A stretch of 64,000 nucleotides of DNA. Source: Citreicella sp. C3M06. GTDB taxonomy: Bacteria > Pseudomonadota > Alphaproteobacteria > Rhodobacterales > Rhodobacteraceae. Position 1 is the stretch's first letter; each line of letters begins with the position of its first letter. The notes below the pieces were generated by a model. The model was not told the DNA's origin and did not search any database. It saw only the letters and a program-made list of their open reading frames with translations. This document shows, in pieces, positions 1-64,000 of the stretch. The position numbers and the translations under genes were made by a program. Location of the stretch: assembly GCF_018860705.1 (NCBI RefSeq), contig NZ_JAHKQA010000091.1, forward strand, positions 1-64,000, in the 5' to 3' direction.

Positions 1-45
1 AATGCATCCTGACCCTAGCTCTGCCGCAAGAGACAGGAGAACGGC

Positions 46-1092
46 ATGGAACTTGGCCTTTATACCTTTGGCGATGTCGGCACCAACCCGGCCACCGGCG
101 AAAAGATCGATGCGCGCAAGCGGTTGAAGCATCTGCTGGAAGAGATCCGGCTGGCGGATGAGGTGGGCCTTGATGTGTTCGGCCTTGGCGAGCATCACCG
201 GGCGAATTACGCGGTCTCCTCGCCTGCCACGGTGTTAGCGGCGGCGGCATCGGTGACATCGAAGATCCGGCTCAGCTCGGCGGTGACGGTGCTCAGCTCG
301 GATGACCCGGTGCGGGTCTACCAGCAATTCGCCACGCTGGACAATCTCAGCGACGGGCGGGCCGAGCTGATGGTGGGGCGTGGCAGCTTTATCGAGAGCT
401 TCCCGCTATTTGGTCATGCGCTCGAGGATTACGACGCGCTGTTCGAGGAAAAGCTGGCGATGCTGCTTGAAATCGACGCGCAGACGCTGCTGAGCTGGCC
501 GGGCAGCGATCACACGCAGGCGCTCGACCGGCAGGGGGTCTATCCGCGCCCGGTGTCGGGCAGGCTGCCGATCTGGATCGCCGCCGGGGGCAGCCGGCAA
601 AGCATGGTGCGGGCTGGCGCTTTGGGCCGCCCGCTGGCGCTGGCGATCATCGGCGGCGAACCGCGTCGATTCTCGGCGCTCACCAATCTGTATCGCCGCG
701 CGGCTGCGCAGGCGGGGCACGCAGACAGCGCGCGGGTGTCGATGAACGTACACGGCTTTGTCGGCAAGGACGCGCGGCGCGCGGCGGATCTGTTCTATCC
801 GGCGCAAAAGGCGGTGATGGACCAGCTTGGCCGCGAGCGCGGCTGGGGGCCGCAAAGCCGGGCGCAATTCGATGCCGCGATGGGCCCGGAGGGGGCGCAA
901 TTCGTTGGCTCTCCGGCGCAGATCACCGACAAGATCCTGTCGCTGCGCGAGGATCTGGGGTTCGATCGGGTGACCATCCAGATGGCCACCGGGGTGATCG
1001 CGCATGCCGAAATGCTCAGGGCGATCGAACTGCTGGGCAGCCATGTCGCGCCCGAGCTGCGAAAGGCGGGGGGACGCCCTTACCGCCCCTGA
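46..1092 (+). CDS. LLM class flavin-dependent oxidoreductase
   Basis: A 348-residue bacterial luciferase-like monooxygenase with the typical TIM-barrel layout. The N-terminus (MELGLYTFGD) and the GLGEHH and DNLSDGRAELMVGRG segments are characteristic of the single-component F420/FMN-dependent group. Proteins of this family oxidise small organic substrates using reduced flavin; the substrate cannot be read from sequence. ATG at 46 is preceded by AGGAG at 35-39, which fixes the start. It ends 13 bp inside the convergent MoxR gene, so the two transcripts overlap at their 3' ends. No flavin reductase lies next to it. Confidence 0.9.
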   Translation: MELGLYTFGDVGTNPATGEKIDARKRLKHLLEEIRLADEVGLDVFGLGEHHRANYAVSSPATVLAAAASVTSKIRLSSAVTVLSSDDPVRVYQQFATLDNLSDGRAELMVGRGSFIESFPLFGHALEDYDALFEEKLAMLLEIDAQTLLSWPGSDHTQALDRQGVYPRPVSGRLPIWIAAGGSRQSMVRAGALGRPLALAIIGGEPRRFSALTNLYRRAAAQAGHADSARVSMNVHGFVGKDARRAADLFYPAQKAVMDQLGRERGWGPQSRAQFDAAMGPEGAQFVGSPAQITDKILSLREDLGFDRVTIQMATGVIAHAEMLRAIELLGSHVAPELRKAGGRPYRP

Positions 1093-1922
1093 CGGCGGGC
1101 CATGAAGGCCAGCCGTTCGAACAGGTGCACATCCTGCTCGTTCTTGAGCAGGGCACCATGCAGGCGGGGCAGGGCGCTGGCGCCGTCTCTCTTCAGATCT
1201 TCGGGGCTCAGATCCTCGGCCAGCAGCAGCTTGAGCCAGTCGAGCACCTCGGAGGTCGAGGGTTTCTTTTTCAGTCCGGTCTGCTCGCGCAGCTCGTAGA
1301 ATTGCGTCAGCGCTTCGGTCAGCAGGGCGGGCTTGATGCCGGGGTGATGCACCTCGACGATCTGGCGCAGGGTCTCGGGGTCGGGAAAGCGGATGTAGTG
1401 AAAGAAACAGCGGCGCAGGAAGGCGTCGGGCAGTTCTTTTTCGTTGTTCGAAGTGATGATGACGATGGGGCGGGTGCTCGCGCGGATGGTCTCGCCGGTC
1501 TCGTAGACGTGGAATTCCATCCGGTCGAGTTCCTGCAACAGGTCGTTGGGGAATTCGATGTCGGCCTTGTCGATCTCGTCGATCAGCAGAACCAGCTTGT
1601 GGTCGGCCTCGAAGGCCTGCCACAGCTTGCCCTTGCGGATGTAATTGGCCACGTCATGCACACGGGCATCGCCAAGCTGGCTGTCGCGCAGACGGCTGAC
1701 CGCGTCATATTCATAAAGCCCCTGTTGGGCGCGGGTGGTGGATTTGATGTTCCACTCGATCATCGGCAGGCTCAGCGCGCTGGCGACCTGCCGGGCAAGT
1801 TCGGTCTTGCCGGTGCCGGGCTCGCCCTTGACCAGAAGCGGGCGTTCCAGCGTGATCGCCGCGTTGACGGCGACAGTCAGATCGTCGGTGGCGATATAGT
1901 TGCCGGTTCCGTCGAAACGCAT
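1080..1922 (-). CDS. MoxR-family AAA+ ATPase
   Basis: A 280-residue AAA+ ATPase. Walker A (GEPGTGKTE) lies near residue 33 and Walker B (LVLLIDEID) near 110. MoxR ATPases act as chaperones that mature metalloenzymes or surface complexes, normally together with a von Willebrand A partner. The start at 1922 (MRFDGTGNYI) is chosen over one nine codons upstream because AGGAGG lies just ahead of it. The FemAB-like gene lies 80 bp upstream on the same strand. No VWA gene follows; the next gene is convergent. Confidence 0.92.
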   Translation of the reverse strand: MRFDGTGNYIATDDLTVAVNAAITLERPLLVKGEPGTGKTELARQVASALSLPMIEWNIKSTTRAQQGLYEYDAVSRLRDSQLGDARVHDVANYIRKGKLWQAFEADHKLVLLIDEIDKADIEFPNDLLQELDRMEFHVYETGETIRASTRPIVIITSNNEKELPDAFLRRCFFHYIRFPDPETLRQIVEVHHPGIKPALLTEALTQFYELREQTGLKKKPSTSEVLDWLKLLLAEDLSPEDLKRDGASALPRLHGALLKNEQDVHLFERLAFMARRQGR

Positions 1923-2002
1923 GAGGGGCCTCCTGATTGCTCGCCCCAAGGGATAGGGGCTGCGAGGGGGGCTTGCAAGCCGGGCCAGATCGGGCGGGCC
2001 GC

Positions 2003-2890
2003 TTACGCGGAGAGGCGCGGCGGCAGGCGGCGCGCGATCGGCGCCAGCGCGCCAAGGTGCAGCCAGCTGCCGCCAAGCCGGTGCAACTCGGCCCCGGTGC
2101 CCAGCTTGAACCGGGTCAGCCCCGGTGCATCGTCGGAATTGAGAATGCCCAGATCAAGCAAGCGGTGCCCCTTGTCCGCAAGATACTGCATCGCCTCCCA
2201 GAGCAGGGCGTTCATCGCGTTGAGGCGGCGCCCCTCAGGCAGCGAAACGCCCATCTGCCATGTGGCCATCGGGCCATGCAGCAGAATGGCGATCGAGGCG
2301 ACGGCGACGCCATTGTGCCGCGCCTCCCAGATCAGCGCCTTGCCGGGGTTTTCGCGCGCATAGGCGGCGATCAGCGCCGGGGGCAGGGCGCGGTACTGCC
2401 GCGTGCGAGCCTGCAACGCTTCGGCGCGCATGATCCAGTGACCGCCGGACAGCGGGTGGCGGGTGATCTTTAGCGGCACGCGCGCGGTGCGGTTCAGCCG
2501 GTTGCGCCATTTCTGGTGCATGGCGGCGCGCATCGCGTCGTTGTCACCAAGCGGCAGGATGGCAAGGCTCGCGGCGGTCATCACCGGCCAGAACCCGGCA
2601 GCGCGCAGGGCCTGCCCATCTTGCTGCGCCGCGTTCAAAAGCAGGGGCGTTCGGCGCTGGCCCCGCGCCAGCGGCAGCCAGTCTTCGGGGCGAGCAGCGG
2701 TCTTGCAGACCGGCCCGCGCGAGATCAGGTCGATTTGCCCGAGCAGGGGTAGGCGGCGCGACTGGACCAGCCAGCGCATGTCGGGGTCTTGCGTCGGCCC
2801 GCTAGAGCCGCAGCGCACCGACAGGCCAAGCGCCGCGAGGGTGCGGGCGTATTCGGGCGATTGAGTCAATGGGAGGGCGAGCGATTCCAT
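2003..2890 (-). CDS. FemAB/GNAT-like acyltransferase
   Basis: A 295-residue protein with the two-lobe GNAT/FemAB look. A basic segment (HQKWRNRLNRTAR) comes mid-protein. It is followed by a GVAVASIAILLHG strand, a WQMG...NALLWEAMQYL segment and the LDLGILNSDDAPGLTRFKLGTGA block seen in Acetyltransf_6 (CelD/BcsL-like) proteins. Such proteins transfer acyl or aminoacyl groups to peptidoglycan precursors, lipids or exopolysaccharide. The acceptor is not predictable here. The start at 2890 (MESLALPLTQ) removes an unlikely Pro/Arg-rich N-terminal extension. It may be co-transcribed with the MoxR gene downstream. Confidence 0.75.
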   Translation of the reverse strand: MESLALPLTQSPEYARTLAALGLSVRCGSSGPTQDPDMRWLVQSRRLPLLGQIDLISRGPVCKTAARPEDWLPLARGQRRTPLLLNAAQQDGQALRAAGFWPVMTAASLAILPLGDNDAMRAAMHQKWRNRLNRTARVPLKITRHPLSGGHWIMRAEALQARTRQYRALPPALIAAYARENPGKALIWEARHNGVAVASIAILLHGPMATWQMGVSLPEGRRLNAMNALLWEAMQYLADKGHRLLDLGILNSDDAPGLTRFKLGTGAELHRLGGSWLHLGALAPIARRLPPRLSA

Positions 2891-2937
2891 GATCTGGATT
2901 AAGGATCTGGAAAGTAAATTCGTGGTTAAGTCGCGGC

Positions 2938-3102
2938 ATGGCACAGTTGCAAACACGGCGCCAACGGGCGCATCCCACCGGTGCAAGGTCGCTCGCGACC
3001 GTTGCGCCAAGGCCGAAACCCACCGCCGCCGCGGCGCTGCTGGTGGCGACGGCCCTGTCACTGCCCTTTGGGGCGCTGGCCTTGTTCGACCTGCTGTTCT
3101 AG
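2938..3102 (+). CDS. Small hydrophobic-tail protein, 54 aa
   Basis: A short ORF divergent from the FemAB-like gene, starting at ATG 2938 and ending at TAG 3102. The first ~30 residues are basic and the last ~24 (TAAAALLVATALSLPFGALA...) form one predicted membrane segment. No clear Shine-Dalgarno sequence precedes the ATG. The function is unknown, and it may be a chance ORF. It is listed because the charge and hydrophobicity pattern is protein-like and it fills the gap between two genes. Confidence 0.4.
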   Translation: MAQLQTRRQRAHPTGARSLATVAPRPKPTAAAALLVATALSLPFGALALFDLLF

Positions 3103-3185
3103 ACGGTCGCCACCCAAGGGACGGCGGCAACCGGGCAGCCCCCGGGGGCGAGGATCCGCGCCCCCGGAGGCTGTGAAATCAGCGT

Positions 3186-4439
3186 TCAGTCCGCCAGCTT
3201 GACCAGCGCATGACGCTTCTTGCCCGCGCTCAGCTTGACAGGGGCGCTCAGGGCACCTGCGTTCAGCATCAGGCCAGCGTCGGTCAGGGCGGCATCGTCG
3301 ATGCGCGCGCCGTTCTCGGTGATAAGGCGTTTGGCTTCCTTGCCCGACTTGGCCAGACCCGCGCGCACGATCACCTGCACGATGGAGATCCCGTCGCCGA
3401 TTTCGTCGCGCGTCAGTTCCAGCGTCGGAAGATCGTCGCCGACGCCGCCCTTCTCGAACACCTCGCGGGCGGTGGCCTCGGCCGCGGCCGCCGCCTCGGC
3501 CCCGTGGCACAGGGTGGTGACCTCGTTCGCAAGCACGATCTTGGCCTCGTTGATCTCGGCCCCGCCAAGCGCGCCAAGCCGCTCGCACTCCTCGACCGGC
3601 AGCTCGGTATAAAGCTTGAGGAACCGCCCAACGTCGGCATCCGTCGAATTGCGCCAGAACTGCCAGAACTCATAGGGCGACAGCATGTCGGCGTTCAGCC
3701 ACATCGCACCGCCGGCGGATTTGCCCATCTTCTTGCCATCCGATGTGGTCAGCAGTGGCGAGGTCAGGCCAAAGATCTCGTGATCCAGCACCCGCCGGGT
3801 CAGATCGATGCCATTAATGATGTTGCCCCACTGATCCGAGCCGCCCATCTGCAACAGGCAGCCGTACCGCCGGTTCAGTTCAAGGAAATCATAGGCCTGA
3901 AGGATCATGTAGTTGAATTCGAGAAAGCTCAGCGACTGCTCACGATCCAGCCGCGATTTCACCGATTCAAACGACAGCATCCGGTTGACCGAGAAATGCC
4001 GCCCGATGTCGCGCAGGAAGGACAGGTAGTTCAGCTCGTCCAGCCATTCGGCGTTGTTGAGCATAAGCGCGCCCGTCGGCCCGTCGCCGTAATCGAGATA
4101 TTTCGCAAAGACCTGCTTCATTCCGTCGATGTTGGCGTCGATCTGCTCGGCGGTCAGCAGCGGGCGCTCATCGGCGCGAAAGCTGGGGTCGCCCACCTTG
4201 GTTGTGCCGCCCCCCATCAGGGTGATCGGCTGGTGACCGGTTTTTTGCAGCCAGCGCAGCATCATGATGTTCAGCAAATGCCCGACATGCAACGATTTTG
4301 CGGTCGCGTCATAGCCGATATAGGTAGTGACCACTCCCGCGGTGAGCGCCTCGTCGAGGCCCTGATAATCGGTGCAATCGGCCAGAAAGCCGCGCTCCAT
4401 CATGACGCGCATGAAGTCCGATTTGGGATGGTAGGTCAT
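3186..4439 (-). CDS. tyrS: Tyrosyl-tRNA synthetase
   Basis: 417 residues, normal length for bacterial TyrRS. This class I synthetase charges tRNA-Tyr in the cytoplasm. The HIGH-type motif is HVGH at residues 51-54 and the KMSKS-type motif is KMGKS at 237-241. The tyrosine-binding block [11 protein letters not shown] is at about 197-208. The last ~65 residues form an S4 RNA-binding domain. It is transcribed divergently from anmK with a very short intergenic gap. Confidence 0.98.
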
Positions 4440-4492
4440 GGGGGTTCCCTCTAATACGATTGGGCAATCCTATAAGGCTGGGGCGCGTCGGA

Positions 4493-5593
4493 GTGAAGGG
4501 CAAGTTGAACGAAGGGCCGGTGTGGGCGCTGGGGGCGATGTCGGGCACGTCTTTGGACGGTGTCGATGCGGCGATGCTGCAAACCGACGGGCGGCAGATC
4601 TTTGCCTTCGGTGACAGCGGTTATCGGCGCTACACGGATGGTGAGCGCGAGGTGCTGCGCGCCGCGCTGGGCCGTTGGCCGGGCGAAGACGTCAGCGCCG
4701 CCGAGACTGTGATCCTCGATGCCCATGCCGAGCTTCTGGCAGGCTTCCCGCAGGCCGAGCTGGTCGGTTTCCACGGCCAGACGCTTGCGCATGAGCCGCG
4801 CGGGCGCGGCACTTGGCAGATCGGCGACGGCGCGGCGCTGGCCGAACGCCTCGGCCGCGATGTCGTCTACGATTTTCGCTCGGCCGACGTGGCGCTGGGC
4901 GGTGAGGGGGCCCCGCTGGCGCCGTTTTTCCATTTCGCCTGCGCGCAGTGGATGGGAGCGAGCGAGCCGGTAGCCTTCCTCAACCTCGGCGGCGTCGGCA
5001 ATCTGACCTGGGTGGATCCGCGCCGGGCTGCACCGGAAGAAGACGGCGCCTTGCTGGCCTTCGATACCGGCCCGGCGAACGCGCCGCTGAACGATCTTGT
5101 GGCGCAGCGGCTGGGGCTGGACTGTGACCGCGACGGCGAACTTGCGGCGCGCGGCGCCGTGGTCGACGGCGCGCTCGAGCTGTTCCTTCAAGAAGACTAT
5201 TTCCGCCGGATGCCGCCCAAATCACTCGACCGCGATGATTTTTCGCTGATGCTCGATCTGGTGCGCGAACTCGATGACGCGGATGCGGCTGCTACGATGA
5301 CCGCCATGGCCGCCACGGCGGTGATGCTGGGGATGGAGCATTGTCCGATCCCGCCCGCCCGCCTGCTGGTTTGCGGCGGCGGTCGCCACAATCCGGTCAT
5401 GATGCGGATGCTGTCGGCAGGGCTGGACTGCGCGGTGGAGCCGGTCGAAACCGCAGGCCTCGACGGCGACATGCTCGAAGCGCAGGCGTTTGCCTATCTC
5501 GCGGTTCGCATCATGCGGCGGATGCCGACATCCGCACCTAGCACCACAGGGGTTGCGGCCCCTGTCAGCGGTGGCCAGATCGCGCGCATCTGA
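4493..5593 (+). CDS. anmK: Anhydro-N-acetylmuramic acid kinase
   Basis: About 366 residues from GTG 4493. AnmK phosphorylates and hydrolyses 1,6-anhydro-MurNAc to MurNAc-6-phosphate in peptidoglycan recycling. The diagnostic [15 protein letters not shown] motif lies near the N-terminus. [21 protein letters not shown] and [10 protein letters not shown] follow as the ATP/sugar-binding blocks. The start is uncertain: a TTG at 4460 opens the frame and another TTG lies at 4505. None has a strong ribosome site, and a TATAAG box at 4471-4476 suggests a very short or absent leader. Confidence 0.93.
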
Positions 5594-5619
5594 CAGCCGC
5601 CTGCTCGCGCTGAAAGGTC

Positions 5620-5732
5620 GGATGCCTCCGGCGGGAGTTTATTTGGCAAGATGAAGGATAAGCGCCGCGCCCCGGCTTCATCTTGCCGGTTAAACTCCGG
5701 GGGGAGCGCGCAGCGCGGGGGGCTGGCCCCCC
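5620..5732. repeat. Dispersed intergenic repeat, inverted pair with GC hairpin
   Basis: In the 207 bp between anmK and the ABC-F gene, a copy of a dispersed element (GATGCCTCCGGCGGGAG... to ...GGCAAGATGAAG, 5620-5657) faces an inverted copy (CTTCATCTTGCC...AAACTCCGG, 5676-5705). Next to it is a perfect six-base G/C hairpin with a CTGG loop at 5717-5732. Related copies occur at 17211, 31534, 41297, 45014 and 45101. The hairpin may help terminate anmK transcription. Confidence 0.75.
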
Positions 5733-5800
5733 TCTGCAGTTGCCATCCGCGCATGCGTTGCCACTTGACGCCGCTCGTGCCGCCCAATAGCGCAGGCGGC

Positions 5801-7615
5801 ATGGCACAGGCACCTCTTCTTCAGCTCTCCGACATCGCGCTCACCTTTGGTGGCGAGCCGGTATTCTCTGGTCTTTCGCTCAACGTCCAGCCCGGCGATC
5901 GCGTCGCGCTGGTGGGCCGCAACGGGTCAGGCAAATCGACCCTGATGAAGGTGATGGCCGGCATCGTCGAGCCGGACACCGGCGGGCGCGTGGTGCCGTC
6001 GGGCACCTCGGTTGGTTACATGGAGCAGGATCCAGATCTGACCGGCTTCGAGACGCTTGGTGAGTACGCCGCCGAAGGGTTGGGGCCCGCCGAGATGTAT
6101 CTTGTCGAAGCGGCTGGCGAAGGGCTGGGTTTCGACCCCGACCGCGCCGTGGCGACCGCCTCGGGCGGCGAGCGGCGGCGCGCGGCGCTGGCCCGGCTGA
6201 TGGCGCGCGACCCCGATGTGATGCTGTTGGACGAGCCGACCAACCATCTCGACATTTCCGCCATCCGCTGGCTTGAGGATGAGCTCAAGCGCACCCGCAA
6301 GGCCTTTGTCCTGATCAGCCACGACCGGCGTTTCCTTGAGGAGCTGACCCGCGCCACGCTTTGGATCGACCGCGGCGCCGTGCGGCGGCGTGAGCAGGGC
6401 TTCAAGGCCTTCGAGGACTGGCGCGACAAGATCTGGGCCGAAGAGGACGAGGCCCGCCACAAGCTGGATCGCAAGATCAAGGCCGAGGCGAAATGGGCCG
6501 TGGAAGGCATCAGCGCGCGGCGGACCCGCAATCAGGGCCGGGTGCGTGCGCTTCAGGCGCTGCGTCAGGACCGGGCCGGGATGATCCGCCGGCAAGGCAC
6601 GGCTGCGATGGATCTGGCCTCGGCCCCGGTGTCCGGCAAGAAGGTGGTCGAAGCCACGGATGTGTCGAAGTCCTTTGGCGACAAGGACATCGTGACCGGC
6701 TTTTCGCTGACCGTGCAGCGCGGCGACCGCGTGGCATTTGTCGGGCCGAACGGCACCGGCAAGACCACGCTGATCCGCATGCTGATGGGAGAGATCGCCC
6801 CCGATGCGGGGAGCATCAAGCTTGGCACCAACCTCGTCTCGGCGGTGTTCGACCAGAGCCGGGCGCAACTTGACCCAGAGATGAGCCTTTGGGAAAACCT
6901 TGTCGGCGACAAGGACATGCGTGTGTCGGGCAAGGCCGACCAGGTGCTGGTGCGCGGCCAGCCCAAGCACGTTGTCGGCTATCTCAAGGAATTCCTGTTC
7001 GACGAGCGGCAGGCGCGTGCGCCGGTGCGCTCGCTGTCGGGCGGGGAAAAGGCGCGCTTGCTGCTGGCCAAGCTGATGGCGCGGGAAAGCAACTTGCTGG
7101 TGCTCGACGAGCCGACAAACGATCTTGATGTCGAGACGCTGGACCTGTTGCAGGATCTGCTCAGCGACTACGACGGCACGGTGATGATCGTCAGCCACGA
7201 CCGCGATTTCCTCGACCGGGTGGCCACCACCACGGTGGCGATGGAAGGCGATGGGCGCGCCGTGGTCTATGCGGGCGGCTGGACGGATTATCAGACGCAG
7301 CGCGCCGAGGCGAGCTCTGATGCCCCTGCCACTGTGGCCAAGGCGGCCAAGCCTGCGGCAGGCAAGGCACAGGCGAAACCGCAGGCCGGGCTGAGCTTTA
7401 CCGAGAAGCACCGTCTTGAAGAACTGCCCGGCGTCATCGCGCGGCTCGAGGCCGAGATCGGCAAGCTTGAACAGTTGCTGATGGATGGCGATCTGTTCAC
7501 CCGCGAACCGGTGAAGTTCCGCAAGGCCACCGAGGCGCTCAGCGAGCGGCAGGTCAAGCTTGCGGCGGCCGAGGAAGAATGGCTCACGCTTGAAGAAAAG
7601 GCAGAGCAGGGCTGA
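5801..7615 (+). CDS. uup: ABC-F family ATPase, Uup-like
   Basis: 604 residues with two ABC ATPase domains and no membrane segment. Walker A motifs are GRNGSGKST (residues 39-47) and GPNGTGKTT. Signature motifs are SGGERRRAAL and LSGGEKARLLL. Walker B motifs are VMLLDEPTNHLD and LLVLDEPTNDLD. The C-terminal ~90 residues (EKHRLEELPGVIARLEAEIG) form the Uup-type coiled-coil DNA/RNA-binding domain. ABC-F proteins act on the ribosome or in genome stability. The start MAQAPLLQLS at 5801 excludes an upstream frame that runs through the intergenic repeat. Confidence 0.93.
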   Translation: MAQAPLLQLSDIALTFGGEPVFSGLSLNVQPGDRVALVGRNGSGKSTLMKVMAGIVEPDTGGRVVPSGTSVGYMEQDPDLTGFETLGEYAAEGLGPAEMYLVEAAGEGLGFDPDRAVATASGGERRRAALARLMARDPDVMLLDEPTNHLDISAIRWLEDELKRTRKAFVLISHDRRFLEELTRATLWIDRGAVRRREQGFKAFEDWRDKIWAEEDEARHKLDRKIKAEAKWAVEGISARRTRNQGRVRALQALRQDRAGMIRRQGTAAMDLASAPVSGKKVVEATDVSKSFGDKDIVTGFSLTVQRGDRVAFVGPNGTGKTTLIRMLMGEIAPDAGSIKLGTNLVSAVFDQSRAQLDPEMSLWENLVGDKDMRVSGKADQVLVRGQPKHVVGYLKEFLFDERQARAPVRSLSGGEKARLLLAKLMARESNLLVLDEPTNDLDVETLDLLQDLLSDYDGTVMIVSHDRDFLDRVATTTVAMEGDGRAVVYAGGWTDYQTQRAEASSDAPATVAKAAKPAAGKAQAKPQAGLSFTEKHRLEELPGVIARLEAEIGKLEQLLMDGDLFTREPVKFRKATEALSERQVKLAAAEEEWLTLEEKAEQG

Positions 7616-7629
7616 GCGGGCGCCCCGGC

Positions 7630-8706
7630 TCAGCGCTCGCGCAGGTTCAGCCGGCCATCGGCAAGCCCCATGAAGCCGACCGTCAGCAAGATGCGCACGA
7701 CGTGGTGCAGGCTGACCAGCGCCGGGTTTGCCGCGAGGCTGAGCGCGATCACCGACATCTCGGTGACGCCGCCCGGCGCGTAGGCCAGTAGCAATTGCAG
7801 GAACGGCAGGCCCGTCACCTGCCCAAGCACCAGTGCAAAGGCCGCGCCAAGCATCAGCATCCAAGAGACGGAAACAAGGCTCAGCCCGAGAGAGCGGCGC
7901 AGCATCGCCAGCGTCATGCCGGTGAACCGCAGGCCCAGCGACACGCCGATCACCACCTGCGCCGTTGCGATCAGCCAGAACGGCAGGTGCAGATCGACGC
8001 CTCCGGACAGGGTCAGCCCCGCCGCAAGGATCAGCGGCCCGGTGATCTGCGCGGCGGGCAGGCGCAGTTTCTGGCCCAGCCACAGCCCGGCCAGCGCCGC
8101 CAGCACGATCAGCGGCAGCGTCATCAGCGCCACCGGTTCTGATACGATCGCCGCGCCTGCCGCGCTGCCTACAGGGTGCCCGACCCACAGCGACAGCCCG
8201 GTCGGCAGCAATGTGATCACGAGGATAATTCGCAGGAATTGCTGGGCCGTAAGCACCGGCAGATCCGCCCCGGCGCGCTCGCCCATCACAAGGCTTTCCA
8301 TCAGCCCGCCCGGCATTCCGGCATAAAATGCGGTGGCCCGGCGGTAACCGCCGAGCTTGTGGAAGATCAGGTAATTGCCCGCGTGGGCAAGCAGCACGAA
8401 TCCCGCCAGCGCCGACAGGGTCAGGGTGAAATCGCCGATGTCGTTCAACAGTTCGGGCTGGACCTGTGTGCCGATCATCACGCCGATCAACCCGATGAAC
8501 AGGGTCCGGAACCGTTCGGGAAAGCGGTAATCGCGCAGCACGGATGTCGCCCCCAGCGCAACCGCTGCCCCGGCACCGCCAAGGCTGCCCAGCATGAACG
8601 GCATGGGCAGGTGCAGCGCCGTCGCGGCAAGCCCGCAAACCCCGCCAAGGGCCAGCAGCGCCGCGGTGATCACGATCATGCGAAGGGTGAGAGTCGTTCC
8701 GTACAT
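7630..8706 (-). CDS. AbrB-family membrane protein (COG3180 type)
   Basis: 358 residues made of about ten hydrophobic segments arranged as an internal duplication, each half ending in a G/A-rich hairpin (LPMPFMLGSLGGAGAA; PAAQITGPLILAAG). This matches the AbrB/'ammonia monooxygenase-like' membrane family, named for a mistaken annotation and thought to be transporters or regulators. Substrate unknown. ATG 8706 has no clear ribosome site; ATG 8679 is an alternative. It is convergent with the ABC-F gene. Confidence 0.8.
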   Translation of the reverse strand: MYGTTLTLRMIVITAALLALGGVCGLAATALHLPMPFMLGSLGGAGAAVALGATSVLRDYRFPERFRTLFIGLIGVMIGTQVQPELLNDIGDFTLTLSALAGFVLLAHAGNYLIFHKLGGYRRATAFYAGMPGGLMESLVMGERAGADLPVLTAQQFLRIILVITLLPTGLSLWVGHPVGSAAGAAIVSEPVALMTLPLIVLAALAGLWLGQKLRLPAAQITGPLILAAGLTLSGGVDLHLPFWLIATAQVVIGVSLGLRFTGMTLAMLRRSLGLSLVSVSWMLMLGAAFALVLGQVTGLPFLQLLLAYAPGGVTEMSVIALSLAANPALVSLHHVVRILLTVGFMGLADGRLNLRER

Positions 8707-8795
8707 CGTCGCGGAGCGAACCAGAAACGCACAACAAGCGCAATGGGTTGTAAAGAGATCTTGGCGATCGGGGCGCCCGTGCTAAACCTGTCGAA

Positions 8796-9902
8796 ATGCA
8801 ATCAGCGCTTTTCATCGGATCGAACATCTATCGCGGCTCGCGCTACGGCGCGCGCCACCCTCTGTCGATCGAACGGGTGCCCGCCGCGACGGATCTTGCG
8901 CGTCAGCTTGGCTGGCTGCCGCCCGCGCTGTACCGCACCAGTCCGAGGGCAAGGCCACAGGCGCTGAGCGCCTTCCATGACGCCGATTACATCGCCGCGC
9001 TGATGCAGGCCGAAGCCGAAGGCATGGTCTCGGACAGGGCGCGCGAACGCTATGGGCTGGGCACCCTGTCGAACCCGGTGTTCCCCGAGATGTTCCGCAG
9101 GCCGGCCACGGCGGTCGGCGGTGGGCTGCTGGCGGCGGAATTGCTGATGTCCGGCGCGGTGCGCGCGGTGCACAATCCCGGCGGCGGCACGCATCACGCG
9201 CTCAGGGGGCGCGCCAGCGGTTTTTGCTTTCTCAACGAGCCGGTGCTGACGATCCTGCATCTTCTGCGGCTGGGGGCGGGGCGGGTGGTCTATGTCGACA
9301 TCGACGCGCATCACGGCGATGGTGTGGAATTCGCCTTTCCCGGCTCGGACCGGGTGCGGGTGATCTCGGTGCACGAGGATCGGCGCTGGCCCTTCACCGG
9401 GGCGCTGAACGATGATGCAGGCGGGGCGGCGTTCAACCTGCCGGTGCCGCGCGATTTCAACGACAGCGAATTCGAGCGCGTGCTCGAAGATCTGATCGTT
9501 CCGGCGACCGAAGGCTTTCGCCCTGATGCTGTGTTCCTGCAATGCGGCGCGGATGCGCTGAGCGAAGACCCGCTGTCGCGGCTGGCCCTGTCGAACAACA
9601 GCCATTTCCGCGCGGTGCGCCGCCTGATGCAGATCGCGCCAAGGCTCGTGGTCTCGGGCGGCGGCGGCTACAACCCGTGGTCGGTGGCGCGCTGCTGGGC
9701 CGGGGTCTGGGCGACGCTGTCAGGGCAGGAGATCCCGGACCGCCTGCCAGACCCCGCGGCGCGCATGTTGGCAGCGCTGGACTGGCACCGCAAGGGGCGG
9801 CCCGACGCGGCGCTTTTGTCGACCCTGCGCGATGCACCAAGGCCGGGATCGGTGCGGTCCGAAATCCGCGAGGGCATCGCGCAGCTGCGGCAACGGCTCT
9901 GA
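8796..9902 (+). CDS. Histone deacetylase-family amidohydrolase
   Basis: 368 residues of the class I/II deacetylase fold (AcuC/acetylpolyamine amidohydrolase group). Catalytic features are visible: the His pair in GGGTHHAL, the zinc ligands in YVDIDAHHGDG, the further Asp in LQCGADAL, and the GGGGYN turn. These zinc enzymes remove acetyl groups from lysine, polyamines or acetoin-related substrates; the substrate here is unknown. It is divergent from the AbrB-type gene and convergent with glmS, with 19 bp between stop codons. Confidence 0.92.
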   Translation: MQSALFIGSNIYRGSRYGARHPLSIERVPAATDLARQLGWLPPALYRTSPRARPQALSAFHDADYIAALMQAEAEGMVSDRARERYGLGTLSNPVFPEMFRRPATAVGGGLLAAELLMSGAVRAVHNPGGGTHHALRGRASGFCFLNEPVLTILHLLRLGAGRVVYVDIDAHHGDGVEFAFPGSDRVRVISVHEDRRWPFTGALNDDAGGAAFNLPVPRDFNDSEFERVLEDLIVPATEGFRPDAVFLQCGADALSEDPLSRLALSNNSHFRAVRRLMQIAPRLVVSGGGGYNPWSVARCWAGVWATLSGQEIPDRLPDPAARMLAALDWHRKGRPDAALLSTLRDAPRPGSVRSEIREGIAQLRQRL

Positions 9903-9921
9903 GCGAGGCCGCGCGTGCGCG

Positions 9922-11739
<1,818 letters not shown>

Positions 11740-11746
11740 CTGCCCG

Positions 11747-13096
11747 TTACCCCTTGTTTTGTTCTTTTTTCTTGGCGCGCAGCATGTCGCGCAGCCGCGT
11801 GGCAAAGCCCGCCTTGGTCTCTTGCCGCGCCCGCCCGATCCCCAGCGCCCCGGCGGGCACATCGCTGGTGATCACCGAGCCCGAGCCGGTCATCGCGCCA
11901 TCGCCGATGGTCACCGGCGCCACCAGCATGGTGTCAGAGCCGATGAAGGCATCTTTGCCGATGATGGTGCGGTGCTTGAAGACACCGTCGTAATTGCAGG
12001 TCACCGTGCCCGCGCCGATGTTGGAGCGATCACCGATGTCGGCATCGCCGATATAGGTCAGGTGGTTGGCCTTCACGCCCTCGCCAAGATAGGCGTTCTT
12101 GATCTCGACGAAATTGCCGACATGGCTGTCTTCGGCCAGTTCGGCGCCCAGGCGCAGCCGGGCAAAGGGGCCGACAATGGCGCCGCGGCTGACGTGGCAG
12201 CCTTCAAGATGGCTGAACGCCCGGATGCGCGCGTCGCTTTCGATGGTGACACCGGGGCCAAACACCACGTTGGGCTCGATCTCGGCATCGCGGCCGATCA
12301 CCGTATCCCATGCCAGCCAGACCGTGTCGGGGGCTTGCAGGCTTACGCCGTCGTCAATCAGCCGGGCGCGGGTGGTCTGCTGAAACGAAACCTCGGCGCG
12401 GGCCAGTTCGCTGCGCGAATTCACGCCCATGGTTTCGGACTCGGCGCAATGCACGACGCCCGCCGAAAGGCCACGCGCCCGCGCAAGGGCGATGATGTCG
12501 GTCAGGTAATATTCCCCGGCGGCGTTGTCGTTGCCGACCTGTGCCACCAGATCCATCAGCACCGTCGCATCCGCCGCCATCAGTCCCGAATTGCACAGGG
12601 TGATGGCGCGCTCGTCCTCGTTGGCGTCCTTGTATTCGACGATGCGCAGCAGCGCGTCGCCCTCGGTGACAAGGCGGCCATAGCGGCCCGGATCGGCGGC
12701 CTCAAAGCCCAGCACCACGATGTCATGATGGGCGCGGGCGCGGGCCATTTCCTCCAGCGTTTCCTGCCGGATAAAGGGGGTGTCGCCATAAAGCACGATG
12801 GCATCGCCGTTGAAACCGGCAAGTGCCGGGGCGGCCTGCGCCACTGCATGGGCGGTGCCGTTCTGTTCGCTCTGAAGGACGATCTGCGCCTCTGGGTCGT
12901 ATGCCTGCGCCGAGGCGGCGACCATGTCGGCCTCGTGCCCGGCCACGACGATGGTGCGTCCCGGCTCCAGCACCTGACCGGCGCGCATGGCGTGCCAGAG
13001 CATGGGCGCATGGGCGATGCGGTGCAGCACCTTGGGCAGGTCCGACTCCATACGGGTGCCCTTTCCCGCAGCGAGGATGATGAGGGCGATGCTCAT
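11747..13096 (-). CDS. glmU: Bifunctional GlcN-1-P acetyltransferase / UDP-GlcNAc pyrophosphorylase
   Basis: 449 residues. The N-terminal half is a uridylyltransferase with the LAAGKGTRMESDLPKVLH nucleotide-binding loop. The C-terminal half is a left-handed beta-helix acetyltransferase (NYDGVFKHRTIIGKDAFIGS). It makes UDP-GlcNAc for peptidoglycan and LPS. Start at 13096 (MSIALIILAA). Together with glmS 7 bp downstream it forms a two-gene hexosamine operon, divergent from gph. Confidence 0.98.
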   Translation of the reverse strand: MSIALIILAAGKGTRMESDLPKVLHRIAHAPMLWHAMRAGQVLEPGRTIVVAGHEADMVAASAQAYDPEAQIVLQSEQNGTAHAVAQAAPALAGFNGDAIVLYGDTPFIRQETLEEMARARAHHDIVVLGFEAADPGRYGRLVTEGDALLRIVEYKDANEDERAITLCNSGLMAADATVLMDLVAQVGNDNAAGEYYLTDIIALARARGLSAGVVHCAESETMGVNSRSELARAEVSFQQTTRARLIDDGVSLQAPDTVWLAWDTVIGRDAEIEPNVVFGPGVTIESDARIRAFSHLEGCHVSRGAIVGPFARLRLGAELAEDSHVGNFVEIKNAYLGEGVKANHLTYIGDADIGDRSNIGAGTVTCNYDGVFKHRTIIGKDAFIGSDTMLVAPVTIGDGAMTGSGSVITSDVPAGALGIGRARQETKAGFATRLRDMLRAKKKEQNKG

Positions 13097-13212
13097 GGTT
13101 CGGGTTTCCCGTTTGTGTTCTGCCTTTGGATTCGTTTTACCGGCTACATAGTCGGGGGCAAGCAGGCAAGGCTTCACGTCTGGTTTCGACGTATGACAGA
13201 AAAGGGCAGGGC

Positions 13213-13875
13213 ATGGGGACGGTGATCTTTGATCTGGATGGCACGCTGGCGGATACCAGCGGCGATCTGATCGCGGCGGCAAACCGCTGTTTCGAAGAGA
13301 TGGGGCAGGCGGTGCGGCTGGATTCGACGGGGGATGCGCACACCGCCTTTCGCGGCGCGCGGGCGATGCTGGGGCTGGGGCTGCGCCGGGCGGAGGCCTT
13401 TGACGCGGCGCTTGTCGAGGCATGGTACCCGCATCTGCTGAGCTTTTACGGCGAGGCGATCGACCTGCACACGCAGCTGTATCCGGGCGCCATCGAGGCG
13501 GTCGAGGCGTTGCGCAGCGACGGGATTCGCGTTGGCATCTGCACCAACAAGCCCGCTGCGCTGGCCGAAACGCTGCTGGCGCGGCTTGGGGTGCGCGATC
13601 TGTTCGGCTCGATGATCGGGGCGGATACGCTGCCGGTGCGCAAACCCGATCCCGCGCCCTATGTCGAAGCGGTGGCGCGGGCGGGCGGCGATGTCGCGCG
13701 CTCCCTGCTGGTCGGAGACACCGAGACCGACCGCAAGACCGCCGCCGCCGCCGGTGTGCCCTGCATTCTCGTGACCTTTGGCCCGGATGGCGACGGGGTG
13801 CGGGCGCTCGACCCCGAAGGGCTGATCGGCCATTTCGATGCGCTGCGCGCCGAGGTCGCGCGCGTTCTGGGCTGA
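13213..13875 (+). CDS. gph: Phosphoglycolate phosphatase-like HAD hydrolase
   Basis: 220 residues of the HAD superfamily. Motif I is FDLDGTLAD with the nucleophile Asp at residue 7 and general acid Asp at 9. Motif II is GICTNKP. Motif III/IV is VRKPDPAPY followed by LLVGDTETDRKTAAAAG. It fits phosphoglycolate phosphatase, which detoxifies 2-phosphoglycolate. Other small phosphomonoesters are possible. ATG 13213 is preceded by AGGG. It is divergent from glmU-glmS. Confidence 0.85.
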   Translation: MGTVIFDLDGTLADTSGDLIAAANRCFEEMGQAVRLDSTGDAHTAFRGARAMLGLGLRRAEAFDAALVEAWYPHLLSFYGEAIDLHTQLYPGAIEAVEALRSDGIRVGICTNKPAALAETLLARLGVRDLFGSMIGADTLPVRKPDPAPYVEAVARAGGDVARSLLVGDTETDRKTAAAAGVPCILVTFGPDGDGVRALDPEGLIGHFDALRAEVARVLG

Positions 13876-13941
13876 GCCACGCAGCCTGTCGCAGGGAAAA
13901 TCCCCTGCGCGGTGCGATTGACGGCAGCTCGGGCAGGGCGC

Positions 13942-15159
13942 ATGACTTGCCGCATGACGACAGGTTTTCCCGAACGCTTCACCGGCAGCTTCACCCAGCA
14001 AGACCCGATCCCCGAGGCAGGCATTGCCGCGGCGCTCGAGGTGCTGCGCCATGGCCGCCTGCATCGCTACAATACTCTGCCCGGCGAAATCTCGCAGACC
14101 GCGCTGCTGGAACAGGAGTTCGCCGCTCTGACCGGGGCGCGCTATGCGTTGGCGGTGGCCTCGGGCGGCTATGCCCTGGGCTGTGCCTTGCGCGCCGTTG
14201 GCGTCAAGCCCGGCGACAAGGTGCTTACCAATGCCTTCACCCTTGCACCGGTGCCCGGCGCCATCGCCTCGCTTGGCGCGGTGCCGGTGTTTGTCGAGGT
14301 CACGGACAGCCTGACCATCGACCTTGACGATCTTGCCGCCAAGCTGGGCGAGGCACGGGTTCTGATGCTCTCGCACATGCGGGGCCATCTGTGCGACATG
14401 GACCGGCTGATGCAGATTTGCGATGCGGCCGGGGTCACGGTGATCGAGGATTGCGCCCACACCATGGGCGCGGCGTGGAACGGCGTGCCTTCGGGGCGTC
14501 ACGGGGCCATCGGCTGCTATTCCACCCAGACCTACAAACACGCCAATTCCGGCGAGGGTGGGTTTCTTGTCACCGACGATGCCGAAACCGCTGCGCGCGC
14601 GGTGATGCTGTCGGGCTCTTACATGCTGTACGAGCGCCACCTTGCCGCGCCGCCGCCCGAAGTCTTCGAGCGCATCAAGTATGACACGCCCAATGTGTCG
14701 GGCCGCATGGACAATCTGCGCGCCGCCATCCTGCGCCCGCAATTGCAGGCGCTGCCCGTTCAGGTGCGCCGCTGGAACGAACGTTACAAGGTGATCGAGG
14801 AGGGGCTGCGCGCAGCGCCCGGCCTGGCCATCGTCGAGCGCCCGGCGCAGGAAAGCATCGTCGGCTCGTCGATCCAGATGCTGCTGCCGGGTTGGGATGC
14901 CCCGCAGGTGCAGGAGGTGTTGCACCGCTGCGCCGAACGCGGCGTCGAGCTGAAATGGTTCGGCGCGCCGGACCCCATCGCCTTTACCTCGCGCTATGAC
15001 AGTTGGCGCTACGCGCCAAGCGAGCCGCTGCCGCAAACCGACCGCATTCTTGCCGGGCTGATCGACATGCGCCTGCCGCTGAGCTTCAGCCTCGAGGATT
15101 GCGCGCTCATCGCCCGGATCATCCGGGCCGAGGTGTCGGCGGTGTTCCAGCAAGCCTGA
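13942..15159 (+). CDS. DegT/DnrJ/EryC1/StrS-family PLP aminotransferase
   Basis: About 405 residues, a fold-type I PLP enzyme of the sugar aminotransferase family. The SHMRGHLCDMD segment, the VIEDCAHTMGA block carrying the PLP-ring Asp, and the Schiff-base Lys in QTYKHANSGEGG are all visible. Relatives usually aminate keto-sugars for LPS or antibiotics, or act on small keto compounds. No nucleotide-sugar genes are nearby, so its role is open. ATG 13942 is chosen over 13912; ATG 13954 is also possible. Confidence 0.85.
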   Translation: MTCRMTTGFPERFTGSFTQQDPIPEAGIAAALEVLRHGRLHRYNTLPGEISQTALLEQEFAALTGARYALAVASGGYALGCALRAVGVKPGDKVLTNAFTLAPVPGAIASLGAVPVFVEVTDSLTIDLDDLAAKLGEARVLMLSHMRGHLCDMDRLMQICDAAGVTVIEDCAHTMGAAWNGVPSGRHGAIGCYSTQTYKHANSGEGGFLVTDDAETAARAVMLSGSYMLYERHLAAPPPEVFERIKYDTPNVSGRMDNLRAAILRPQLQALPVQVRRWNERYKVIEEGLRAAPGLAIVERPAQESIVGSSIQMLLPGWDAPQVQEVLHRCAERGVELKWFGAPDPIAFTSRYDSWRYAPSEPLPQTDRILAGLIDMRLPLSFSLEDCALIARIIRAEVSAVFQQA

Positions 15160-15232
15160 CACACAGGACCAAGATCGCCCTCGCAGGCCCGCCGCCGCCA
15201 TGCGATCATCGCAGAACAGGGAAGGAGACGCC

Positions 15233-16203
15233 ATGACCACCACCGATGTCGACAACATCCCGGAAACCGCGCTGGCCTGGCACCGCGACGGCCGCCGCGC
15301 CGCGCTTGCCACCGTGATCGAAACCTGGGGCTCCGCGCCGCGCCGCGTCGGCGCACAGCTGGCGATCTCCGGGCGCGGCGAGATCGAAGGCTCGGTCTCG
15401 GGAGGTTGCGTCGAAGGTGCGGTGATCGTAGAGGCGCTCGAAGCGCTGGAAGACGGCGCCGCGCGCGAGCTGGAATTCGGCGTCTCGGATGACGATGCCT
15501 TCGCCGTGGGGCTTGCTTGCGGCGGCACCATCCGGGTGCTGGTCGAACCCATCGGCAGCGCGCTGCCCGAAGCGATTCTCGCCGATCTCTGCGCCGCCCG
15601 CGCCGCGCGCCAGCCTGCCGCCTATGTGGTCGATCTGGCAACCGCCGCGCGCCGGCTCGACACCAGCGGTCACGAAACCCGCTTCCGCATGGATCGCTCG
15701 GGTTTCGAAGATGGCAGCCGCATTTTCGTCGCCATTCACAACCCGCCGCTCAAGCTGATCGTCGTCGGCGCGGTGCATATCGCTCAGGCGCTGGTGCCGA
15801 TGGCGCGGCTTGCCGGCTACGCGCCCGCCATCGTCGATCCGCGCGAAACCTTTGGCGCATCGTCCCGCTTCCCCGGCGAGACCGTGCTGAACGACTGGCC
15901 CGATGAAGCCGTCGAAAAGCTGGGCCTCGATGGCCGCACCGCGCTGGTGCTGCTCACCCATGATCCGAAACTCGACGATCCGGCACTGACCCTCGCCCTA
16001 GCTTCGGATTGCTTTTACATCGGGGCGCTCGGCTCCACCCGCACCCATGCCAAACGCGTTGCAAGGCTGCATGAGGCAGGCTTCTCCGAGGCCCAGATCG
16101 CCCGGATTCACGGCCCGGTCGGGCTTGATATCGGCGCTGCGGGCCCGTCGGAAATCGCGGTGTCGATCCTCGCCGAAATGACGCGGGTGCTGAGGACGGG
16201 CGC

Positions 16204-16207
<4 letters not shown>
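15233..16207 (+). CDS. XdhC/CoxI-family molybdenum cofactor accessory protein
   Basis: 324 residues. The N-terminal XdhC/CoxI domain carries GSVSGGCVEGAVIVEA. The C-terminal half is a Rossmann domain (LIVVGAVHIAQALVPMARLAGY) with ALVLLTHDPKLDDPAL and FYIGALGSTRTH blocks. XdhC-type proteins bind Moco, support sulfuration, and insert it into xanthine- and CO-dehydrogenase-type enzymes. GAAGGAG precedes ATG 15233. The stop overlaps the next gene by 4 bp (ATGA), so the two are translationally coupled. No Mo-hydroxylase subunit gene is in the window. Confidence 0.9.
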
Positions 16208-17202
<995 letters not shown>

Positions 17203-17210
17203 CCGCGCCC

Positions 17211-17259
17211 CTCTTCATCTTGCCCTTGAACTCCGGGAGTGTGGGGGCTGGCCCCCACG
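17211..17259. repeat. Dispersed intergenic repeat with GC hairpin
   Basis: A degenerate copy of the element seen at 5620-5732 (CTTCATCTTGCC...GAACTCCGGG) ending in a perfect hairpin GTGGGGG-CTGG-CCCCCAC at 17241-17258. It sits just downstream of the molybdopterin-binding gene and may act as its 3' end structure. Confidence 0.6.
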
Positions 17260-17296
17260 TCGCGACCCAGCGGCAGAAAACACGCTTCGGGCAATG

Positions 17297-17322
17297 AAAA
17301 ACCCGCCGGCGAGCGGCGGGTT
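17297..17322 (-). terminator. Rho-independent terminator of infC
   Basis: Downstream of infC on its own strand, a perfect nine-base stem (AACCCGCCG / CGGCGGGTT, five-base loop) runs directly into five U residues. This makes infC a single-gene transcription unit; rpmI and rplT do not follow it. Confidence 0.85.
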
Positions 17323-17374
17323 CAAATCGTCTGTCAGAGGATCGCCCGGCCAGTTCACCGGCAGGGCAGGCCAT

Positions 17375-17920
17375 TCACTTGGCAATCGGACCGATCATCA
17401 TGATCATCTGACGGCCTTCCATCTTCGGCATGTTCTCGATCTTGCCGAGCTCTTTCACGTCGGATGCGACTCGCTCAAGCAATTCGCGACCAAGGTTCTG
17501 GTGCGCCATCTCGCGGCCGCGAAACCGCAGGGTGATCTTGACCTTGTCGCCGCCTTCAAGGAATTTCAGAACGCTGCGCATCTTCACATCGTAGTCGTGG
17601 GTATCGGTTCCTGGACGGAACTTGATCTCCTTGACCTCGATGATCTTCTGCTTCTTGCGCGCTTCGGATTCCCGCTTTTGCTGTTCGTACTTGAACTTGC
17701 CGAAATCCATGATCTTGCAGACCGGCGGCACGGCATTCGGCGAGATCTCGACGAGATCGAGGCCAGCCTGCTCGGCCAGTTCGACAGCGCGACGCGGCGT
17801 CTGAACGCCCAGGTTCTCGCCTTCGGCGCCGATCAGGCGGATTTCGGGGGCCCGGATGCGGTCGTTGATGCGGGGGCCGGTGTCGCGCGTGGGCGGCGCG
17901 TTGTGAGGTCTGCGGGCTAT
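17375..17920 (-). CDS. infC: Translation initiation factor IF-3, apparent AUA start
   Basis: 181 residues covering the full IF-3: N-domain ([24 protein letters not shown]), linker, and C-domain ([31 protein letters not shown]). IF-3 polices start-codon choice and ribosome splitting. The family N-terminus ARRPHNAPP directly follows an ATA codon at 17920, with AAAAGGA about nine bases upstream. The frame has no ATG in this region. A TTG at 17959 lies inside the -10 box of the best promoter, so it is unlikely to be translated. A rare start codon is the classic autoregulation device of infC (AUU in E. coli). Confidence 0.93.
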
Positions 17921-17957
17921 GGTATCGGTCCTTTTACCGTGAATGCTCTGAAGGCGC

Positions 17958-17986
17958 AAAATAGGCCTCTAACGCCAATGTTTCAA
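17958..17986 (-). promoter_or_regulatory. Putative sigma-70-type promoter of infC
   Basis: Read on the minus strand: TTGAAA (17986-17981), a 17-base spacer, then TATTTT (17963-17958). This would give a leader of about 30 nucleotides carrying the AAAAGGA ribosome site and the ATA codon. The rest of the 351 bp up to fpr shows only the fpr terminator and no convincing gene. Confidence 0.6.
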
Positions 17987-18230
17987 GCGCCATTTCCAGT
18001 TGTTGCGGCATCACGCGGGCCGTCTGATGCACGTCTTGCGCAAATTTGCGTTGCATCTGGCGTGAAAACGGCGTGCCCGTCATGTCCGAACGCAAGTTCG
18101 GGCCATGATCCGCCTTTCAAGGCCTGGATAAAAACGTTTTTTGCAGAGTATTGCCACAGAGTCGTCGCGATCATCGCCGCCGCGGCGCTGTTGTCGACCG
18201 GGGGCAGCCTGATGCTTTTTACGATCTACG

Positions 18231-18262
18231 AAAGGGGCGGGTGGCATCGTGCCGCCCGCCCC
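18231..18262 (-). terminator. Putative terminator of fpr
   Basis: Immediately downstream of the fpr stop, a 13-base stem (GGGGCGGG[C/U]GGCA with one G-U pair) closed by a three-base loop is followed on the minus strand by UUUCG. The U tract is short, so efficiency is uncertain. Confidence 0.65.
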
Positions 18263-18271
18263 AAACCATGA

Positions 18272-19126
18272 TCAGTCGAGAAACGCCTTCTCGACCACGT
18301 AATGCTTGGGATCGCTGTTCGCGCCTTCTTCAAGGCCGTATTCCTCGAACATCGCCTTGAGCTCGAGATTGAACGCGAGGTTGCCGCAGATCATCGCGCG
18401 GTCGGTCTCGGGGCTCAGCGGCGTCACGCCCAGATCCTCGAACGCCTCGCCCGAACGCATCAGGTCGGTGATGCGGCCCATTTTCGGGCTCTCTTCGCGG
18501 GTGGTGGTCGGGTAATACTTGATCTTCTTCCAGAAGCCGTCGCCGATCACCTCGTTCAGCAGTTCGTCGGTCTTCAGGCTTTCGATCAGCTCCGCGCCGT
18601 ATTTCAGCTCTCCGGCCTCGCGGCAGGTGTGGGTGATGACGATCTCGTCGTAATCCTCGTAGGTCTGCGGCTCGCGCAGCAGCGAGGCAAAGGGCGCAAA
18701 GCCGGTGCCGGTGGCAAAGAACCAGATCCGCTTGCCGGGCAGCAATGCGTCATGCACCAGCGTGCCAACGGGCTTGGGGCGCAGGATGATCTCGTCGCCG
18801 ACCTTGATATGCTGAAGGCGCGAGGTCAGTGGGCCGTCCTGCACCTTGATCGAATAGAATTCCAGCTCTTCGTCCCAGCTGGGCGAGGCGATGGAATAGG
18901 CGCGCAGCAAGGGCTTGACCTTGCCGGTGGTGGGATGCGGATCGCCCATCAGGCCGATCATCACGAATTCGCCCGAGCGGAACCGCAACGAGGCGGGGCG
19001 CGAGACGCGGAAGGAAAACAGCCGGTCGGTCCAGTGCGTCACCGAGGTCACGGTCTGGGCGTCGGGCAGCACGGGCTTCTTGGCTTCGGTGGCGTTGATA
19101 TCGGTCACGGGGGTCATCTCGGTCAT
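18272..19126 (-). CDS. fpr: Ferredoxin--NADP reductase
   Basis: 284 residues, an FAD-containing reductase of the bacterial FPR group. The FAD-binding RAYSIASPSWDEELEFY and the NADP-side FFATGTGFAPFASLLRE are visible, and it ends in HYVVEKAFLD. It shuttles electrons between NADPH and ferredoxin. Located just downstream of cysI/cysH on the same strand, it is a plausible electron supplier for the CysI-type reductase. Start 19126 (MTEMTPVTD) is chosen; ATG 19117 is an alternative. It has its own upstream palindrome at 19151-19168. Confidence 0.93.
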   Translation of the reverse strand: MTEMTPVTDINATEAKKPVLPDAQTVTSVTHWTDRLFSFRVSRPASLRFRSGEFVMIGLMGDPHPTTGKVKPLLRAYSIASPSWDEELEFYSIKVQDGPLTSRLQHIKVGDEIILRPKPVGTLVHDALLPGKRIWFFATGTGFAPFASLLREPQTYEDYDEIVITHTCREAGELKYGAELIESLKTDELLNEVIGDGFWKKIKYYPTTTREESPKMGRITDLMRSGEAFEDLGVTPLSPETDRAMICGNLAFNLELKAMFEEYGLEEGANSDPKHYVVEKAFLD

Positions 19127-19150
19127 GTCTGATTCAGCGAAGCCGCCCCT

Positions 19151-19168
19151 GTGCAAATTCGTTTGCAC
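19151..19168. promoter_or_regulatory. Palindrome upstream of fpr
   Basis: A perfect seven-base inverted repeat, GTGCAAA-TTCG-TTTGCAC, lies 25 bp upstream of the fpr start. It could be an operator or an RNA hairpin in the leader. It does not resemble the SoxR consensus. Confidence 0.4.
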
Positions 19169-19223
19169 ACGAACAAACCTCGAGTCCCTTTCTAGAGCGT
19201 GATTTGTATAAAAGAAAGACGAC

Positions 19224-19607
19224 TTAGCCGCGCAGGCGGCTCTGATAGTCGTGTTGCTGCCAATTTGCGCGAAACTGCCAGTCGGCTTCGGGCTGACGGG
19301 CGGCAAGATCGTCGGAAATCTCGACCTCGTCGAATCCCGACCGGCGCGCCATGGCATATTGATCGGAAATCACGTGGCCTTTGGCGCGCAGGCGCCCGGT
19401 ATAGCCGCGCAGCCGCAGCAGCCGTGCCAGCGTGAACCCGCGCCCATCGGCAAACGACGGAAAGTCGATGCGGATCATCTGCGTGCCCTCGGGGGCCGAC
19501 AAAGCCGCCGGGTCGGTGTCAGAGGGCAGGTCGAGGACGCCGTCGCCCTCGAACCCAAGAGTCCAGTCGTCGGGGCCAAAGCCCGTGTCGGTCACGATGA
19601 CGCTCAT
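19224..19607 (-). CDS. DUF934 protein of sulfate assimilation
   Basis: 127 residues of DUF934, a family almost always found next to cysH/cysI in proteobacteria. The conserved IDFPSFADGRGFTLARLLR block and the GHVISDQYAMARRSGFDEVE block are present. It is thought to assist sulfite reduction, but the biochemical role is unknown. The start overlaps the cysH stop by 4 bp (ATGA), which shows translational coupling. It is the last gene of the cobA-DUF2849-cysI-cysH-DUF934 set. Confidence 0.9.
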   Translation of the reverse strand: MSVIVTDTGFGPDDWTLGFEGDGVLDLPSDTDPAALSAPEGTQMIRIDFPSFADGRGFTLARLLRLRGYTGRLRAKGHVISDQYAMARRSGFDEVEISDDLAARQPEADWQFRANWQQHDYQSRLRG

Positions 19608-20395
19608 GTGCTTGGTCCTTTGCGTACCATGCGGCCATTGACGAAATGGATGCCGCATTCTTCTTTTTGCTCGCCCCGCCAGCGGCCCGCGCGCGGGTCT
19701 TCGCCGGGGGCGACTTTCGACGTGCAGGGCTGGCACCCGATGGACGGGTAGCCCTGCGCCACCAGCGGATGCCGGGGCAGGCGGTTTTCATCCATGTAGG
19801 CGCGCACGTCATCGGGCGCCCAATGGGCCAGAGGGTTGACCTTGATCCGGCCGGTGGCGTCTTCGAGTTCGAAGAATTCCAGCGCGGCGCGGGTCGAGGA
19901 CTGGAACCGCTTGCGCCCGGTGATCCAGCCATCAAAGCCTTGCAGCGCATTTTCCAGCGGCACCGTCTTACGCAGGGCGCAGCAGGCGTCGGTGCTGGTG
20001 TCGCGCAGCGAGTCGGTCGGGTCTTGCGCGGCCAGCGTCGCCGGATCGGTGCGGATGATGCGCACGTTCGACAGGTGCAGCCGCTCGGCGACCTCCTGCT
20101 GATAGGCCAGCGTTTCGGCAAACAGCAGCCGCGTGTCGATGAACAGCACCGGGGTGCTGCGGTCGATCATCGCCACAAGATGCAGCAGCGCCACCGATTC
20201 CGCGCCAAAGGATGACACCAGCGCGATGTCCCCGGCTTCGGGATCGTTGAGCGCGCCGGTCAGCACCGACACCGCGCCATGATGTCGATAGCGCGTGTTC
20301 AGCGCATCGACCCGTGCGCGCAGATCGGCCAATTCGGCCGGGCTGCGCGCCGGGACACCTTCGGCGGGCGTGTTGGGGGGGAGATGAAAGTTCAT
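19604..20395 (-). CDS. cysH: Phosphoadenylyl/adenylyl-sulfate reductase
   Basis: 263 residues. It reduces activated sulfate to sulfite. Paired cysteines Cys138-Cys139 and Cys221/Cys224 (CQPC) are the four ligands of the [4Fe-4S] cluster of the adenylyl-sulfate reductase type. The catalytic Cys247 lies in EECGIHFV. The substrate is therefore probably APS rather than PAPS. It is 6 bp downstream of cysI and overlaps DUF934. Confidence 0.95.
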   Translation of the reverse strand: MNFHLPPNTPAEGVPARSPAELADLRARVDALNTRYRHHGAVSVLTGALNDPEAGDIALVSSFGAESVALLHLVAMIDRSTPVLFIDTRLLFAETLAYQQEVAERLHLSNVRIIRTDPATLAAQDPTDSLRDTSTDACCALRKTVPLENALQGFDGWITGRKRFQSSTRAALEFFELEDATGRIKVNPLAHWAPDDVRAYMDENRLPRHPLVAQGYPSIGCQPCTSKVAPGEDPRAGRWRGEQKEECGIHFVNGRMVRKGPST

Positions 20396-20401
20396 CGTGG
20401 C

Positions 20402-22075
20402 TTACGCGGCGCGGGATTTCTTGCCCGCCTCCTCTCCGTAGAGGGCCGCTTTGAACGGGTCCATCCCGATGCGGCGATAGGTCTGAAGGAAGGTCTCTTC
20501 GGGGCCGCTGCGCTGCGCCATGTAGGTTTCCACGATGCGCTCGATCGCGGGCACCACGCCTTCGGCGGGAAAGCCCGGCCCGGTGCGATCGCCAAGCGCG
20601 GCGGTTTCGGTGGCATCGCCGCCAAGGGTGATCTGGTAGTTCTCCACCCCGGCGCGGTCCAGTCCCAGAATGCCGATATGGCCGACATGGTGGTGGCCGC
20701 AGGCGTTGATGCAGCCCGAGATCTTGATCTTCAGCTCGCCGATGTCGTTCTCGATCTTCAGCTCGTCGAACCGCGTGGCGATTTCCTGCGCGATCGGGAT
20801 CGAGCGCGCCGTGGCCAGCGCGCAGTAATCCATGCCGGGGCAGGCGATGATGTCGCTGATGCGCCCGATGTTGGCGGTGGCCAGCCCATGCGCCTTGAGC
20901 ACCTTGTGGATGGCCGGCAGGTCCGATTTGTGCACATGCGGCAGCACCACGTTCTGCTCGTGGGTGATGCGCAGCTCGTCATGGCCATAGTCGCGGGCCA
21001 GCTGCGCCATCACGCGCATCTGTTCGGCCGAGGCATCGCCCGGCGTTGCGCCATGCGCCTTCAGCGAGATCTGCGCAATGGCGTAGCCCGTCGCGCGGTG
21101 CGCCGACAGGTTGGTGTCGGCCCATGCGCGGAAGGTCGGATCGGTTTCATAGGCGGCATCGAACGCCTCGGTGGGGGCGTTGCGGAAGGCGGGCGGCTGG
21201 AATTGCGCCGCGATGTCATCGAACAGCTCGAGCGCGGCGGTGCCAAAGGCCTGCCGGGTTTCCTCGAACCGCGTTTCCACCAGCGAGCGGATCTCGTCGA
21301 TGCCATGCTCGTGCACGGTGATCTTGATGCGGGCCTTGTACTTGTTGTCGCGCCGGCCCAGCAGGTTCCACACCGACACCACCGCCTCGACATAGGGCAG
21401 CAAGTCTTCCAGCGCCACGAAGGGCGACAGCTCTTTGCCGATCATCGGGGTGCGGCCAAGCCCGCCGCCCACCAGAACCCGGTAGCCGATACGGCCATCC
21501 CGCTTGACCACCTGAATGCCGATGTCATGAGCCTTGATCACGGCGCGGTCGTTTTCGGCCCCGGTGACGGCGATCTTGAACTTGCGCGGCAGGAACTGGA
21601 ATTCCGGGTGATCGGTCGACCATTGGCGCAGCAGTTCAGCCACGGGGCGCGGATCGGCGATCTCATCGGCGGCGGCTCCGGCGAAATGATCGGCGGTCAC
21701 GTTGCGGATGGTGTTGCCGCTGGTCTGGATGGCATGCATCCCCACCTGTTCCAGCGCATCGAGCATGTCGGGCACATCGCGCAGCTCGGGCCAGTTGTAC
21801 TGGATGTTCTGGCGGGTGGTGAAATGGCCGTAGCCCTTGTCCCATTTTTCCGCCAGCAAGGCGAGCTGGTCCATCTGAGCGCTGCTCAGCGTGCCATAGG
21901 GGATCGCCACGCGCAGCATGTAGGCGTGCAGCTGCAGGTAAAGCCCGTTCATCAGGCGCAGCGGCTTGAATTCATCTTCGGTCAGCGCGCCGCTGATGCG
22001 GCGTTCGACCTGGGCGCGGAACTGGCGGTTGCGCTCTGCCACGAAGGCGGCGTCGAAATCGGTGTAGCTGTACAT
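20402..22075 (-). CDS. cysI: Nitrite/sulfite reductase hemoprotein, assimilatory
   Basis: 557 residues with the duplicated ferredoxin-like/siroheme layout. The N-half has the KGYGHFTTRQNIQYNW segment. The siroheme-[4Fe-4S] cysteines are in CPGMDYC and CINACGHHHVG near residues 415-460. It performs the six-electron reduction of sulfite to sulfide. The siroheme needed is made through the SUMT encoded two genes upstream. No cysJ flavoprotein is present, so electrons probably come from ferredoxin and the nearby fpr. Confidence 0.95.
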   Translation of the reverse strand: MYSYTDFDAAFVAERNRQFRAQVERRISGALTEDEFKPLRLMNGLYLQLHAYMLRVAIPYGTLSSAQMDQLALLAEKWDKGYGHFTTRQNIQYNWPELRDVPDMLDALEQVGMHAIQTSGNTIRNVTADHFAGAAADEIADPRPVAELLRQWSTDHPEFQFLPRKFKIAVTGAENDRAVIKAHDIGIQVVKRDGRIGYRVLVGGGLGRTPMIGKELSPFVALEDLLPYVEAVVSVWNLLGRRDNKYKARIKITVHEHGIDEIRSLVETRFEETRQAFGTAALELFDDIAAQFQPPAFRNAPTEAFDAAYETDPTFRAWADTNLSAHRATGYAIAQISLKAHGATPGDASAEQMRVMAQLARDYGHDELRITHEQNVVLPHVHKSDLPAIHKVLKAHGLATANIGRISDIIACPGMDYCALATARSIPIAQEIATRFDELKIENDIGELKIKISGCINACGHHHVGHIGILGLDRAGVENYQITLGGDATETAALGDRTGPGFPAEGVVPAIERIVETYMAQRSGPEETFLQTYRRIGMDPFKAALYGEEAGKKSRAA

Positions 22076-22105
22076 GTGCTGGGTCCTCGTACCTGGCCGC
22101 TGGGC

Positions 22106-22405
22106 TCAGGCGTGTTCCTGTTTGCCGTGGACGTGGTTCGACGGACCTTTGGCCCGGAACTCTTCGCGGAAATGCACCGGGCGGGGGCCGTCTTTGGTTG
22201 GCTCCATGTCGGCAAGATAGACGCCGACCGCTTCGGCAGCGCGCGATTGCGCATCCAGCAGACGGACCTGCGCAACGGCTTCGTCGGTGAAGATCTCGGC
22301 GTCCTTCAGGGCGCGGACCCATCGGTCGTCGGCGGCAAGGTAGATCACGTCGCCTTCGAGCAGGGCGTTGGCGGTGATGACTTTGGGCGTATAGGGCTTG
22401 GGCAT
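22106..22405 (-). CDS. DUF2849 protein
   Basis: 99 residues, matching DUF2849, a small family found in alphaproteobacterial sulfate assimilation operons between the SUMT and CysI genes. It has the ALLEGDVIYLAADDRWV segment and a short charged tail. Function unknown. Its start codon overlaps the cobA stop (TGATG), and cysI starts 30 bp downstream, so it is inside the operon. Confidence 0.85.
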   Translation of the reverse strand: MPKPYTPKVITANALLEGDVIYLAADDRWVRALKDAEIFTDEAVAQVRLLDAQSRAAEAVGVYLADMEPTKDGPRPVHFREEFRAKGPSNHVHGKQEHA

Positions 22406-23175
22406 CAGAGAGCTTCCTGTGTCAGGGCACGAACGGCCAGCGCATCGCGCGGGGCAAGGCCCAGCAGCAGCACGGCGGGGCCGTTCAGATCGGCCGCGTC
22501 CAGTTCGGACGGCAGCGTGGCAAGGGTTGCGGCGAGGCGGCGCTCGTCGGGGCGAGAGGCATTGGCGACCACGGTTACCGGCGTGTCGGGGGATGCGCCA
22601 TGCATCATCAGGCGGCCCTGAAGAAAGCGCGACGCCTTCTTGCCCATGTAAATTCCTGCGACGGCGCCGGGGCGGGCAAGGGCGCGCCAGTCCTGTTCGG
22701 CAAAGCCCTTGACGTCATGGCCGGTCAGCAGGCGCAGATCGCTGTTGCGCCCGCGCCGGGTCAGCGACAGGCCCATGCCAGCGGCGGCGGCGGTGGCGGC
22801 GGTCAGGCCGGGGCAGACGGTAAAGGTGATACCAGCGGCGTCCATCGCATCGGTTTCTTCATCCAGCCGCCCGAACACCCCCGGATCGCCCGCCTTGAGC
22901 CGCACCACGCGGGCCCCGGCCTGCGCATGGGCGACGATCAGCGCATTGATGTCATCCTGCTTCATCGACGGGCCAAAACCGATCTTGCCCACCGGCACCA
23001 GCTGCGCCTGCGGCGCCAGCGCCACGATCTCGGCGGGCACCAGCGCGTCATGCAGGACGACCTCGGCGGCCTGCAGCATGCGCAGGGCGCGAATGGTCAG
23101 CAATTCGGGGTCGCCCGGGCCTGCGCCGACAAAGGCGACGTGGCCTTGGGGGAGTCTGTCCTGTGGGCTGGTCAT
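22405..23175 (-). CDS. cobA: Uroporphyrinogen-III C-methyltransferase (SUMT)
   Basis: 256 residues of the SAM-dependent tetrapyrrole methylase family. The signatures VGAGPGDPELLTIRAL near the N-terminus and YMGKKASRF further on are present. It makes precorrin-2, the precursor of siroheme and cobalamin. Lacking the CysG dehydrogenase/chelatase half, it only methylates. Its place at the head of the cysI operon points to siroheme supply. Start 23175 (MTSPQDRLPQG) is chosen over longer frames. Confidence 0.93.
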   Translation of the reverse strand: MTSPQDRLPQGHVAFVGAGPGDPELLTIRALRMLQAAEVVLHDALVPAEIVALAPQAQLVPVGKIGFGPSMKQDDINALIVAHAQAGARVVRLKAGDPGVFGRLDEETDAMDAAGITFTVCPGLTAATAAAAGMGLSLTRRGRNSDLRLLTGHDVKGFAEQDWRALARPGAVAGIYMGKKASRFLQGRLMMHGASPDTPVTVVANASRPDERRLAATLATLPSELDAADLNGPAVLLLGLAPRDALAVRALTQEAL

Positions 23176-23217
23176 GGGGCTGGCTCCGGCGTCTTGGTGA
23201 AAGCTCTGCTTGATATA

Positions 23218-23301
23218 GAACATTTTCCCGGATTCATCACGTGGGGTTCGGTTGATAAGGACATATTGGCGGTGTATGCGTCCCATCAGGAAAACTGTTC
23301 C
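23218..23301. promoter_or_regulatory. Inverted repeat flanking the divergent cobA/lrp promoters
   Basis: GAACATTTTCCC at 23218-23229 and GGAAAACTGTTCC at 23289-23301 are near-perfect inverted copies about 60 bp apart in the 152 bp divergent region. This arrangement suits a dimeric or oligomeric regulator such as the adjacent Lrp-type protein. That is inference only. Confidence 0.4.
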
Positions 23302-23327
23302 ATTAAGGCGCTGTGAAAGGAAAACTC

Positions 23328-23783
23328 GTGCAGCTGGATGCCACCGATCGGAAAATCCTTCGCGAGCTTCAGAAGGATGCGGGCCGCTCGCTCGATGAAA
23401 TCGCCCGTGTGGTGGGGGCCTCAAAGACCCCGGTGTGGAATCGCGTGCGCAAAATGCGCGAGGCCGGGATCATCGGGCCGCAGGTGGTGGTGGCCGATGC
23501 CGAAAAGCTCGGCTTCGAGGCGTGTTTCTTTGTGCTGATCCGCACCTCCGAGCATGAAACCGACTGGCAGAACCGCTTTTTGCACGCCGTGCGCTCGCGC
23601 CCCGAAGTAATGGAAGCGCATCGGCTGGCGGGAGACATAGACTATATCCTCAAGGTGCGGGTGCCCAACGCGCGGGCTTATGACGTGTTCTATCAGGCGC
23701 TGATCGCCGAGGTGAAGGTGCAGGGCGTCACCGCGCTGTTGTCGATGGAAGAGATCAAGAACACCACCGCGCTGCCGATCTAG
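23328..23783 (+). CDS. Lrp/AsnC-family transcriptional regulator
   Basis: 151 residues. The N-terminal winged helix-turn-helix carries DATDRKILRELQKDAGRSLDE and KTPVWNRVRKMREAGII. The C-terminal RAM ligand domain (HRLAGDIDYILKVRV) follows. GTG 23328 is preferred to GTG 23313 because AAAGGA lies six bases ahead of it. Divergent from the cobA-cysI-cysH operon, it is the likely regulator of that operon. The stop overlaps the convergent P450 gene by 4 bp. Confidence 0.93.
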   Translation: MQLDATDRKILRELQKDAGRSLDEIARVVGASKTPVWNRVRKMREAGIIGPQVVVADAEKLGFEACFFVLIRTSEHETDWQNRFLHAVRSRPEVMEAHRLAGDIDYILKVRVPNARAYDVFYQALIAEVKVQGVTALLSMEEIKNTTALPI

Positions 23784-24952
23784 CGGCGCACCATCAGCCG
23801 CTCCAGCCCGTGGAAGTGATACAGATCGGCGTAGCGCGGCGGTTCTGCCAGTTCCAGCCCGGGCAGGCGGTCAAACAGGATCGGCAGCGCGGTGACCAGT
23901 TCAAGCCGCGCCAGCGGCGCCCCGACGCAGAAATGCGCCCCGCCGCCAAAGGCAAGATGGGGGCGGGCCTCGCGGGTGGGATCGAACCTGTGCGGCTCGG
24001 CGTAGACCTGCGGGTCGCGCCCCGCCGCCCCAAGCATCAGCGCCACCTTGTCGCCGCGCCGAAAGACATGGCCGTACAGGTCGGCGTCTTCATAGGCGTA
24101 ACGGGTGAACAGATGCAGCGGCGGATCAAAGCGCATGATCTCTTCGGTGATCGGTGCGGCGGTGTCGGTGGTGATCATCGTGCCGGTTTCCAGCAAGGCC
24201 TTGATGCCGTTGCCCAGCGTGTGCACCGTCGCCTCGTGCCCGGCGTTGAGCAGCAGCACGCAGGTGGCGATCAGCTCGTCGGTGCTCAGCCGCTCGCCGG
24301 CCTCTTCGGCGGCGATGAGCTGTGACAAAAGATCGTCGCGCGGCGAATTGCGGCGCTGCGCGATGTAATCTTCGAGAAAGGCGGCAAACTCGGCGGCGGC
24401 GCTTGCGGCTGCGTCCTCGATGGCGCGGCTGCGGCGGGCCTGATACAGCGCCACCATGTCGTTCGACCAGCGCAGCAGCTGCGGCGCCATGTCATCGGGC
24501 ACACCCAGCAGGCGGGCAATGACAATCACCGGGATCGGCTGGCAGAAGGCGGTCAGCAGATCGACATCCCCCTGCGGCATGTCGTCGATCAGCCGATGCG
24601 CCAGCGCCGCGATCTCGGGGCCAAGGGCGGCGATGCGCCGGCTGGTAAAGGCGCGCAGCACCAGCCCGCGCAGGCGGGTGTGGCGGGGCGCCTCGAGTTC
24701 CAGCATCGAATGATCCTCGATCCGGTAGAAGGGGCGCAGATGCTCGGGCACCGGCCTTGCCAGTTCGGCGGGGATTTCGCGCCCGAAGCGGCGGTCGCGC
24801 AGCAGCGCGTGCACGGCGCGGTGCGAGGTGGCGCAGATCAGGTCGTAATCGGGCCAATAGGCCAGATCCCCCGCCGCGCGCAGGCGGTCGTAGAACGGGT
24901 AGGGGTCTTGAACAAAACCGGGATCATTGGGTGATTGGGCAAAGCTGTGCAT
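23780..24952 (-). CDS. Cytochrome P450
   Basis: 390 residues, soluble bacterial class. The I-helix oxygen-activation motif is AGHEAT, the K-helix ExxR is EIMR, and the heme-binding loop is FGGGAHFCVGAPLAR with the thiolate Cys. It hydroxylates an unknown small molecule. No ferredoxin or ferredoxin reductase gene adjoins it, so electrons must come from elsewhere; fpr 5 kb away is a candidate. The start at 24952 lies 60 bp from the divergent dctB start. Confidence 0.93.
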   Translation of the reverse strand: MHSFAQSPNDPGFVQDPYPFYDRLRAAGDLAYWPDYDLICATSHRAVHALLRDRRFGREIPAELARPVPEHLRPFYRIEDHSMLELEAPRHTRLRGLVLRAFTSRRIAALGPEIAALAHRLIDDMPQGDVDLLTAFCQPIPVIVIARLLGVPDDMAPQLLRWSNDMVALYQARRSRAIEDAAASAAAEFAAFLEDYIAQRRNSPRDDLLSQLIAAEEAGERLSTDELIATCVLLLNAGHEATVHTLGNGIKALLETGTMITTDTAAPITEEIMRFDPPLHLFTRYAYEDADLYGHVFRRGDKVALMLGAAGRDPQVYAEPHRFDPTREARPHLAFGGGAHFCVGAPLARLELVTALPILFDRLPGLELAEPPRYADLYHFHGLERLMVRR

Positions 24953-25012
24953 GGGCACGACACTGCCCAACACGCGCTTCCCCCGCAAGCACCGGATTGC
25001 TATGTCAGCACC

Positions 25013-26758
25013 ATGACCCGCCTGCTGACCCATCGCGCGCTGTTGCTGACGCTTGCCCTGCTGGCGACGGCGCTGCTGTCGGCGGCGGTCTGGCGGTCGG
25101 CCTATGTGCAGGCGCTGGGGCCGGTGTCGGAACGCGGCACCTCGGATCTGGAGCTGGCGTCCGACCGTCTGGTCACGCAGTTGCAACGGTTCCGCGAATT
25201 CGCGGTGCTGAGCGCCGATCACCCGGCGCTGAATGCGCTGCACTGGGGCGGATCGCGCCGCGAGGCCAACGCCATGCTGCTGCGCGCCGCCGACCGGTCC
25301 GGGGCGGCGCTGGCGGTCTATGTCGACGCGCGCGGCAAGGTGCTGGCGCAATCGGGCGATGGTCTGCCCGACTGGGTGCTGAGCGGCGCGGCCTATCAGC
25401 GCGCGCTTGACGGGGCGCTGGGGCTTGCCCATGGCGACGGGCCGCCGGGCATCGACCGCGCCTTCTGGTTCGCGGCGCCCAGTTTCGGCGTCGACCGGCA
25501 GGTGCAGGGGGTGCTGATCGTCGCCGTGGATCTGGCGCGGCTGGAACAGGCGTGGCGCGGCTCGCTTCCCGCGGTGTTCTTTACCGATGCCGAGGGCGAG
25601 ATCTTTGCCACCAACCGCTCTGAGCTGTTGCATTGGCGCAAGACTGGCACGCAGATGCGCGCCCCCGATGGCACAATGCGCGCGGTCAGCGTGGCCCGCC
25701 CCGGCGGGCACACAATCTGGGTGCAGCGGTTTTCCCCTTACATTCCCACCCGCGCGCTGCGGCTGGAAATCGCCCTGCCGGTGATCGGCATGACCGGCAC
25801 GCTGCTGGTCGATGTGCTGCCCGCGATGCGGCTGGCGGCGTTGCAGGCGGCGGTGGTGGCGGCGGTGGTGCTGTTCTTCGGGGCGCTGCTGTGGCTTGCG
25901 CTGGAACGGCGGCGCACGCTGGCGCTGGCCAATGCCGAGCTCGAAGATCGGGTCTCGGCCCGCACCATGGCGCTTGAGCAGAGCAACAGCGCCCTGCGCC
26001 GTGAAATCGCCGAGCGCCAAGAGGCCGAGGCGGCGCTGCGCCGCGCTCAGGCGGAACTGGTGCAGGCCAGCAAGCTGTCGGCGCTGGGCAAGATGAGCGC
26101 GGGCATCAGCCACGAGCTGAACCAGCCGCTGATGGCGATCCGCAGCTTTGCCGAAAACGGCGCGGCCTTTCTGGAACGCGGCAAACCAGAGCGGGCGGCC
26201 GAGAACCTTGGGCGGATTTCGGACATGGCCGGGCGCATGGGGCGGATCATCAAGAACCTGCGCGCCTTTGCCCGGGCCGAACCCGAACCGGTGCGCCGCG
26301 TCGGGCTGGCGGCGGCGGTGGAAAGCGCGCTCGAGGTGCTGTCCCGGCGCATCGATGAAGGCGGCGTCACCATCGACTGGCAGCGCCCGGACCGCCCCGC
26401 CGTGGTCATGGCCGGGGATGTGCGGCTCGGGCAGGTGGTGGTGAACCTGCTCAGCAACGCGATTGAGGCGATGGCGGGCAGCGACACCCGCCGCATCACC
26501 ATCCGCGCCCTGCATGACGATGCGGCAGGCATTGTGCGCCTGACGGTGCGCGACACCGGCCCTGGCATCGCCGATCCGTCGCGCATCTTTGATCCGTTTT
26601 ATTCCACCAAGGAAACCGGCAGTGACGAGGGCATGGGGCTTGGCCTGTCGATCTCGCATGGCATCATAGAGGGGTTCGGTGGCAGGCTGCGCGGCGAGAA
26701 CGTCGCGGGCGGCGCGCTGTTCACCATCGAACTGCGACAAGCACAGGAGCTGACATGA
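25013..26758 (+). CDS. dctB: C4-dicarboxylate sensor histidine kinase
   Basis: 581 residues. Two membrane segments (about 7-30 and 285-305) flank a periplasmic sensor domain. A coiled linker (LEDRVSARTMALEQSNSALRR) leads to the HisKA domain with the phosphorylated His in GISHELNQPL. The ATPase domain carries NLLSNAIEAM, DTGPGI and GMGLGLSIS. This is the DctB layout, sensing external succinate/fumarate/malate and phosphorylating DctD. It overlaps dctD by 4 bp (ATGA). Confidence 0.93.
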   Translation: MTRLLTHRALLLTLALLATALLSAAVWRSAYVQALGPVSERGTSDLELASDRLVTQLQRFREFAVLSADHPALNALHWGGSRREANAMLLRAADRSGAALAVYVDARGKVLAQSGDGLPDWVLSGAAYQRALDGALGLAHGDGPPGIDRAFWFAAPSFGVDRQVQGVLIVAVDLARLEQAWRGSLPAVFFTDAEGEIFATNRSELLHWRKTGTQMRAPDGTMRAVSVARPGGHTIWVQRFSPYIPTRALRLEIALPVIGMTGTLLVDVLPAMRLAALQAAVVAAVVLFFGALLWLALERRRTLALANAELEDRVSARTMALEQSNSALRREIAERQEAEAALRRAQAELVQASKLSALGKMSAGISHELNQPLMAIRSFAENGAAFLERGKPERAAENLGRISDMAGRMGRIIKNLRAFARAEPEPVRRVGLAAAVESALEVLSRRIDEGGVTIDWQRPDRPAVVMAGDVRLGQVVVNLLSNAIEAMAGSDTRRITIRALHDDAAGIVRLTVRDTGPGIADPSRIFDPFYSTKETGSDEGMGLGLSISHGIIEGFGGRLRGENVAGGALFTIELRQAQELT

Positions 26759-27978
26759 TCCGCAAGGTTCTGCTGGTTGACGACGACGCGGCGGTGCGCG
26801 AGGCGCTGGGCCAGACGCTGGAGCTGGCCGAATTCGATGCCATCACCGCTGGCAGCTTTGTCGAGGCGAAAGACCGCATCGGGCCGGGCTTTGAGGGGGT
26901 CATCGTCTCGGATATCCGGATGCCGGGGCGCGATGGCTTTCATCTGCTGGACTACGCCCATGAGAAAGACGCCGAACTGCCGGTGATCTTGCTCACCGGC
27001 GAGGGCGATATTCCAATGGCGGTGCGCGCCATGTCGGCGGGGGCGTTCGATTTCCTCGAAAAGCCCTGCGCGCCATCCGATCTGATCAGCAGCGTGGAAC
27101 GGGCGCTGCACACGCGGCGGCTGGTGCTGGAAAACCGCCGCCTCAAGGCGCAGCTGGAAACCGGCGATGCCGCCGCGCGGATGATCTTTGGCATCTCGCC
27201 GCAGTCGGAAACCCTGCGCGCGCAGGTGCGCGCCGCCGCCCGCGCCGGAACCGATGTGCTGATCCGCGGTGCGCGGGGGGCGGGCATCCCCAAGGTCGCC
27301 GAGGTGGTGCATCTGTGTTCTGCCCGCGCCAAGGGGCCGTTCGAAAAACGCTCGGCGGCGGGGCTGGGCCGCGATGCGCTGGCCGCCGCGTGGCAGGATT
27401 GCGCTGGCGGCACGCTGTTTCTCGACGAGATCGGCGCGCTGCCGAGCGACAGTCAACTGGCGCTGCTGGACCTGCTTGAAGAGGGCGGCGCGCGACTGGT
27501 TGCGGGCACGGTCGACGATCCCGCCGTGTTGGTGGAGCAGGGGCGCTTTACCCCCGATCTGCACTACCGGCTTGAAGTGATGACGCTGCGCATTCCGGCG
27601 CTCGCCGAACGTCCTGAGGATATCCCGGTGCTGTTTCGCCATTATGTTGCGCAGGCGGCCGAACAATCGGGGCTGCCCGAGCCGGTGATCGGTGACGAGG
27701 TCATCGCCGGCCTGATCGCCCGAGACTGGCCCGGCAATGCCCGCGCGCTGATGTCGGCGGCGATGCGCTTTGTGCTGGGGCTGGCCGAGGACCAGCCCGG
27801 CGGCGAGGGGCTGGGGCTGACCGAACGCATGGCGCAGGTCGAACGTTCGCTGCTGGCGGATGCGCTGCGCCGCACCGGCGGGCAGGCCAGCGCCGCCGCC
27901 GAAGCGCTGAAGCTGCCGCGCAAGACCTTTTACGACAAGCTGGCGAAATACGGGCTGAAGCCGGAGAGCTTTCGCTGA
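26755..27978 (+). CDS. dctD: DctD-like response regulator with degenerate AAA+ domain
   Basis: 407 residues. The receiver domain (phospho-acceptor Asp53 in VSDIRMPG, Lys103 in LEKPC) is intact. The central domain keeps a Walker B (TLFLDEIGALP) and the helix after WPGNARAL. Walker A, however, is GARGAGIP (172-179) instead of GExGxGKE, and no GAFTGA loop is found near 205. ATP hydrolysis and sigma-54 contact are therefore unlikely. A Fis-type helix-turn-helix ends the protein (GGQASAAAEALKLPRKTFYDKL). It probably activates dctP by direct contact with sigma-70 polymerase. Confidence 0.9.
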   Translation: MIRKVLLVDDDAAVREALGQTLELAEFDAITAGSFVEAKDRIGPGFEGVIVSDIRMPGRDGFHLLDYAHEKDAELPVILLTGEGDIPMAVRAMSAGAFDFLEKPCAPSDLISSVERALHTRRLVLENRRLKAQLETGDAAARMIFGISPQSETLRAQVRAAARAGTDVLIRGARGAGIPKVAEVVHLCSARAKGPFEKRSAAGLGRDALAAAWQDCAGGTLFLDEIGALPSDSQLALLDLLEEGGARLVAGTVDDPAVLVEQGRFTPDLHYRLEVMTLRIPALAERPEDIPVLFRHYVAQAAEQSGLPEPVIGDEVIAGLIARDWPGNARALMSAAMRFVLGLAEDQPGGEGLGLTERMAQVERSLLADALRRTGGQASAAAEALKLPRKTFYDKLAKYGLKPESFR

Positions 27979-28006
27979 GCATGGCGTGAGTCGCACCAGT
28001 GCAAAC

Positions 28007-28022
28007 GTGCGGATTTCCGCAC
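28007..28022. promoter_or_regulatory. Operator-like palindrome 1 upstream of dctP
   Basis: GTGCGGATTTCCGCAC, a perfect palindrome of the form GTGCG-N6-CGCAC, lies between dctD and dctP. A second copy follows 33 bp downstream, about three helical turns. It is a candidate DctD binding site. Confidence 0.6.
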
Positions 28023-28039
28023 AACGCCTGATCCGCCCT

Positions 28040-28055
28040 GTGCGGGATTTCGCAC
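28040..28055. promoter_or_regulatory. Operator-like palindrome 2 upstream of dctP
   Basis: GTGCGGGATTTCGCAC, again GTGCG-N6-CGCAC, on the same DNA face as the first copy. The remaining ~190 bp to dctP is AT-richer (TTTAAATATTTGTTAAT at about 28099-28115) and should contain the promoter. Confidence 0.6.
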
Positions 28056-28244
28056 ATCCGCCTTGTGGTCGGCTCTGAAAGTCGCGGTATTGTGGACTTT
28101 AAATATTTGTTAATACGCCCGTTTACACGAAATTCTCACTCTTTCGTCACCACCTCTTGATGCGTTTCGCGCATGGCTGTCATGTCGTGGGCGAAAGGTC
28201 GGCAGGGGAGCCGGACCTTGGAACGTCATCCCGGGAGGATACCG

Positions 28245-29258
28245 ATGAAAAAGTTTCTGATGACCGCTGCGGCTGTGGCCGCGCTGAGCTCTGGCGCGAC
28301 GGGCGCACTGGCGAATGGCTGCGATGATGGCGAAATCGTCATCAAGTTCAGCCATGTCACCAACACCGACAAGCACCCTAAAGGCATCGCCGCGACGCTG
28401 CTGCAACAGCGGGTCAACGACGAGATGAACGGCAAGGCCTGCATGGAGGTCTATCCGAACTCGACGCTGTACAACGACGATCAGGTGCTCGAGGCGATGT
28501 TGAACGGCGACGTTCAGATGGCCGCGCCTTCGCTGTCGAAATTCGAGCAGTTCACCAAGGTCTTCCGCATCTTCGATCTGCCGTTCATGTTCGTGAACAT
28601 CGAGGCGGTCGATGCCTTCCAGAACTCGGAAACCGGCCAGGCGATGAAGGAATCCATGGTGCGCCGGGGTCTGCTCGGCCTTGATTTCTGGCATAACGGC
28701 ATGACGCAATTCTCGGCCAACAAGCCGCTGATCTCGCCCGAAGACGCGCGTGGCCTGAAATTCCGTGTGCAGCCTTCGGATGTGCTGAAGGCCAACATGG
28801 AACAGCTGGGGGCCAGCCCGCAGCCGATGGCGTTCTCGGAAGTTTACGGCGCGCTTCAGACCGGCGTCGTCGACGGTCAGGACAACACCTGGTCGAACAT
28901 CTACGGCCAGAAGTTCTTTGAAGTGCAGGACGGCGTCACCGAAACCAACCACGGCGTGCTCGACTACATGCTCGTAACCTCTGCCGACTGGTGGGACAGC
29001 CTGCCCGAAGACGTGCGCAGCCAGCTCGAGACCATCGTTCACGAGGTCACCGTCGAGCGCAACGCGGCGATCGCCGAAGTCGATGCCGACAACCGTCAGG
29101 CCATCGTGGATGCCGGCGGCGTGATCCGCGAGCTGACCCCCGAGCAGCGTCAGGCATGGGTCGACGCGATGAAGCCGGTCTGGGAGAAGTTCGAAGGCGA
29201 CGTGGGCCGCGAAAACATCGACGCGGCGCAGGCAATCAACGCCGACGTGCAGGGCTAA
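28245..29258 (+). CDS. dctP: TRAP transporter solute-binding protein, C4-dicarboxylate
   Basis: 337 residues. A signal peptide (MKKFLMTAAAVAALSSGATGALA) precedes a mature protein of DctP type (IVIKFSHVTNTDKHPKG; KFRVQPSDVLKANMEQLGA; YGALQTGVVDGQDN, including the substrate-carboxylate Arg). It captures succinate, fumarate or malate in the periplasm. GGAGGATACC precedes ATG 28245. It is followed by a strong terminator before dctQ. Paired palindromes upstream imply DctBD control. Confidence 0.96.
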   Translation: MKKFLMTAAAVAALSSGATGALANGCDDGEIVIKFSHVTNTDKHPKGIAATLLQQRVNDEMNGKACMEVYPNSTLYNDDQVLEAMLNGDVQMAAPSLSKFEQFTKVFRIFDLPFMFVNIEAVDAFQNSETGQAMKESMVRRGLLGLDFWHNGMTQFSANKPLISPEDARGLKFRVQPSDVLKANMEQLGASPQPMAFSEVYGALQTGVVDGQDNTWSNIYGQKFFEVQDGVTETNHGVLDYMLVTSADWWDSLPEDVRSQLETIVHEVTVERNAAIAEVDADNRQAIVDAGGVIRELTPEQRQAWVDAMKPVWEKFEGDVGRENIDAAQAINADVQG

Positions 29259-29309
29259 GGCCCGCGCGCGGCGGCTCGGCCCCCAAGGACAGGGGCCGGG
29301 CAAGCTGAC

Positions 29310-29335
29310 GGGGACGGTCCTGCCGTCCCCTTTTT
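29310..29335 (+). terminator. Terminator/attenuator between dctP and dctQM
   Basis: Perfect eight-base stem GGGGACGG / CCGTCCCC with a five-base loop followed by five T residues, 52 bp after the dctP stop. Partial termination here would give much more binding protein than membrane subunits. Confidence 0.85.
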
Positions 29336-29395
29336 CATATCAGCACACCGGACAAGGCACCGGGGCCGGGGCCCGGACGCGAAATGGGGGACGGC

Positions 29396-30085
29396 ATGTC
29401 CAGTCATTACCATGGCCACAGCGCGCTTGGCCGCATCGTCAACGAGATCGAAGAGACCGCAATCGCGATCATCCTTGGGCTCATGACGCTTATCACTTTC
29501 GTCAATGTCGTGCTGCGCTACGGCTTCAACACGGGCTTCATCTGGGGGCTCGAGGCGGTGACCATCCTGTTCGCATGGCTGGTGCTGTTCGGCATTTCCT
29601 ATGCGGTGAAGGTCACGGCGCATCTGGGCGTCGATGCTGTCACCAACCTTGTCCCGTCGAACGTGCGCCGGGCCATGACGGTGATCGCTGCCATCTGCTG
29701 CATCGCCTATGCGGCGCTGCTGATGAAGGGTGCGTGGGACTACTGGGCGAATTTCGCCAACCTGCCGCAGACCACCGGGCGCTGGCTTCCCACCGGCTTC
29801 GAAGAGATGAGCCGCACGTCCTATCGCTCGTGGTACGAGGTGGTGGATATACGGATGCCCGAGTGGCTGCGCTTTATCGAACCGATGATCAACGAAGGCG
29901 AGCATTACGAAAAGCTGCCCCGTTTCATCCCCTATGTCATCCTGCCCTTTGGCGCGGCGCTGCTGCTGTTTCGCTTCATTCAGGCCGGGATACGCATCTG
30001 GACCGGCGCGCAGCAAAGCCTGATCGTCAGCCACGAAGCCGAAGACGCCGTCGAAGACGTCGCCCACCTGAACCGCGAGGACTGA
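29396..30085 (+). CDS. dctQ: TRAP transporter small membrane subunit
   Basis: 229 residues with four hydrophobic segments of the DctQ family (IAIILGLMTLITFVNVVLRYG; LFAWLVLFGISYAVKVTAHLG). It has a longer than usual periplasmic loop between the third and fourth segments. It works with DctM as the membrane half of a sodium-driven dicarboxylate importer. ATG 29396 follows GGGGGAC; an ATG at 29384 is in the same frame. The stop is 4 bp ahead of dctM. Confidence 0.93.
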   Translation: MSSHYHGHSALGRIVNEIEETAIAIILGLMTLITFVNVVLRYGFNTGFIWGLEAVTILFAWLVLFGISYAVKVTAHLGVDAVTNLVPSNVRRAMTVIAAICCIAYAALLMKGAWDYWANFANLPQTTGRWLPTGFEEMSRTSYRSWYEVVDIRMPEWLRFIEPMINEGEHYEKLPRFIPYVILPFGAALLLFRFIQAGIRIWTGAQQSLIVSHEAEDAVEDVAHLNRED

Positions 30086-30089
30086 TCCG

Positions 30090-31466
30090 ATGGATGTCTT
30101 TCTTCTTTTCGTGATCATCATCGCGCTGATGCTGATCGGCGTGCCAATCGCCGTGTCGCTCGGCCTGTCGTCGATCGTCTTTCTGCTGCTGCTGTCCGAC
30201 ACCTCGCTCAGCTCGGTTGCGCAGAGCTTTTATCAGGCGATGGCGGGGCATTACACGCTTCTGGCGATCCCGTTCTTCATCCTTGCGTCGAGCTTCATGT
30301 CGACGGGCGGCGTGGCGCAGCGGATCATCCGCTTTTCCATCGCGCTGGTGGGCCATATGCACGGCGGTCTGGCCATCGCCGGGGTGTTCGCCTGCATGCT
30401 CTTCGCGGCGCTGTCGGGCTCGTCGCCCGCGACCGTGGTGGCCATCGGCTCGATCGTCATCGCCGGGATGCGCAGCGTCGGCTACACCAAGGATTTCGCC
30501 GCCGGGGTCATCGCCAACGCCGGCACGCTGGGCATTCTGATCCCGCCGTCGATCGTGATGGTGGTCTATGCCTCGGCCACCGACGTGTCGGTCGGGCGGA
30601 TGTTCCTTGCGGGGGTGATTCCGGGCCTGATGGCGGGCACCATGCTGATGATCACCATCTACATCATGGCGCGGATCAAGAAGCTGCCCAAGGGCGAATG
30701 GAAGGGCTGGGGCGAGGCGTTCACCTCCGGGCGCGACGCGCTGTGGGGGCTGATGCTGATCGTCATCATCCTTGGCGGCATCTATGGCGGCATCTTTACC
30801 CCGACCGAGGCCGCTGCGGTGGCTGCCGTCTATGCTTTCGTGATCGCCAATTTCGTTTATTGCGACATGGGGCCGCTGGCGGGCCGGAATGGGGCGCCGA
30901 ACCTGCCGCTGTGGCGCAAGCCAATCGCATTGGTCACGGCGTTCTTCCACCGCGACACCCGCGATACGCTGTTCGAGGCCGGCAAGCTGACGATCACGCT
31001 GATGTTCATCATCGCCAACGCGCTGATCCTCAAGCATGTGCTGACCGATGAGCAGATCCCGCAGCAGATCGCCAGCGCCATGCTGGGGGCGGGCTTGGGG
31101 CCGGTGATGTTCCTTGTGATCGTCAATGTGATCCTGCTGATCGGCGGGCAGTTCATGGAACCCTCGGGCCTGTTGGTGATCGTCGCGCCGCTGGTGTTTC
31201 CCATCGCCATCGAGCTGGGGATCGACCCGATCCATCTTGGCATCATCATGGTGGTGAACATGGAAATCGGCATGATCACGCCTCCGGTCGGTCTGAACCT
31301 GTTCGTGACCTCTGGCGTGGCAGGGATGCCGATGATGGCGGTGGTGCGCGCGGCGCTGCCCTTCCTTGCGGTGCTCTTCGTGTTCTTGATCATGGTAACC
31401 TACATCCCGATCTTGTCGACATGGTTGCCGACGACCTTCATGGGCCCCGAGATCATCACCAACTGA
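30090..31466 (+). CDS. dctM: TRAP transporter large membrane subunit
   Basis: 458 residues and about twelve membrane segments, the translocating DctM subunit. Signature stretches include FFILASSFMSTGGVAQRI, FAALSGSSPATVVAIGSI and GILIPPSIVMVVYA. TPPVGLNLFVTSGVAGM comes near the C-terminus. With DctP and DctQ it imports C4-dicarboxylates against a gradient using sodium or protons. Confidence 0.96.
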   Translation: MDVFLLFVIIIALMLIGVPIAVSLGLSSIVFLLLLSDTSLSSVAQSFYQAMAGHYTLLAIPFFILASSFMSTGGVAQRIIRFSIALVGHMHGGLAIAGVFACMLFAALSGSSPATVVAIGSIVIAGMRSVGYTKDFAAGVIANAGTLGILIPPSIVMVVYASATDVSVGRMFLAGVIPGLMAGTMLMITIYIMARIKKLPKGEWKGWGEAFTSGRDALWGLMLIVIILGGIYGGIFTPTEAAAVAAVYAFVIANFVYCDMGPLAGRNGAPNLPLWRKPIALVTAFFHRDTRDTLFEAGKLTITLMFIIANALILKHVLTDEQIPQQIASAMLGAGLGPVMFLVIVNVILLIGGQFMEPSGLLVIVAPLVFPIAIELGIDPIHLGIIMVVNMEIGMITPPVGLNLFVTSGVAGMPMMAVVRAALPFLAVLFVFLIMVTYIPILSTWLPTTFMGPEIITN

Positions 31467-31492
31467 CCGGGTTCGAGGACCTGATTGCCATG

Positions 31493-31519
31493 GCGGCGCC
31501 CTGTTCGGGGCGCCGCTTT
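31493..31519 (+). terminator. Putative terminator after dctM
   Basis: Nine-base perfect stem GCGGCGCCC / GGGCGCCGC with a six-base loop and a short TTT tract, 27 bp past the dctM stop. Confidence 0.6.
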
Positions 31520-31533
31520 GCGTTGTGGGGCAG

Positions 31534-31571
31534 GGATGCCTCCGGCGGGAGTTTAACTGGCAAGATGAAGG
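31534..31571. repeat. Dispersed intergenic repeat copy
   Basis: GGGATGCCTCCGGCGGGAG...GGCAAGATGAAGG, almost identical to the copy at 5620-5657. It sits between the convergent dctM and thiolase genes. Confidence 0.75.
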
Positions 31572-31581
31572 CGCGGCGGCG

Positions 31582-32748
31582 TCAGAGCCGTTCGATGGCG
31601 ATGGCCGTGCCCTCGCCGCCGCCGATGCAGATGGCGGCGATGCCGCGCTTCAGGCCGCGTGCTTCCAGGGCGTGCAGCAGCGTGACGATGATCCGCGCGC
31701 CCGAGGCGCCGATGGGATGCCCCAGCGCGCAGGCGCCGCCGTTGACGTTCATCACATCGCGCGGCAGCCCCATTTCGCGCATGAAGGCCATGGGCACCAC
31801 GGCGAAGGCCTCGTTGACCTCCCACAGATCGACATCGGATTTTTTCCAGCCGATGCGGTCGAGCAGCTTTTGCGCGGCGGGGATCGGTGCGGTGGGAAAC
31901 AGGCCGGGGGCCTGCGCATGGCTGGCATGGCCAAGGATGCGGGCGCGGGGGGCGGATTGCGCCGCCGCCTCGGTGCTCAGCACCAGCGCCGCCGCGCCGT
32001 CCGAGATCGACGAACTGTTCGCCGCCGTCACCGTGCCACCCTTGCGGAAGGCGGGTTTGAGCTGCGGGATCTTTTCGGGGCGTGCGCGGCCGGGCTGTTC
32101 GTCGCGGGTGAGGATCTCTTCGCCGGTGCGGGCATGGATCGTCACCGGGGTGATCTCGGCCTCGAAGGCGCCCGAGCGTTCGGCCTCCAGCGCGTTGCCC
32201 AGCGAGGCGATGGCGTATTGATCCTGTGCCTCGCGGGTGAACTGGAAGGCTTCGGCGCAATCTTCGGCAAAGCTGCCCATCAGGCGGCCGGTGTCATAGG
32301 CATCCTCGAGCCCGTCGAGGAACATGTGGTCAATGACCTGCCCGTGGCCGATGCGTGCGCCGCCGCGCATCTTGGGCAGCAGGTAGGGGGCGTTGGTCAT
32401 GCTTTCCATGCCGCCCGCAACGATGGTGGCGGCGTGGCCAAGCGAGAGCTGGTCGAAGGCCATCATCGTCGCCTTCATCCCCGAGCCGCACATCTTGTTG
32501 AGCGTCGTGGCGGGCACCTCTTCGCCGAGCCCGGCGCGAAAGCCGGCCTGACGTGCCGGTGCCTGGCCCTGACCCGCGGGCAGGACGCAGCCCATCAACA
32601 GCTCGTCGACCTGTGGCTTGCCCGCGTCAGCCAGCGCGGCGCGGATCGCGGCGCCGCCCAGATCGGGTGCGCCGAGCGGTTCGAACATTCCCTGAAAGCC
32701 GCCCATGGCGGTGCGCGCCGCGCCTGTGATCACGATGTCCCTGGTCAT
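31582..32748 (-). CDS. Acetyl-CoA acetyltransferase (thiolase)
   Basis: 388 residues. The acylated Cys is in LNKMCGSGMKA near residue 90. The second active-site His/Cys are in NGGACALGHPIGASG and ICIGGGEGTA. It condenses or cleaves acetoacetyl-CoA or longer 3-ketoacyl-CoA. The biosynthetic/degradative direction cannot be told, because no phaB, beta-oxidation or mevalonate gene adjoins it. The start at 32748 (MTRDIVITGAARTAMGG) fits the family. Confidence 0.95.
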   Translation of the reverse strand: MTRDIVITGAARTAMGGFQGMFEPLGAPDLGGAAIRAALADAGKPQVDELLMGCVLPAGQGQAPARQAGFRAGLGEEVPATTLNKMCGSGMKATMMAFDQLSLGHAATIVAGGMESMTNAPYLLPKMRGGARIGHGQVIDHMFLDGLEDAYDTGRLMGSFAEDCAEAFQFTREAQDQYAIASLGNALEAERSGAFEAEITPVTIHARTGEEILTRDEQPGRARPEKIPQLKPAFRKGGTVTAANSSSISDGAAALVLSTEAAAQSAPRARILGHASHAQAPGLFPTAPIPAAQKLLDRIGWKKSDVDLWEVNEAFAVVPMAFMREMGLPRDVMNVNGGACALGHPIGASGARIIVTLLHALEARGLKRGIAAICIGGGEGTAIAIERL

Positions 32749-32840
32749 GGCCGATCCTCCCTTGGCTCTGATCACTGCATACCGAATGGTAAGGAATGGC
32801 GTCTACCCTGCGTGCAAGGACAGCAGTACAGGACGATCAG

Positions 32841-33179
32841 ATGCATCTGACCATTACGCAGGACAGTGACCCGCAAATCATCCGGGTCGACGAAGGGCGG
32901 ATCGATTCCGCCGTTGCCATCCAGTTCAAGGATGCCGTCCGCTCTAGGGTCTCGCCGGACGCATCCCGCGTCGTGCTGGATCTTGGCGAGGTGGATTTCA
33001 TCGATTCGAGCGGTCTGGGCGCCATCGTCGCGGCGATGAAGGCGCTGTCAAAGGATCAGCGGCTGGATCTGGCGGCGCTGAATCCGATGGTCGACAAGGT
33101 GTTTCGCCTGACCCGCATGGACACGATCTTTGTTATCCACGAATCCGTCGACGCCGCGAAGAGCGACGGCGACCGCTGA
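32841..33179 (+). CDS. STAS-domain anti-sigma factor antagonist
   Basis: 112 residues, a single STAS domain of RsbV/SpoIIAA type. The regulatory serine lies in VDFIDSSGLGAIV (Ser56/57). In partner switching, the unphosphorylated form sequesters the serine-kinase anti-sigma factor. AGGAC precedes ATG 32841. The cognate kinase follows 25 bp downstream. No sigma factor or PP2C phosphatase gene is adjacent. Confidence 0.9.
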   Translation: MHLTITQDSDPQIIRVDEGRIDSAVAIQFKDAVRSRVSPDASRVVLDLGEVDFIDSSGLGAIVAAMKALSKDQRLDLAALNPMVDKVFRLTRMDTIFVIHESVDAAKSDGDR

Positions 33180-33204
33180 CCGTCCGGCAAGGAAGCGCAC
33201 CCGT

Positions 33205-33690
33205 ATGGCAGACGTGCCAGAGCCCGCTGCACCGCTCGTTCTTCAGACCGAGCTTGGCAGTACACCGCAGGATGTTCGCGCCGTGCTGGCGCTTGTACGC
33301 ATGGAACTGACGGCGCTTGGCTGGGGCGACACCCCCATCGGGGCGGTCGAGCTGGTGCTGGCGGAGGCGCTGAACAATATCGTCGAACATGCCTGCGCAG
33401 AGCGCAGCGACGGGTGCATCGCTTTGGCGCTGCATGCAGATGCACTTTGCGCGGAACTGACCTTGCGCGATGATGGCCATGCGATGCCAGACGGGGGGCT
33501 GCCACCGGGTCGCCTTGCCTTGCCCGACCGGCGGCAGGACCTGCCTGAGGGCGGCTTTGGCTGGTACCTGATCCGCAAACTGTCCGAACGGCTACACTAT
33601 GCGCGCGAGGAGGGCGGCAATCGGCTCGACATCCTGATCTGCCGCGCGGATCACGAGGCGCCGCCCGGAACAGGCGGTACGGCGCGCTGA
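33205..33690 (+). CDS. RsbW/SpoIIAB-type serine kinase anti-sigma factor
   Basis: 161 residues, a single GHKL ATPase domain (HATPase_c_2). The N box is EALNNIVEHACAE, the G1 region is LRDDGHAMP, and GGFGWYLIRKLS matches the G2 end. Proteins of this type bind a sigma factor and phosphorylate the STAS antagonist. The C-terminal extension after ILICRAD is short and disordered. ATG 33205 is preceded by AAGGAAG. It is the second gene of the two-gene module. Confidence 0.88.
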   Translation: MADVPEPAAPLVLQTELGSTPQDVRAVLALVRMELTALGWGDTPIGAVELVLAEALNNIVEHACAERSDGCIALALHADALCAELTLRDDGHAMPDGGLPPGRLALPDRRQDLPEGGFGWYLIRKLSERLHYAREEGGNRLDILICRADHEAPPGTGGTAR

Positions 33691-33784
33691 ATGCCGCCTC
33701 GGGCGGACAGCCCGGGCGGAGAAGACCTGAAAGCTGCCGCAATCTGATCCTACTGGTGCCCGATTGCACCCGGATAAAGAGGAT

Positions 33785-33903
33785 GTAGCTGCACTAAGCT
33801 TCCCTCGGCGTCGCGTGTTTTTCAGCCCCCACTCAGCGCACGACGTCGAGGTATCTTCAAATCAGGCGGTCCTGTTACCCCGTGGCCTTTCGGCGCGGGT
33901 TTT
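33785..33903 (+). ncRNA. Candidate structured RNA, unit 1
   Basis: A 13-position stem (33803-33815 with 33839-33851, twelve pairs) encloses a loop containing CAGCCCCCACTCAG. A TCTTCAAATC stretch and a weaker hairpin ending GCGCGGG-TTTT (to 33903) follow. Its 5' end is not defined. It could be the tail of the anti-sigma mRNA or start near a GATAAA box at 33773. Confidence 0.5.
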
Positions 33904-33943
33904 GTCTGTTTGGAGGGCTGGCTTCGAGCCGCGCGTTGCGTCA

Positions 33944-33969
33944 TTGCATCGCCGCTGCGTCTTCATAAT
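33944..33969 (+). promoter_or_regulatory. Promoter-like block before unit 2
   Basis: CATAAT at 33964-33969 sits in the highly conserved block, with TTGCAT 14 bp upstream (33944-33949). A weaker TCATTG at 33941 would give a 17 bp spacer. The same elements recur 216 bp later. The short spacing could suit a heat-shock-type sigma factor; this is inference. Confidence 0.45.
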
Positions 33970-33975
33970 TGCGCC

Positions 33976-34119
33976 CGAAAACGCCGCCACAACGAAGGGG
34001 TAGCTGCAATATGCTTCCCTCGGCGTCGCGCCTTTTCAGCCCCCACCCAGTGCGCAGCGCCGAGGTTCTTTCAAATCAGGAATTCCTGCCAGCCCGTGCC
34101 GCTTTCGGCGCGGGTTTTG
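33976..34119 (+). ncRNA. Candidate small RNA, unit 2
   Basis: Predicted ~145 nt RNA. The 13-position stem (34018-34030 with 34053-34065) has 12 pairs and a 22-base loop containing CAGCCCCCACCCAG. The A/U-rich GGTTCTTTCAAATCAGG comes next. Last is a strong terminator: CCCGTGCCG-CTTT-CGGCGCGGG followed by TTTTGTT (34093-34119). The order hairpin, Hfq-like site, terminator is typical of trans-acting sRNAs. No known Rfam family is recognised. Confidence 0.6.
34093..34118 (+). terminator. Rho-independent terminator of repeat unit 2
   Basis: Nine-base stem with one G-T pair, CTTT loop, directly followed by TTTT. The equivalent in unit 1 is at about 33879-33903 with a weaker stem. Confidence 0.75.
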
Positions 34120-34159
34120 TTGGTCTGGCAGCGTGGCGTTGACCCTCGGCGTCGCGTCA

Positions 34160-34185
34160 TTGCATCGCCGCTGCGTCATCATAAT
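34160..34185 (+). promoter_or_regulatory. Promoter-like block before unit 3
   Basis: TTGCAT at 34160-34165 and CATAAT at 34180-34185, a copy of the block at 33944-33969. Confidence 0.45.
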
Positions 34186-34191
34186 TCCGCC

Positions 34192-34335
34192 CGAAAGCGC
34201 CGCCACAACGAAGGGGTAGCTGCGATATGCTTCCCTCGGCGCCACGCCGTTTCAAGCCCCCACCCAGAGTGTGGCGTCGAGGTCTTCTTACCCCCCGGCA
34301 TCACAGGCCCGCGCGCCCCTAACAGGGGCGTTCTG
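34192..34335 (+). ncRNA. Candidate small RNA, unit 3
   Basis: The stem here (34234-34247 with 34269-34282) pairs at all 14 positions, although both arms differ from units 1 and 2. The loop again contains AAGCCCCCACCCAG. TCTTCTTA follows, then a different terminator-like hairpin CGCCCCT-AAC-AGGGGCG (34314-34330) and TTCT. The 3' part has diverged, yet a hairpin/terminator ending is kept. Confidence 0.5.
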
Positions 34336-34477
34336 TCACATTCTACGGATCTATGCGTCGAAGACGCCGCGAATGCCGTAATTTCGCCGCTGAGACGCGG
34401 CAGCCTCTTCGCTATCGTGCCCTGCATCGTGGCCTGCCGCGGCGCTCAAAACCGCAGACAACCCGGGAGACGCCCGC

Positions 34478-35035
34478 ATGTATGGACCCATCGCAGCGTT
34501 AGAATCCTATATTTTCAGCGCCTTGCGCTTCAATGCGCGGGCGGACCGCTCGGAATTCTGGTGGCCGAGCTCTCTCGTCCTTGGGGTGATCACGCTGGCA
34601 GGGCTCGCCGATATCCGCAGCATTGCCGACGCGTTCATTCAGACCGGCCAGCCACCGATGCATGTTCTGGCCTATTGGTCGCCGCTGCTGTGGATTGTGT
34701 TTTTCGTTCCGACCCTGAGCGCGATGGTGCGCCGCCTGCACGATACCGGGCGTTCCGGCTGGTGGCTGCTGGTGCAGATCATTCCGCTGCTCGGGCCGAT
34801 GCTGATCTTCGGATTTCTGCTGATGCCGTCAAAGCCCGAGCCCAACGCCTGGGGCGCGCCGCGCAGCGCCGGCACCGCGAGAAAGGCAAAACCGCGCCGG
34901 GCCGCCGGGCCGCTCGACGCCTATGCCGTGCTGCTTCAGGCCCATGCAGAGCCGTCCCCGGAAGAGGTGGCGCGCCGCAAGGAAGAGGTGCACGACTATT
35001 TCGTTCGCAACGTGTCCCGCAGCGGCGCAGCCTGA
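34478..35035 (+). CDS. DUF805 inner-membrane protein
   Basis: 185 residues. Three or four membrane segments belong to DUF805, with the hallmark MVRRLHDTGRSGWWLL. The final ~60 residues are a soluble basic/acidic tail (DAYAVLLQAHAEPSPEEVARRKEEV) not typical of the core domain. DUF805 proteins are of unknown function. CGGGAGA precedes ATG 34478. The 3' end is followed by an eight-base hairpin (TGAACCGG...CCGGTTCA, 35033-35054) without a U tract. Confidence 0.85.
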   Translation: MYGPIAALESYIFSALRFNARADRSEFWWPSSLVLGVITLAGLADIRSIADAFIQTGQPPMHVLAYWSPLLWIVFFVPTLSAMVRRLHDTGRSGWWLLVQIIPLLGPMLIFGFLLMPSKPEPNAWGAPRSAGTARKAKPRRAAGPLDAYAVLLQAHAEPSPEEVARRKEEVHDYFVRNVSRSGAA

Positions 35036-35086
35036 ACCGGTTTTATCCGGTTCAGGCCATAGGGACGGCAGAAAGGTCTGCGATCC

Positions 35087-36457
35087 TTAGTAGCTGTAGG
35101 CCGCGTAGATCCGGCCAAGATCGCCGTTCCAGTCGCCGTGGTAATGGTCGAGCATCTCGTCGGCGAGCACCTTGCCGGAATCGATGCTTTCCTTCAGCGC
35201 GTTGAGGAAATGGGTCTCATCCGGCAGCAGGCCGCCTGCGCCGGAACGGGCGCGGGCCTTCAGGCCGGCTTCGGCGATGTCGATGCAGCGCGCGGCAAGA
35301 TCTTGCATGGAGATGCCCTCGACCACCGCGTCCAGCGCCTGATCGGCGGCAGCGACGCGCAGCGCCTCGCGGGTCGGCGCATCCCAGCCCTTGACCAGAT
35401 CATAGGCCGCATCCAGCGCAGAGCTGTCATAGGTCAGCCCGACCCAGAAGGCGGGCAGGGCGCACAGACGCCGCCACGGGCCGCCATCGGCGCCGCGCAT
35501 TTCGATGAATTTCTTCAGCCGCGCCTCGGGGAAGATCGTGGTGAGATGGTCGGCCCAATCGGACAGGGTCGGCACCTCGCCGGGCAGTGCAGGCAGGCGG
35601 CCTTTCATGAAATCCCGAAAGGATTGCCCCAGCGCGTCGATATACTTGCCGTCGCGGTAGACGAAATACATCGGCACATCGAGCGCGTAATCGACATAAT
35701 GTTCAAAGCCGAAACCCTCGTCGAAGACGAAGGGCAGCATGCCGGTGCGGTCCGCATCAAGATGCCGCCAGACGTAGCTGCGATAGCTCTTCATGCCGTT
35801 CGGCTTGCCCTCGAAGAACGGCGAATTGGCGAACAGCGCCGTCGCCACCGGCTGCAATGCCAGCGCCACGCGCATTTTCTTGACCATGTCGGCCTCGGAG
35901 CCGAAATCGAGGTTCACCTGCACCGTGCAGGTGCGCCGCATCATGGTCTTGCCGGAGGTGCCGACGAGGCCCATGTAGCTGTCCATCAGCTTGTAGCGGC
36001 CCTTGGGCATCAGCGGCACGTCATCGTGCAGCCATTCGGGCGCGGCGCCAAGGCCGATGAAGCCGACGCCGATCGCATCCGAGATGCTCTTGACCTCGCG
36101 CAGGTGCTCGTTCACCTCGTCGCAGGTCTGGTGGATGGTTTCCAGCGGGGCGCCCGACAGTTCCAGCGCGCCGCCCGGCTCGAGGCTGACATTGGCGCCA
36201 TCCTTGGTCAGGCCGATCAGGTGGCCGGCTTCTTCGACGGGGGCCCAGCCATAGCGGGTCTGAAGCCCTTCGAGCACGGCGCGGATAGAACGCGGCCCAT
36301 CATAGGGCAGGGGTTCGTGGGTGTCGGTGAGATAGCCGAATTTCTCGTGCTCGGTGCCGATGCGCCAGTCGCTCTCGGGCTTGCAGCCCGCTTCGAGATA
36401 TTCCGCCAGCTGTGTCTGGCTTTCGATCGGCCCGCCGCCGGATTGAGGAATGGACAT
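35087..36457 (-). CDS. gshA: Glutamate--cysteine ligase, plant/alphaproteobacterial type
   Basis: 456 residues of the GCS2 family. It makes gamma-glutamylcysteine, the first step of glutathione synthesis. Diagnostic blocks are WRIGTEHEKFGY near residue 45, LEPGGALELSGAP, MRRTCTVQVNLDFGSE and EMRGADGGPWRRLCALPAFWVGL. The start at 36457 (MSIPQSGGG) is chosen over one ten codons upstream. No gshB lies nearby. Confidence 0.95.
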   Translation of the reverse strand: MSIPQSGGGPIESQTQLAEYLEAGCKPESDWRIGTEHEKFGYLTDTHEPLPYDGPRSIRAVLEGLQTRYGWAPVEEAGHLIGLTKDGANVSLEPGGALELSGAPLETIHQTCDEVNEHLREVKSISDAIGVGFIGLGAAPEWLHDDVPLMPKGRYKLMDSYMGLVGTSGKTMMRRTCTVQVNLDFGSEADMVKKMRVALALQPVATALFANSPFFEGKPNGMKSYRSYVWRHLDADRTGMLPFVFDEGFGFEHYVDYALDVPMYFVYRDGKYIDALGQSFRDFMKGRLPALPGEVPTLSDWADHLTTIFPEARLKKFIEMRGADGGPWRRLCALPAFWVGLTYDSSALDAAYDLVKGWDAPTREALRVAAADQALDAVVEGISMQDLAARCIDIAEAGLKARARSGAGGLLPDETHFLNALKESIDSGKVLADEMLDHYHGDWNGDLGRIYAAYSY

Positions 36458-36523
36458 GAGGGCGCCTCGCTTTTGGCCGTATCGCATTTGTTCGGGCAGG
36501 AGTGGGCGGTCCGCCGCTCGATG

Positions 36524-37048
36524 TCAATGCAGACGGAGGTGTGCGATTCTGCTGGTGGGTTCCTGCCACAGGGTCACCACCTCGCGCGATGTGCCATTGA
36601 GCACCGAGAGCATCCGTTCAGTCTGCAGGCCGGGCAGGGCGCTGAAGGCATCGAACAGCACCTCGCCGCCGGTGGCATTGACCGGGATTGCCAGCGTGGG
36701 CTGGCCCGCCTGATGCAGCATCCAATGCGCCGGTTTGCCCGACGGGTCGAGTTCCAGCCGCGTCAAGGCGTCCAGATCCGCGACCCCGCCGGTCAGGGGG
36801 CCCATATAGGTGATGCGCCCTTCGATCACGCGCACGATGCCCGGCCCGCCGCTGCCGGTGCGAAACCGCCCGCGCTGGATGCCGGCCAGCAGCAGCAACC
36901 CCCCGGCCAGCGCCACCGCATAGCCCAGCCAGTGCAGCAACCCGCCGCCGGTGAAAAACGCCCAGTACAGACCCAGCGCCAGCACGCCGCAGCCCCAGAG
37001 CGCCTCGGACCAGCGGGCAAAGGCGGCGCGCGCTTCGGGGCGGATCAT
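36524..37048 (-). CDS. Conserved membrane protein, 174 aa
   Basis: Two membrane segments (about 17-34 and 38-56) are followed by a soluble beta-rich domain beginning GIVRVIEGRITYMGPLTGG. The family is not named to my knowledge but has a real-gene codon pattern and a sensible start. It lies between rsmE and gshA on the same strand, 63 bp downstream of rsmE, so the three may share a transcript. Function unknown. Confidence 0.75.
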   Translation of the reverse strand: MIRPEARAAFARWSEALWGCGVLALGLYWAFFTGGGLLHWLGYAVALAGGLLLLAGIQRGRFRTGSGGPGIVRVIEGRITYMGPLTGGVADLDALTRLELDPSGKPAHWMLHQAGQPTLAIPVNATGGEVLFDAFSALPGLQTERMLSVLNGTSREVVTLWQEPTSRIAHLRLH

Positions 37049-37111
37049 CGGGCTGCCCTGTGAGCTGCGGGCGCTGGCGGAGCCAGCCGGTCTGAATATG
37101 GCGCGCGCATC

Positions 37112-37834
37112 TCAGCCCCAATCGCCGCAGGCGGTCTGCCACAGCGTCAGCGCCGCCACCGCCGCCGTGTCGGCGCGCAAAATGCGCGGGCCAAGCGCGA
37201 TCACCCGCGTTTGTGCCATGGCGCCCAGCCGGGCGCGTTCGATGTCGGAAAAGCCGCCCTCGGGGCCGATCAGGATCGCCGCCGGGGCCGGGGCGGCGTC
37301 CAGCATCGCGCTGCGCCCGCCGGCCTCGGCCTCGTCGCAAAAGACCAGCGCCCGCTCGGCGGGCCAGTCCGCCAGCAGGGTGTCAAGCTTGGCCAGCTCC
37401 GCCACCTCGGGCACGGATAGCGCGCCGCATTGCTCGGCTGCCTCCATGGCATGGGCTTGCAGGCGGTCCTGACGGATGCGTTCGGAATTGGTGTAATGCG
37501 TCTGCACCGGCAGGATGCGCGCGACCCCCAGCTCGACGGCCTTTTCGACGATGAAATCGGTGCGTGCCTTCTTGATCGGGGCGAACAGCAGCCACAGGTC
37601 GGGCGGCATCACTTGCGGGCGCAGCGCCTCGGTGCAGAGGGCAATGCCGCCCTTCTTGCCCGCCTCAGAGATCTCGGCCAGCCATTCGCCATCGCGCCCG
37701 TTGAACAGCCGGAGCTTGCCGCCGGTGGACATCCGCATCACGGAAAAGAGATAATGCGCCTGCTCCCGTGTCAGGGGCACAGGTTGTCCCGCCCCAAGCG
37801 GGTGATCTACAAACAGTCTAATCTTCGCAGTCAT
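37112..37834 (-). CDS. rsmE: 16S rRNA m3U1498 methyltransferase
   Basis: 240 residues of the RsmE/SPOUT family. It has an N-terminal PUA-like domain (AHYLFSVMRMSTGGKLRLFNGRDGEW) and a C-terminal knotted methyltransferase domain. The latter carries ILIGPEGGFSDIE and ALGPRILRADTAAVAAL, which bind SAM. It methylates U1498 of 16S rRNA. ATG 37834 is used; ATG 37846 would abut the divergent ubiA start codon exactly. Confidence 0.94.
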   Translation of the reverse strand: MTAKIRLFVDHPLGAGQPVPLTREQAHYLFSVMRMSTGGKLRLFNGRDGEWLAEISEAGKKGGIALCTEALRPQVMPPDLWLLFAPIKKARTDFIVEKAVELGVARILPVQTHYTNSERIRQDRLQAHAMEAAEQCGALSVPEVAELAKLDTLLADWPAERALVFCDEAEAGGRSAMLDAAPAPAAILIGPEGGFSDIERARLGAMAQTRVIALGPRILRADTAAVAALTLWQTACGDWG

Positions 37835-37846
37835 GAGGCGCAGCAT

Positions 37847-38815
37847 ATGGCCCCCACCGAGACAAGACCAGAGGCAGATGGACAGGTCCGCGACGCGGTG
37901 CGCGGCAACTGGGTCGATCATCGCGCTCCGGCCTGGACGCGGCCTTACCTGCGGCTCAGCCGGGCCGACCGGCCGATTGGCACGTGGCTTTTGCTGCTGC
38001 CCTGCTGGTGGGGGCTGCTGCTGGCCATGGTCAGCGACGGGCGGGCCAGCTGGTACGATCTGTGGGTGTTTGTCGGCTGCGGTATCGGGGCGCTGTTGAT
38101 GCGCGGCGCAGGCTGCACATGGAACGACATCACCGACCGGCATATCGACGGCAAGGTGGCGCGCACCGCGTCGCGCCCGATTCCCTCGGGGCAGGTGACA
38201 ACACGGCAGGCGCTGGTCTGGGCGGTGATCCAGTGCCTCGTGTCCTTTGCCATCCTGCTGAGCTTTGCCCCGATGGCGATTGCACTGGGGGTGCTGGCGC
38301 TGCTGCCGGTCGCGATCTATCCTTTTGCCAAGCGGTTTACATGGTGGCCGCAGGTGTTCCTTGGCATCGCCTTCAACTGGGGCGTGCTGCTGGCGTGGAC
38401 GGCGCATAGCGGATCGCTGGGGTTGCCGGCGGTGCTGCTGTACCTGTCGGGCATGGCGTGGACGCTATTCTACGACACGATCTACGCCCATCAGGACAAG
38501 GAAGACGACGCGCTGATCGGGGTCAAATCCACCGCGCGCCTGTTCGGAGACGCAGCAACCCCGCGCTGGCTGGCGATCTTCCTTGTGGCGTCGGTGGCGC
38601 TGATGGGGCTGGCCATCGCGCTTGCGGCCCCGAGCGGCGCGTTCCTGACGCTGGCGCTGCTGATCGCCGGGCCATGGGCCTTTGGCTGGCATCTTCTGTG
38701 GCAGATGCGCAAGCTGGATGTGAATGACAACGACCGGCTGCTTGTGCTGTTCCGGTCCAATCGCGACGCCGGTCTGCTGCCTGTGCTGTTTTTCGCCGTC
38801 GCGCTGCTGGCCTGA
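37847..38815 (+). CDS. ubiA: 4-hydroxybenzoate octaprenyltransferase
   Basis: 322 residues with about eight membrane segments. The two Asp-rich prenyl-diphosphate motifs are NDITDRHIDGKVARTASRP and YDTIYAHQDKEDD. It attaches the polyprenyl tail to 4-hydroxybenzoate in ubiquinone synthesis at the inner membrane. It is divergent from rsmE with only 12 bp between start codons, so there is no room for a normal ribosome site and long leader; leaderless translation is possible. Confidence 0.95.
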   Translation: MAPTETRPEADGQVRDAVRGNWVDHRAPAWTRPYLRLSRADRPIGTWLLLLPCWWGLLLAMVSDGRASWYDLWVFVGCGIGALLMRGAGCTWNDITDRHIDGKVARTASRPIPSGQVTTRQALVWAVIQCLVSFAILLSFAPMAIALGVLALLPVAIYPFAKRFTWWPQVFLGIAFNWGVLLAWTAHSGSLGLPAVLLYLSGMAWTLFYDTIYAHQDKEDDALIGVKSTARLFGDAATPRWLAIFLVASVALMGLAIALAAPSGAFLTLALLIAGPWAFGWHLLWQMRKLDVNDNDRLLVLFRSNRDAGLLPVLFFAVALLA

Positions 38816-38877
38816 TTGCTCCACCGGAGCCCGAGGCTTATCAGGTTCTGAAATAACAAGAAGGAAACCGCGGACCC

Positions 38878-40797
38878 ATGCGCCTGTCACGACTCGCCAT
38901 TCCCGCAGCGACGCTGTCTGGCGCCGCCCTGCTGTGCATCCTTCTTGCGGTCTTTGCCGTCTTTCTGGTCGAGCGCAGCTCGCGCGAGGCGGTGGTGGAC
39001 CGGCTCGATGTCGAGGAACTCGACTGGGCCGAGGTCGATGTGAACGGCCTTCAGGTCTTTCTGATCGGCGAGGCCCCGGACGAAGCGGCGCGTTTCAAGG
39101 CGGTCACGGCCGCAGGAAGCGTGGTGGACAGCGCGCGGGTGATCGACCAGATGCTGGTCGCAGAGGCCGAGCAGATCGAGCCGCCGCGCTTTTCGGTCGA
39201 GATCCTGCGCAACGACGATGGCATCTCGGTGATCGGGCTGGTGCCGGCGCAAACCGACCGCGAAGAGCTGCTCGAGGGCTTTCGCACCACGGTTGGCGAC
39301 ACCGGGGAGGTGTCTGACCTGCTGGAAACCGCCGATTTCACCGTGCCCGAAGGCTGGGACGCTGCGCTGCGCTTTGCCGAGCGCAGCCTTGCGCAACTGC
39401 CACGCTCGAAGATCTCGGTCGGGGCGGGCACGGTGTCGATCAAGGCGATGACTGAAAGCGTCGAGGATCGCCGCCGTTTGCAGGCGGATCTGAAACGCAG
39501 GGTGCCGACAGGCGTGACGCTGGTGCTGGACCTGTCGGCGCCGCGCCCGGTGATCACACCGTTCACGCTGCGTTTTCTGATCGACGATGACGGGCCGCGA
39601 TTCGATGCCTGTTCGGCCGATACCGAAACCTCGCGCGACATGATCCTTGGCGCAGCGCAGGCGGTGGGCGCCCCTGCCAACGAGACCTGCCGCCTCGGGC
39701 TGGGCGTGCCGTCGCGCCGCTGGGCCGATGCAGCGGCGATGGCAATCGGCGCGTTGTCCGAACTGGGGCGCGGCTCGGTGACCTTCTCGAACGCGGATAT
39801 TGCGCTGCTGGCCGAAGAAGGCACCGATCAGGCCCTGTTCGACCGGGTGGTCGGCGAGCTTGAAAGCGGTCTGCCCGATGTCTTCGCGCTGCACGCGGTG
39901 CTGCCGGAAACCCCCGATGCCACCGAACAGGGGGTGCGCGAATTCACGGCGACCCTATCGCCCGAAGGCGCAGTGCAGCTGCGCGGGAGGGTCAATTCCG
40001 AGATCACCCGCCAGACCGTCGACAGCCTCGCGCGGGCGCAGTTCGGCTCGGACAGGGTCTATACTGCGGCGCGGGTCGACGAGGATCTGCCCAACGCCTG
40101 GGCGACGCGGGTTCTGGCGGGAATAGAGGCGCTCGGAGAGCTGTCGAACGGCGCCGTCCGGGTGACCCCGGACAGGGTGACGGTGTCGGGCAACACCGGC
40201 AACAAGGATGCAAACGACGAAATCTCAGTGCTGCTTGCCGATAAGCTGGGCGATCAGGCCGAATTCGAGATCAACGTGACCTATCAGGAAAAGCTGGACC
40301 CGGAACTGGGCATCCCGACGCCGCAACAATGCGAGGCGCAGATCGTCGAGATCATCGGAGACCGCAAGATCACCTTCGAGCCGGGCTCGGCGAATCTTGA
40401 TGCCTCGGCCAAGGACGTGATGGATGATATCGGTGAATTGCTGAAACTCTGCGGCGATATCCCGTTGGAAATACAGGGCCATACTGACAGTCAGGGCCGC
40501 GAGGAGATGAATCAGCAGCTGAGCCAGGAACGCGCCCAGTCCGTGCTCGACGCGCTGCGCAATCGCAACGTTCTGACCGCCTCCTACAGGGTGAAAGGGT
40601 ACGGAGAAGAACAGCCCATCGCTGACAATGGCAGCGAAGAGGGCCGCGAAGCGAATCGGCGCATCGAGTTCCGGCTGATCGCGCCCGAAGCCGAACAAGA
40701 GGCGGAAACCACGCTGGAAGAGCTTGAAGATACGGGCTCCGCAGGCGATACGGAAACCGCCGGAGACGATGCCGGCGCGGACGGGGCCGGGGAATGA
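38878..40797 (+). CDS. OmpA-family protein with N-terminal membrane anchor
   Basis: 639 residues. One membrane segment at about 7-30 is followed by ~450 residues of repeated alpha/beta modules (VEILRNDDGISVIGLVPAQTDR; FTATLSPEGAVQLRGRVN) resembling BON-like folds. A C-terminal OmpA peptidoglycan-binding domain (ITFEPGSANLDASAKDVMDDI; IQGHTDSQGREEMNQQLSQERA) follows. The tail after RIEFRLI is acidic and low complexity. It probably links the inner membrane to peptidoglycan. It overlaps the next gene by 4 bp. Confidence 0.9.
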   Translation: MRLSRLAIPAATLSGAALLCILLAVFAVFLVERSSREAVVDRLDVEELDWAEVDVNGLQVFLIGEAPDEAARFKAVTAAGSVVDSARVIDQMLVAEAEQIEPPRFSVEILRNDDGISVIGLVPAQTDREELLEGFRTTVGDTGEVSDLLETADFTVPEGWDAALRFAERSLAQLPRSKISVGAGTVSIKAMTESVEDRRRLQADLKRRVPTGVTLVLDLSAPRPVITPFTLRFLIDDDGPRFDACSADTETSRDMILGAAQAVGAPANETCRLGLGVPSRRWADAAAMAIGALSELGRGSVTFSNADIALLAEEGTDQALFDRVVGELESGLPDVFALHAVLPETPDATEQGVREFTATLSPEGAVQLRGRVNSEITRQTVDSLARAQFGSDRVYTAARVDEDLPNAWATRVLAGIEALGELSNGAVRVTPDRVTVSGNTGNKDANDEISVLLADKLGDQAEFEINVTYQEKLDPELGIPTPQQCEAQIVEIIGDRKITFEPGSANLDASAKDVMDDIGELLKLCGDIPLEIQGHTDSQGREEMNQQLSQERAQSVLDALRNRNVLTASYRVKGYGEEQPIADNGSEEGREANRRIEFRLIAPEAEQEAETTLEELEDTGSAGDTETAGDDAGADGAGE

Positions 40798-41120
40798 ACA
40801 GAACCGAATTCGTTATCGCCACGGCGATCATTCTCTTCGTAGCATATTGCATGGGCTGGTTTTCGAACTGGCTGGTGAATCGGTTCAAGCGTATCAGCCA
40901 GGCCGATGTCGACCAGCTCGAACGTATGAGCCAGGAGTTGCACGAGGCGGAAGAAACGCGCGATCAGGCGATCACCTATCTTCAGCAGCGCGAGGCGGAG
41001 CTGACCAACCAGCTGGCGCAGACCGAGGCCGAACTCGCCGCCGCCATGGAAGGGCTGCGCGAAGCCCGCCACGAGGCCGAGGAAATGCGCTCGTGGATCG
41101 AGCGTCACCAACAGGCCTGA
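40794..41120 (+). CDS. Membrane-anchored coiled-coil protein
   Basis: 108 residues: a single N-terminal membrane segment (VIATAIILFVAYCMGWFSNWLV) and a long charged coiled coil rich in Glu/Gln heptads from residue 38 to the end. The ATGA overlap with the OmpA-family gene indicates coupled translation and a likely physical partner in the envelope. No named family recognised. Confidence 0.8.
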   Translation: MNRTEFVIATAIILFVAYCMGWFSNWLVNRFKRISQADVDQLERMSQELHEAEETRDQAITYLQQREAELTNQLAQTEAELAAAMEGLREARHEAEEMRSWIERHQQA

Positions 41121-41296
41121 CCTTTCCGAAACGGCGCCGCGTACCGCGGCCCATGGAAGCCTCGCTCCGCCTTGCGGCGGAGACGTCGGCCTGCCGGCGC
41201 CTCTTGCCAATGGCGCACCGTCTTTCGCAGGGATGCACCTCTTGCAGGGGCCTCCGGGTGGCAAGCAAGAGGTCCGACAGGAGCCACGGCCTCGGT

Positions 41297-41371
41297 TTCT
41301 TCTGGCCGAAAATATCCCGGGGGGAGGCTCCGCAAGGAGACGGGGGGCAGCGCCCCCCTTGCGGGTTTTCA
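41297..41371. repeat. Dispersed intergenic repeat with terminator hairpin
   Basis: TTTCTTCTGGCCGAAAATATCCCG... continuing into GGAGGCTCCGCAAGGAGACGG and a long GC hairpin. It is nearly identical, in inverted orientation, to the copy at 45014-45081. It occupies the end of a 296 bp gap that otherwise shows no gene. Confidence 0.8.
41331..41370 (+). terminator. Terminator embedded in the dispersed repeat
   Basis: Stem CGCAAG ... CTTGCG enclosing GGGGGGC-AGC-GCCCCCC, followed by GGTTTTC. It would stop transcription from the OmpA/coiled-coil operon before the phosphatase gene. Confidence 0.65.
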
Positions 41372-41416
41372 TTTCGTGCAACGGCTCGTATGAGGCAGGC
41401 GAAAGGTAGGTGCCAA

Positions 41417-42070
41417 ATGTCCCATGTCACTCTGGTACGCCACGGTCAGGCCAACAGCTCCGCGCGCGACGAAGTCTCCTACGACAAGCTCAGTGATCTG
41501 GGGCATTGTCAGGCGCGCTGGCTCGGAGAGCACCTGCGCGGCACCGGCGAGCGCTTTGCGCGGGCCTATTGCGGCACACTTCGGAGGCATCGCGAGACCG
41601 CCGATGCCATGGCGCTGGGGCTTGATCTGGTGATCGATCCCCGCCTCGATGAGCTGGAATATTTCACCATGGCGCAGATCTGCGAGGCGCAGTACGGCAT
41701 CGATATGCCCAACGGTCGCGAAGAATTCGCGCTGCACATGCGGCGGATGTTCGGGCTATGGCGCGACAATGCGATCGATGGCGCACCGGTGCCCTTCGCG
41801 ACGTTCGAGGCGCGCGTCAGCGAGGTGCTCACCGAGATCGCAGGCGGCGAGGGGCGGGCCGTCGTGGTGACCTCTGGCGGGGTGATCGGCATGGCGATGC
41901 GGGTGACGATGGAGCTGGGGCTCGGTGCCTTTGCCAATGCCTGCCTTGCGATCGAGAACAGCTCGATGCACCGGTTTCAGCCGATGTCCACCGGGCTGGT
42001 GCTGACGCAATTCAACGCAGTGCCCCATCTGGAAGACGCCGAGCGGGCGCTTTCGCGCACGCATCTTTAA
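41417..42070 (+). CDS. Histidine phosphatase family protein
   Basis: 217 residues of the phosphoglycerate-mutase-like superfamily. The catalytic LVRHGQAN with phospho-His is at residues 6-13, the second Arg/His region is YCGTLRRHRETAD, the acid Glu is in LDELEYF, and the second His equivalent falls in VVVTSGGVIGM, where the usual His is replaced by Ser-Gly. The substrate is unknown and activity could be altered. AAAGGTAGG precedes ATG 41417. The stop overlaps the convergent gene. Confidence 0.85.
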   Translation: MSHVTLVRHGQANSSARDEVSYDKLSDLGHCQARWLGEHLRGTGERFARAYCGTLRRHRETADAMALGLDLVIDPRLDELEYFTMAQICEAQYGIDMPNGREEFALHMRRMFGLWRDNAIDGAPVPFATFEARVSEVLTEIAGGEGRAVVVTSGGVIGMAMRVTMELGLGAFANACLAIENSSMHRFQPMSTGLVLTQFNAVPHLEDAERALSRTHL

Positions 42071-43047
42071 CGCATCCAGAAGCCCTCGCGCTTCAGTCGG
42101 TTGCGGATCGCCTGTTCGCGCGCCGGCAGGTCATTGCGATCAAACAGCGCGCGCGCCTTGTGCCCGCGCCCCTGATAGAGCGTGCGCAGCAGCGGCTCGT
42201 ATTGCTTGAGCACTTTCTTGATTCGATGCGGCGCGGCGATCTCTTCGAGCCGCTGCACCACCGCATCGCTTTCGCGCGCATAAAGCAGCGGGAAGGTGCG
42301 GTAATGGCAGGTCACCGATCCGTCGAGCAGCCCCGGCGGCAGCGTGTCGCGCCCGCCGCCAAAGGAATGGATCACCAGCGGCAGCGCCACCTGATCCAGC
42401 CACGGATCGAAGTGCTGACAGATCAGCGCCTCGGGCGGATCATCGCGAATCGTCAGTGCGTAGTCGAGGAACCGCTGACCGAAACGCCTTGGGCAGCTGT
42501 GAAAGAAGAAGCCGGCGTTGAAATAGAGATAGCGCCGCCAATGTTCATCGGGCCAGCTCAGATCCAGCGATCTGTCGAAATCCAGCCCGAAACGATCGTA
42601 GAGCGCCTTCCACGTCGCGGTATAGCCCGGCCCGTACAGCTCGATCTTCGGCCAGGTGTTCTCGCGGCGCAGCGACGCGGTCGGGCGGTCGAAATCGAAG
42701 GGCACGCGCGACAGATCGTCCAGCACCAGCGTGTCGGTGTCGAAGAACACAAAGGGCTCGCCCTCGGGCAGGGCGGCCAGTGCCTCGATCTTGTTGCCAT
42801 AGGGGTAGGACTGGCCGAAATGCCGGGTCTCGAAGGGCAGGATCGTGGCGCCATGGTCCTCGATAATGGCGCGGATCTCGGCGTCCCTGATGCGCGGGTC
42901 GCGCTCCCATAGAGCGTTGGGCTGGGGTTCCGCGACGAACAGCTTCACCCCCGGCGAGCTACGTGCCAATGAGACGGCGAACAGCACCCCCTCGTATTGC
43001 AGCCGGCCCGCCTGGCCGACGATCATCACGTTGAATTGCCCGCTCAT
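42067..43047 (-). CDS. Glycosyltransferase-like (GT-A fold) protein
   Basis: 326 residues. The N-terminal half has an NTP-sugar transferase character: a leading strand (FNVMIVGQAG), a lysine in YGNKIEALAAL, and a DxD-type metal site in FVFFDTDTLVLDDL. The second half contains YFNAGFFFHSCP and ICQHFDPWLDQVALPL, resembling galactosyl/glucosyltransferases. Donor and acceptor are unknown. AGAGGGG lies upstream of ATG 43047. It has a 4 bp convergent overlap with the phosphatase gene. Confidence 0.65.
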   Translation of the reverse strand: MSGQFNVMIVGQAGRLQYEGVLFAVSLARSSPGVKLFVAEPQPNALWERDPRIRDAEIRAIIEDHGATILPFETRHFGQSYPYGNKIEALAALPEGEPFVFFDTDTLVLDDLSRVPFDFDRPTASLRRENTWPKIELYGPGYTATWKALYDRFGLDFDRSLDLSWPDEHWRRYLYFNAGFFFHSCPRRFGQRFLDYALTIRDDPPEALICQHFDPWLDQVALPLVIHSFGGGRDTLPPGLLDGSVTCHYRTFPLLYARESDAVVQRLEEIAAPHRIKKVLKQYEPLLRTLYQGRGHKARALFDRNDLPAREQAIRNRLKREGFWMR

Positions 43048-43102
43048 CCGCGCCCCTCTTTTGCGCCACAATAGGCAGGGAGGCGCGGCGAGGAAAGCGG
43101 GC

Positions 43103-43795
43103 TCAAAGCGTGATTGGCTCAAGCACCTGCGGCTCGATCACCCGAACGCCGGGCAGTTCGGCGGCAAGCACCTCGGCATCCTGTTCCAGTGCGCCGAAGG
43201 TGCGGTAGTGCATGGGAATCACCGTCTTGAAGTCGAAGTATTTCTTTGCCGCCCAGCCGGCCATTTCCATGTCCATGGTGTAATAGCCGCCCGCCGAGAG
43301 AATGCCGACAGTGGGGGCGTAATACTCCCCGATCCACGCCATGTCGGCCATGATCGTGGTGTCGCCCGAGAAATAGATGCAGTGCCCGTCGCCGCGGATC
43401 ACGTAGCCGACTTCCGATCCGGTATACTGGACCTTGCCATCGACCATCATCGACGAGCTGTGCGAGGCGGGCACCATGCTGACCGCCACATCGCCGAACA
43501 TCGCGGTGCCGCCTTTGTTGAAGGCATGCCCAACCGTGACGCCCTGCGCCTCGAGCACCGAGGTCAGCTCGAACATTCCCGAAACCGGCAACCCGGTTTC
43601 CCGGGCGATGCTCACCACGTCGTCGGTGTGGTCAAAATGGCCGTGGGTCAGCAGGATCTGCGTCGCGCCATCGAGCGCCTCGGCACGACGCTCGTCGGGC
43701 AGCATCGGGTTTCCCGACAGCCACGGATCGACGAGGATAACCTCGTCGGCAATCTCGAAGCGAAAGCTGCCATGGCCTAGCCATATGATCTGCAT
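43103..43795 (-). CDS. UPF0173-type metal-dependent hydrolase
   Basis: 230 residues of the metallo-beta-lactamase fold. The metal motif THGHFDHTDD (HxHxDH) lies near residue 50, with further ligands in VPASHSSSM, IYFSGDTTIM and the closing PMHYRTFG. Members are annotated as metal-dependent hydrolases without proven substrate. CGGAGGAC is placed well ahead of ATG 43795. It probably has its own promoter. Confidence 0.9.
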   Translation of the reverse strand: MQIIWLGHGSFRFEIADEVILVDPWLSGNPMLPDERRAEALDGATQILLTHGHFDHTDDVVSIARETGLPVSGMFELTSVLEAQGVTVGHAFNKGGTAMFGDVAVSMVPASHSSSMMVDGKVQYTGSEVGYVIRGDGHCIYFSGDTTIMADMAWIGEYYAPTVGILSAGGYYTMDMEMAGWAAKKYFDFKTVIPMHYRTFGALEQDAEVLAAELPGVRVIEPQVLEPITL

Positions 43796-45013
43796 GGAAA
43801 TGTCCTCCGTGATGTGCTTTATCGACGATAGCGCGTCAGGCGGCATGGTAAAGCCCACCCGTGCGCGCAGTCCTGTCACCCCAGACCTGCACGCGGAGGC
43901 GATGACATGCGCTTCAGGATCCTGCGCAGTGGCCACAGATCGAGCCGCCCAACTGGTACGGCGCGACATCTTGCAACCGTCAAGCAGGCAAAGCGTCCGG
44001 CCGATATGGGGCTGGTGGCAGTCGATGTCCCGCCGGCATGCGGGGCCACGCTGGGCAGCGGGGCGCTGCCTGTCGACATGGCGCTCGGCGATAGATCGGA
44101 CCCGGCGCCATGGTGACGCCGGGCAAGCTGGACCGAGACATCAGGGCACTGGCTGGAAAACCTGTTTCGACCACATCGCGGCCCTTCTCCGCGCGGCCGA
44201 AGGCGTGTCGCATTTTTAGCAAGCGCCGATATGCACCGGAACATTTCTGTTCGTCTTTGCCCCGGTGCAGGCGGCTCGGGTCTGCGATGTTGCCTTGGCG
44301 CGGCGATGCCTGTTTGGAGGTGGATTTGGTCGCGCTGATCCCGACAATGCAGCGCTGCCGATGCACATGGCGGTCAGGGCGTCGCAATTCCAGGCGCTGA
44401 TCGCCGAGTCATCCGATGGAAGAGAAACGGCGGCGTTGGCGACCTGCGCGCATTCCGATGCAACAGTCACCGGGTTTGCAGCCGACGCTCCGCTGTCGAA
44501 GCCCACCGGCGCCGCGATGATGCGCGAGAAGAGCGCCCTTGCCGTAGCCAGGGGCGTGTCGCAGCGCCACACACCGATCGGAGCGCAGAACGCGGATCCT
44601 GCGCAGAGCGGTTACCGGGCGCTGGGGGTGGCTCGCAGAGATGCAAGCTGGCGCTACTTCGGACTGCTCATCGACCCTCCGCGCCCAGATGTGGGCACAC
44701 GGTGGCCGAAGCGCCTCGCATGGGGCGCGGTCAAGTTCATCGGCGATCACGTGGCCATTACCCCGCCAACATGGCTCGCTCGCCACGCGGCGCTAGGACA
44801 GGTTTTGTCAAAGCGATTGTTCCGGGCAATTGTTGCCTGTTCTTCACTGCCGAAGCGACGCAACTGCAGATACGCAGCTGGCGACTTGCAGGCGTATCGT
44901 GGCGCCAGTGAGCTGGGCGATGCCGCTTCTGCTTTGGGGCTGCTATTTTGCGGTCTTGCCGAAAAGAGCTGCGATCCCCACTCTGGTGCGCCGCCTTGGA
45001 GCGCGTATTGAGA
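43796..45013. other. Gene-poor region, probable decayed coding sequence
   Basis: About 1.2 kb with no frame that combines a ribosome site, a family motif and the strong GC3 bias of the neighbours. A plus frame from 44265 to 45011 is open for 248 codons but has unusual composition and no recognisable domain. Fragments such as DHIAALLRAAEGVSHF (just before 44219) are protein-like but end in stops. I read it as remnants of inactivated genes. An origin by transfer is possible. Confidence 0.5.
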
Positions 45014-45081
45014 GGGTGAAGGGGGCGCTGCCCCCCGTCTCCTTGCGGAGTCTCCCCCCGGGATATTTTTGGCCAGAAGAA
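45014..45081. repeat. Dispersed intergenic repeat, arm 1 of an inverted pair
   Basis: GGGGGCGCTGCCCCCCGTC..., then GGATATTTTTGGCCAGAAGAA (45061-45081), the reverse complement of the copy at 41297. It faces the copy at 45101. Confidence 0.8.
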
Positions 45082-45100
45082 ACTGGGGCGCGGCGCATAG

Positions 45101-45140
45101 TCTTCTTCTGGCCAAAAATATCCCCGCCGGAGGCATCCGA
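45101..45140. repeat. Dispersed intergenic repeat, arm 2 of an inverted pair
   Basis: TCTTCTTCTGGCCAAAAATATCC... then CCGCCGGAGGCATCCGA. The first 21 bases are a perfect inverted match to 45061-45081 with about 20 bp between arms. This gives a very stable hairpin directly upstream of meaB. Confidence 0.8.
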
Positions 45141-45220
45141 TATCGCGGCCAAGATGAGGGGCTGGACAAGGGCGCGCGGGGCGGGTTCTTTCAGGCACGA
45201 ACCGGTCGAGGGGCAGCACC

Positions 45221-46210
45221 ATGGATATCGAGGATCTTGCGGAACGTATCCTGAGCGGAGAACGGCGCGCTTTGGCGCGAGGGATCACGCTCGTTGAAAG
45301 TGGGCGGGCGGATCATCGGTCCATGGCGCGCGATCTGATCGATAGGCTGCGCTGCGCAGGGCGTGAGGCCATGCGCATCGGGTTGTCTGGTACGCCCGGC
45401 GTCGGCAAGTCGACCTTTATCGAGAGTTTCGGCATGATGCTGGTTGCGCAGGGGCTCAGGGTCGCTGTGCTGGCGGTTGATCCGAGCTCGGCCCGTTCGG
45501 GCGGCTCGATCCTTGGGGACAAGACGCGCATGGAGCGGCTTTCGCGCCATCCGGGGGCGTTCATTCGCCCGTCGCCCTCGCAAACCCATCTTGGCGGAGT
45601 GGCGCGGCGCACTCGCGAGGCGATCGACCTGTGCGAGGCGGCGGGGTTTGATGTGGTGCTGATTGAAACCGTCGGTGTGGGCCAGTCGGAGACCGTGGTT
45701 GCCGAGATGTCGGACCTGTTCATGCTGCTGCTAGCCCCCGCGGGCGGCGATGAATTGCAGGGGGTCAAGCGCGGCATCATGGAGGCCGCGGACATGATCC
45801 TTGTGAACAAGGCGGATGGCGATCTCAAATCCGCCGCGACGCGCACCTGCGCTGATTATGCCGGGGCGCTGCGCCTGCTGCGCAAGCGCGCGCAAGACCC
45901 CGAGGGTTTTCCCAAGGCGCTGACCGTCTCTGCGGCGCTTGAGAACGGGCTCGACAGCGCTTGGGCCGAGATGCGCGCGCTTCAGGCATGGCGAAGAGAG
46001 AACGGCCATTTTGCCCGGCGCAGGGCCGAGCAGGCGCGATTCTGGTTCGAGGCTGAGGTGCGCGAAGGGCTGCTCGCTCGCCTGCGCCGCGAGCCGGTAA
46101 AGGGCGCGATGGCGGCGTTTGCCGCGCGGGTCGAAGCCGGTGAGATCACTGCCGCCGCCGCTGCGGACGAGCTGCTTGCGACCTATCTTGGGGAAAGCCT
46201 TCCGGCATGA
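45221..46210 (+). CDS. meaB: Methylmalonyl-CoA mutase-associated GTPase MeaB
   Basis: 329 residues of the ArgK/MeaB G3E family. Walker [10 protein letters not shown] is at 57-65. [29 protein letters not shown] and VNKADGD are the remaining nucleotide motifs, and a C-terminal dimerisation helix is present. It protects and loads adenosylcobalamin in methylmalonyl-CoA mutase. No mutase gene is in the window. GAGGGGC precedes ATG 45221. It overlaps the next gene by 4 bp. Confidence 0.94.
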
Positions 46211-47007
46211 CTCCCGAGCGGGTCTTTGACGGGGCGCTGTTGCGGGCGGATCTGTTCAAGGGCGCGCGCAAACGGCTGTTTGTCAGCTTTCGCCAGCGGG
46301 TCGGCAACGCAGGAAGTTTCGAGGATGTGCGCCCGGTGCGGGCCTTTACCGCGCGGGGCTATGCGCATCTGCATATCCAGAGCCTGTGGAACGACTGGTT
46401 CGTCAATGCCGAGACCACGGCGCTGGAAGACGCCCTGCGCGGGCTGGCGCAGCGCTACAGGCGCGCCGTGGCGATGGGGTTCTCCATGGGCGGTTACGGC
46501 GCGCTGCGGTTCTCTGCCGTGCTGGGGCTGGCGCAGGTCATCGTCATCGCGCCGCAGGTTTCGGTTCATCCAGATGAGGTGCCGTGGGATCGGCGCTACC
46601 GGGACGAGGCGCCGGGGTTTGATCGGCAGGCGGGGGATCTGGCGCGCCACGGCCACAAGAGCCTTGAGGGCGCGCTGCTGTGCGATCCCTTTGTCGGTGC
46701 CGATCTGGCCCATGCCCGGATGGTGCAGGCGCTGTTTCCCAAACTGCGGATCTGCCGTCTGCCGGGCGGGGGGCATCCTCCGAGCCGCGTCTTGCGACAG
46801 GGTGGGCGGTTGCCCGATCTTCAGGCGCAGCTGGTCGATGGCGGCATCGATGCGGCAGAGATCATTGCGCTGCACCGCGCCTCGCGGCGCTGCTCGCCAA
46901 GTTATTTCCGGCATATGCAGCGCTACGCCAAGGTCCGCCGCCCGGCGCTGGCAGAGCGGCTGGCCGCGATGGGGCAGACGGCTGTACCGGTGGTCGACAA
47001 AGGTTAG
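46207..47007 (+). CDS. Alpha/beta hydrolase-like protein
   Basis: 266 residues. The nucleophile elbow [13 protein letters not shown] (near residue 93) and the strand [12 protein letters not shown] are typical of an alpha/beta hydrolase, and [10 protein letters not shown] could hold the catalytic His. The substrate is unknown. The ATGA overlap with meaB makes them a translationally coupled pair, but I know of no functional link. Confidence 0.65.
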
Positions 47008-47029
47008 GGCAAGGACTTGAAAGGAAGGG

Positions 47030-47058
47030 TTGACGCCCAAGGGCCTTGAAGCTAGAGA
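47030..47058 (+). promoter_or_regulatory. Putative rpmB promoter
   Basis: TTGACG at 47030-47035, a 17 bp spacer, and TAGAGA at 47053-47058, about 125 bp ahead of the rpmB start. It matches the alphaproteobacterial housekeeping consensus. Confidence 0.6.
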
Positions 47059-47183
47059 AGCCCGACCAGATTCCGGGGGCCCCTGCAGGTGGCACCCTTT
47101 CCATATTGGCGAACCCGCCGGCGCTGGCAGTGCAATATCTGTTAGCCTTGGTGGCCCGCCCCGAACGCAAAAGGATGTACCCG

Positions 47184-47474
47184 ATGTCGCGCGTATGCGA
47201 ACTGACCGGCAAAGGCCCGATGACGGGTCACAACGTAAGCCACGCCAACAACAAGACCAAGCGTCGCTTTCTGCCGAACCTGAACGACGTGAGCCTTCAG
47301 TCCGAGACCCTTGGCCGCCCGGTCAAGCTGCGCATCTCGGCACATGCGCTGCGCTCTGTCGACCACCGCGGTGGTCTCGACAAGTTTCTTGACAAGGCTA
47401 AGGACGTTGAACTCAGCGCCGCGGCGCTGAAGGTCAAGAAAGAGATCGCCAAGGCGCGCGCTGCCGCCGTCTGA
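47184..47474 (+). CDS. rpmB: 50S ribosomal protein L28
   Basis: 96 residues, a complete bL28 ([24 protein letters not shown]...). It has the [14 protein letters not shown] segment and a basic C-terminal helix. AAAAGGA lies nine bases ahead of ATG 47184, which excludes the longer open frame. It has its own promoter-like sequence and a strong terminator, so it is monocistronic. No rpmG follows. Confidence 0.97.
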
Positions 47475-47509
47475 TCGGTTGTGGCACTGCGCCACGCACA
47501 GAGTTATCC

Positions 47510-47546
47510 ACAGCCCCGATGTCAGCACATCGGGGCTGTTTCCTTT
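47510..47546 (+). terminator. Rho-independent terminator of rpmB
   Basis: Perfect 13-base stem ACAGCCCCGATGT / ACATCGGGGCTGT with a CAGC loop, then TTCCTTTT. Confidence 0.9.
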
Positions 47547-47588
47547 TGTCGCGGGACAGAAATTTCCGATCAGCCTAGTTTTGCAGCG

Positions 47589-47939
47589 ATGGTGCGAAAA
47601 ACTTATCCACTGATTGGAATTTTACTGATTCTGGCACTGGCGTTGACCGGCTACCAGATGGCGGTGGCGCGTGCGCAGCCAGTCCCGGCAGGGCAGATCG
47701 TTATCTGTTCGGGCATGGGCCTTGTCACTGTCATGGTCGATTCGGATGGCCAGCCGGTCCAGCACAGCCACCTGTGCCCGGATGGTCTTTTGACGCTGTT
47801 CAACGGGCTGGGCGTTGCATGGATACCGCCGGGCAGGGAGCAGCGTTGGCTGGTCTTGCCCGCCTTTGCCGAGGCCATGCACGGCGCCGGGCGCAGGTTG
47901 CCTGCAGTGCAGGCGCGTGATCCTCCGGCGCGGGTTTGA
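47589..47939 (+). CDS. DUF2946-like small exported/membrane protein
   Basis: 116 residues with an N-terminal membrane or signal segment (YPLIGILLILALALTGYQMAVARA). An ICSGMG...HSHLCPDG stretch follows, resembling the Cys/His pattern of DUF2946 proteins that occur with copper genes. It is 37 bp upstream of a PCu(A)C copper chaperone gene, which supports a role in copper handling. Family assignment is tentative. Confidence 0.7.
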   Translation: MVRKTYPLIGILLILALALTGYQMAVARAQPVPAGQIVICSGMGLVTVMVDSDGQPVQHSHLCPDGLLTLFNGLGVAWIPPGREQRWLVLPAFAEAMHGAGRRLPAVQARDPPARV

Positions 47940-47976
47940 CGTTCCGGCAGACCACAGACAGACCAAAGGACATCTG

Positions 47977-48453
47977 ATGAAAACGTTTCTTCTTGCGGGC
48001 GCGGCTGCGCTTGCGCTTGCCACCTCGGCTCAGGCTGACATCGTGATCCATGACGCCTATGCGCGCAGCGCCATGGCGACGGCGCCCACCGGGGCCGCCT
48101 TCATGCGGATCGAAAACACCGGCGACAGCGACGACCGGCTGGTATCGGTTGCCTCTGATGCGGCCGAGCGGGTCGAGCTGCACACTCATATCTCCGATGC
48201 AAACGGGGTGATGAAGATGGCCGAGGTCGAGGACGGCTTTGCGATTCCTGCCCATGGCGAACATGCGCTTCAGCGCGGCGGCGATCATGTCATGTTCATG
48301 GGGCTGAGGGCGCCGTTCGAGCAGGACGCCAAGGTTATCGTGACGTTGACTTTCGAGAAGGCAGGCGAAAAGCGGGTAGAGATTCCCGTCGATCTGGCGC
48401 GCACGCCGACGCATGGCGAGGGCGGCGCGGGCCATAAAACCACGGGCAACTGA
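47977..48453 (+). CDS. PCu(A)C-type periplasmic copper chaperone
   Basis: 158 residues. A signal peptide (MKTFLLAGAAALALATSAQA) precedes a cupredoxin-like domain (HDAYARSAMATAPTGAAFMRIENTG). The copper-binding His/Met set is in ELHTHISDANGVMKM and LQRGGDHVMFMGL. These proteins deliver Cu(I) to the CuA/CuB sites of cytochrome oxidase. AAAGGA lies upstream of ATG 47977. It probably forms an operon with the DUF2946-like gene. Confidence 0.92.
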   Translation: MKTFLLAGAAALALATSAQADIVIHDAYARSAMATAPTGAAFMRIENTGDSDDRLVSVASDAAERVELHTHISDANGVMKMAEVEDGFAIPAHGEHALQRGGDHVMFMGLRAPFEQDAKVIVTLTFEKAGEKRVEIPVDLARTPTHGEGGAGHKTTGN

Positions 48454-48492
48454 TCCAGAGGCGCGCCTTGCCGGGGCGCGCTGCATATCTTT

Positions 48493-49170
48493 TCAGCTGG
48501 TAAGATGATCCGGGGTCGGGGCGGTCTCCATTTCCGAGGCGGGCAGATCGAGCACGAGATGCCCGCCCTTGGCCCCCGGAGCACGGTGCGACAGCGACGA
48601 GAACGGCAGGGCGCGACGGTCCTGCGAAAAGAACCCGCCGTGGGCCACGATGAAATAGTCGAGCCGATTCGCCTCGGCATTCCACAGTATGTCGGCCAGA
48701 TGCCCCATTTCGGCGTCGCGCCCGAACACCGGGCGTTCCAGCCAGCGCCCAAGCCGGTCGTAGCGGTCCAGCGCCGCCTCGGCGCGCGGGTCGGTCTGGC
48801 GCTCGGGATCGTCGCCGGACCCCAGCATCGCGGCCAGCGCCAGCGGTGCATGAGTCGCGCCGAAGGGGCCGACCACCAGTGGCGGCATCACACCGAACAG
48901 CGCATCGATCTGCGCGGTCTCGCCGGTCCAGTGCGGGGCGCGGTTGAGCTCTTCCTCGGTGATCCGCAACGGGACGCGCCGGGTCTGCGGATCGGGTCGG
49001 CCCATCAGCGACGCCGGGGCCAGCGCCTGCCCGCCGCCCCCCATGCCGATTCCCAGCGACAGATAGACCAGCTTCCGCGTGCCCGCATCGAACACAAGGT
49101 CGCGCAGGACCAGTTCGGGCGCATCGGGGGCGATGGTCCATGTCAGCATGTCGGTCAGGCTCAGCAGCAT
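48493..49170 (-). CDS. PRC-barrel domain protein
   Basis: 225 residues that appear to contain two PRC-barrel-like halves: LVLRDLVFDAGTRKLVYLSLGIGMGG and GHLADILWNAEANRLDYFIVAHGGFF. A Pro/Gly-rich linker lies between them. PRC-barrel proteins bind RNA or photosynthetic complexes or act as unknown cytosolic modules. AAGGAGG is ideally spaced from ATG 49170. It is convergent with the PCu(A)C gene and divergent from the small membrane protein gene. Confidence 0.7.
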   Translation of the reverse strand: MLLSLTDMLTWTIAPDAPELVLRDLVFDAGTRKLVYLSLGIGMGGGGQALAPASLMGRPDPQTRRVPLRITEEELNRAPHWTGETAQIDALFGVMPPLVVGPFGATHAPLALAAMLGSGDDPERQTDPRAEAALDRYDRLGRWLERPVFGRDAEMGHLADILWNAEANRLDYFIVAHGGFFSQDRRALPFSSLSHRAPGAKGGHLVLDLPASEMETAPTPDHLTS

Positions 49171-49296
49171 CGGGTGTCCTCCTTCAAGCCGGGGCTCGGC
49201 CATGTCTTGCAAGTATAACCGGGTTGCAAAGCCATTGGTTCCGGAACCGAAGCGCCCTGCCGGAGGTTAGGATTTCAACCACCACAGGAGGCAGCC

Positions 49297-49401
49297 ATGT
49301 CCGTCGATATCTTCATCGCTGGTCTGGCCGGACTCACGATCATCGGTGTCCTCATCTTTGCGCTGACCAGCGCCAAAGACCGAGATGACGACATCCGCTG
49401 A
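49297..49401 (+). CDS. Small single-span membrane protein, 34 aa
   Basis: ATG 49297 is preceded by CACAGGAGG at ideal spacing and encodes MSVDIFIAGLAGLTIIGVLI followed by FALTSAKDRDDDIR. That is one membrane helix with an acidic/basic tail. A terminator follows at 49439. The ribosome site and amphipathic pattern make it credible despite its size. Function unknown. Confidence 0.65.
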   Translation: MSVDIFIAGLAGLTIIGVLIFALTSAKDRDDDIR

Positions 49402-49438
49402 CCAAGCGGACCGAACCAGACCGCAGAACCACATCAAG

Positions 49439-49471
49439 CGAGGGGGCGCCTTGGTCGTTCCCTCGTTTTTT
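49439..49471 (+). terminator. Terminator after the 34-aa protein gene
   Basis: CGAGGG / CCCTCG stem with a ~15-base loop followed directly by TTTTTT. It separates this gene from the iron cluster. Confidence 0.7.
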
Positions 49472-49517
49472 GCGTGGGTTTTCACCGTCTGCCCTGCGTG
49501 TTTTGCGATCTTAAAGA

Positions 49518-49532
49518 TGAGTGAAACTGTCA
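49518..49532. promoter_or_regulatory. Iron-Rhodo-box-like site
   Basis: TGAGTGAAACTGTCA matches the TGA-N9-TCA form described for the iron-Rhodo-box of Rhodobacterales (RirA-type). It lies 2 bp upstream of a TTGACA hexamer at 49535-49540. It would place the downstream iron genes under iron repression. Confidence 0.55.
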
Positions 49533-49534
49533 GG

Positions 49535-49564
49535 TTGACATATCCGATGCTTTTGCTCAGATAT
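49535..49564 (+). promoter_or_regulatory. Putative promoter of the iron cluster
   Basis: TTGACA at 49535-49540 and AGATAT at 49559-49564 (18 bp spacer), next to the iron-box-like site and 63 bp before the first small gene. Confidence 0.45.
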
Positions 49565-49627
49565 GAGGGCGTCCAGCCACCCCGTGATCCGGGGCAGCCC
49601 GACCTGACCGGAACAAGGAGGCTGACA

Positions 49628-49768
49628 ATGACCCAGACCATTCGTATTGCGCAGGCCGCTCGCCCGCGCCGGGACGATCTGATCCAGCTTGTGCTGGGGG
49701 GGCTGTGGCCCGCAGAGGCGGCGCTCGAGGCGCTGCTGGACCGTATCGAGGCAGGGGAGGCCGCGTGA
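49628..49768 (+). CDS. Small protein, 46 aa, upstream of hemP
   Basis: CAAGGAGG precedes ATG 49628. The product MTQTIRIAQAARPRRDDLIQ... is helical and acidic at its end. Its stop overlaps the hemP start (TGATG), so the two are coupled. I do not recognise the family. The placement implies a role in, or translational control of, heme/iron uptake. Confidence 0.6.
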   Translation: MTQTIRIAQAARPRRDDLIQLVLGGLWPAEAALEALLDRIEAGEAA

Positions 49769-49929
49769 TGATGGAGCAGCGATTCGATACCGAGCGCGCC
49801 ACCCCCGCGCTTCCCCGCCACCGTGCCCGCGACATGACCGATGGTGGCAACATCGCCGAAATCGAGCTCGACGGGCAGGTCTATACCCTGCGCATCACCA
49901 AGGCCGGCAAGCTCATCCTGACCAAGTGA
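49768..49929 (+). CDS. hemP: Hemin uptake protein HemP family
   Basis: 53 residues with the HemP pattern: IAEIELDGQVYTLRITKAGKL close to the C-terminus, ending ILTK. Members are small iron-regulated proteins; in some bacteria HemP acts as a regulator or accessory factor for heme uptake. No heme receptor or ABC genes follow. Instead an imelysin gene starts 44 bp downstream. Confidence 0.8.
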   Translation: MMEQRFDTERATPALPRHRARDMTDGGNIAEIELDGQVYTLRITKAGKLILTK

Positions 49930-49973
49930 TCCCGTCAGCCAACCTTTAGAATAAACGCCAACGAGGACAGTTC

Positions 49974-51230
49974 ATGAAATTCACCACCTCTACCGCCGTC
50001 GCGCTGCTGCTGGCATCGCCCGCGCTGGCCGCCCCCAAGGCCGACGTGCTGACCAATTACGCCGACATCGCGCTGGCGGGATACGAGGACAGCCTGACCA
50101 CCGCACAAGCGCTTGAAGCTGCGGTGGACGCCCTGATCGCCGATCCGTCGGAGGCAACGCTGGCCGCTGCGCGCGATGCGTGGCGCGGCTCGCGCCCGTC
50201 CTACCAGCAGACCGAAGTCTTTCGCTTCGGCAACCCGATCGTCGACGAGTGGGAAGGCAAGGTGAATGCCTGGCCGCTGGATGAGGGGCTGATGGACTAC
50301 GTCTCGGAGGATTACGAAGGCCCGACCGACGAAAACGAATACGCTGCGCTGAACATCATTGCCAACCCGTCGGTCACCATCGCCGGGCAGCAGATCGATG
50401 CGTCCGAGATCACCGCCGAGCTGATCGCCGATACGCTCAACGAGGCGGACGGGGTCGAATCCAACGTGGCGCGCGGCTATCACGCCATCGAATTCCTGCT
50501 CTGGGGGCAGGATCTCAACGGTACCGGGCCGGGGGCCGGGGAACGCCCGTTCACCGACTACGCGCAGGGCGATGATTGCACGGGTGGCAATTGCGACCGG
50601 CGCGCCGATTACCTCAAGGCCGCGACCGCGCTGCTGGTGGCCGACCTGCACGAGATGGTCGACGCATGGGGCAGCGATGGCGCCGCGCGCGCCGCGCTGA
50701 TGGAAGACGAGGATGCCGGCATCACCGCCATGCTCACCGGCATGGGCTCGCTGTCCTATGGCGAGCAGGCGGGCGAGCGGATGCGCCTTGGCCTGATGCT
50801 CAACGATCCCGAGGAAGAGCACGACTGTTTCTCTGATAACACCCATATCTCGCATTTCTACGACGGGCAGGGCATCCAGAACGTCTATCTTGGCAGCTAC
50901 ACCCGCATTGATGGCAGCACCGTCGAAGGGCCGTCGCTGTCCGAGCTCGTGGCCGAGATCGACCCGGAACTCGACACCGAGATGAAGGCCAAGCTGGACA
51001 CCACCATGGCGGCGCTTGGCGACATCGTGGAGGCGGCCGAGGGCGGCTTTGCCTATGACCAGATGCTGGCGCTTGGCAATGAAAAGGGCGAAGCGCTGAT
51101 CATGGGCGGCGTCGACGGGCTGATCGATCAGACCCGCACCATCGAGCGCATCGTGGCAGAGCTGAACGTCTCGGATGTGGCGATCGAAGGCTCGGACAGC
51201 CTCGACAACCCTAACGCGATCTTCCAGTAA
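49974..51230 (+). CDS. Imelysin-family periplasmic iron-regulated protein
   Basis: 418 residues. A signal peptide (MKFTTSTAVALLLASPALA) and two helical-bundle halves of the imelysin/IrpA type are seen. The conserved GxHxxE motif is intact in ARGYHAIEFLLWG near residue 165. DDCTGGNCDRRADYL adds a Cys pair typical of this subgroup. These proteins are iron-repressed and implicated in periplasmic iron handling. GAGGAC precedes ATG 49974. It is the first large gene of the cluster. Confidence 0.93.
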   Translation: MKFTTSTAVALLLASPALAAPKADVLTNYADIALAGYEDSLTTAQALEAAVDALIADPSEATLAAARDAWRGSRPSYQQTEVFRFGNPIVDEWEGKVNAWPLDEGLMDYVSEDYEGPTDENEYAALNIIANPSVTIAGQQIDASEITAELIADTLNEADGVESNVARGYHAIEFLLWGQDLNGTGPGAGERPFTDYAQGDDCTGGNCDRRADYLKAATALLVADLHEMVDAWGSDGAARAALMEDEDAGITAMLTGMGSLSYGEQAGERMRLGLMLNDPEEEHDCFSDNTHISHFYDGQGIQNVYLGSYTRIDGSTVEGPSLSELVAEIDPELDTEMKAKLDTTMAALGDIVEAAEGGFAYDQMLALGNEKGEALIMGGVDGLIDQTRTIERIVAELNVSDVAIEGSDSLDNPNAIFQ

Positions 51231-51243
51231 AAGGGTCGGCAAG

Positions 51244-51498
51244 ATGATCGTCTGTAGTTGCAACGGTATATCGGACAAAGATATCAATGCAGCCATCGAC
51301 TGGATGCGCGCAGCTGACCCCCAGACGATCATCACCCCCGGCAAGGTCTATCATGCTCTGGGGAAAGCGGCCGATTGCGGAAGCTGCATGCCGCTTTTCC
51401 TGCACATGATGCGCGCGAACGCCAACCTTGAAGTACCCATGGAACTCCGTGGCCTAAGGCCTCGGACCTACAAAGGAAAATCCAATGAAGGGCGATGA
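51244..51498 (+). CDS. bfd: Bacterioferritin-associated ferredoxin
   Basis: 84 residues. The [2Fe-2S] ligands are Cys4 and Cys6 (CSC) and Cys45 and Cys48 (CGSC), the Bfd spacing. Bfd donates electrons to bacterioferritin to release stored iron. It is immediately followed by bfr, with a 14 bp overlap, the expected partner. Confidence 0.93.
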
Positions 51499-51970
51499 GA
51501 AGGTCATCGAATATCTCAACCGGGCGCTGCGCTCGGAACTGACGGCGGTCAGCCAGTACTGGCTGCATTACCGTCTTCAGGAAGACTGGGGCCTTGGTCA
51601 CATGGCCAAGAAAAGTCGCGAGGAATCCATCGAAGAGATGAACCACGCCGACAAGCTGATCACCCGGATCATCTTTCTGGAAGGCCATCCCAACCTGCAA
51701 AAGCTTGACCCGCTGCGCATCGGTCAGACGCCCAAGGAAACGCTTGAGGCGGATCTGGCGGCCGAACACGAGGCGCGCACACTGTATATCGAGGCGCGCG
51801 ACCATTGCGAGTCGGTCAAGGATTACGTGTCCAAGGATCTGTTCGAAGAGCTGATCGCCGATGAGGAAGGCCATATCGACTTTCTCGAAACGCAGCTCGA
51901 TCTTTACGCCCGGCTGGGCGAAGCAGGTTACACGCAGGTCAATGCCTTCCCGATGTCTGAAGCCGAATAA
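51485..51970 (+). CDS. bfr: Bacterioferritin
   Basis: 161 residues, full length. The ferroxidase ligands fall exactly at the E. coli positions: Glu18, Glu51, His54, Glu94, Glu127 and His130. The heme ligand Met52 is in EEMNH. It stores iron as a 24-mer with heme between subunits. AAAGGAAAA lies ahead of ATG 51485. Its end overlaps the next gene by about 29 bp in a different frame. Confidence 0.97.
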
Positions 51971-53468
51971 GGCGCTCGTCTGCGTCGCCCTTGTCTGGGG
52001 CGGCGCGGCATTCGGGGCAGAGCCGGCAAGCGATCCGCAGCTGTCCCAGATTCCCCGCACCAAGGCCGAACAGGCGCGCATTTCCGCAGCCGTTGCCCCG
52101 ACCACTGATTTCACCGCGCCAGAGCCGTTCGAGGCCCGCCCCGCCGGGGCCGCCACCGTGCCCGCCCGGCGCGACGCTCAGGCCTTTGCCCAGCCCGCAG
52201 CGGGGATTCAGGGCGAGGCACTGATGGGCTGGCATCTTGGTCAGGCGCTGTTCGACAAGCTCTGGGCACCGTCGCCGTCTTCGACCCGCGCCTCCGATGG
52301 GCTCGGGCCGCTGTACAATGCGCGCTCCTGTCAGGCCTGCCATATCCGCGACGGGCGCGGTCATGCGCCGGACGGAGGCGGCGCGGTGTCGATGGTGCTG
52401 AAACTTTCGGTGCCAGCCGATCCAGAGGCCGATGCGCCCGCCATCGAGGACTGGATCGCCACCGCGCCAGACCCGGTCTATGGCATCCAGATTCAGGACT
52501 TCGGCGCCATCGGCCAGCCTGCCGAGGCGCAAGTTGATGTCAGCTACGAATTGATCGAGGTGCCGCTGTCAGGGGGCGAGACCGCGACCCTGCGCAAGCC
52601 GCGTTACACCGCTTCTGCGCTTGGCTATGGCCCGTTGGCGCCGGGCGCCATGCTCAGCCCGCGCGTGGCGCCGCAGATGATCGGGCTGGGATTGCTCGAA
52701 GCGATTCCAGCGGCCGAGATCCTTGCCCGCGCCGATCCGCAAGACAGCGACGGCGATGGCATTTCGGGGCGCGCGGCCATCGTCTGGTCGGTCGAATACG
52801 ACCAACCCATGCTGGGCCGCTTTGGCTGGAAGGGGATAGAGCCGACGATACGCGATCAGATTGCCTCGGCGTTTTCCACCGATATCGGCATCTCGACATG
52901 GTTGCGCCCCGCCGCCGGCGGCGATTGTACCGCCGCGCAGACCCGCTGCACCGAGGCCCCGCATGGCGTGGATGCCGAGGGCGCCGAAATCTCGCGCGAG
53001 GCGCTGGAGACCGTCGTGCATTTCAGCCGCAGCCTTGGCGTGCCCGCCCGGCGCGACATGGACGATGCGCAGGTGCTGCGCGGCAAGCAGCTGTTCCATG
53101 ACACCGGCTGCACCGCCTGCCACACCCCCAAACATGTCACCGCCCGGCTGACCGACGCGCCAGAGCGCAGCTTTCAGCTGATCTGGCCGTTCACCGATCT
53201 GCTGCTGCATGACATGGGCGAGGGACTGGCCGATCACCGCCCCGAGGGGCGCGCCACCGGGCGCGAATGGAAGACCCCACCGCTCTGGGGCATCGGCTTG
53301 ACCGGGCAGGTTTCGGGCCATACCCAGTACCTTCATGACGGCCGCGCGGGCTCGCTTCTCGAGGCGGTGCTCTGGCACGGTGGCGAGGCACAGCGCCAGC
53401 GCGATGCCGTCACTGCCATGCCTCCCGCCGACCGTTCTGCTCTGATCCGCTATCTGGAAAGTCTCTGA
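51942..53468 (+). CDS. Di-heme oxidoreductase (DUF1111 type)
   Basis: 508 residues from ATG 51942 with a signal-like N-terminus ([23 protein letters not shown]). Two heme c motifs are present: CQACH (about residue 134) and CTACH (about 396). The family has a MauG/peroxidase-like fold and often sits between two imelysin genes. It may act on ferrous or ferric ligands in the periplasm. The chosen start lies inside bfr, so translation is likely coupled. Confidence 0.88.
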
Positions 53469-53471
53469 CCC

Positions 53472-54449
53472 ATGCGCCACCTTGCCCTGCTCGCCCTGAT
53501 TGCCGCCACCCCCGCCAGCGCCGGGGTGCCCGAGGCATTGGACGAGGTCATCCTGCCCGGCTTTGCGGGCTTTGCCGAAGCGGCGACAGCGCTGTCGGTC
53601 GCCGCCTCCGCCGATTGCACCCCCGAGTCGCTGAGGGCCCCGTGGAACGCCGCCTTCGATGCCTGGACGCAGATCGGTGACATTCGCATTGGCCCGTCGG
53701 AAACCGGCGCGCTTGGCGTTGCCTTCTGGCCCGATGTGCGCGGCTTTACCCCGCGCACGCTGGGCAATCTCATCAAGACCGAGGCTGAGGTCGGCACCGA
53801 CCCCGCCGCCTATGCCGAAGTGTCCATCGCCGGGCGCGGGCTGTTTGCGCTGGAACGGATGTTCTACGACGCCGATTTCTCAGGCTACGAGGCGGACAGC
53901 TATTCCTGCACGCTGGTGCAGACCATGACCGCTGAACTCGCCGCGCAGGCTGGCGCGCTTGACGCCGGGTGGGAGGGCTTTTCCAAGGTGCTGCTGAGCG
54001 CTGGCGAGGAGGGCAACACGCTGTACCTCAGCGAGGGTGAGGCGATGGATGTTCTGTATACGCAGGCACTGTCGGGGCTGGAATTTTCCGACGTGGCGCG
54101 GCTGGGCAACCCGCTGGGCAGCTTCGAGCGCCCGCGCCCGACCCGGGCCGAGGCGTGGCGCTCAGAGCGCAGCTTGCGCAACGTGCTGTTGACCGCCGAT
54201 GCCTCGGTGGCACTGGCCCACGCGGTCGGAGGCATGCCGCTGCCGGTGACCGATGCCGCGCTGGATCGCCTGCACGAGCTGGCGGAGCGGGTGAGCGACC
54301 CGTCGTTTCAGGACATCGAAGACCCTTCGGCCCGGCTGCGCGTCGAGATCGTGCAGCAGCAGGTCAACGCCATCGGCGAAGCCATCAAGGGTGAGCTTGG
54401 CGCCGCGCTAGGCCTGACCGCCGGGTTCAATTCTCAGGACGGAGACTGA
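53472..54449 (+). CDS. Second imelysin-family protein, motif altered
   Basis: 325 residues with a signal peptide (MRHLALLALIAATPASA) and an imelysin domain. The position of the GxHxxE motif reads GLFALE, so the His is replaced by Phe. SERSLRNVLLTADASVALAH and LRVEIVQQQVNAIGEAI match the second bundle. Loss of the His suggests a structural or altered-metal role. It starts 3 bp after the di-heme gene stop. Confidence 0.85.
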   Translation: MRHLALLALIAATPASAGVPEALDEVILPGFAGFAEAATALSVAASADCTPESLRAPWNAAFDAWTQIGDIRIGPSETGALGVAFWPDVRGFTPRTLGNLIKTEAEVGTDPAAYAEVSIAGRGLFALERMFYDADFSGYEADSYSCTLVQTMTAELAAQAGALDAGWEGFSKVLLSAGEEGNTLYLSEGEAMDVLYTQALSGLEFSDVARLGNPLGSFERPRPTRAEAWRSERSLRNVLLTADASVALAHAVGGMPLPVTDAALDRLHELAERVSDPSFQDIEDPSARLRVEIVQQQVNAIGEAIKGELGAALGLTAGFNSQDGD

Positions 54450-54452
54450 TCC

Positions 54453-55523
54453 ATGACCACCCGACGCGCCTTCATCGCCTCATTGCTTGCCGCCTCGGCC
54501 AGCCCTGCCGTGGGCTGGGCATCGGTGGGCGATCCAACCTATCTTGCCGCAGCGCGGATGCCCGACGGCAGCTATATGCTGGCGGGCCTGCGCGAGGATG
54601 GCTCGGCGGCGTTCAGCGTGCCGCTTCCGGCACGTGGCCACGCGGCGGCGGCGCATCCATCCCGCGCCGAGGCGGTGGGCTTTGCCCGCCGTCCGGGCAC
54701 CTATGCGCTGGTCATCGATTGCCGCGACGGCGAAGTGCTGCACCGGCTGGAGGCCCCGGACGAGCGCCAGTTCAACGGGCATGGCACCTTCTCGCCGGAT
54801 GGGCGGCTGCTTTACACGGTCGAACAGCGCGTCGCCGACAGTGAAGGCTTCATCGGGGTCTGGAATACCGATGGCTATCGGCGCGTGGCGGAATTCGCCA
54901 GCCACGGAGTCGGGCCACATGACATCCGGGTGATGCCCGATCACGCCAGCCTTGTGATCGCCAACGGCGGCATCCAGACCGACAAATGGGATCGCGCCAA
55001 GCTCAACACCGACACCATGCGGCCAAGCCTTGTCTATGTCGATCTGGATGGCGCACTGCTGGAAAAGCGCGATCTGCCAGAGTTTTACCAGAACTCGATC
55101 CGCCACCTTGCGCTGCGCGCCGATGGGCTGGTGGGCTTTGCGATGCAATGGGAAGGCGAGGCGGGCTATGCGCCGCCGCTGCTGGCGCTACATCGACGCG
55201 GTGAGGAGCTGGTGCTGTGCGAAGCCCCGCTTGAAGACGAGCTGGCGATGGATGGCTACGCTGGCAGCGTGGCATTCTGCGGCGACGGCAGCGAGATCGC
55301 CATCAGCTCGCCGAGGGGCGGGCGCTTGCACCGGTTTTCCGACACGGGCGTTTTTCTGGGCGCGGTGTCGCGCACCGATGTCTGCGGGCTGGCGCCGCAT
55401 GCCGGGGGCTACATGGCGAGCGACGGGCTGGGCGGCGTGCTGCTGGTGCGCGGCGGCGCGGTCAAGCCGCTGACCATCGCTCAGGCCGCGTGGGACAACC
55501 ATCTGATTCCGATCCACGCCTGA
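54453..55523 (+). CDS. DUF1513 periplasmic protein
   Basis: 356 residues. A twin-arginine-like N-terminus (TTRRAFIASLLAASASPAVG) precedes a beta-propeller-type domain (FNGHGTFSPDGRLLYTVEQ; PSLVYVDLDGALLEKRDLP). DUF1513 genes commonly close imelysin/di-heme clusters and the product is probably exported. CGGAGA precedes ATG 54453, 3 bp after the imelysin stop. Biochemical role unknown. Confidence 0.88.
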   Translation: MTTRRAFIASLLAASASPAVGWASVGDPTYLAAARMPDGSYMLAGLREDGSAAFSVPLPARGHAAAAHPSRAEAVGFARRPGTYALVIDCRDGEVLHRLEAPDERQFNGHGTFSPDGRLLYTVEQRVADSEGFIGVWNTDGYRRVAEFASHGVGPHDIRVMPDHASLVIANGGIQTDKWDRAKLNTDTMRPSLVYVDLDGALLEKRDLPEFYQNSIRHLALRADGLVGFAMQWEGEAGYAPPLLALHRRGEELVLCEAPLEDELAMDGYAGSVAFCGDGSEIAISSPRGGRLHRFSDTGVFLGAVSRTDVCGLAPHAGGYMASDGLGGVLLVRGGAVKPLTIAQAAWDNHLIPIHA

Positions 55524-55560
55524 CGGCAAAGCCGGGGGCTGGCGGCGCAGCGATCCAGCG

Positions 55561-55656
55561 GCTTGGGGCGCGCCGTCAAAAAGCGCGTCCCAAGCTGAAA
55601 CAGATCTTTCCGGATATCAATTCCCTCAAAAGCCGACCGCCGCGGGAGGAGGCAAC
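55561..55656. terminator. Two hairpins between DUF1513 and xylB
   Basis: A 13-base stem (GCTTGGGGCGCGC with GCGCGTCCCAAGC, 55561-55595) and a nine-base stem (CCGCCGCGG ... CCGCGGCGG, about 55638-55665) fill the 153 bp between convergent genes. The second is followed on the minus strand by CTTTT and may terminate the polyol operon. Confidence 0.4.
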
Positions 55657-55676
55657 CGCGGCGGCCGGATGAGCGA

Positions 55677-57122
55677 TCACTGGATGGACTTCACGCCTGA
55701 ATAGGCGGGGCCAAAGCGGGCATAAGCCGCATTCAGCGCCTCGGTCATGCCAGTGACCGGCTCAATGACCTCGCCAGTAAGCGGCGGGGTCATTATCTCT
55801 GTCGGGCTCTCGCCGGTGGCGGCGATGCGCCCAAGCCGCGCTGCGCCAAGCGCCGCGCCAAATTCACCGGCCTTGGGCAGGTGCAGCGGCAGATCCAGCA
55901 CCGTCGCCAGCAGCCGCAGCCAGTAACGCGAGCCGGTGCCGCCGCCGATGGCGAGCAGGCTGGCGGGCCGCGCCCCGGTGCTCTTGAGCGCCTCGAGACT
56001 GTCGCGCAGGCCAAAGCTGACGCCGGTCAGCACCGCGCGGGTCAGATCGTCGCGCGTGGTGTCGGCGCCGATGCCGGTAAAGGCACCGCGTATATCGGCA
56101 TCGTTGTGCGGCGTGCGCTCGCCCGACAGGTAGGGCAGGAAGCGCTCACGCCCCGGCGCGGCGAGGTGCTCGCCAAGCGGCGCTGTCAGCTCGGCGGGGC
56201 GGGTGCCGGTGATGCGGGCCAGCCAGTTGAGGCTGTCGGTACAGCTGAGCATCACGCCCATCTGGTACCATGTGTCCGGCACCGCGTGGCAAAAGCTGTG
56301 CACCGCGGTTTGCGGTGAGGGCGCATAGCCGCCGCGCGCCGCCAGCAACACCCCCGAGGTGCCAAGCGAGACAAAACCCTGACCTTCGTTCAGAACGCCG
56401 GTGCCCGCCGCCGCCGCCGCGTTGTCGCCCGCGCCGCCAGCGATGGCGACATTGCCGACGCCCCATTTTGACGCCAGCTCGCGGCGCAGGGTGCCCGCGC
56501 GGGCGCAGCCTTCGACAAGGCGGGGCATCTGGGCGCGGCTCATGCCGCCCAGATCGAGCAACGTATCGGACCAGTCGCGCGCGCCGGTGTCGAACCAGCT
56601 GGTCCCGGCACTGTCGGACATGTCTGCGACGTGATCGCCGCTCAGGTACAGGTTGAGATAGGCCGCGGGCAGCAGCACCTTGGCGATACGGGCAAAATGG
56701 CCCGGCTCATGGGTGCGCATCCACAGCAGCTTGGGCGCGGTGAAACCGGCAAACACGATATTCCCGGAAATCTCGCGCGCGCCGGGAGTGGCATCCAGCG
56801 CGGCGGCCTCGATATGGCTGCGGCTGTCGTTCCACAGGATGCAGGGGCGGATCACCGCATCCGAGGCATCCAGCGCCACCGCGCCGTGCATGTGCCCGGC
56901 AACACCGATCCCCTTCAGCGCGTCCCAGCCCGGTGCGGCGCGCAGCTCGTCCACCGCGCCTTCCAGCGCGGCGATCCAGTCGGCGGGGTCTTGTTCGGAC
57001 CAGCCGGACTGGGGGTGCGCCACCTCGTAATGACGCTCGGCCGAGGCCAGCGGCGTGCCATCCGCCCCTGTCAGAAGCGCCCGCAGACCCGATGTGCCAA
57101 GATCAATTCCGAGGTAGCTCAT
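55677..57122 (-). CDS. xylB: Xylulokinase
   Basis: 481 residues of the FGGY kinase family. The nucleotide-binding GIDLGTSGLRALL is at the N-terminus. The substrate motif GVAGHMHGAVALD, the GGGTGSRYWLRLLA block and AALGAARLG are present. It phosphorylates D-xylulose to xylulose-5-phosphate for the pentose phosphate pathway. It lies 4 bp downstream of mtlK, the last gene of the polyol operon. Confidence 0.95.
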   Translation of the reverse strand: MSYLGIDLGTSGLRALLTGADGTPLASAERHYEVAHPQSGWSEQDPADWIAALEGAVDELRAAPGWDALKGIGVAGHMHGAVALDASDAVIRPCILWNDSRSHIEAAALDATPGAREISGNIVFAGFTAPKLLWMRTHEPGHFARIAKVLLPAAYLNLYLSGDHVADMSDSAGTSWFDTGARDWSDTLLDLGGMSRAQMPRLVEGCARAGTLRRELASKWGVGNVAIAGGAGDNAAAAAGTGVLNEGQGFVSLGTSGVLLAARGGYAPSPQTAVHSFCHAVPDTWYQMGVMLSCTDSLNWLARITGTRPAELTAPLGEHLAAPGRERFLPYLSGERTPHNDADIRGAFTGIGADTTRDDLTRAVLTGVSFGLRDSLEALKSTGARPASLLAIGGGTGSRYWLRLLATVLDLPLHLPKAGEFGAALGAARLGRIAATGESPTEIMTPPLTGEVIEPVTGMTEALNAAYARFGPAYSGVKSIQ

Positions 57123-57126
57123 GGCA

Positions 57127-58584
57127 TCAGCCTTTCACGTAGGCGTCCATGGTGACCTCTACCCCATCGTCCCACAGACGCGTCAGCCATTTGGCAAAGG
57201 TGTCGGCAAAGCGCGCGTTCGACGCCAGATCGCCATAGACAGAGCGCTGTTCCAGCCATGCGGCAGGGCGGGTGCGGGCCTGTTCCGACAGGGCGACAAG
57301 GCGGGTCCAGTCGGGGTCGTTGGCTTCGATCACCGAGCCGTCTTCGAATTGCCCGGCGCAATACCGGCACCACAGCGCCGATTCCAGCGCCAGACCGTCG
57401 ATCGAGGCATCGGCCTTCAGCGCCTCGACGATGACCGGCACGATGAATTTCGGCTGACGGTTGGAACCGTCAAAGCACAGCCGCCGCAGCGTGTCCTTGA
57501 CCTCGGGGTTCGAGAACCGCCCGACGATCAGTTCGAGATATTCGGTGGCGGTGAATTCGGGGACCGGCTGCACCTGCGGCAGCACCTCGGTTTCCTCGAC
57601 CTTGCGGAAAAAGCCATGCACCAGCGGATGCGCCATCGCCTCGTCGACCAGCGTGCAGCCAAGCAGCGCGCCGGCATAGGCGATGATGGCGTGGCCGCCG
57701 TTGAGAATGCGGATCTTCATCCGCTCGTAGTCATGCACGTGGTCGGTGAAGGTCACGCCGACCTCTTCAAGGCGCGGACGGCCTTGGGTGAAGCTGTCTT
57801 CGAGCACCCATTGGCGGAACGGCTCGCAGGTCACCGGGACCGGATCGTTCAGCCCAAACCCGGCGGCGACGGCGCGTTCGCGATCGCCGGTGGCGGGCGT
57901 GATGCGGTCGACCATCGAATTGGGGAAGGCGACATTGGCGGCGATCCAGTCGGCCAGCGCCGGATCGGACAGCCGCGCGGTGCCGGTGACCGCATCGCGG
58001 GTCACGCTGCCGTTGCCGGGAAGGTTGTCGCAGCTCATCACAGTGAAGGGGGTCTGGCCCGCATCCCGGCGCGCCTTGAGCGCGGCGACGATGGCGCCGA
58101 ACACGGTGCGCGGGGCATCGGGCGAGGCGCCATCGGCGACAATGTCGGGATGGGTCGGATCAAAGGTCTCGGTGGTGGGATCGACGAAATACCCCCCTTC
58201 GGTCACGGTCAGCGACACGATGCGGGTGGCGGTATCGGCCATCTTGGCGATCAGCGGGCCGTTGGTTTCCTCGATCGGGAGATAGTCGATCATCGAGCCG
58301 GTGACGCGCGGATTCCGGCTGTCGGCGGACAGCTCGATCACGGTCGACAGGCAGTCCTGCGCCAGCAGCGCTTCGCGCATCCGCGCATCGGGGGCCCGCA
58401 CGCCCGCGCCGGTGATCGCCCAGTCATGGTCGAGCCCCTTGGCAAACAGGTCGTCAAGATAGACCGCCTGATGGGCGCGGTGGAAATTGCCGAGGCCCAC
58501 ATGCACGATGCCGTGGCTCAGCCCTTTGCGATCATAGGCAGGCAGCGCAACGCGCTTGTCGGTATTCTCAGAGATCAGGCTCAT
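57127..58584 (-). CDS. mtlK: Mannitol dehydrogenase family polyol dehydrogenase
   Basis: 485 residues of the long-chain polyol dehydrogenase family. The NAD-binding IVHVGLGNFHRAHQAVYLDD is at the N-terminus. The catalytic Lys is expected near the ILNGGHAIIAY segment, after DHVHDYERMKIR. It oxidises mannitol, arabitol or sorbitol to fructose or xylulose. ACGGAG is spaced well before ATG 58584. xylB directly downstream suggests D-arabitol to D-xylulose as one route. Confidence 0.94.
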   Translation of the reverse strand: MSLISENTDKRVALPAYDRKGLSHGIVHVGLGNFHRAHQAVYLDDLFAKGLDHDWAITGAGVRAPDARMREALLAQDCLSTVIELSADSRNPRVTGSMIDYLPIEETNGPLIAKMADTATRIVSLTVTEGGYFVDPTTETFDPTHPDIVADGASPDAPRTVFGAIVAALKARRDAGQTPFTVMSCDNLPGNGSVTRDAVTGTARLSDPALADWIAANVAFPNSMVDRITPATGDRERAVAAGFGLNDPVPVTCEPFRQWVLEDSFTQGRPRLEEVGVTFTDHVHDYERMKIRILNGGHAIIAYAGALLGCTLVDEAMAHPLVHGFFRKVEETEVLPQVQPVPEFTATEYLELIVGRFSNPEVKDTLRRLCFDGSNRQPKFIVPVIVEALKADASIDGLALESALWCRYCAGQFEDGSVIEANDPDWTRLVALSEQARTRPAAWLEQRSVYGDLASNARFADTFAKWLTRLWDDGVEVTMDAYVKG

Positions 58585-58745
58585 GGGACGGCTCCGTCAG
58601 ATTACTCTGCACCTGCCGCTCCGGGGGAGGCGGGCGGCGGTGCGTTCGGCCCTCTGCGCGGGGCCACGCGTCCGCCGGGGCGGAATGTTGTCGCGCCCGG
58701 CTGTCGCGCCGGGCGCAGGCGGCGTCAAGGCCGCCCGTTAACGGA
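58585..58745. other. Intergenic gap where smoS is expected
   Basis: 161 bp between smoK and mtlK on the same strand. It contains a nine-base hairpin (GCGCCCGGC / GCCGGGCGC, 58693-58716) and no reading frame of note. In Rhodobacter sphaeroides a short-chain sorbitol dehydrogenase gene sits at this place. Confidence 0.6.
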
Positions 58746-59750
<1,005 letters not shown>

Positions 59751-59762
59751 GATCGAAATTCC

Positions 59763-60593
59763 TTATTTCACCGCGCCGAAGGTCAGGCCGCTGACGAGTT
59801 GTTTCTGGCTGAACCAGCCAAGGATGAGGATCGGCGCGATAGCCATGGTCGAGGCCGCGCTGAGTTTGGCAAAGAACAAGCCTTCCGGGCTGGAGTAGCT
59901 GGCAATGAAGGCCGTGAGCGGGGCCGCCTTGGCCGCGGTCAGGTTCAGGGTCCAGAAGGCTTCGTTCCAGGCCAGGATGAAGTTGAGCAGCATGGTCGAG
60001 GCAATGCCCGGAACGGCCATGGGGGTCAGGATGAACAGGATCTCGTCCTTGAGACCGGCGCCGTCCATGCGGCCCGCTTCGAGGATCTCGCCGGGGATCT
60101 CCTTGAAGTAGGTGTAGAGCATCCACACGATGATCGGCAGGTTCATCAGCATCAGCACGATGATCAGGCCGGTGCGGCTGTCCAGCAGCCCCAGTTTGAT
60201 GAAGATCAGGTAGATCGGGTACAGAACGCCGACCGCCGGAAGCATCTTGGTCGAGAGCATCCAGAGCAGGATGTCCTTGGTCTTGTTCGAGGGAACAAAG
60301 GCCATCGACCACGCCGCCGGGATGCCGACGATCAGGCCAAGGATGGTGGAACCCCCGGCGATGAAGATCGAATTCCACAGGAAGCGCGCGTAGTTCGACC
60401 GTTCCAGCACGTCATGGTAATTCGCCAGCGTCCAGTCGAACGCAAGGAACACCGGCGGGTCGGCAACGGCGGTGGCTTCGGTCTTGAAGCTGGTCAGGAT
60501 GGTCCACAGGATCGGGAAGAAGATCAGCAACCCGACGGCCCATGCGGCGGCGGTGTTGATGATCTTGCGTTTTTGGGTAACGGCTCGTGCCAT
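59763..60593 (-). CDS. smoG: Polyol ABC transporter permease (MalG type)
   Basis: 276 residues and six membrane segments. The EAA loop is EAGRMDGAGLKDEILFILTPM. It pairs with SmoF to form the channel. GAGGAG precedes ATG 60593. It lies 12 bp after smoF. Confidence 0.94.
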   Translation of the reverse strand: MARAVTQKRKIINTAAAWAVGLLIFFPILWTILTSFKTEATAVADPPVFLAFDWTLANYHDVLERSNYARFLWNSIFIAGGSTILGLIVGIPAAWSMAFVPSNKTKDILLWMLSTKMLPAVGVLYPIYLIFIKLGLLDSRTGLIIVLMLMNLPIIVWMLYTYFKEIPGEILEAGRMDGAGLKDEILFILTPMAVPGIASTMLLNFILAWNEAFWTLNLTAAKAAPLTAFIASYSSPEGLFFAKLSAASTMAIAPILILGWFSQKQLVSGLTFGAVK

Positions 60594-60605
60594 GGTGTCA
60601 GCTCC

Positions 60606-61472
60606 TCACGCGTCCAGGTTCTTGCCGACGATGCGCATCAGGAAGATGGCAACGATGTTGGCAAGAATGATTGCATAGACACCGCCCGCGGACCCAAGCC
60701 CGACGTTCTGGCTTTCCAGCACGCGCTGGAAGATCAGGTAGGTCAGTGTGCGCGACCCGAAGGCACCGCCGGTGGTCACGAAGATTTCCGCAAAGATCGA
60801 CAGCAGGAAGATCGTCTCGATCAGAATCACGATGGTGATCGCCCGCCCGAGGTGGGGGAGGATGATGTAATAGAACCGCTTCAGCACCGGCGCGCCGTCC
60901 ATTTCCGACGCTTCAAGCTGTTCGCCATCCAGCGACTGGATCGCGGTGAGCAGGATCAGCGTGGCAAAGGGCAGCCACTGCCAACTGACGATCAGCACGA
61001 TTGAAAACAGCGAGGCGTCGCTGATCCATTCCACCGGCGCTGCGCCAAAGAACTTCCACAAATGTGCAAACAGCCCGTTCACCGGGTCCATGAACATGTT
61101 TTTCCAAACCAGCGCGGTCACGGTGGGCATCACGAAAAACGGCGCGATCACAAGGATACGCACCACGCCCTGGCCCCACATTGGCTGGTTCAGAAGAATG
61201 CCAAGCAGCACGCCGAACACCACGGTGATCAGCAACGTGCCCAGAACGATGACCAGCGTTGCCTGAACGCTGGGCCAGAATGCCGAAGACGTCACGAAGC
61301 GCACGTAGTTGTCGAAACCCGTCCAGCCGAGGTCGCCGCCGCGCAGGGGCAGGTATCTTTTGAAAGAGAATAGAAGCGTCATGATGAGCGGAACCAGCAT
61401 CCATCCCAAAAGTAGGATGACTGCGGGTGCCAACATCATGCGCGCTGCCGATCGGGAATGCTGTGTCGCCAT
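60606..61472 (-). CDS. smoF: Polyol ABC transporter permease (MalF type)
   Basis: 288 residues, six membrane segments, with the EAA loop EASEMDGAPVLKRFYYIILPHL. The start at 61472 (MATQHSRSAARMM) follows AGAGGAC. It is the first permease after smoE, separated from it by two hairpins in the 120 bp gap. Confidence 0.93.
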   Translation of the reverse strand: MATQHSRSAARMMLAPAVILLLGWMLVPLIMTLLFSFKRYLPLRGGDLGWTGFDNYVRFVTSSAFWPSVQATLVIVLGTLLITVVFGVLLGILLNQPMWGQGVVRILVIAPFFVMPTVTALVWKNMFMDPVNGLFAHLWKFFGAAPVEWISDASLFSIVLIVSWQWLPFATLILLTAIQSLDGEQLEASEMDGAPVLKRFYYIILPHLGRAITIVILIETIFLLSIFAEIFVTTGGAFGSRTLTYLIFQRVLESQNVGLGSAGGVYAIILANIVAIFLMRIVGKNLDA

Positions 61473-61532
61473 GACGACTGTCCTCTCTAGCTCACGCAAG
61501 GTGCATGATGAACGCGGGTGATCGTGGTGAAT

Positions 61533-61575
61533 GGGTCCCGTTGAACGGGAGCCGGGGAGGGCAAGCCCTCCCCGG
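61533..61575 (-). terminator. Double hairpin between smoE and smoF
   Basis: CCGGGGAGGG-CAAG-CCCTCCCCGG (61552-61575) and TCCCGT-TGA-ACGGGA just beyond. No U tract follows. This resembles the 3'-stabilising stem-loops found after binding-protein genes, rather than a full terminator. Confidence 0.55.
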
Positions 61576-61592
61576 TGATCGGATGGCGCGGC

Positions 61593-62903
61593 TTAGTAGC
61601 CTGCGGCTTCCATTTCTTCAGAGGTGATATCCTGAGCTTTCTCGAGCGCTTCTTCGGCGGTCTGCTGACCGGCGACGGCGGCCGAGAATTCCTGACCAAC
61701 CTGGCCTGCGATGCCCGCGAATTCCGGGATCGCTGCGAACTGGACACCGACATAGGGAACGGGGTCCACGGTCGGGTTGTTCGGATCGGCCGAGTTGATG
61801 CTGTCGAGCGTCACCTGCGCAAACGGGATCTTCTGGTACTCGGGGTTCTCGTAAAGCGAGGTGCGCGTGCCCGGGGGAACGTTGGCCCAGCCTTGCTTGT
61901 CGGCCACCATTTCGATGTAGCCGGTGCCGGTTGCCCATTCCACAAAGGTCTTGGCGGCTTCCTCGTTCTGGGTGCCGGCGGGAATGCCAAGCGCCCATGC
62001 CCAGAGCCAGTTGCCGTTCTTGGACACGCCATCCTTGTGCGGTGCCAGAGCATAGCCGACCTTGTCCGCCACCACCGATTCATTGGGATCGGTCAGCTTG
62101 GAGGCCGCGACGGTGGCGTCGATCCACATGCCGCATTTGCCCTGATTGAACAGCGTCAGGTTCTCGTTGAAGCTGTTGCCCGAGGCACCCGGAGGGCCGG
62201 CTTCTTCCATCAGATCAAGATAGAAGGTCAGCGCTTCCTTCCATTCGGGCGAGTCGAACTGGGCTTGCCAGTTCTCGTCGAACCAGCGCGCGCCGAACGA
62301 GTTGGCCATGGACGTGATGAACGCCATGTTGTCGCCCCAGCCAGCCTTGCCGCGCAGGCAGGCGCCGTAAATCTCGTTGTCCTTGTCGGTCATCGCAACC
62401 GCGGCTTCGCGGATGAACTCCCAGGTCGGTTCCGCCGGCATTTCCAGACCGGCTTCTTCCAGCAGGTCGGTGCGGTAGAACACCATCGAGGATTCACCGT
62501 AGAACGGCGCGGCGTACATGGTGCCCTCATAGGACAGGCCATTGCGCATCGCGGGCAGGATATCATCGATGTCGTATTCTGCGGACAGATCGTCCATCGG
62601 GACAAGCCAGCCGTTTGCAGCCCAGATCGGCGCTTCGTACATGCCGATGGTCATGACGTCGAACTGGCCGCCCTTGGTGGCGATGTCCTGTGTCACGCGC
62701 TGGCGCAGCACGTTTTCTTCCAGCGTCACCCACTCGACTTTGATGTCGGGATGCTTTTCGTTGAAGTCATCCATCATGCTCTGCATGCGGATCATGTCGC
62801 CGTTGTTCACGGTCGCGACGGTGATTGTGGTTTCGGCAATGGCCGACGTAGCAAGCGCGCCAACGGCACACGCGCCCATGAGGGCGCGGAACGAAGTAGA
62901 CAT
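61593..62903 (-). CDS. smoE: Polyol ABC transporter substrate-binding protein
   Basis: 436 residues. A signal peptide (MSTSFRALMGACAVGALATSAIA) precedes a family 1 extracellular sugar-binding protein. Blocks such as VTLEENVLRQRVTQDIATKGG, APFYGESSMVFYRTDLLEEAG and GKCGMWIDATVAASKL match polyol binders. It captures sorbitol/mannitol/arabitol in the periplasm. GGGAGGAC lies ahead of ATG 62903. It is followed by stabilising hairpins, as expected for a protein needed in excess. Confidence 0.95.
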   Translation of the reverse strand: MSTSFRALMGACAVGALATSAIAETTITVATVNNGDMIRMQSMMDDFNEKHPDIKVEWVTLEENVLRQRVTQDIATKGGQFDVMTIGMYEAPIWAANGWLVPMDDLSAEYDIDDILPAMRNGLSYEGTMYAAPFYGESSMVFYRTDLLEEAGLEMPAEPTWEFIREAAVAMTDKDNEIYGACLRGKAGWGDNMAFITSMANSFGARWFDENWQAQFDSPEWKEALTFYLDLMEEAGPPGASGNSFNENLTLFNQGKCGMWIDATVAASKLTDPNESVVADKVGYALAPHKDGVSKNGNWLWAWALGIPAGTQNEEAAKTFVEWATGTGYIEMVADKQGWANVPPGTRTSLYENPEYQKIPFAQVTLDSINSADPNNPTVDPVPYVGVQFAAIPEFAGIAGQVGQEFSAAVAGQQTAEEALEKAQDITSEEMEAAGY

Positions 62904-63029
62904 AGGCAGTCCTCCCAAAACTCCTCCTCGCAAGCGGATGCCGCAGTTTCCTGAGCAATTGCCCGCAAGGTGAAGAAAAGCTCACACGGGAGGGTGATTC
63001 GTGTCAAGGCTGTTTCGTTGGCAGTTCAC

Positions 63030-63977
63030 TCAGGAACTGCTGACCAATTCGGCAGCGGTCGATTCGTCGGTCAGCAGACCGTTGATCAGCTTGCCCTTGA
63101 GGGCGGCCCGCAACGCCTTGATCTTGCTGATACCTCCGCCGATGCACAGCACCGGAGCGCGGTTCGCCGGAACCTGAAGCCCCACCAAGAGATTGTTGAC
63201 AGGGTGATCGAGGAATCGCCCGTCTGAATCAAAGATATGGCCGCAGATCTCGCCAACGGCGCCCGCCGCCTGCACCGAACGCAGCTCCTCTGCCGTCAGA
63301 AAGCCATCGACATGCAGCGGCGCGTCGTCGGCCATCTGCCCAATCCCGACGATGGTCAGATCGGCGTCGCGGGCGAGGGTCAGCAGGTTGGCGACATGGG
63401 GCAGGGCGCGGTAGACTTCCAGCTCCTGCGTGTTGCGGGCCATCACCGGCACCGACATCGGGAAATGCTGCGCACCGGTCTTGTCGGCAAAGCGCATGAT
63501 CACCTCGTAGAACGAGGCCGATCCGTCGGGCGAGACATTGCCGATCAGCGACACCATCCGATGCTGAGGCGCGGCGACGGGCTGCATCTGTTCGCAGACC
63601 GCGCGCAGCATCCGCCCGGTGCCAAGCGCCACCAGCTGCGGCGTCTCTTGGCGGAACAGCCGTTCAATCTCGGCGGCGGCGCTGGGGGCGATGGCGCGCG
63701 TTGCATCCTGCTCTGGGCCAAGCCGGGGCGCAACGCGCACCCGGTTCAGCCCGAACTTGCGGCGCAGGTCGCGTTCCAGCTCGAGGCAGGCGGCAATGGG
63801 GTGGTCGATGCGCACGCGCACCAGCCCTTCGCTCATGGCGCGCGCCACCAGTCTCTGGGCCCGCTGGCGCGAAATGCCCAGCTCTTCGGCGATCTGGTCC
63901 TGCCGCATTCCGCCGACATAATATAGCCAGCCCGCCCGCGCGGCGAGATCGCTCTGGGGGATGTCGTCGTCGCTCAC
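63030..63977 (-). CDS. smoC: SorC/DeoR-type sugar-binding transcriptional regulator
   Basis: 315 residues. The N-terminal helix-turn-helix is MRQDQIAEELGISRQRAQRLV (24-44). The C-terminal sugar-binding domain (VALGTGRMLRAVCEQM; GAVGEICGHIFDSDGR; LCIGGGISKIKALRAAL) is of the SorC type. It probably controls the polyol operon that begins 126 bp downstream with smoE. That gap must hold the smoE promoter and operator; I could not single out a convincing palindrome. Confidence 0.92.
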   Translation of the reverse strand: MSDDDIPQSDLAARAGWLYYVGGMRQDQIAEELGISRQRAQRLVARAMSEGLVRVRIDHPIAACLELERDLRRKFGLNRVRVAPRLGPEQDATRAIAPSAAAEIERLFRQETPQLVALGTGRMLRAVCEQMQPVAAPQHRMVSLIGNVSPDGSASFYEVIMRFADKTGAQHFPMSVPVMARNTQELEVYRALPHVANLLTLARDADLTIVGIGQMADDAPLHVDGFLTAEELRSVQAAGAVGEICGHIFDSDGRFLDHPVNNLLVGLQVPANRAPVLCIGGGISKIKALRAALKGKLINGLLTDESTAAELVSSS

Positions 63978-64000
63978 GGCCGGTCTCCGGCATCGGCATC

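Follow-up and report, generated by a model that had tools for sequence, protein, structure and literature searches.

The Rhodobacteraceae are the family of the marine roseobacters and of the model organism R. sphaeroides. Small RNAs (sRNAs) described for this family and for other Alphaproteobacteria provide the background for the locus analyzed here. The CcsR1-4, or cuckoo, RNAs of R. sphaeroides, an array numbered RSs0680a-d (PMC5036791), carry CCUCCUCCC-type motifs and are described as being transcribed together with ccaF1 (PMC8307010). StsR, the former RSs0827, is reported as an sRNA of 72 nt under the control of RpoHI/RpoHII (PMC8307010), and UpsM (RSs0682) as an sRNA of the dcw leader that is found throughout the Rhodobacteraceae (PMC5089854). 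ChvR of Caulobacter crescentus is described as an 84-nt sRNA that is located by recF, pairs through stem-loops, and is controlled by ChvI (PMC6237742).

The window, a 64,000-nt stretch of DNA from Citreicella sp. C3M06, contains three head-to-tail units that start at positions 33785, 34000, and 34216 (family D1). The start-to-start spacings of 215 and 216 agree with the original prediction of three units of ~215 bp. The core of each unit, as delineated by the sequence, RNAfold, the alignment, and the covariance model, is as follows:

33785 to 33855, + strand: core of RNA unit 1, with P1 at 33787-33800, P2 at 33803-33815/33839-33851, and the loop block at 33825-33836
34000 to 34069, + strand: core of RNA unit 2, with P1 at 34002-34015, P2 at 34018-34030/34053-34065, and the loop block at 34039-34050
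34216 to 34286, + strand: core of RNA unit 3, with P1, P2 at 34234-34247/34269-34282, and the loop block at 34256-34267

A compensated stem and a GCCCCCAC loop are present in all three units. Each stem is found in the sequence where it had been predicted, and RNAfold forms all three on the + strand, with z values of −3.36, −4.10, and −3.18 for units 1 to 3 (−1.48, −3.15, and −0.22 on the − strand). The pair changes that had been proposed among the units are likewise correct by reading of the sequence: position 9 is T-A, T-G, and C-G in units 1 to 3, position 11 is G-C, G-C, and A-T, and position 6 is G-T, G-C, and G-T. Stem position 12 of unit 1 is a C-A mismatch.

A DNA search of this genome and 40 others gave a match in 23 of the 41, all 23 of which belong to the Rhodobacteraceae, and 38 aligned copies from this search were used to build a covariance model. 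In the Citreicella genome, this model recovers exactly the three units at E ≤ 1. A search of other genomes with a covariance model of the units had been proposed as a check, and it finds the RNA in 214 of 295 Rhodobacteraceae genomes (213 of the 294 sampled genera), with one to three matches each; together, these two results argue against a chance array. By our own count, there is one match in 153 genomes, two in 53, and three in 8, with a few of the second matches being weak. In a class-wide draw, the covariance model matches only 4 of 289 genomes, and all four are Rhodobacteraceae. A pattern scan of named genomes returned at least 119 stretches, the titles of which include Ruegeria, Sulfitobacter, Roseovarius, Phaeobacter, Rhodovulum, and Rhodobacter, so the RNA family is one of the Rhodobacteraceae in the broad sense. 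Two records titled Enemella evansiae (L076) and Flavobacteriia (L118) also hold a copy of the RNA; the title of L076, at least, looks mislabelled. As judged from sequence, the three units are a local triplicate of a predicted small RNA family that is specific to the Rhodobacteraceae and has a conserved structure.

This structure is visible in two alignments. In a MAFFT alignment of the 38 copies, which was not fitted to the model, 98.7% of the pair cells are standard, and eight pairs are changed on both sides, compared to 2.1 in shuffles. The second alignment (A4) contains 100 copies from 96 loci and was aligned to the covariance model, so it leans towards the structure; here, 98.6% of the pair cells are standard, and double changes occur at 13 of 18 pairs. 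The 77 double-change cells in A4 compare to 17.0 ± 3.3 in shuffles, with none of 500 shuffles as high, and standard pairing drops to 30–54% in slid controls. The excess of compensatory changes over both shuffles and slid controls is that of a conserved structured RNA, and RNAalifold gives the same structure for A4. The covariation supports the original proposal of a family of structured, non-coding RNAs with a C-rich loop.

Among the 100 copies, three pairs of P1 (AGCU...AGCU type) never vary, and its last, fourth pair is U-G in 50, U-A in 45, G-C in 3, C-G in 1, and broken in 1. At one stem position, G-C and G-U are found in 56 and 43 copies, respectively; such an exchange would disrupt the pair if the opposite strand carried the RNA, which assigns it to the + strand. 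The loop has CCCCCAYCC in all 100 copies, CCCCCACCC in 99, and GCCCCCACCCAG in 96, figures that are inflated in the loop and 5′ stem since many copies were picked by patterns that contain these letters. Even the divergent copies that the model picked up (L065, L066, L195, L196, and L197) retain CCCCCACCC. A further diverged copy is observed on the reverse strand of L016 (1753-1825), alongside a normal copy; its stem is changed on both sides (CCCCGG/CCGGGG), and its loop is GCCCCCGCTCAG. An ATG precedes the stem in only 34 of 100 copies, and the spacing between blocks falls in varying phases (46, 44, and 3 of 93 scored copies), so no reading frame is kept, as the original description of the array as non-coding requires. 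Taken together, the alignments show a conserved core of ~70 nt on the + strand. Its elements are a short hairpin at the 5′ end and a stem of 14 pairs that encloses the nearly invariant (G)CCCCCACCC(AG) loop; a pyrimidine tail poor in G completes it.

A terminator-like hairpin had been proposed to follow each stem. This feature is clear, with a T run, for units 1 and 2, whereas unit 3 has only a short hairpin:

33878 to 33903, + strand: terminator-like hairpin and T run after unit 1 (sequence, RNAfold; absent from the strict scan)
34091 to 34120, + strand: intrinsic-terminator-like hairpin and T-rich tail after unit 2 (strict scan, RNAfold)
34312 to 34331, + strand: 8-bp hairpin with a poor T tail after unit 3 (RNAfold)

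The strict terminator scan of the region gives one site, that of unit 2, compared to 2.4 expected by chance. Across the family, terminator-like hairpins follow 7 of 179 copies (1.6 from shuffles), and two of these seven are in the window. Because such hairpins are rare, in most genomes the RNA must end otherwise or run on. In 174 copies, the first 12 nt past the stem are rich in pyrimidines and poor in G; beyond about 12 nt, in ungapped comparison to 45 nt, no strong column preference is found.

The array lies between an upstream gene pair and a downstream gene, followed by a convergent one:

32796 to 33179, + strand: STAS-domain gene of the anti-sigma-factor antagonist type, first of the upstream pair (Pfam STAS, 1.8e-15; NCBIfam TIGR00377 above cut-off)
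33205 to 33690, + strand: HATPase_c_2 gene, RsbW-like (Pfam, 9.6e-21; NCBIfam RsbW models below their cut-offs)
34478 to 35035, + strand: DUF805 gene, downstream of the array (also in eight other same-genus loci)
35087 to 36487, − strand: glutamate-cysteine ligase gene (gshA, GCS2), convergent, downstream (18 of 20 same-genus genomes)

The neighborhood was surveyed in 184 distinct copies, which comprise the best hits and the matches listed in the pattern scan and are thus not a random sample. A HATPase gene is found within 900 nt upstream of 168 of them, and eight of the other 16 have too little flank. This synteny supports the earlier placement of the RNA next to an anti-sigma-type module: the STAS/HATPase pair is the usual upstream neighbor of the RNA, although it is only a putative target. 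Downstream, the ggt gene (gamma-glutamyltransferase) starts within 600 nt of 131 of the 184 copies, at a median of 147 nt from the GTAGC motif (10–90%: 134–200). It is absent in this range despite at least 500 nt of flank in 47 copies, one of which has ggt at 854 nt, and six copies have too little flank. In the genus of the window, 18 of 20 genomes (32 copies) have gshA and no ggt downstream, and a DUF805 gene is recognised in 9 of these 18 loci; the other two (G008 and G016; four copies) have ggt.

The frequency of ggt and its distance, together with the lack of a terminator after most copies, could be read as the signs of a cis-acting 5′ leader of the downstream gene, which would mostly be ggt. 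Such a role is improbable given the 47 copies without ggt, among them the 32 of the window genus, and the upstream HATPase gene, which is the commoner neighbor. In addition, the tandem copies are separated by terminator hairpins, and the strong column preferences end ~12 nt past the stem. The tandem arrangement itself might instead point to a DNA-level or mobile repeat (REP/MITE-like) devoid of RNA function, a reading that is scarcely credible: the G-U covariation is strand-specific, the copies sit mostly at the one locus near HATPase with one to three matches per genome, and a blastn search of plasmids and phages with the 86-nt copy of one relative gave no match.

The array in the window resembles the CcsR array of the same bacterial family in its tandem hairpins and C-rich loops, properties expected as well of a CcsR/cuckoo-type anti-Shine-Dalgarno sRNA whose loop has diverged. 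In contrast to CcsR, the RNA in the window has a GCCCCCACCCAG loop rather than one of the CUCCUCCC type, has upstream repeats of its own, and adjoins STAS/HATPase. The CcsR motif CCTCCTCCC occurs once in the window, which is the chance level. Rather than being an array behind ccaF1/DUF1127, the array is flanked by STAS/HATPase and DUF805/gshA, and most relatives have STAS/HATPase and ggt. Both elements are present in the R. sphaeroides-like genome G086, at different places: a CcsR-type array with 14 CCTCCTCCC motifs lies at 691.7-692.4 kb of C4 (L222 5718-6439), and the copy of the RNA is at G086:C4:87175-87244. The 14 motifs in this array are more than the four CcsR RNAs would give at two each. 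The loop also lacks CCUCC and pairs weakly with sites of the GGAGG type (−5.0 to −6.2 kcal/mol, compared to −10.9 to −11.7 kcal/mol for a CcsR-type loop). These pairing energies do not fit an anti-Shine-Dalgarno model, which was rejected, and the suggestion that the C-rich loop perhaps binds G-rich ribosome sites is not supported. The original prediction did not recognise the array as a member of the CcsR/cuckoo family, and the two are distinct; kinship with CcsR through a diverged loop is highly improbable.

StsR is described as a stress sRNA of the Rhodobacteraceae (PMC8307010), and it is short and of similar length to the RNA in the window, which could be an ortholog of this UpsM-targeting sRNA. 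The chromosomal positions in G086 argue against this identity. The CcsR array (RSs0680) and mraZ/UpsM (RSs0682) lie side by side at 692-695 kb, from which the RSs numbers appear to follow the chromosome; RSs0827 should therefore lie further on, and the RNA copy is at 87 kb. The numbering rule is not a simple one, in that Pos19 (RSs0019) is placed on chromosome 2 (PMC5036791). By its chromosomal place, as deduced from the RSs numbers, the RNA is probably not StsR. The promoter of RpoHI/RpoHII is given as TTG at −35 and TAT at −12, as for rsp_0557 (PMC10673084), and inspection by eye upstream of the G086 copy, with GTAGC as the start, revealed no such boxes. Finally, pairing of the loop region with the UpsM/dcw leader was compared to simple shuffles in six pairings. 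In G086, the pairing is not better than shuffled (−21.6 compared to −24.0 ± 3.0), whereas in G209 it is 2.3 sd better (−26.5 compared to −20.8 ± 2.5), as an ortholog of StsR might show; the remaining four are within 1.3 sd. Overall, orthology with StsR is very unlikely. The RNA also resembles UpsM in its distribution throughout the Rhodobacteraceae and in the possession of a conserved C-rich block (four of four genomes), but UpsM is derived from a 5′-UTR and differs in locus and sequence. Within the dcw leader (the UpsM region; L215 1768-1781, or C64:65768 in the Citreicella genome, 1.8 kb past the window end), CATCCCCCCAGGTG is observed in G000, G086, G157, and G209, and by eye it resembles the C-rich loop of the RNA.

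Each unit in the window is preceded by a region of repeats:

33725 to 33779, + strand: upstream region of unit 1, with 11-bp-phased repeats, CC at three of four phased positions, and a −10-like GGATAAAG
33940 to 33994, + strand: upstream repeat region of unit 2, with CC at two of four phased positions and CCACAACG at the −10 place
34156 to 34210, + strand: upstream repeat region of unit 3, with CC at two of four phased positions and CCACAACG at the −10 place

These repeats are degenerate relative to the pattern that emerges when 181 upstream regions are aligned at GTAGC. In this alignment, CC is found at −59, −48, −37, and −26 (frequencies of 0.46, 0.72, 0.35, and 0.63, respectively), with A/T after each, and positions −12 to −8 hold a box rich in A. 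Of the four repeats, three keep the G of GCC in only about 40–55% of cases, and the fourth rarely has it. For 161 non-redundant upstream regions, the period-11 statistic is 0.542, compared to 0.165 ± 0.009 for rotated sequences; four phased CC are present in 10, three in 62, two in 46, one in 31, and none in 12, such that 118 of the 161 have at least two. A nearly invariant block with CATAAT had been noted before units 2 and 3. This block is indeed part of the upstream repeat region, but its CATAAT, at −36 to −31 relative to GTAGC, is too distant upstream to serve as a −10 box. A scan for promoters of the sigma-70 type found none in the array region.

Direct repeats are described, for CenR, as typical of OmpR-family regulators (PMC9275681). 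Combined with the −10-like box, the phased repeats lead us to infer a promoter of the response-regulator-driven type; that is, the pattern suggests a promoter driven by an OmpR-type response regulator, with a start near GTAGC. CenR itself was rejected as the regulator because its motif is TGA-N8-TGA (PMC9275681). The motif of Sinorhizobium ChvI, N-GCC-N8-GCC (PMC9731502), has a spacing equal to that of the repeats upstream of the RNA. Despite this fit, ChvI is unsupported as the regulator: the ChvG sensor domain PF13756 is missing from seven of seven Rhodobacteraceae genomes, with a control that matched in Caulobacter, although a ChvG that lacks this domain is conceivable. ChvR is comparable to the RNA in the window as an alphaproteobacterial sRNA whose controller, ChvI, has a Sinorhizobium homolog reported to bind GCC-N8-GCC (PMC9731502). 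It differs in its location by recF and in the absence of PF13756 from the seven genomes, and the likeness is one of description. On this basis, ChvR would be the closest functional analogue. In the 20 same-genus genomes, a strict three-repeat pattern has 46 matches, compared to 7 for a backward control, and only one of the 46 (G016:C33:77462) is at an RNA copy, the matches being mainly to another conserved site. There, three phased 11-bp TTGCCYMATTW repeats are flanked by a CoA-transferase gene on one side and a membrane-protein-like ORF on the other (L220 1501-1533; C35:4769 in the Citreicella genome). This site is kept in the 13 loci inspected and, judged by the matched letters, in 18 of the 20 same-genus genomes, and it may serve a related regulator that recognises GCC repeats.

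With these elements combined, the locus can be read as a Rhodobacteraceae sRNA triplicate with its own response-regulator promoters and trans pairing via the C-rich loop, a reading that has about an even chance of being correct. Each copy would start near GTAGC from its own promoter, in which the 11-bp-phased (G/C)CC repeats would take the place of a −35 box and be occupied by a response regulator of the OmpR/PhoB type. The 3′ end would be the terminator hairpin in units 1 and 2 or else the pyrimidine tail, and the exposed loop would act in trans by pairing with target RNAs at G-rich sites other than the Shine-Dalgarno core. In favor of this reading are the tandem arrangement, in which the copies have upstream repeats of their own, and the terminator hairpins that separate the units in the window.

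The neighboring genes were considered as targets, with a negative outcome. The loop pairs with the starts of the STAS, HATPase, ggt, and DUF805 genes no more strongly than with random windows, and the starts in the top 5% number 5 of 108, 7 of 91, 3 of 84, and 0 of 7, respectively. The pattern CTGGGTGGGG at 2–14 nt before an ATG does not occur in the Citreicella genome; 34 matches are found in 14 of 20 same-genus genomes, compared to 12 for a backward control, and at least two of the 34 are the antisense of the RNA itself. That no mRNA target emerged from the neighbor starts or the before-ATG pattern would fit an RNA whose nearly invariant loop chiefly recognises a protein, or another conserved RNA, and which acts as a sponge or scaffold rather than by pairing with many mRNAs. 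The loop hardly varies (CCCCCACCC in 99 of 100 copies) while the stem changes, and such constancy is stricter than expected of mRNA seeds. No protein candidate is at hand, however, and the partner search covered the neighbor genes, the dcw leader of four genomes, and one pattern, which makes the absence of targets weak evidence. This mode of action is possible but unlikely.

Rfam 15 at the gathering threshold gives no match in the window or in the loci of seven relatives; the best sub-threshold score in the region is CRISPR-DR8, with 17.7 bits against a threshold of 39. The candidate is therefore best regarded as a genuine, family-wide small RNA that is unlisted in Rfam 15. In the open-access papers searched, by words and by core sequences as text, no earlier description of the RNA was found; the papers retrieved with the core sequences do not, by their titles, concern bacterial RNA. 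The main texts of sRNA surveys of Ruegeria pomeroyi (PMC4809877) and Paracoccus denitrificans (PMC5107571), coordinate tables and supplements aside, contain neither ‘glutamyl’ nor ‘anti-sigma’, and the RNA may sit among the unnamed sRNAs of these surveys.

A further, rather unlikely possibility is that the RNA is a widespread Rhodobacteraceae regulator that is driven by a response regulator of the OmpR type and acts as a global sponge, its nearly invariant C-rich loop of 12 nt being dedicated to a single partner, either a protein or one abundant RNA. If true, its role would be comparable to that of 6S or CsrB, with a new recognition code that is possibly shared with the C-rich block of UpsM. 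For the Rhodobacteraceae, the analysis points to an RNA with extreme loop constraint and phased upstream repeats, which is open to testing in laboratory strains and in existing RNA-seq data.
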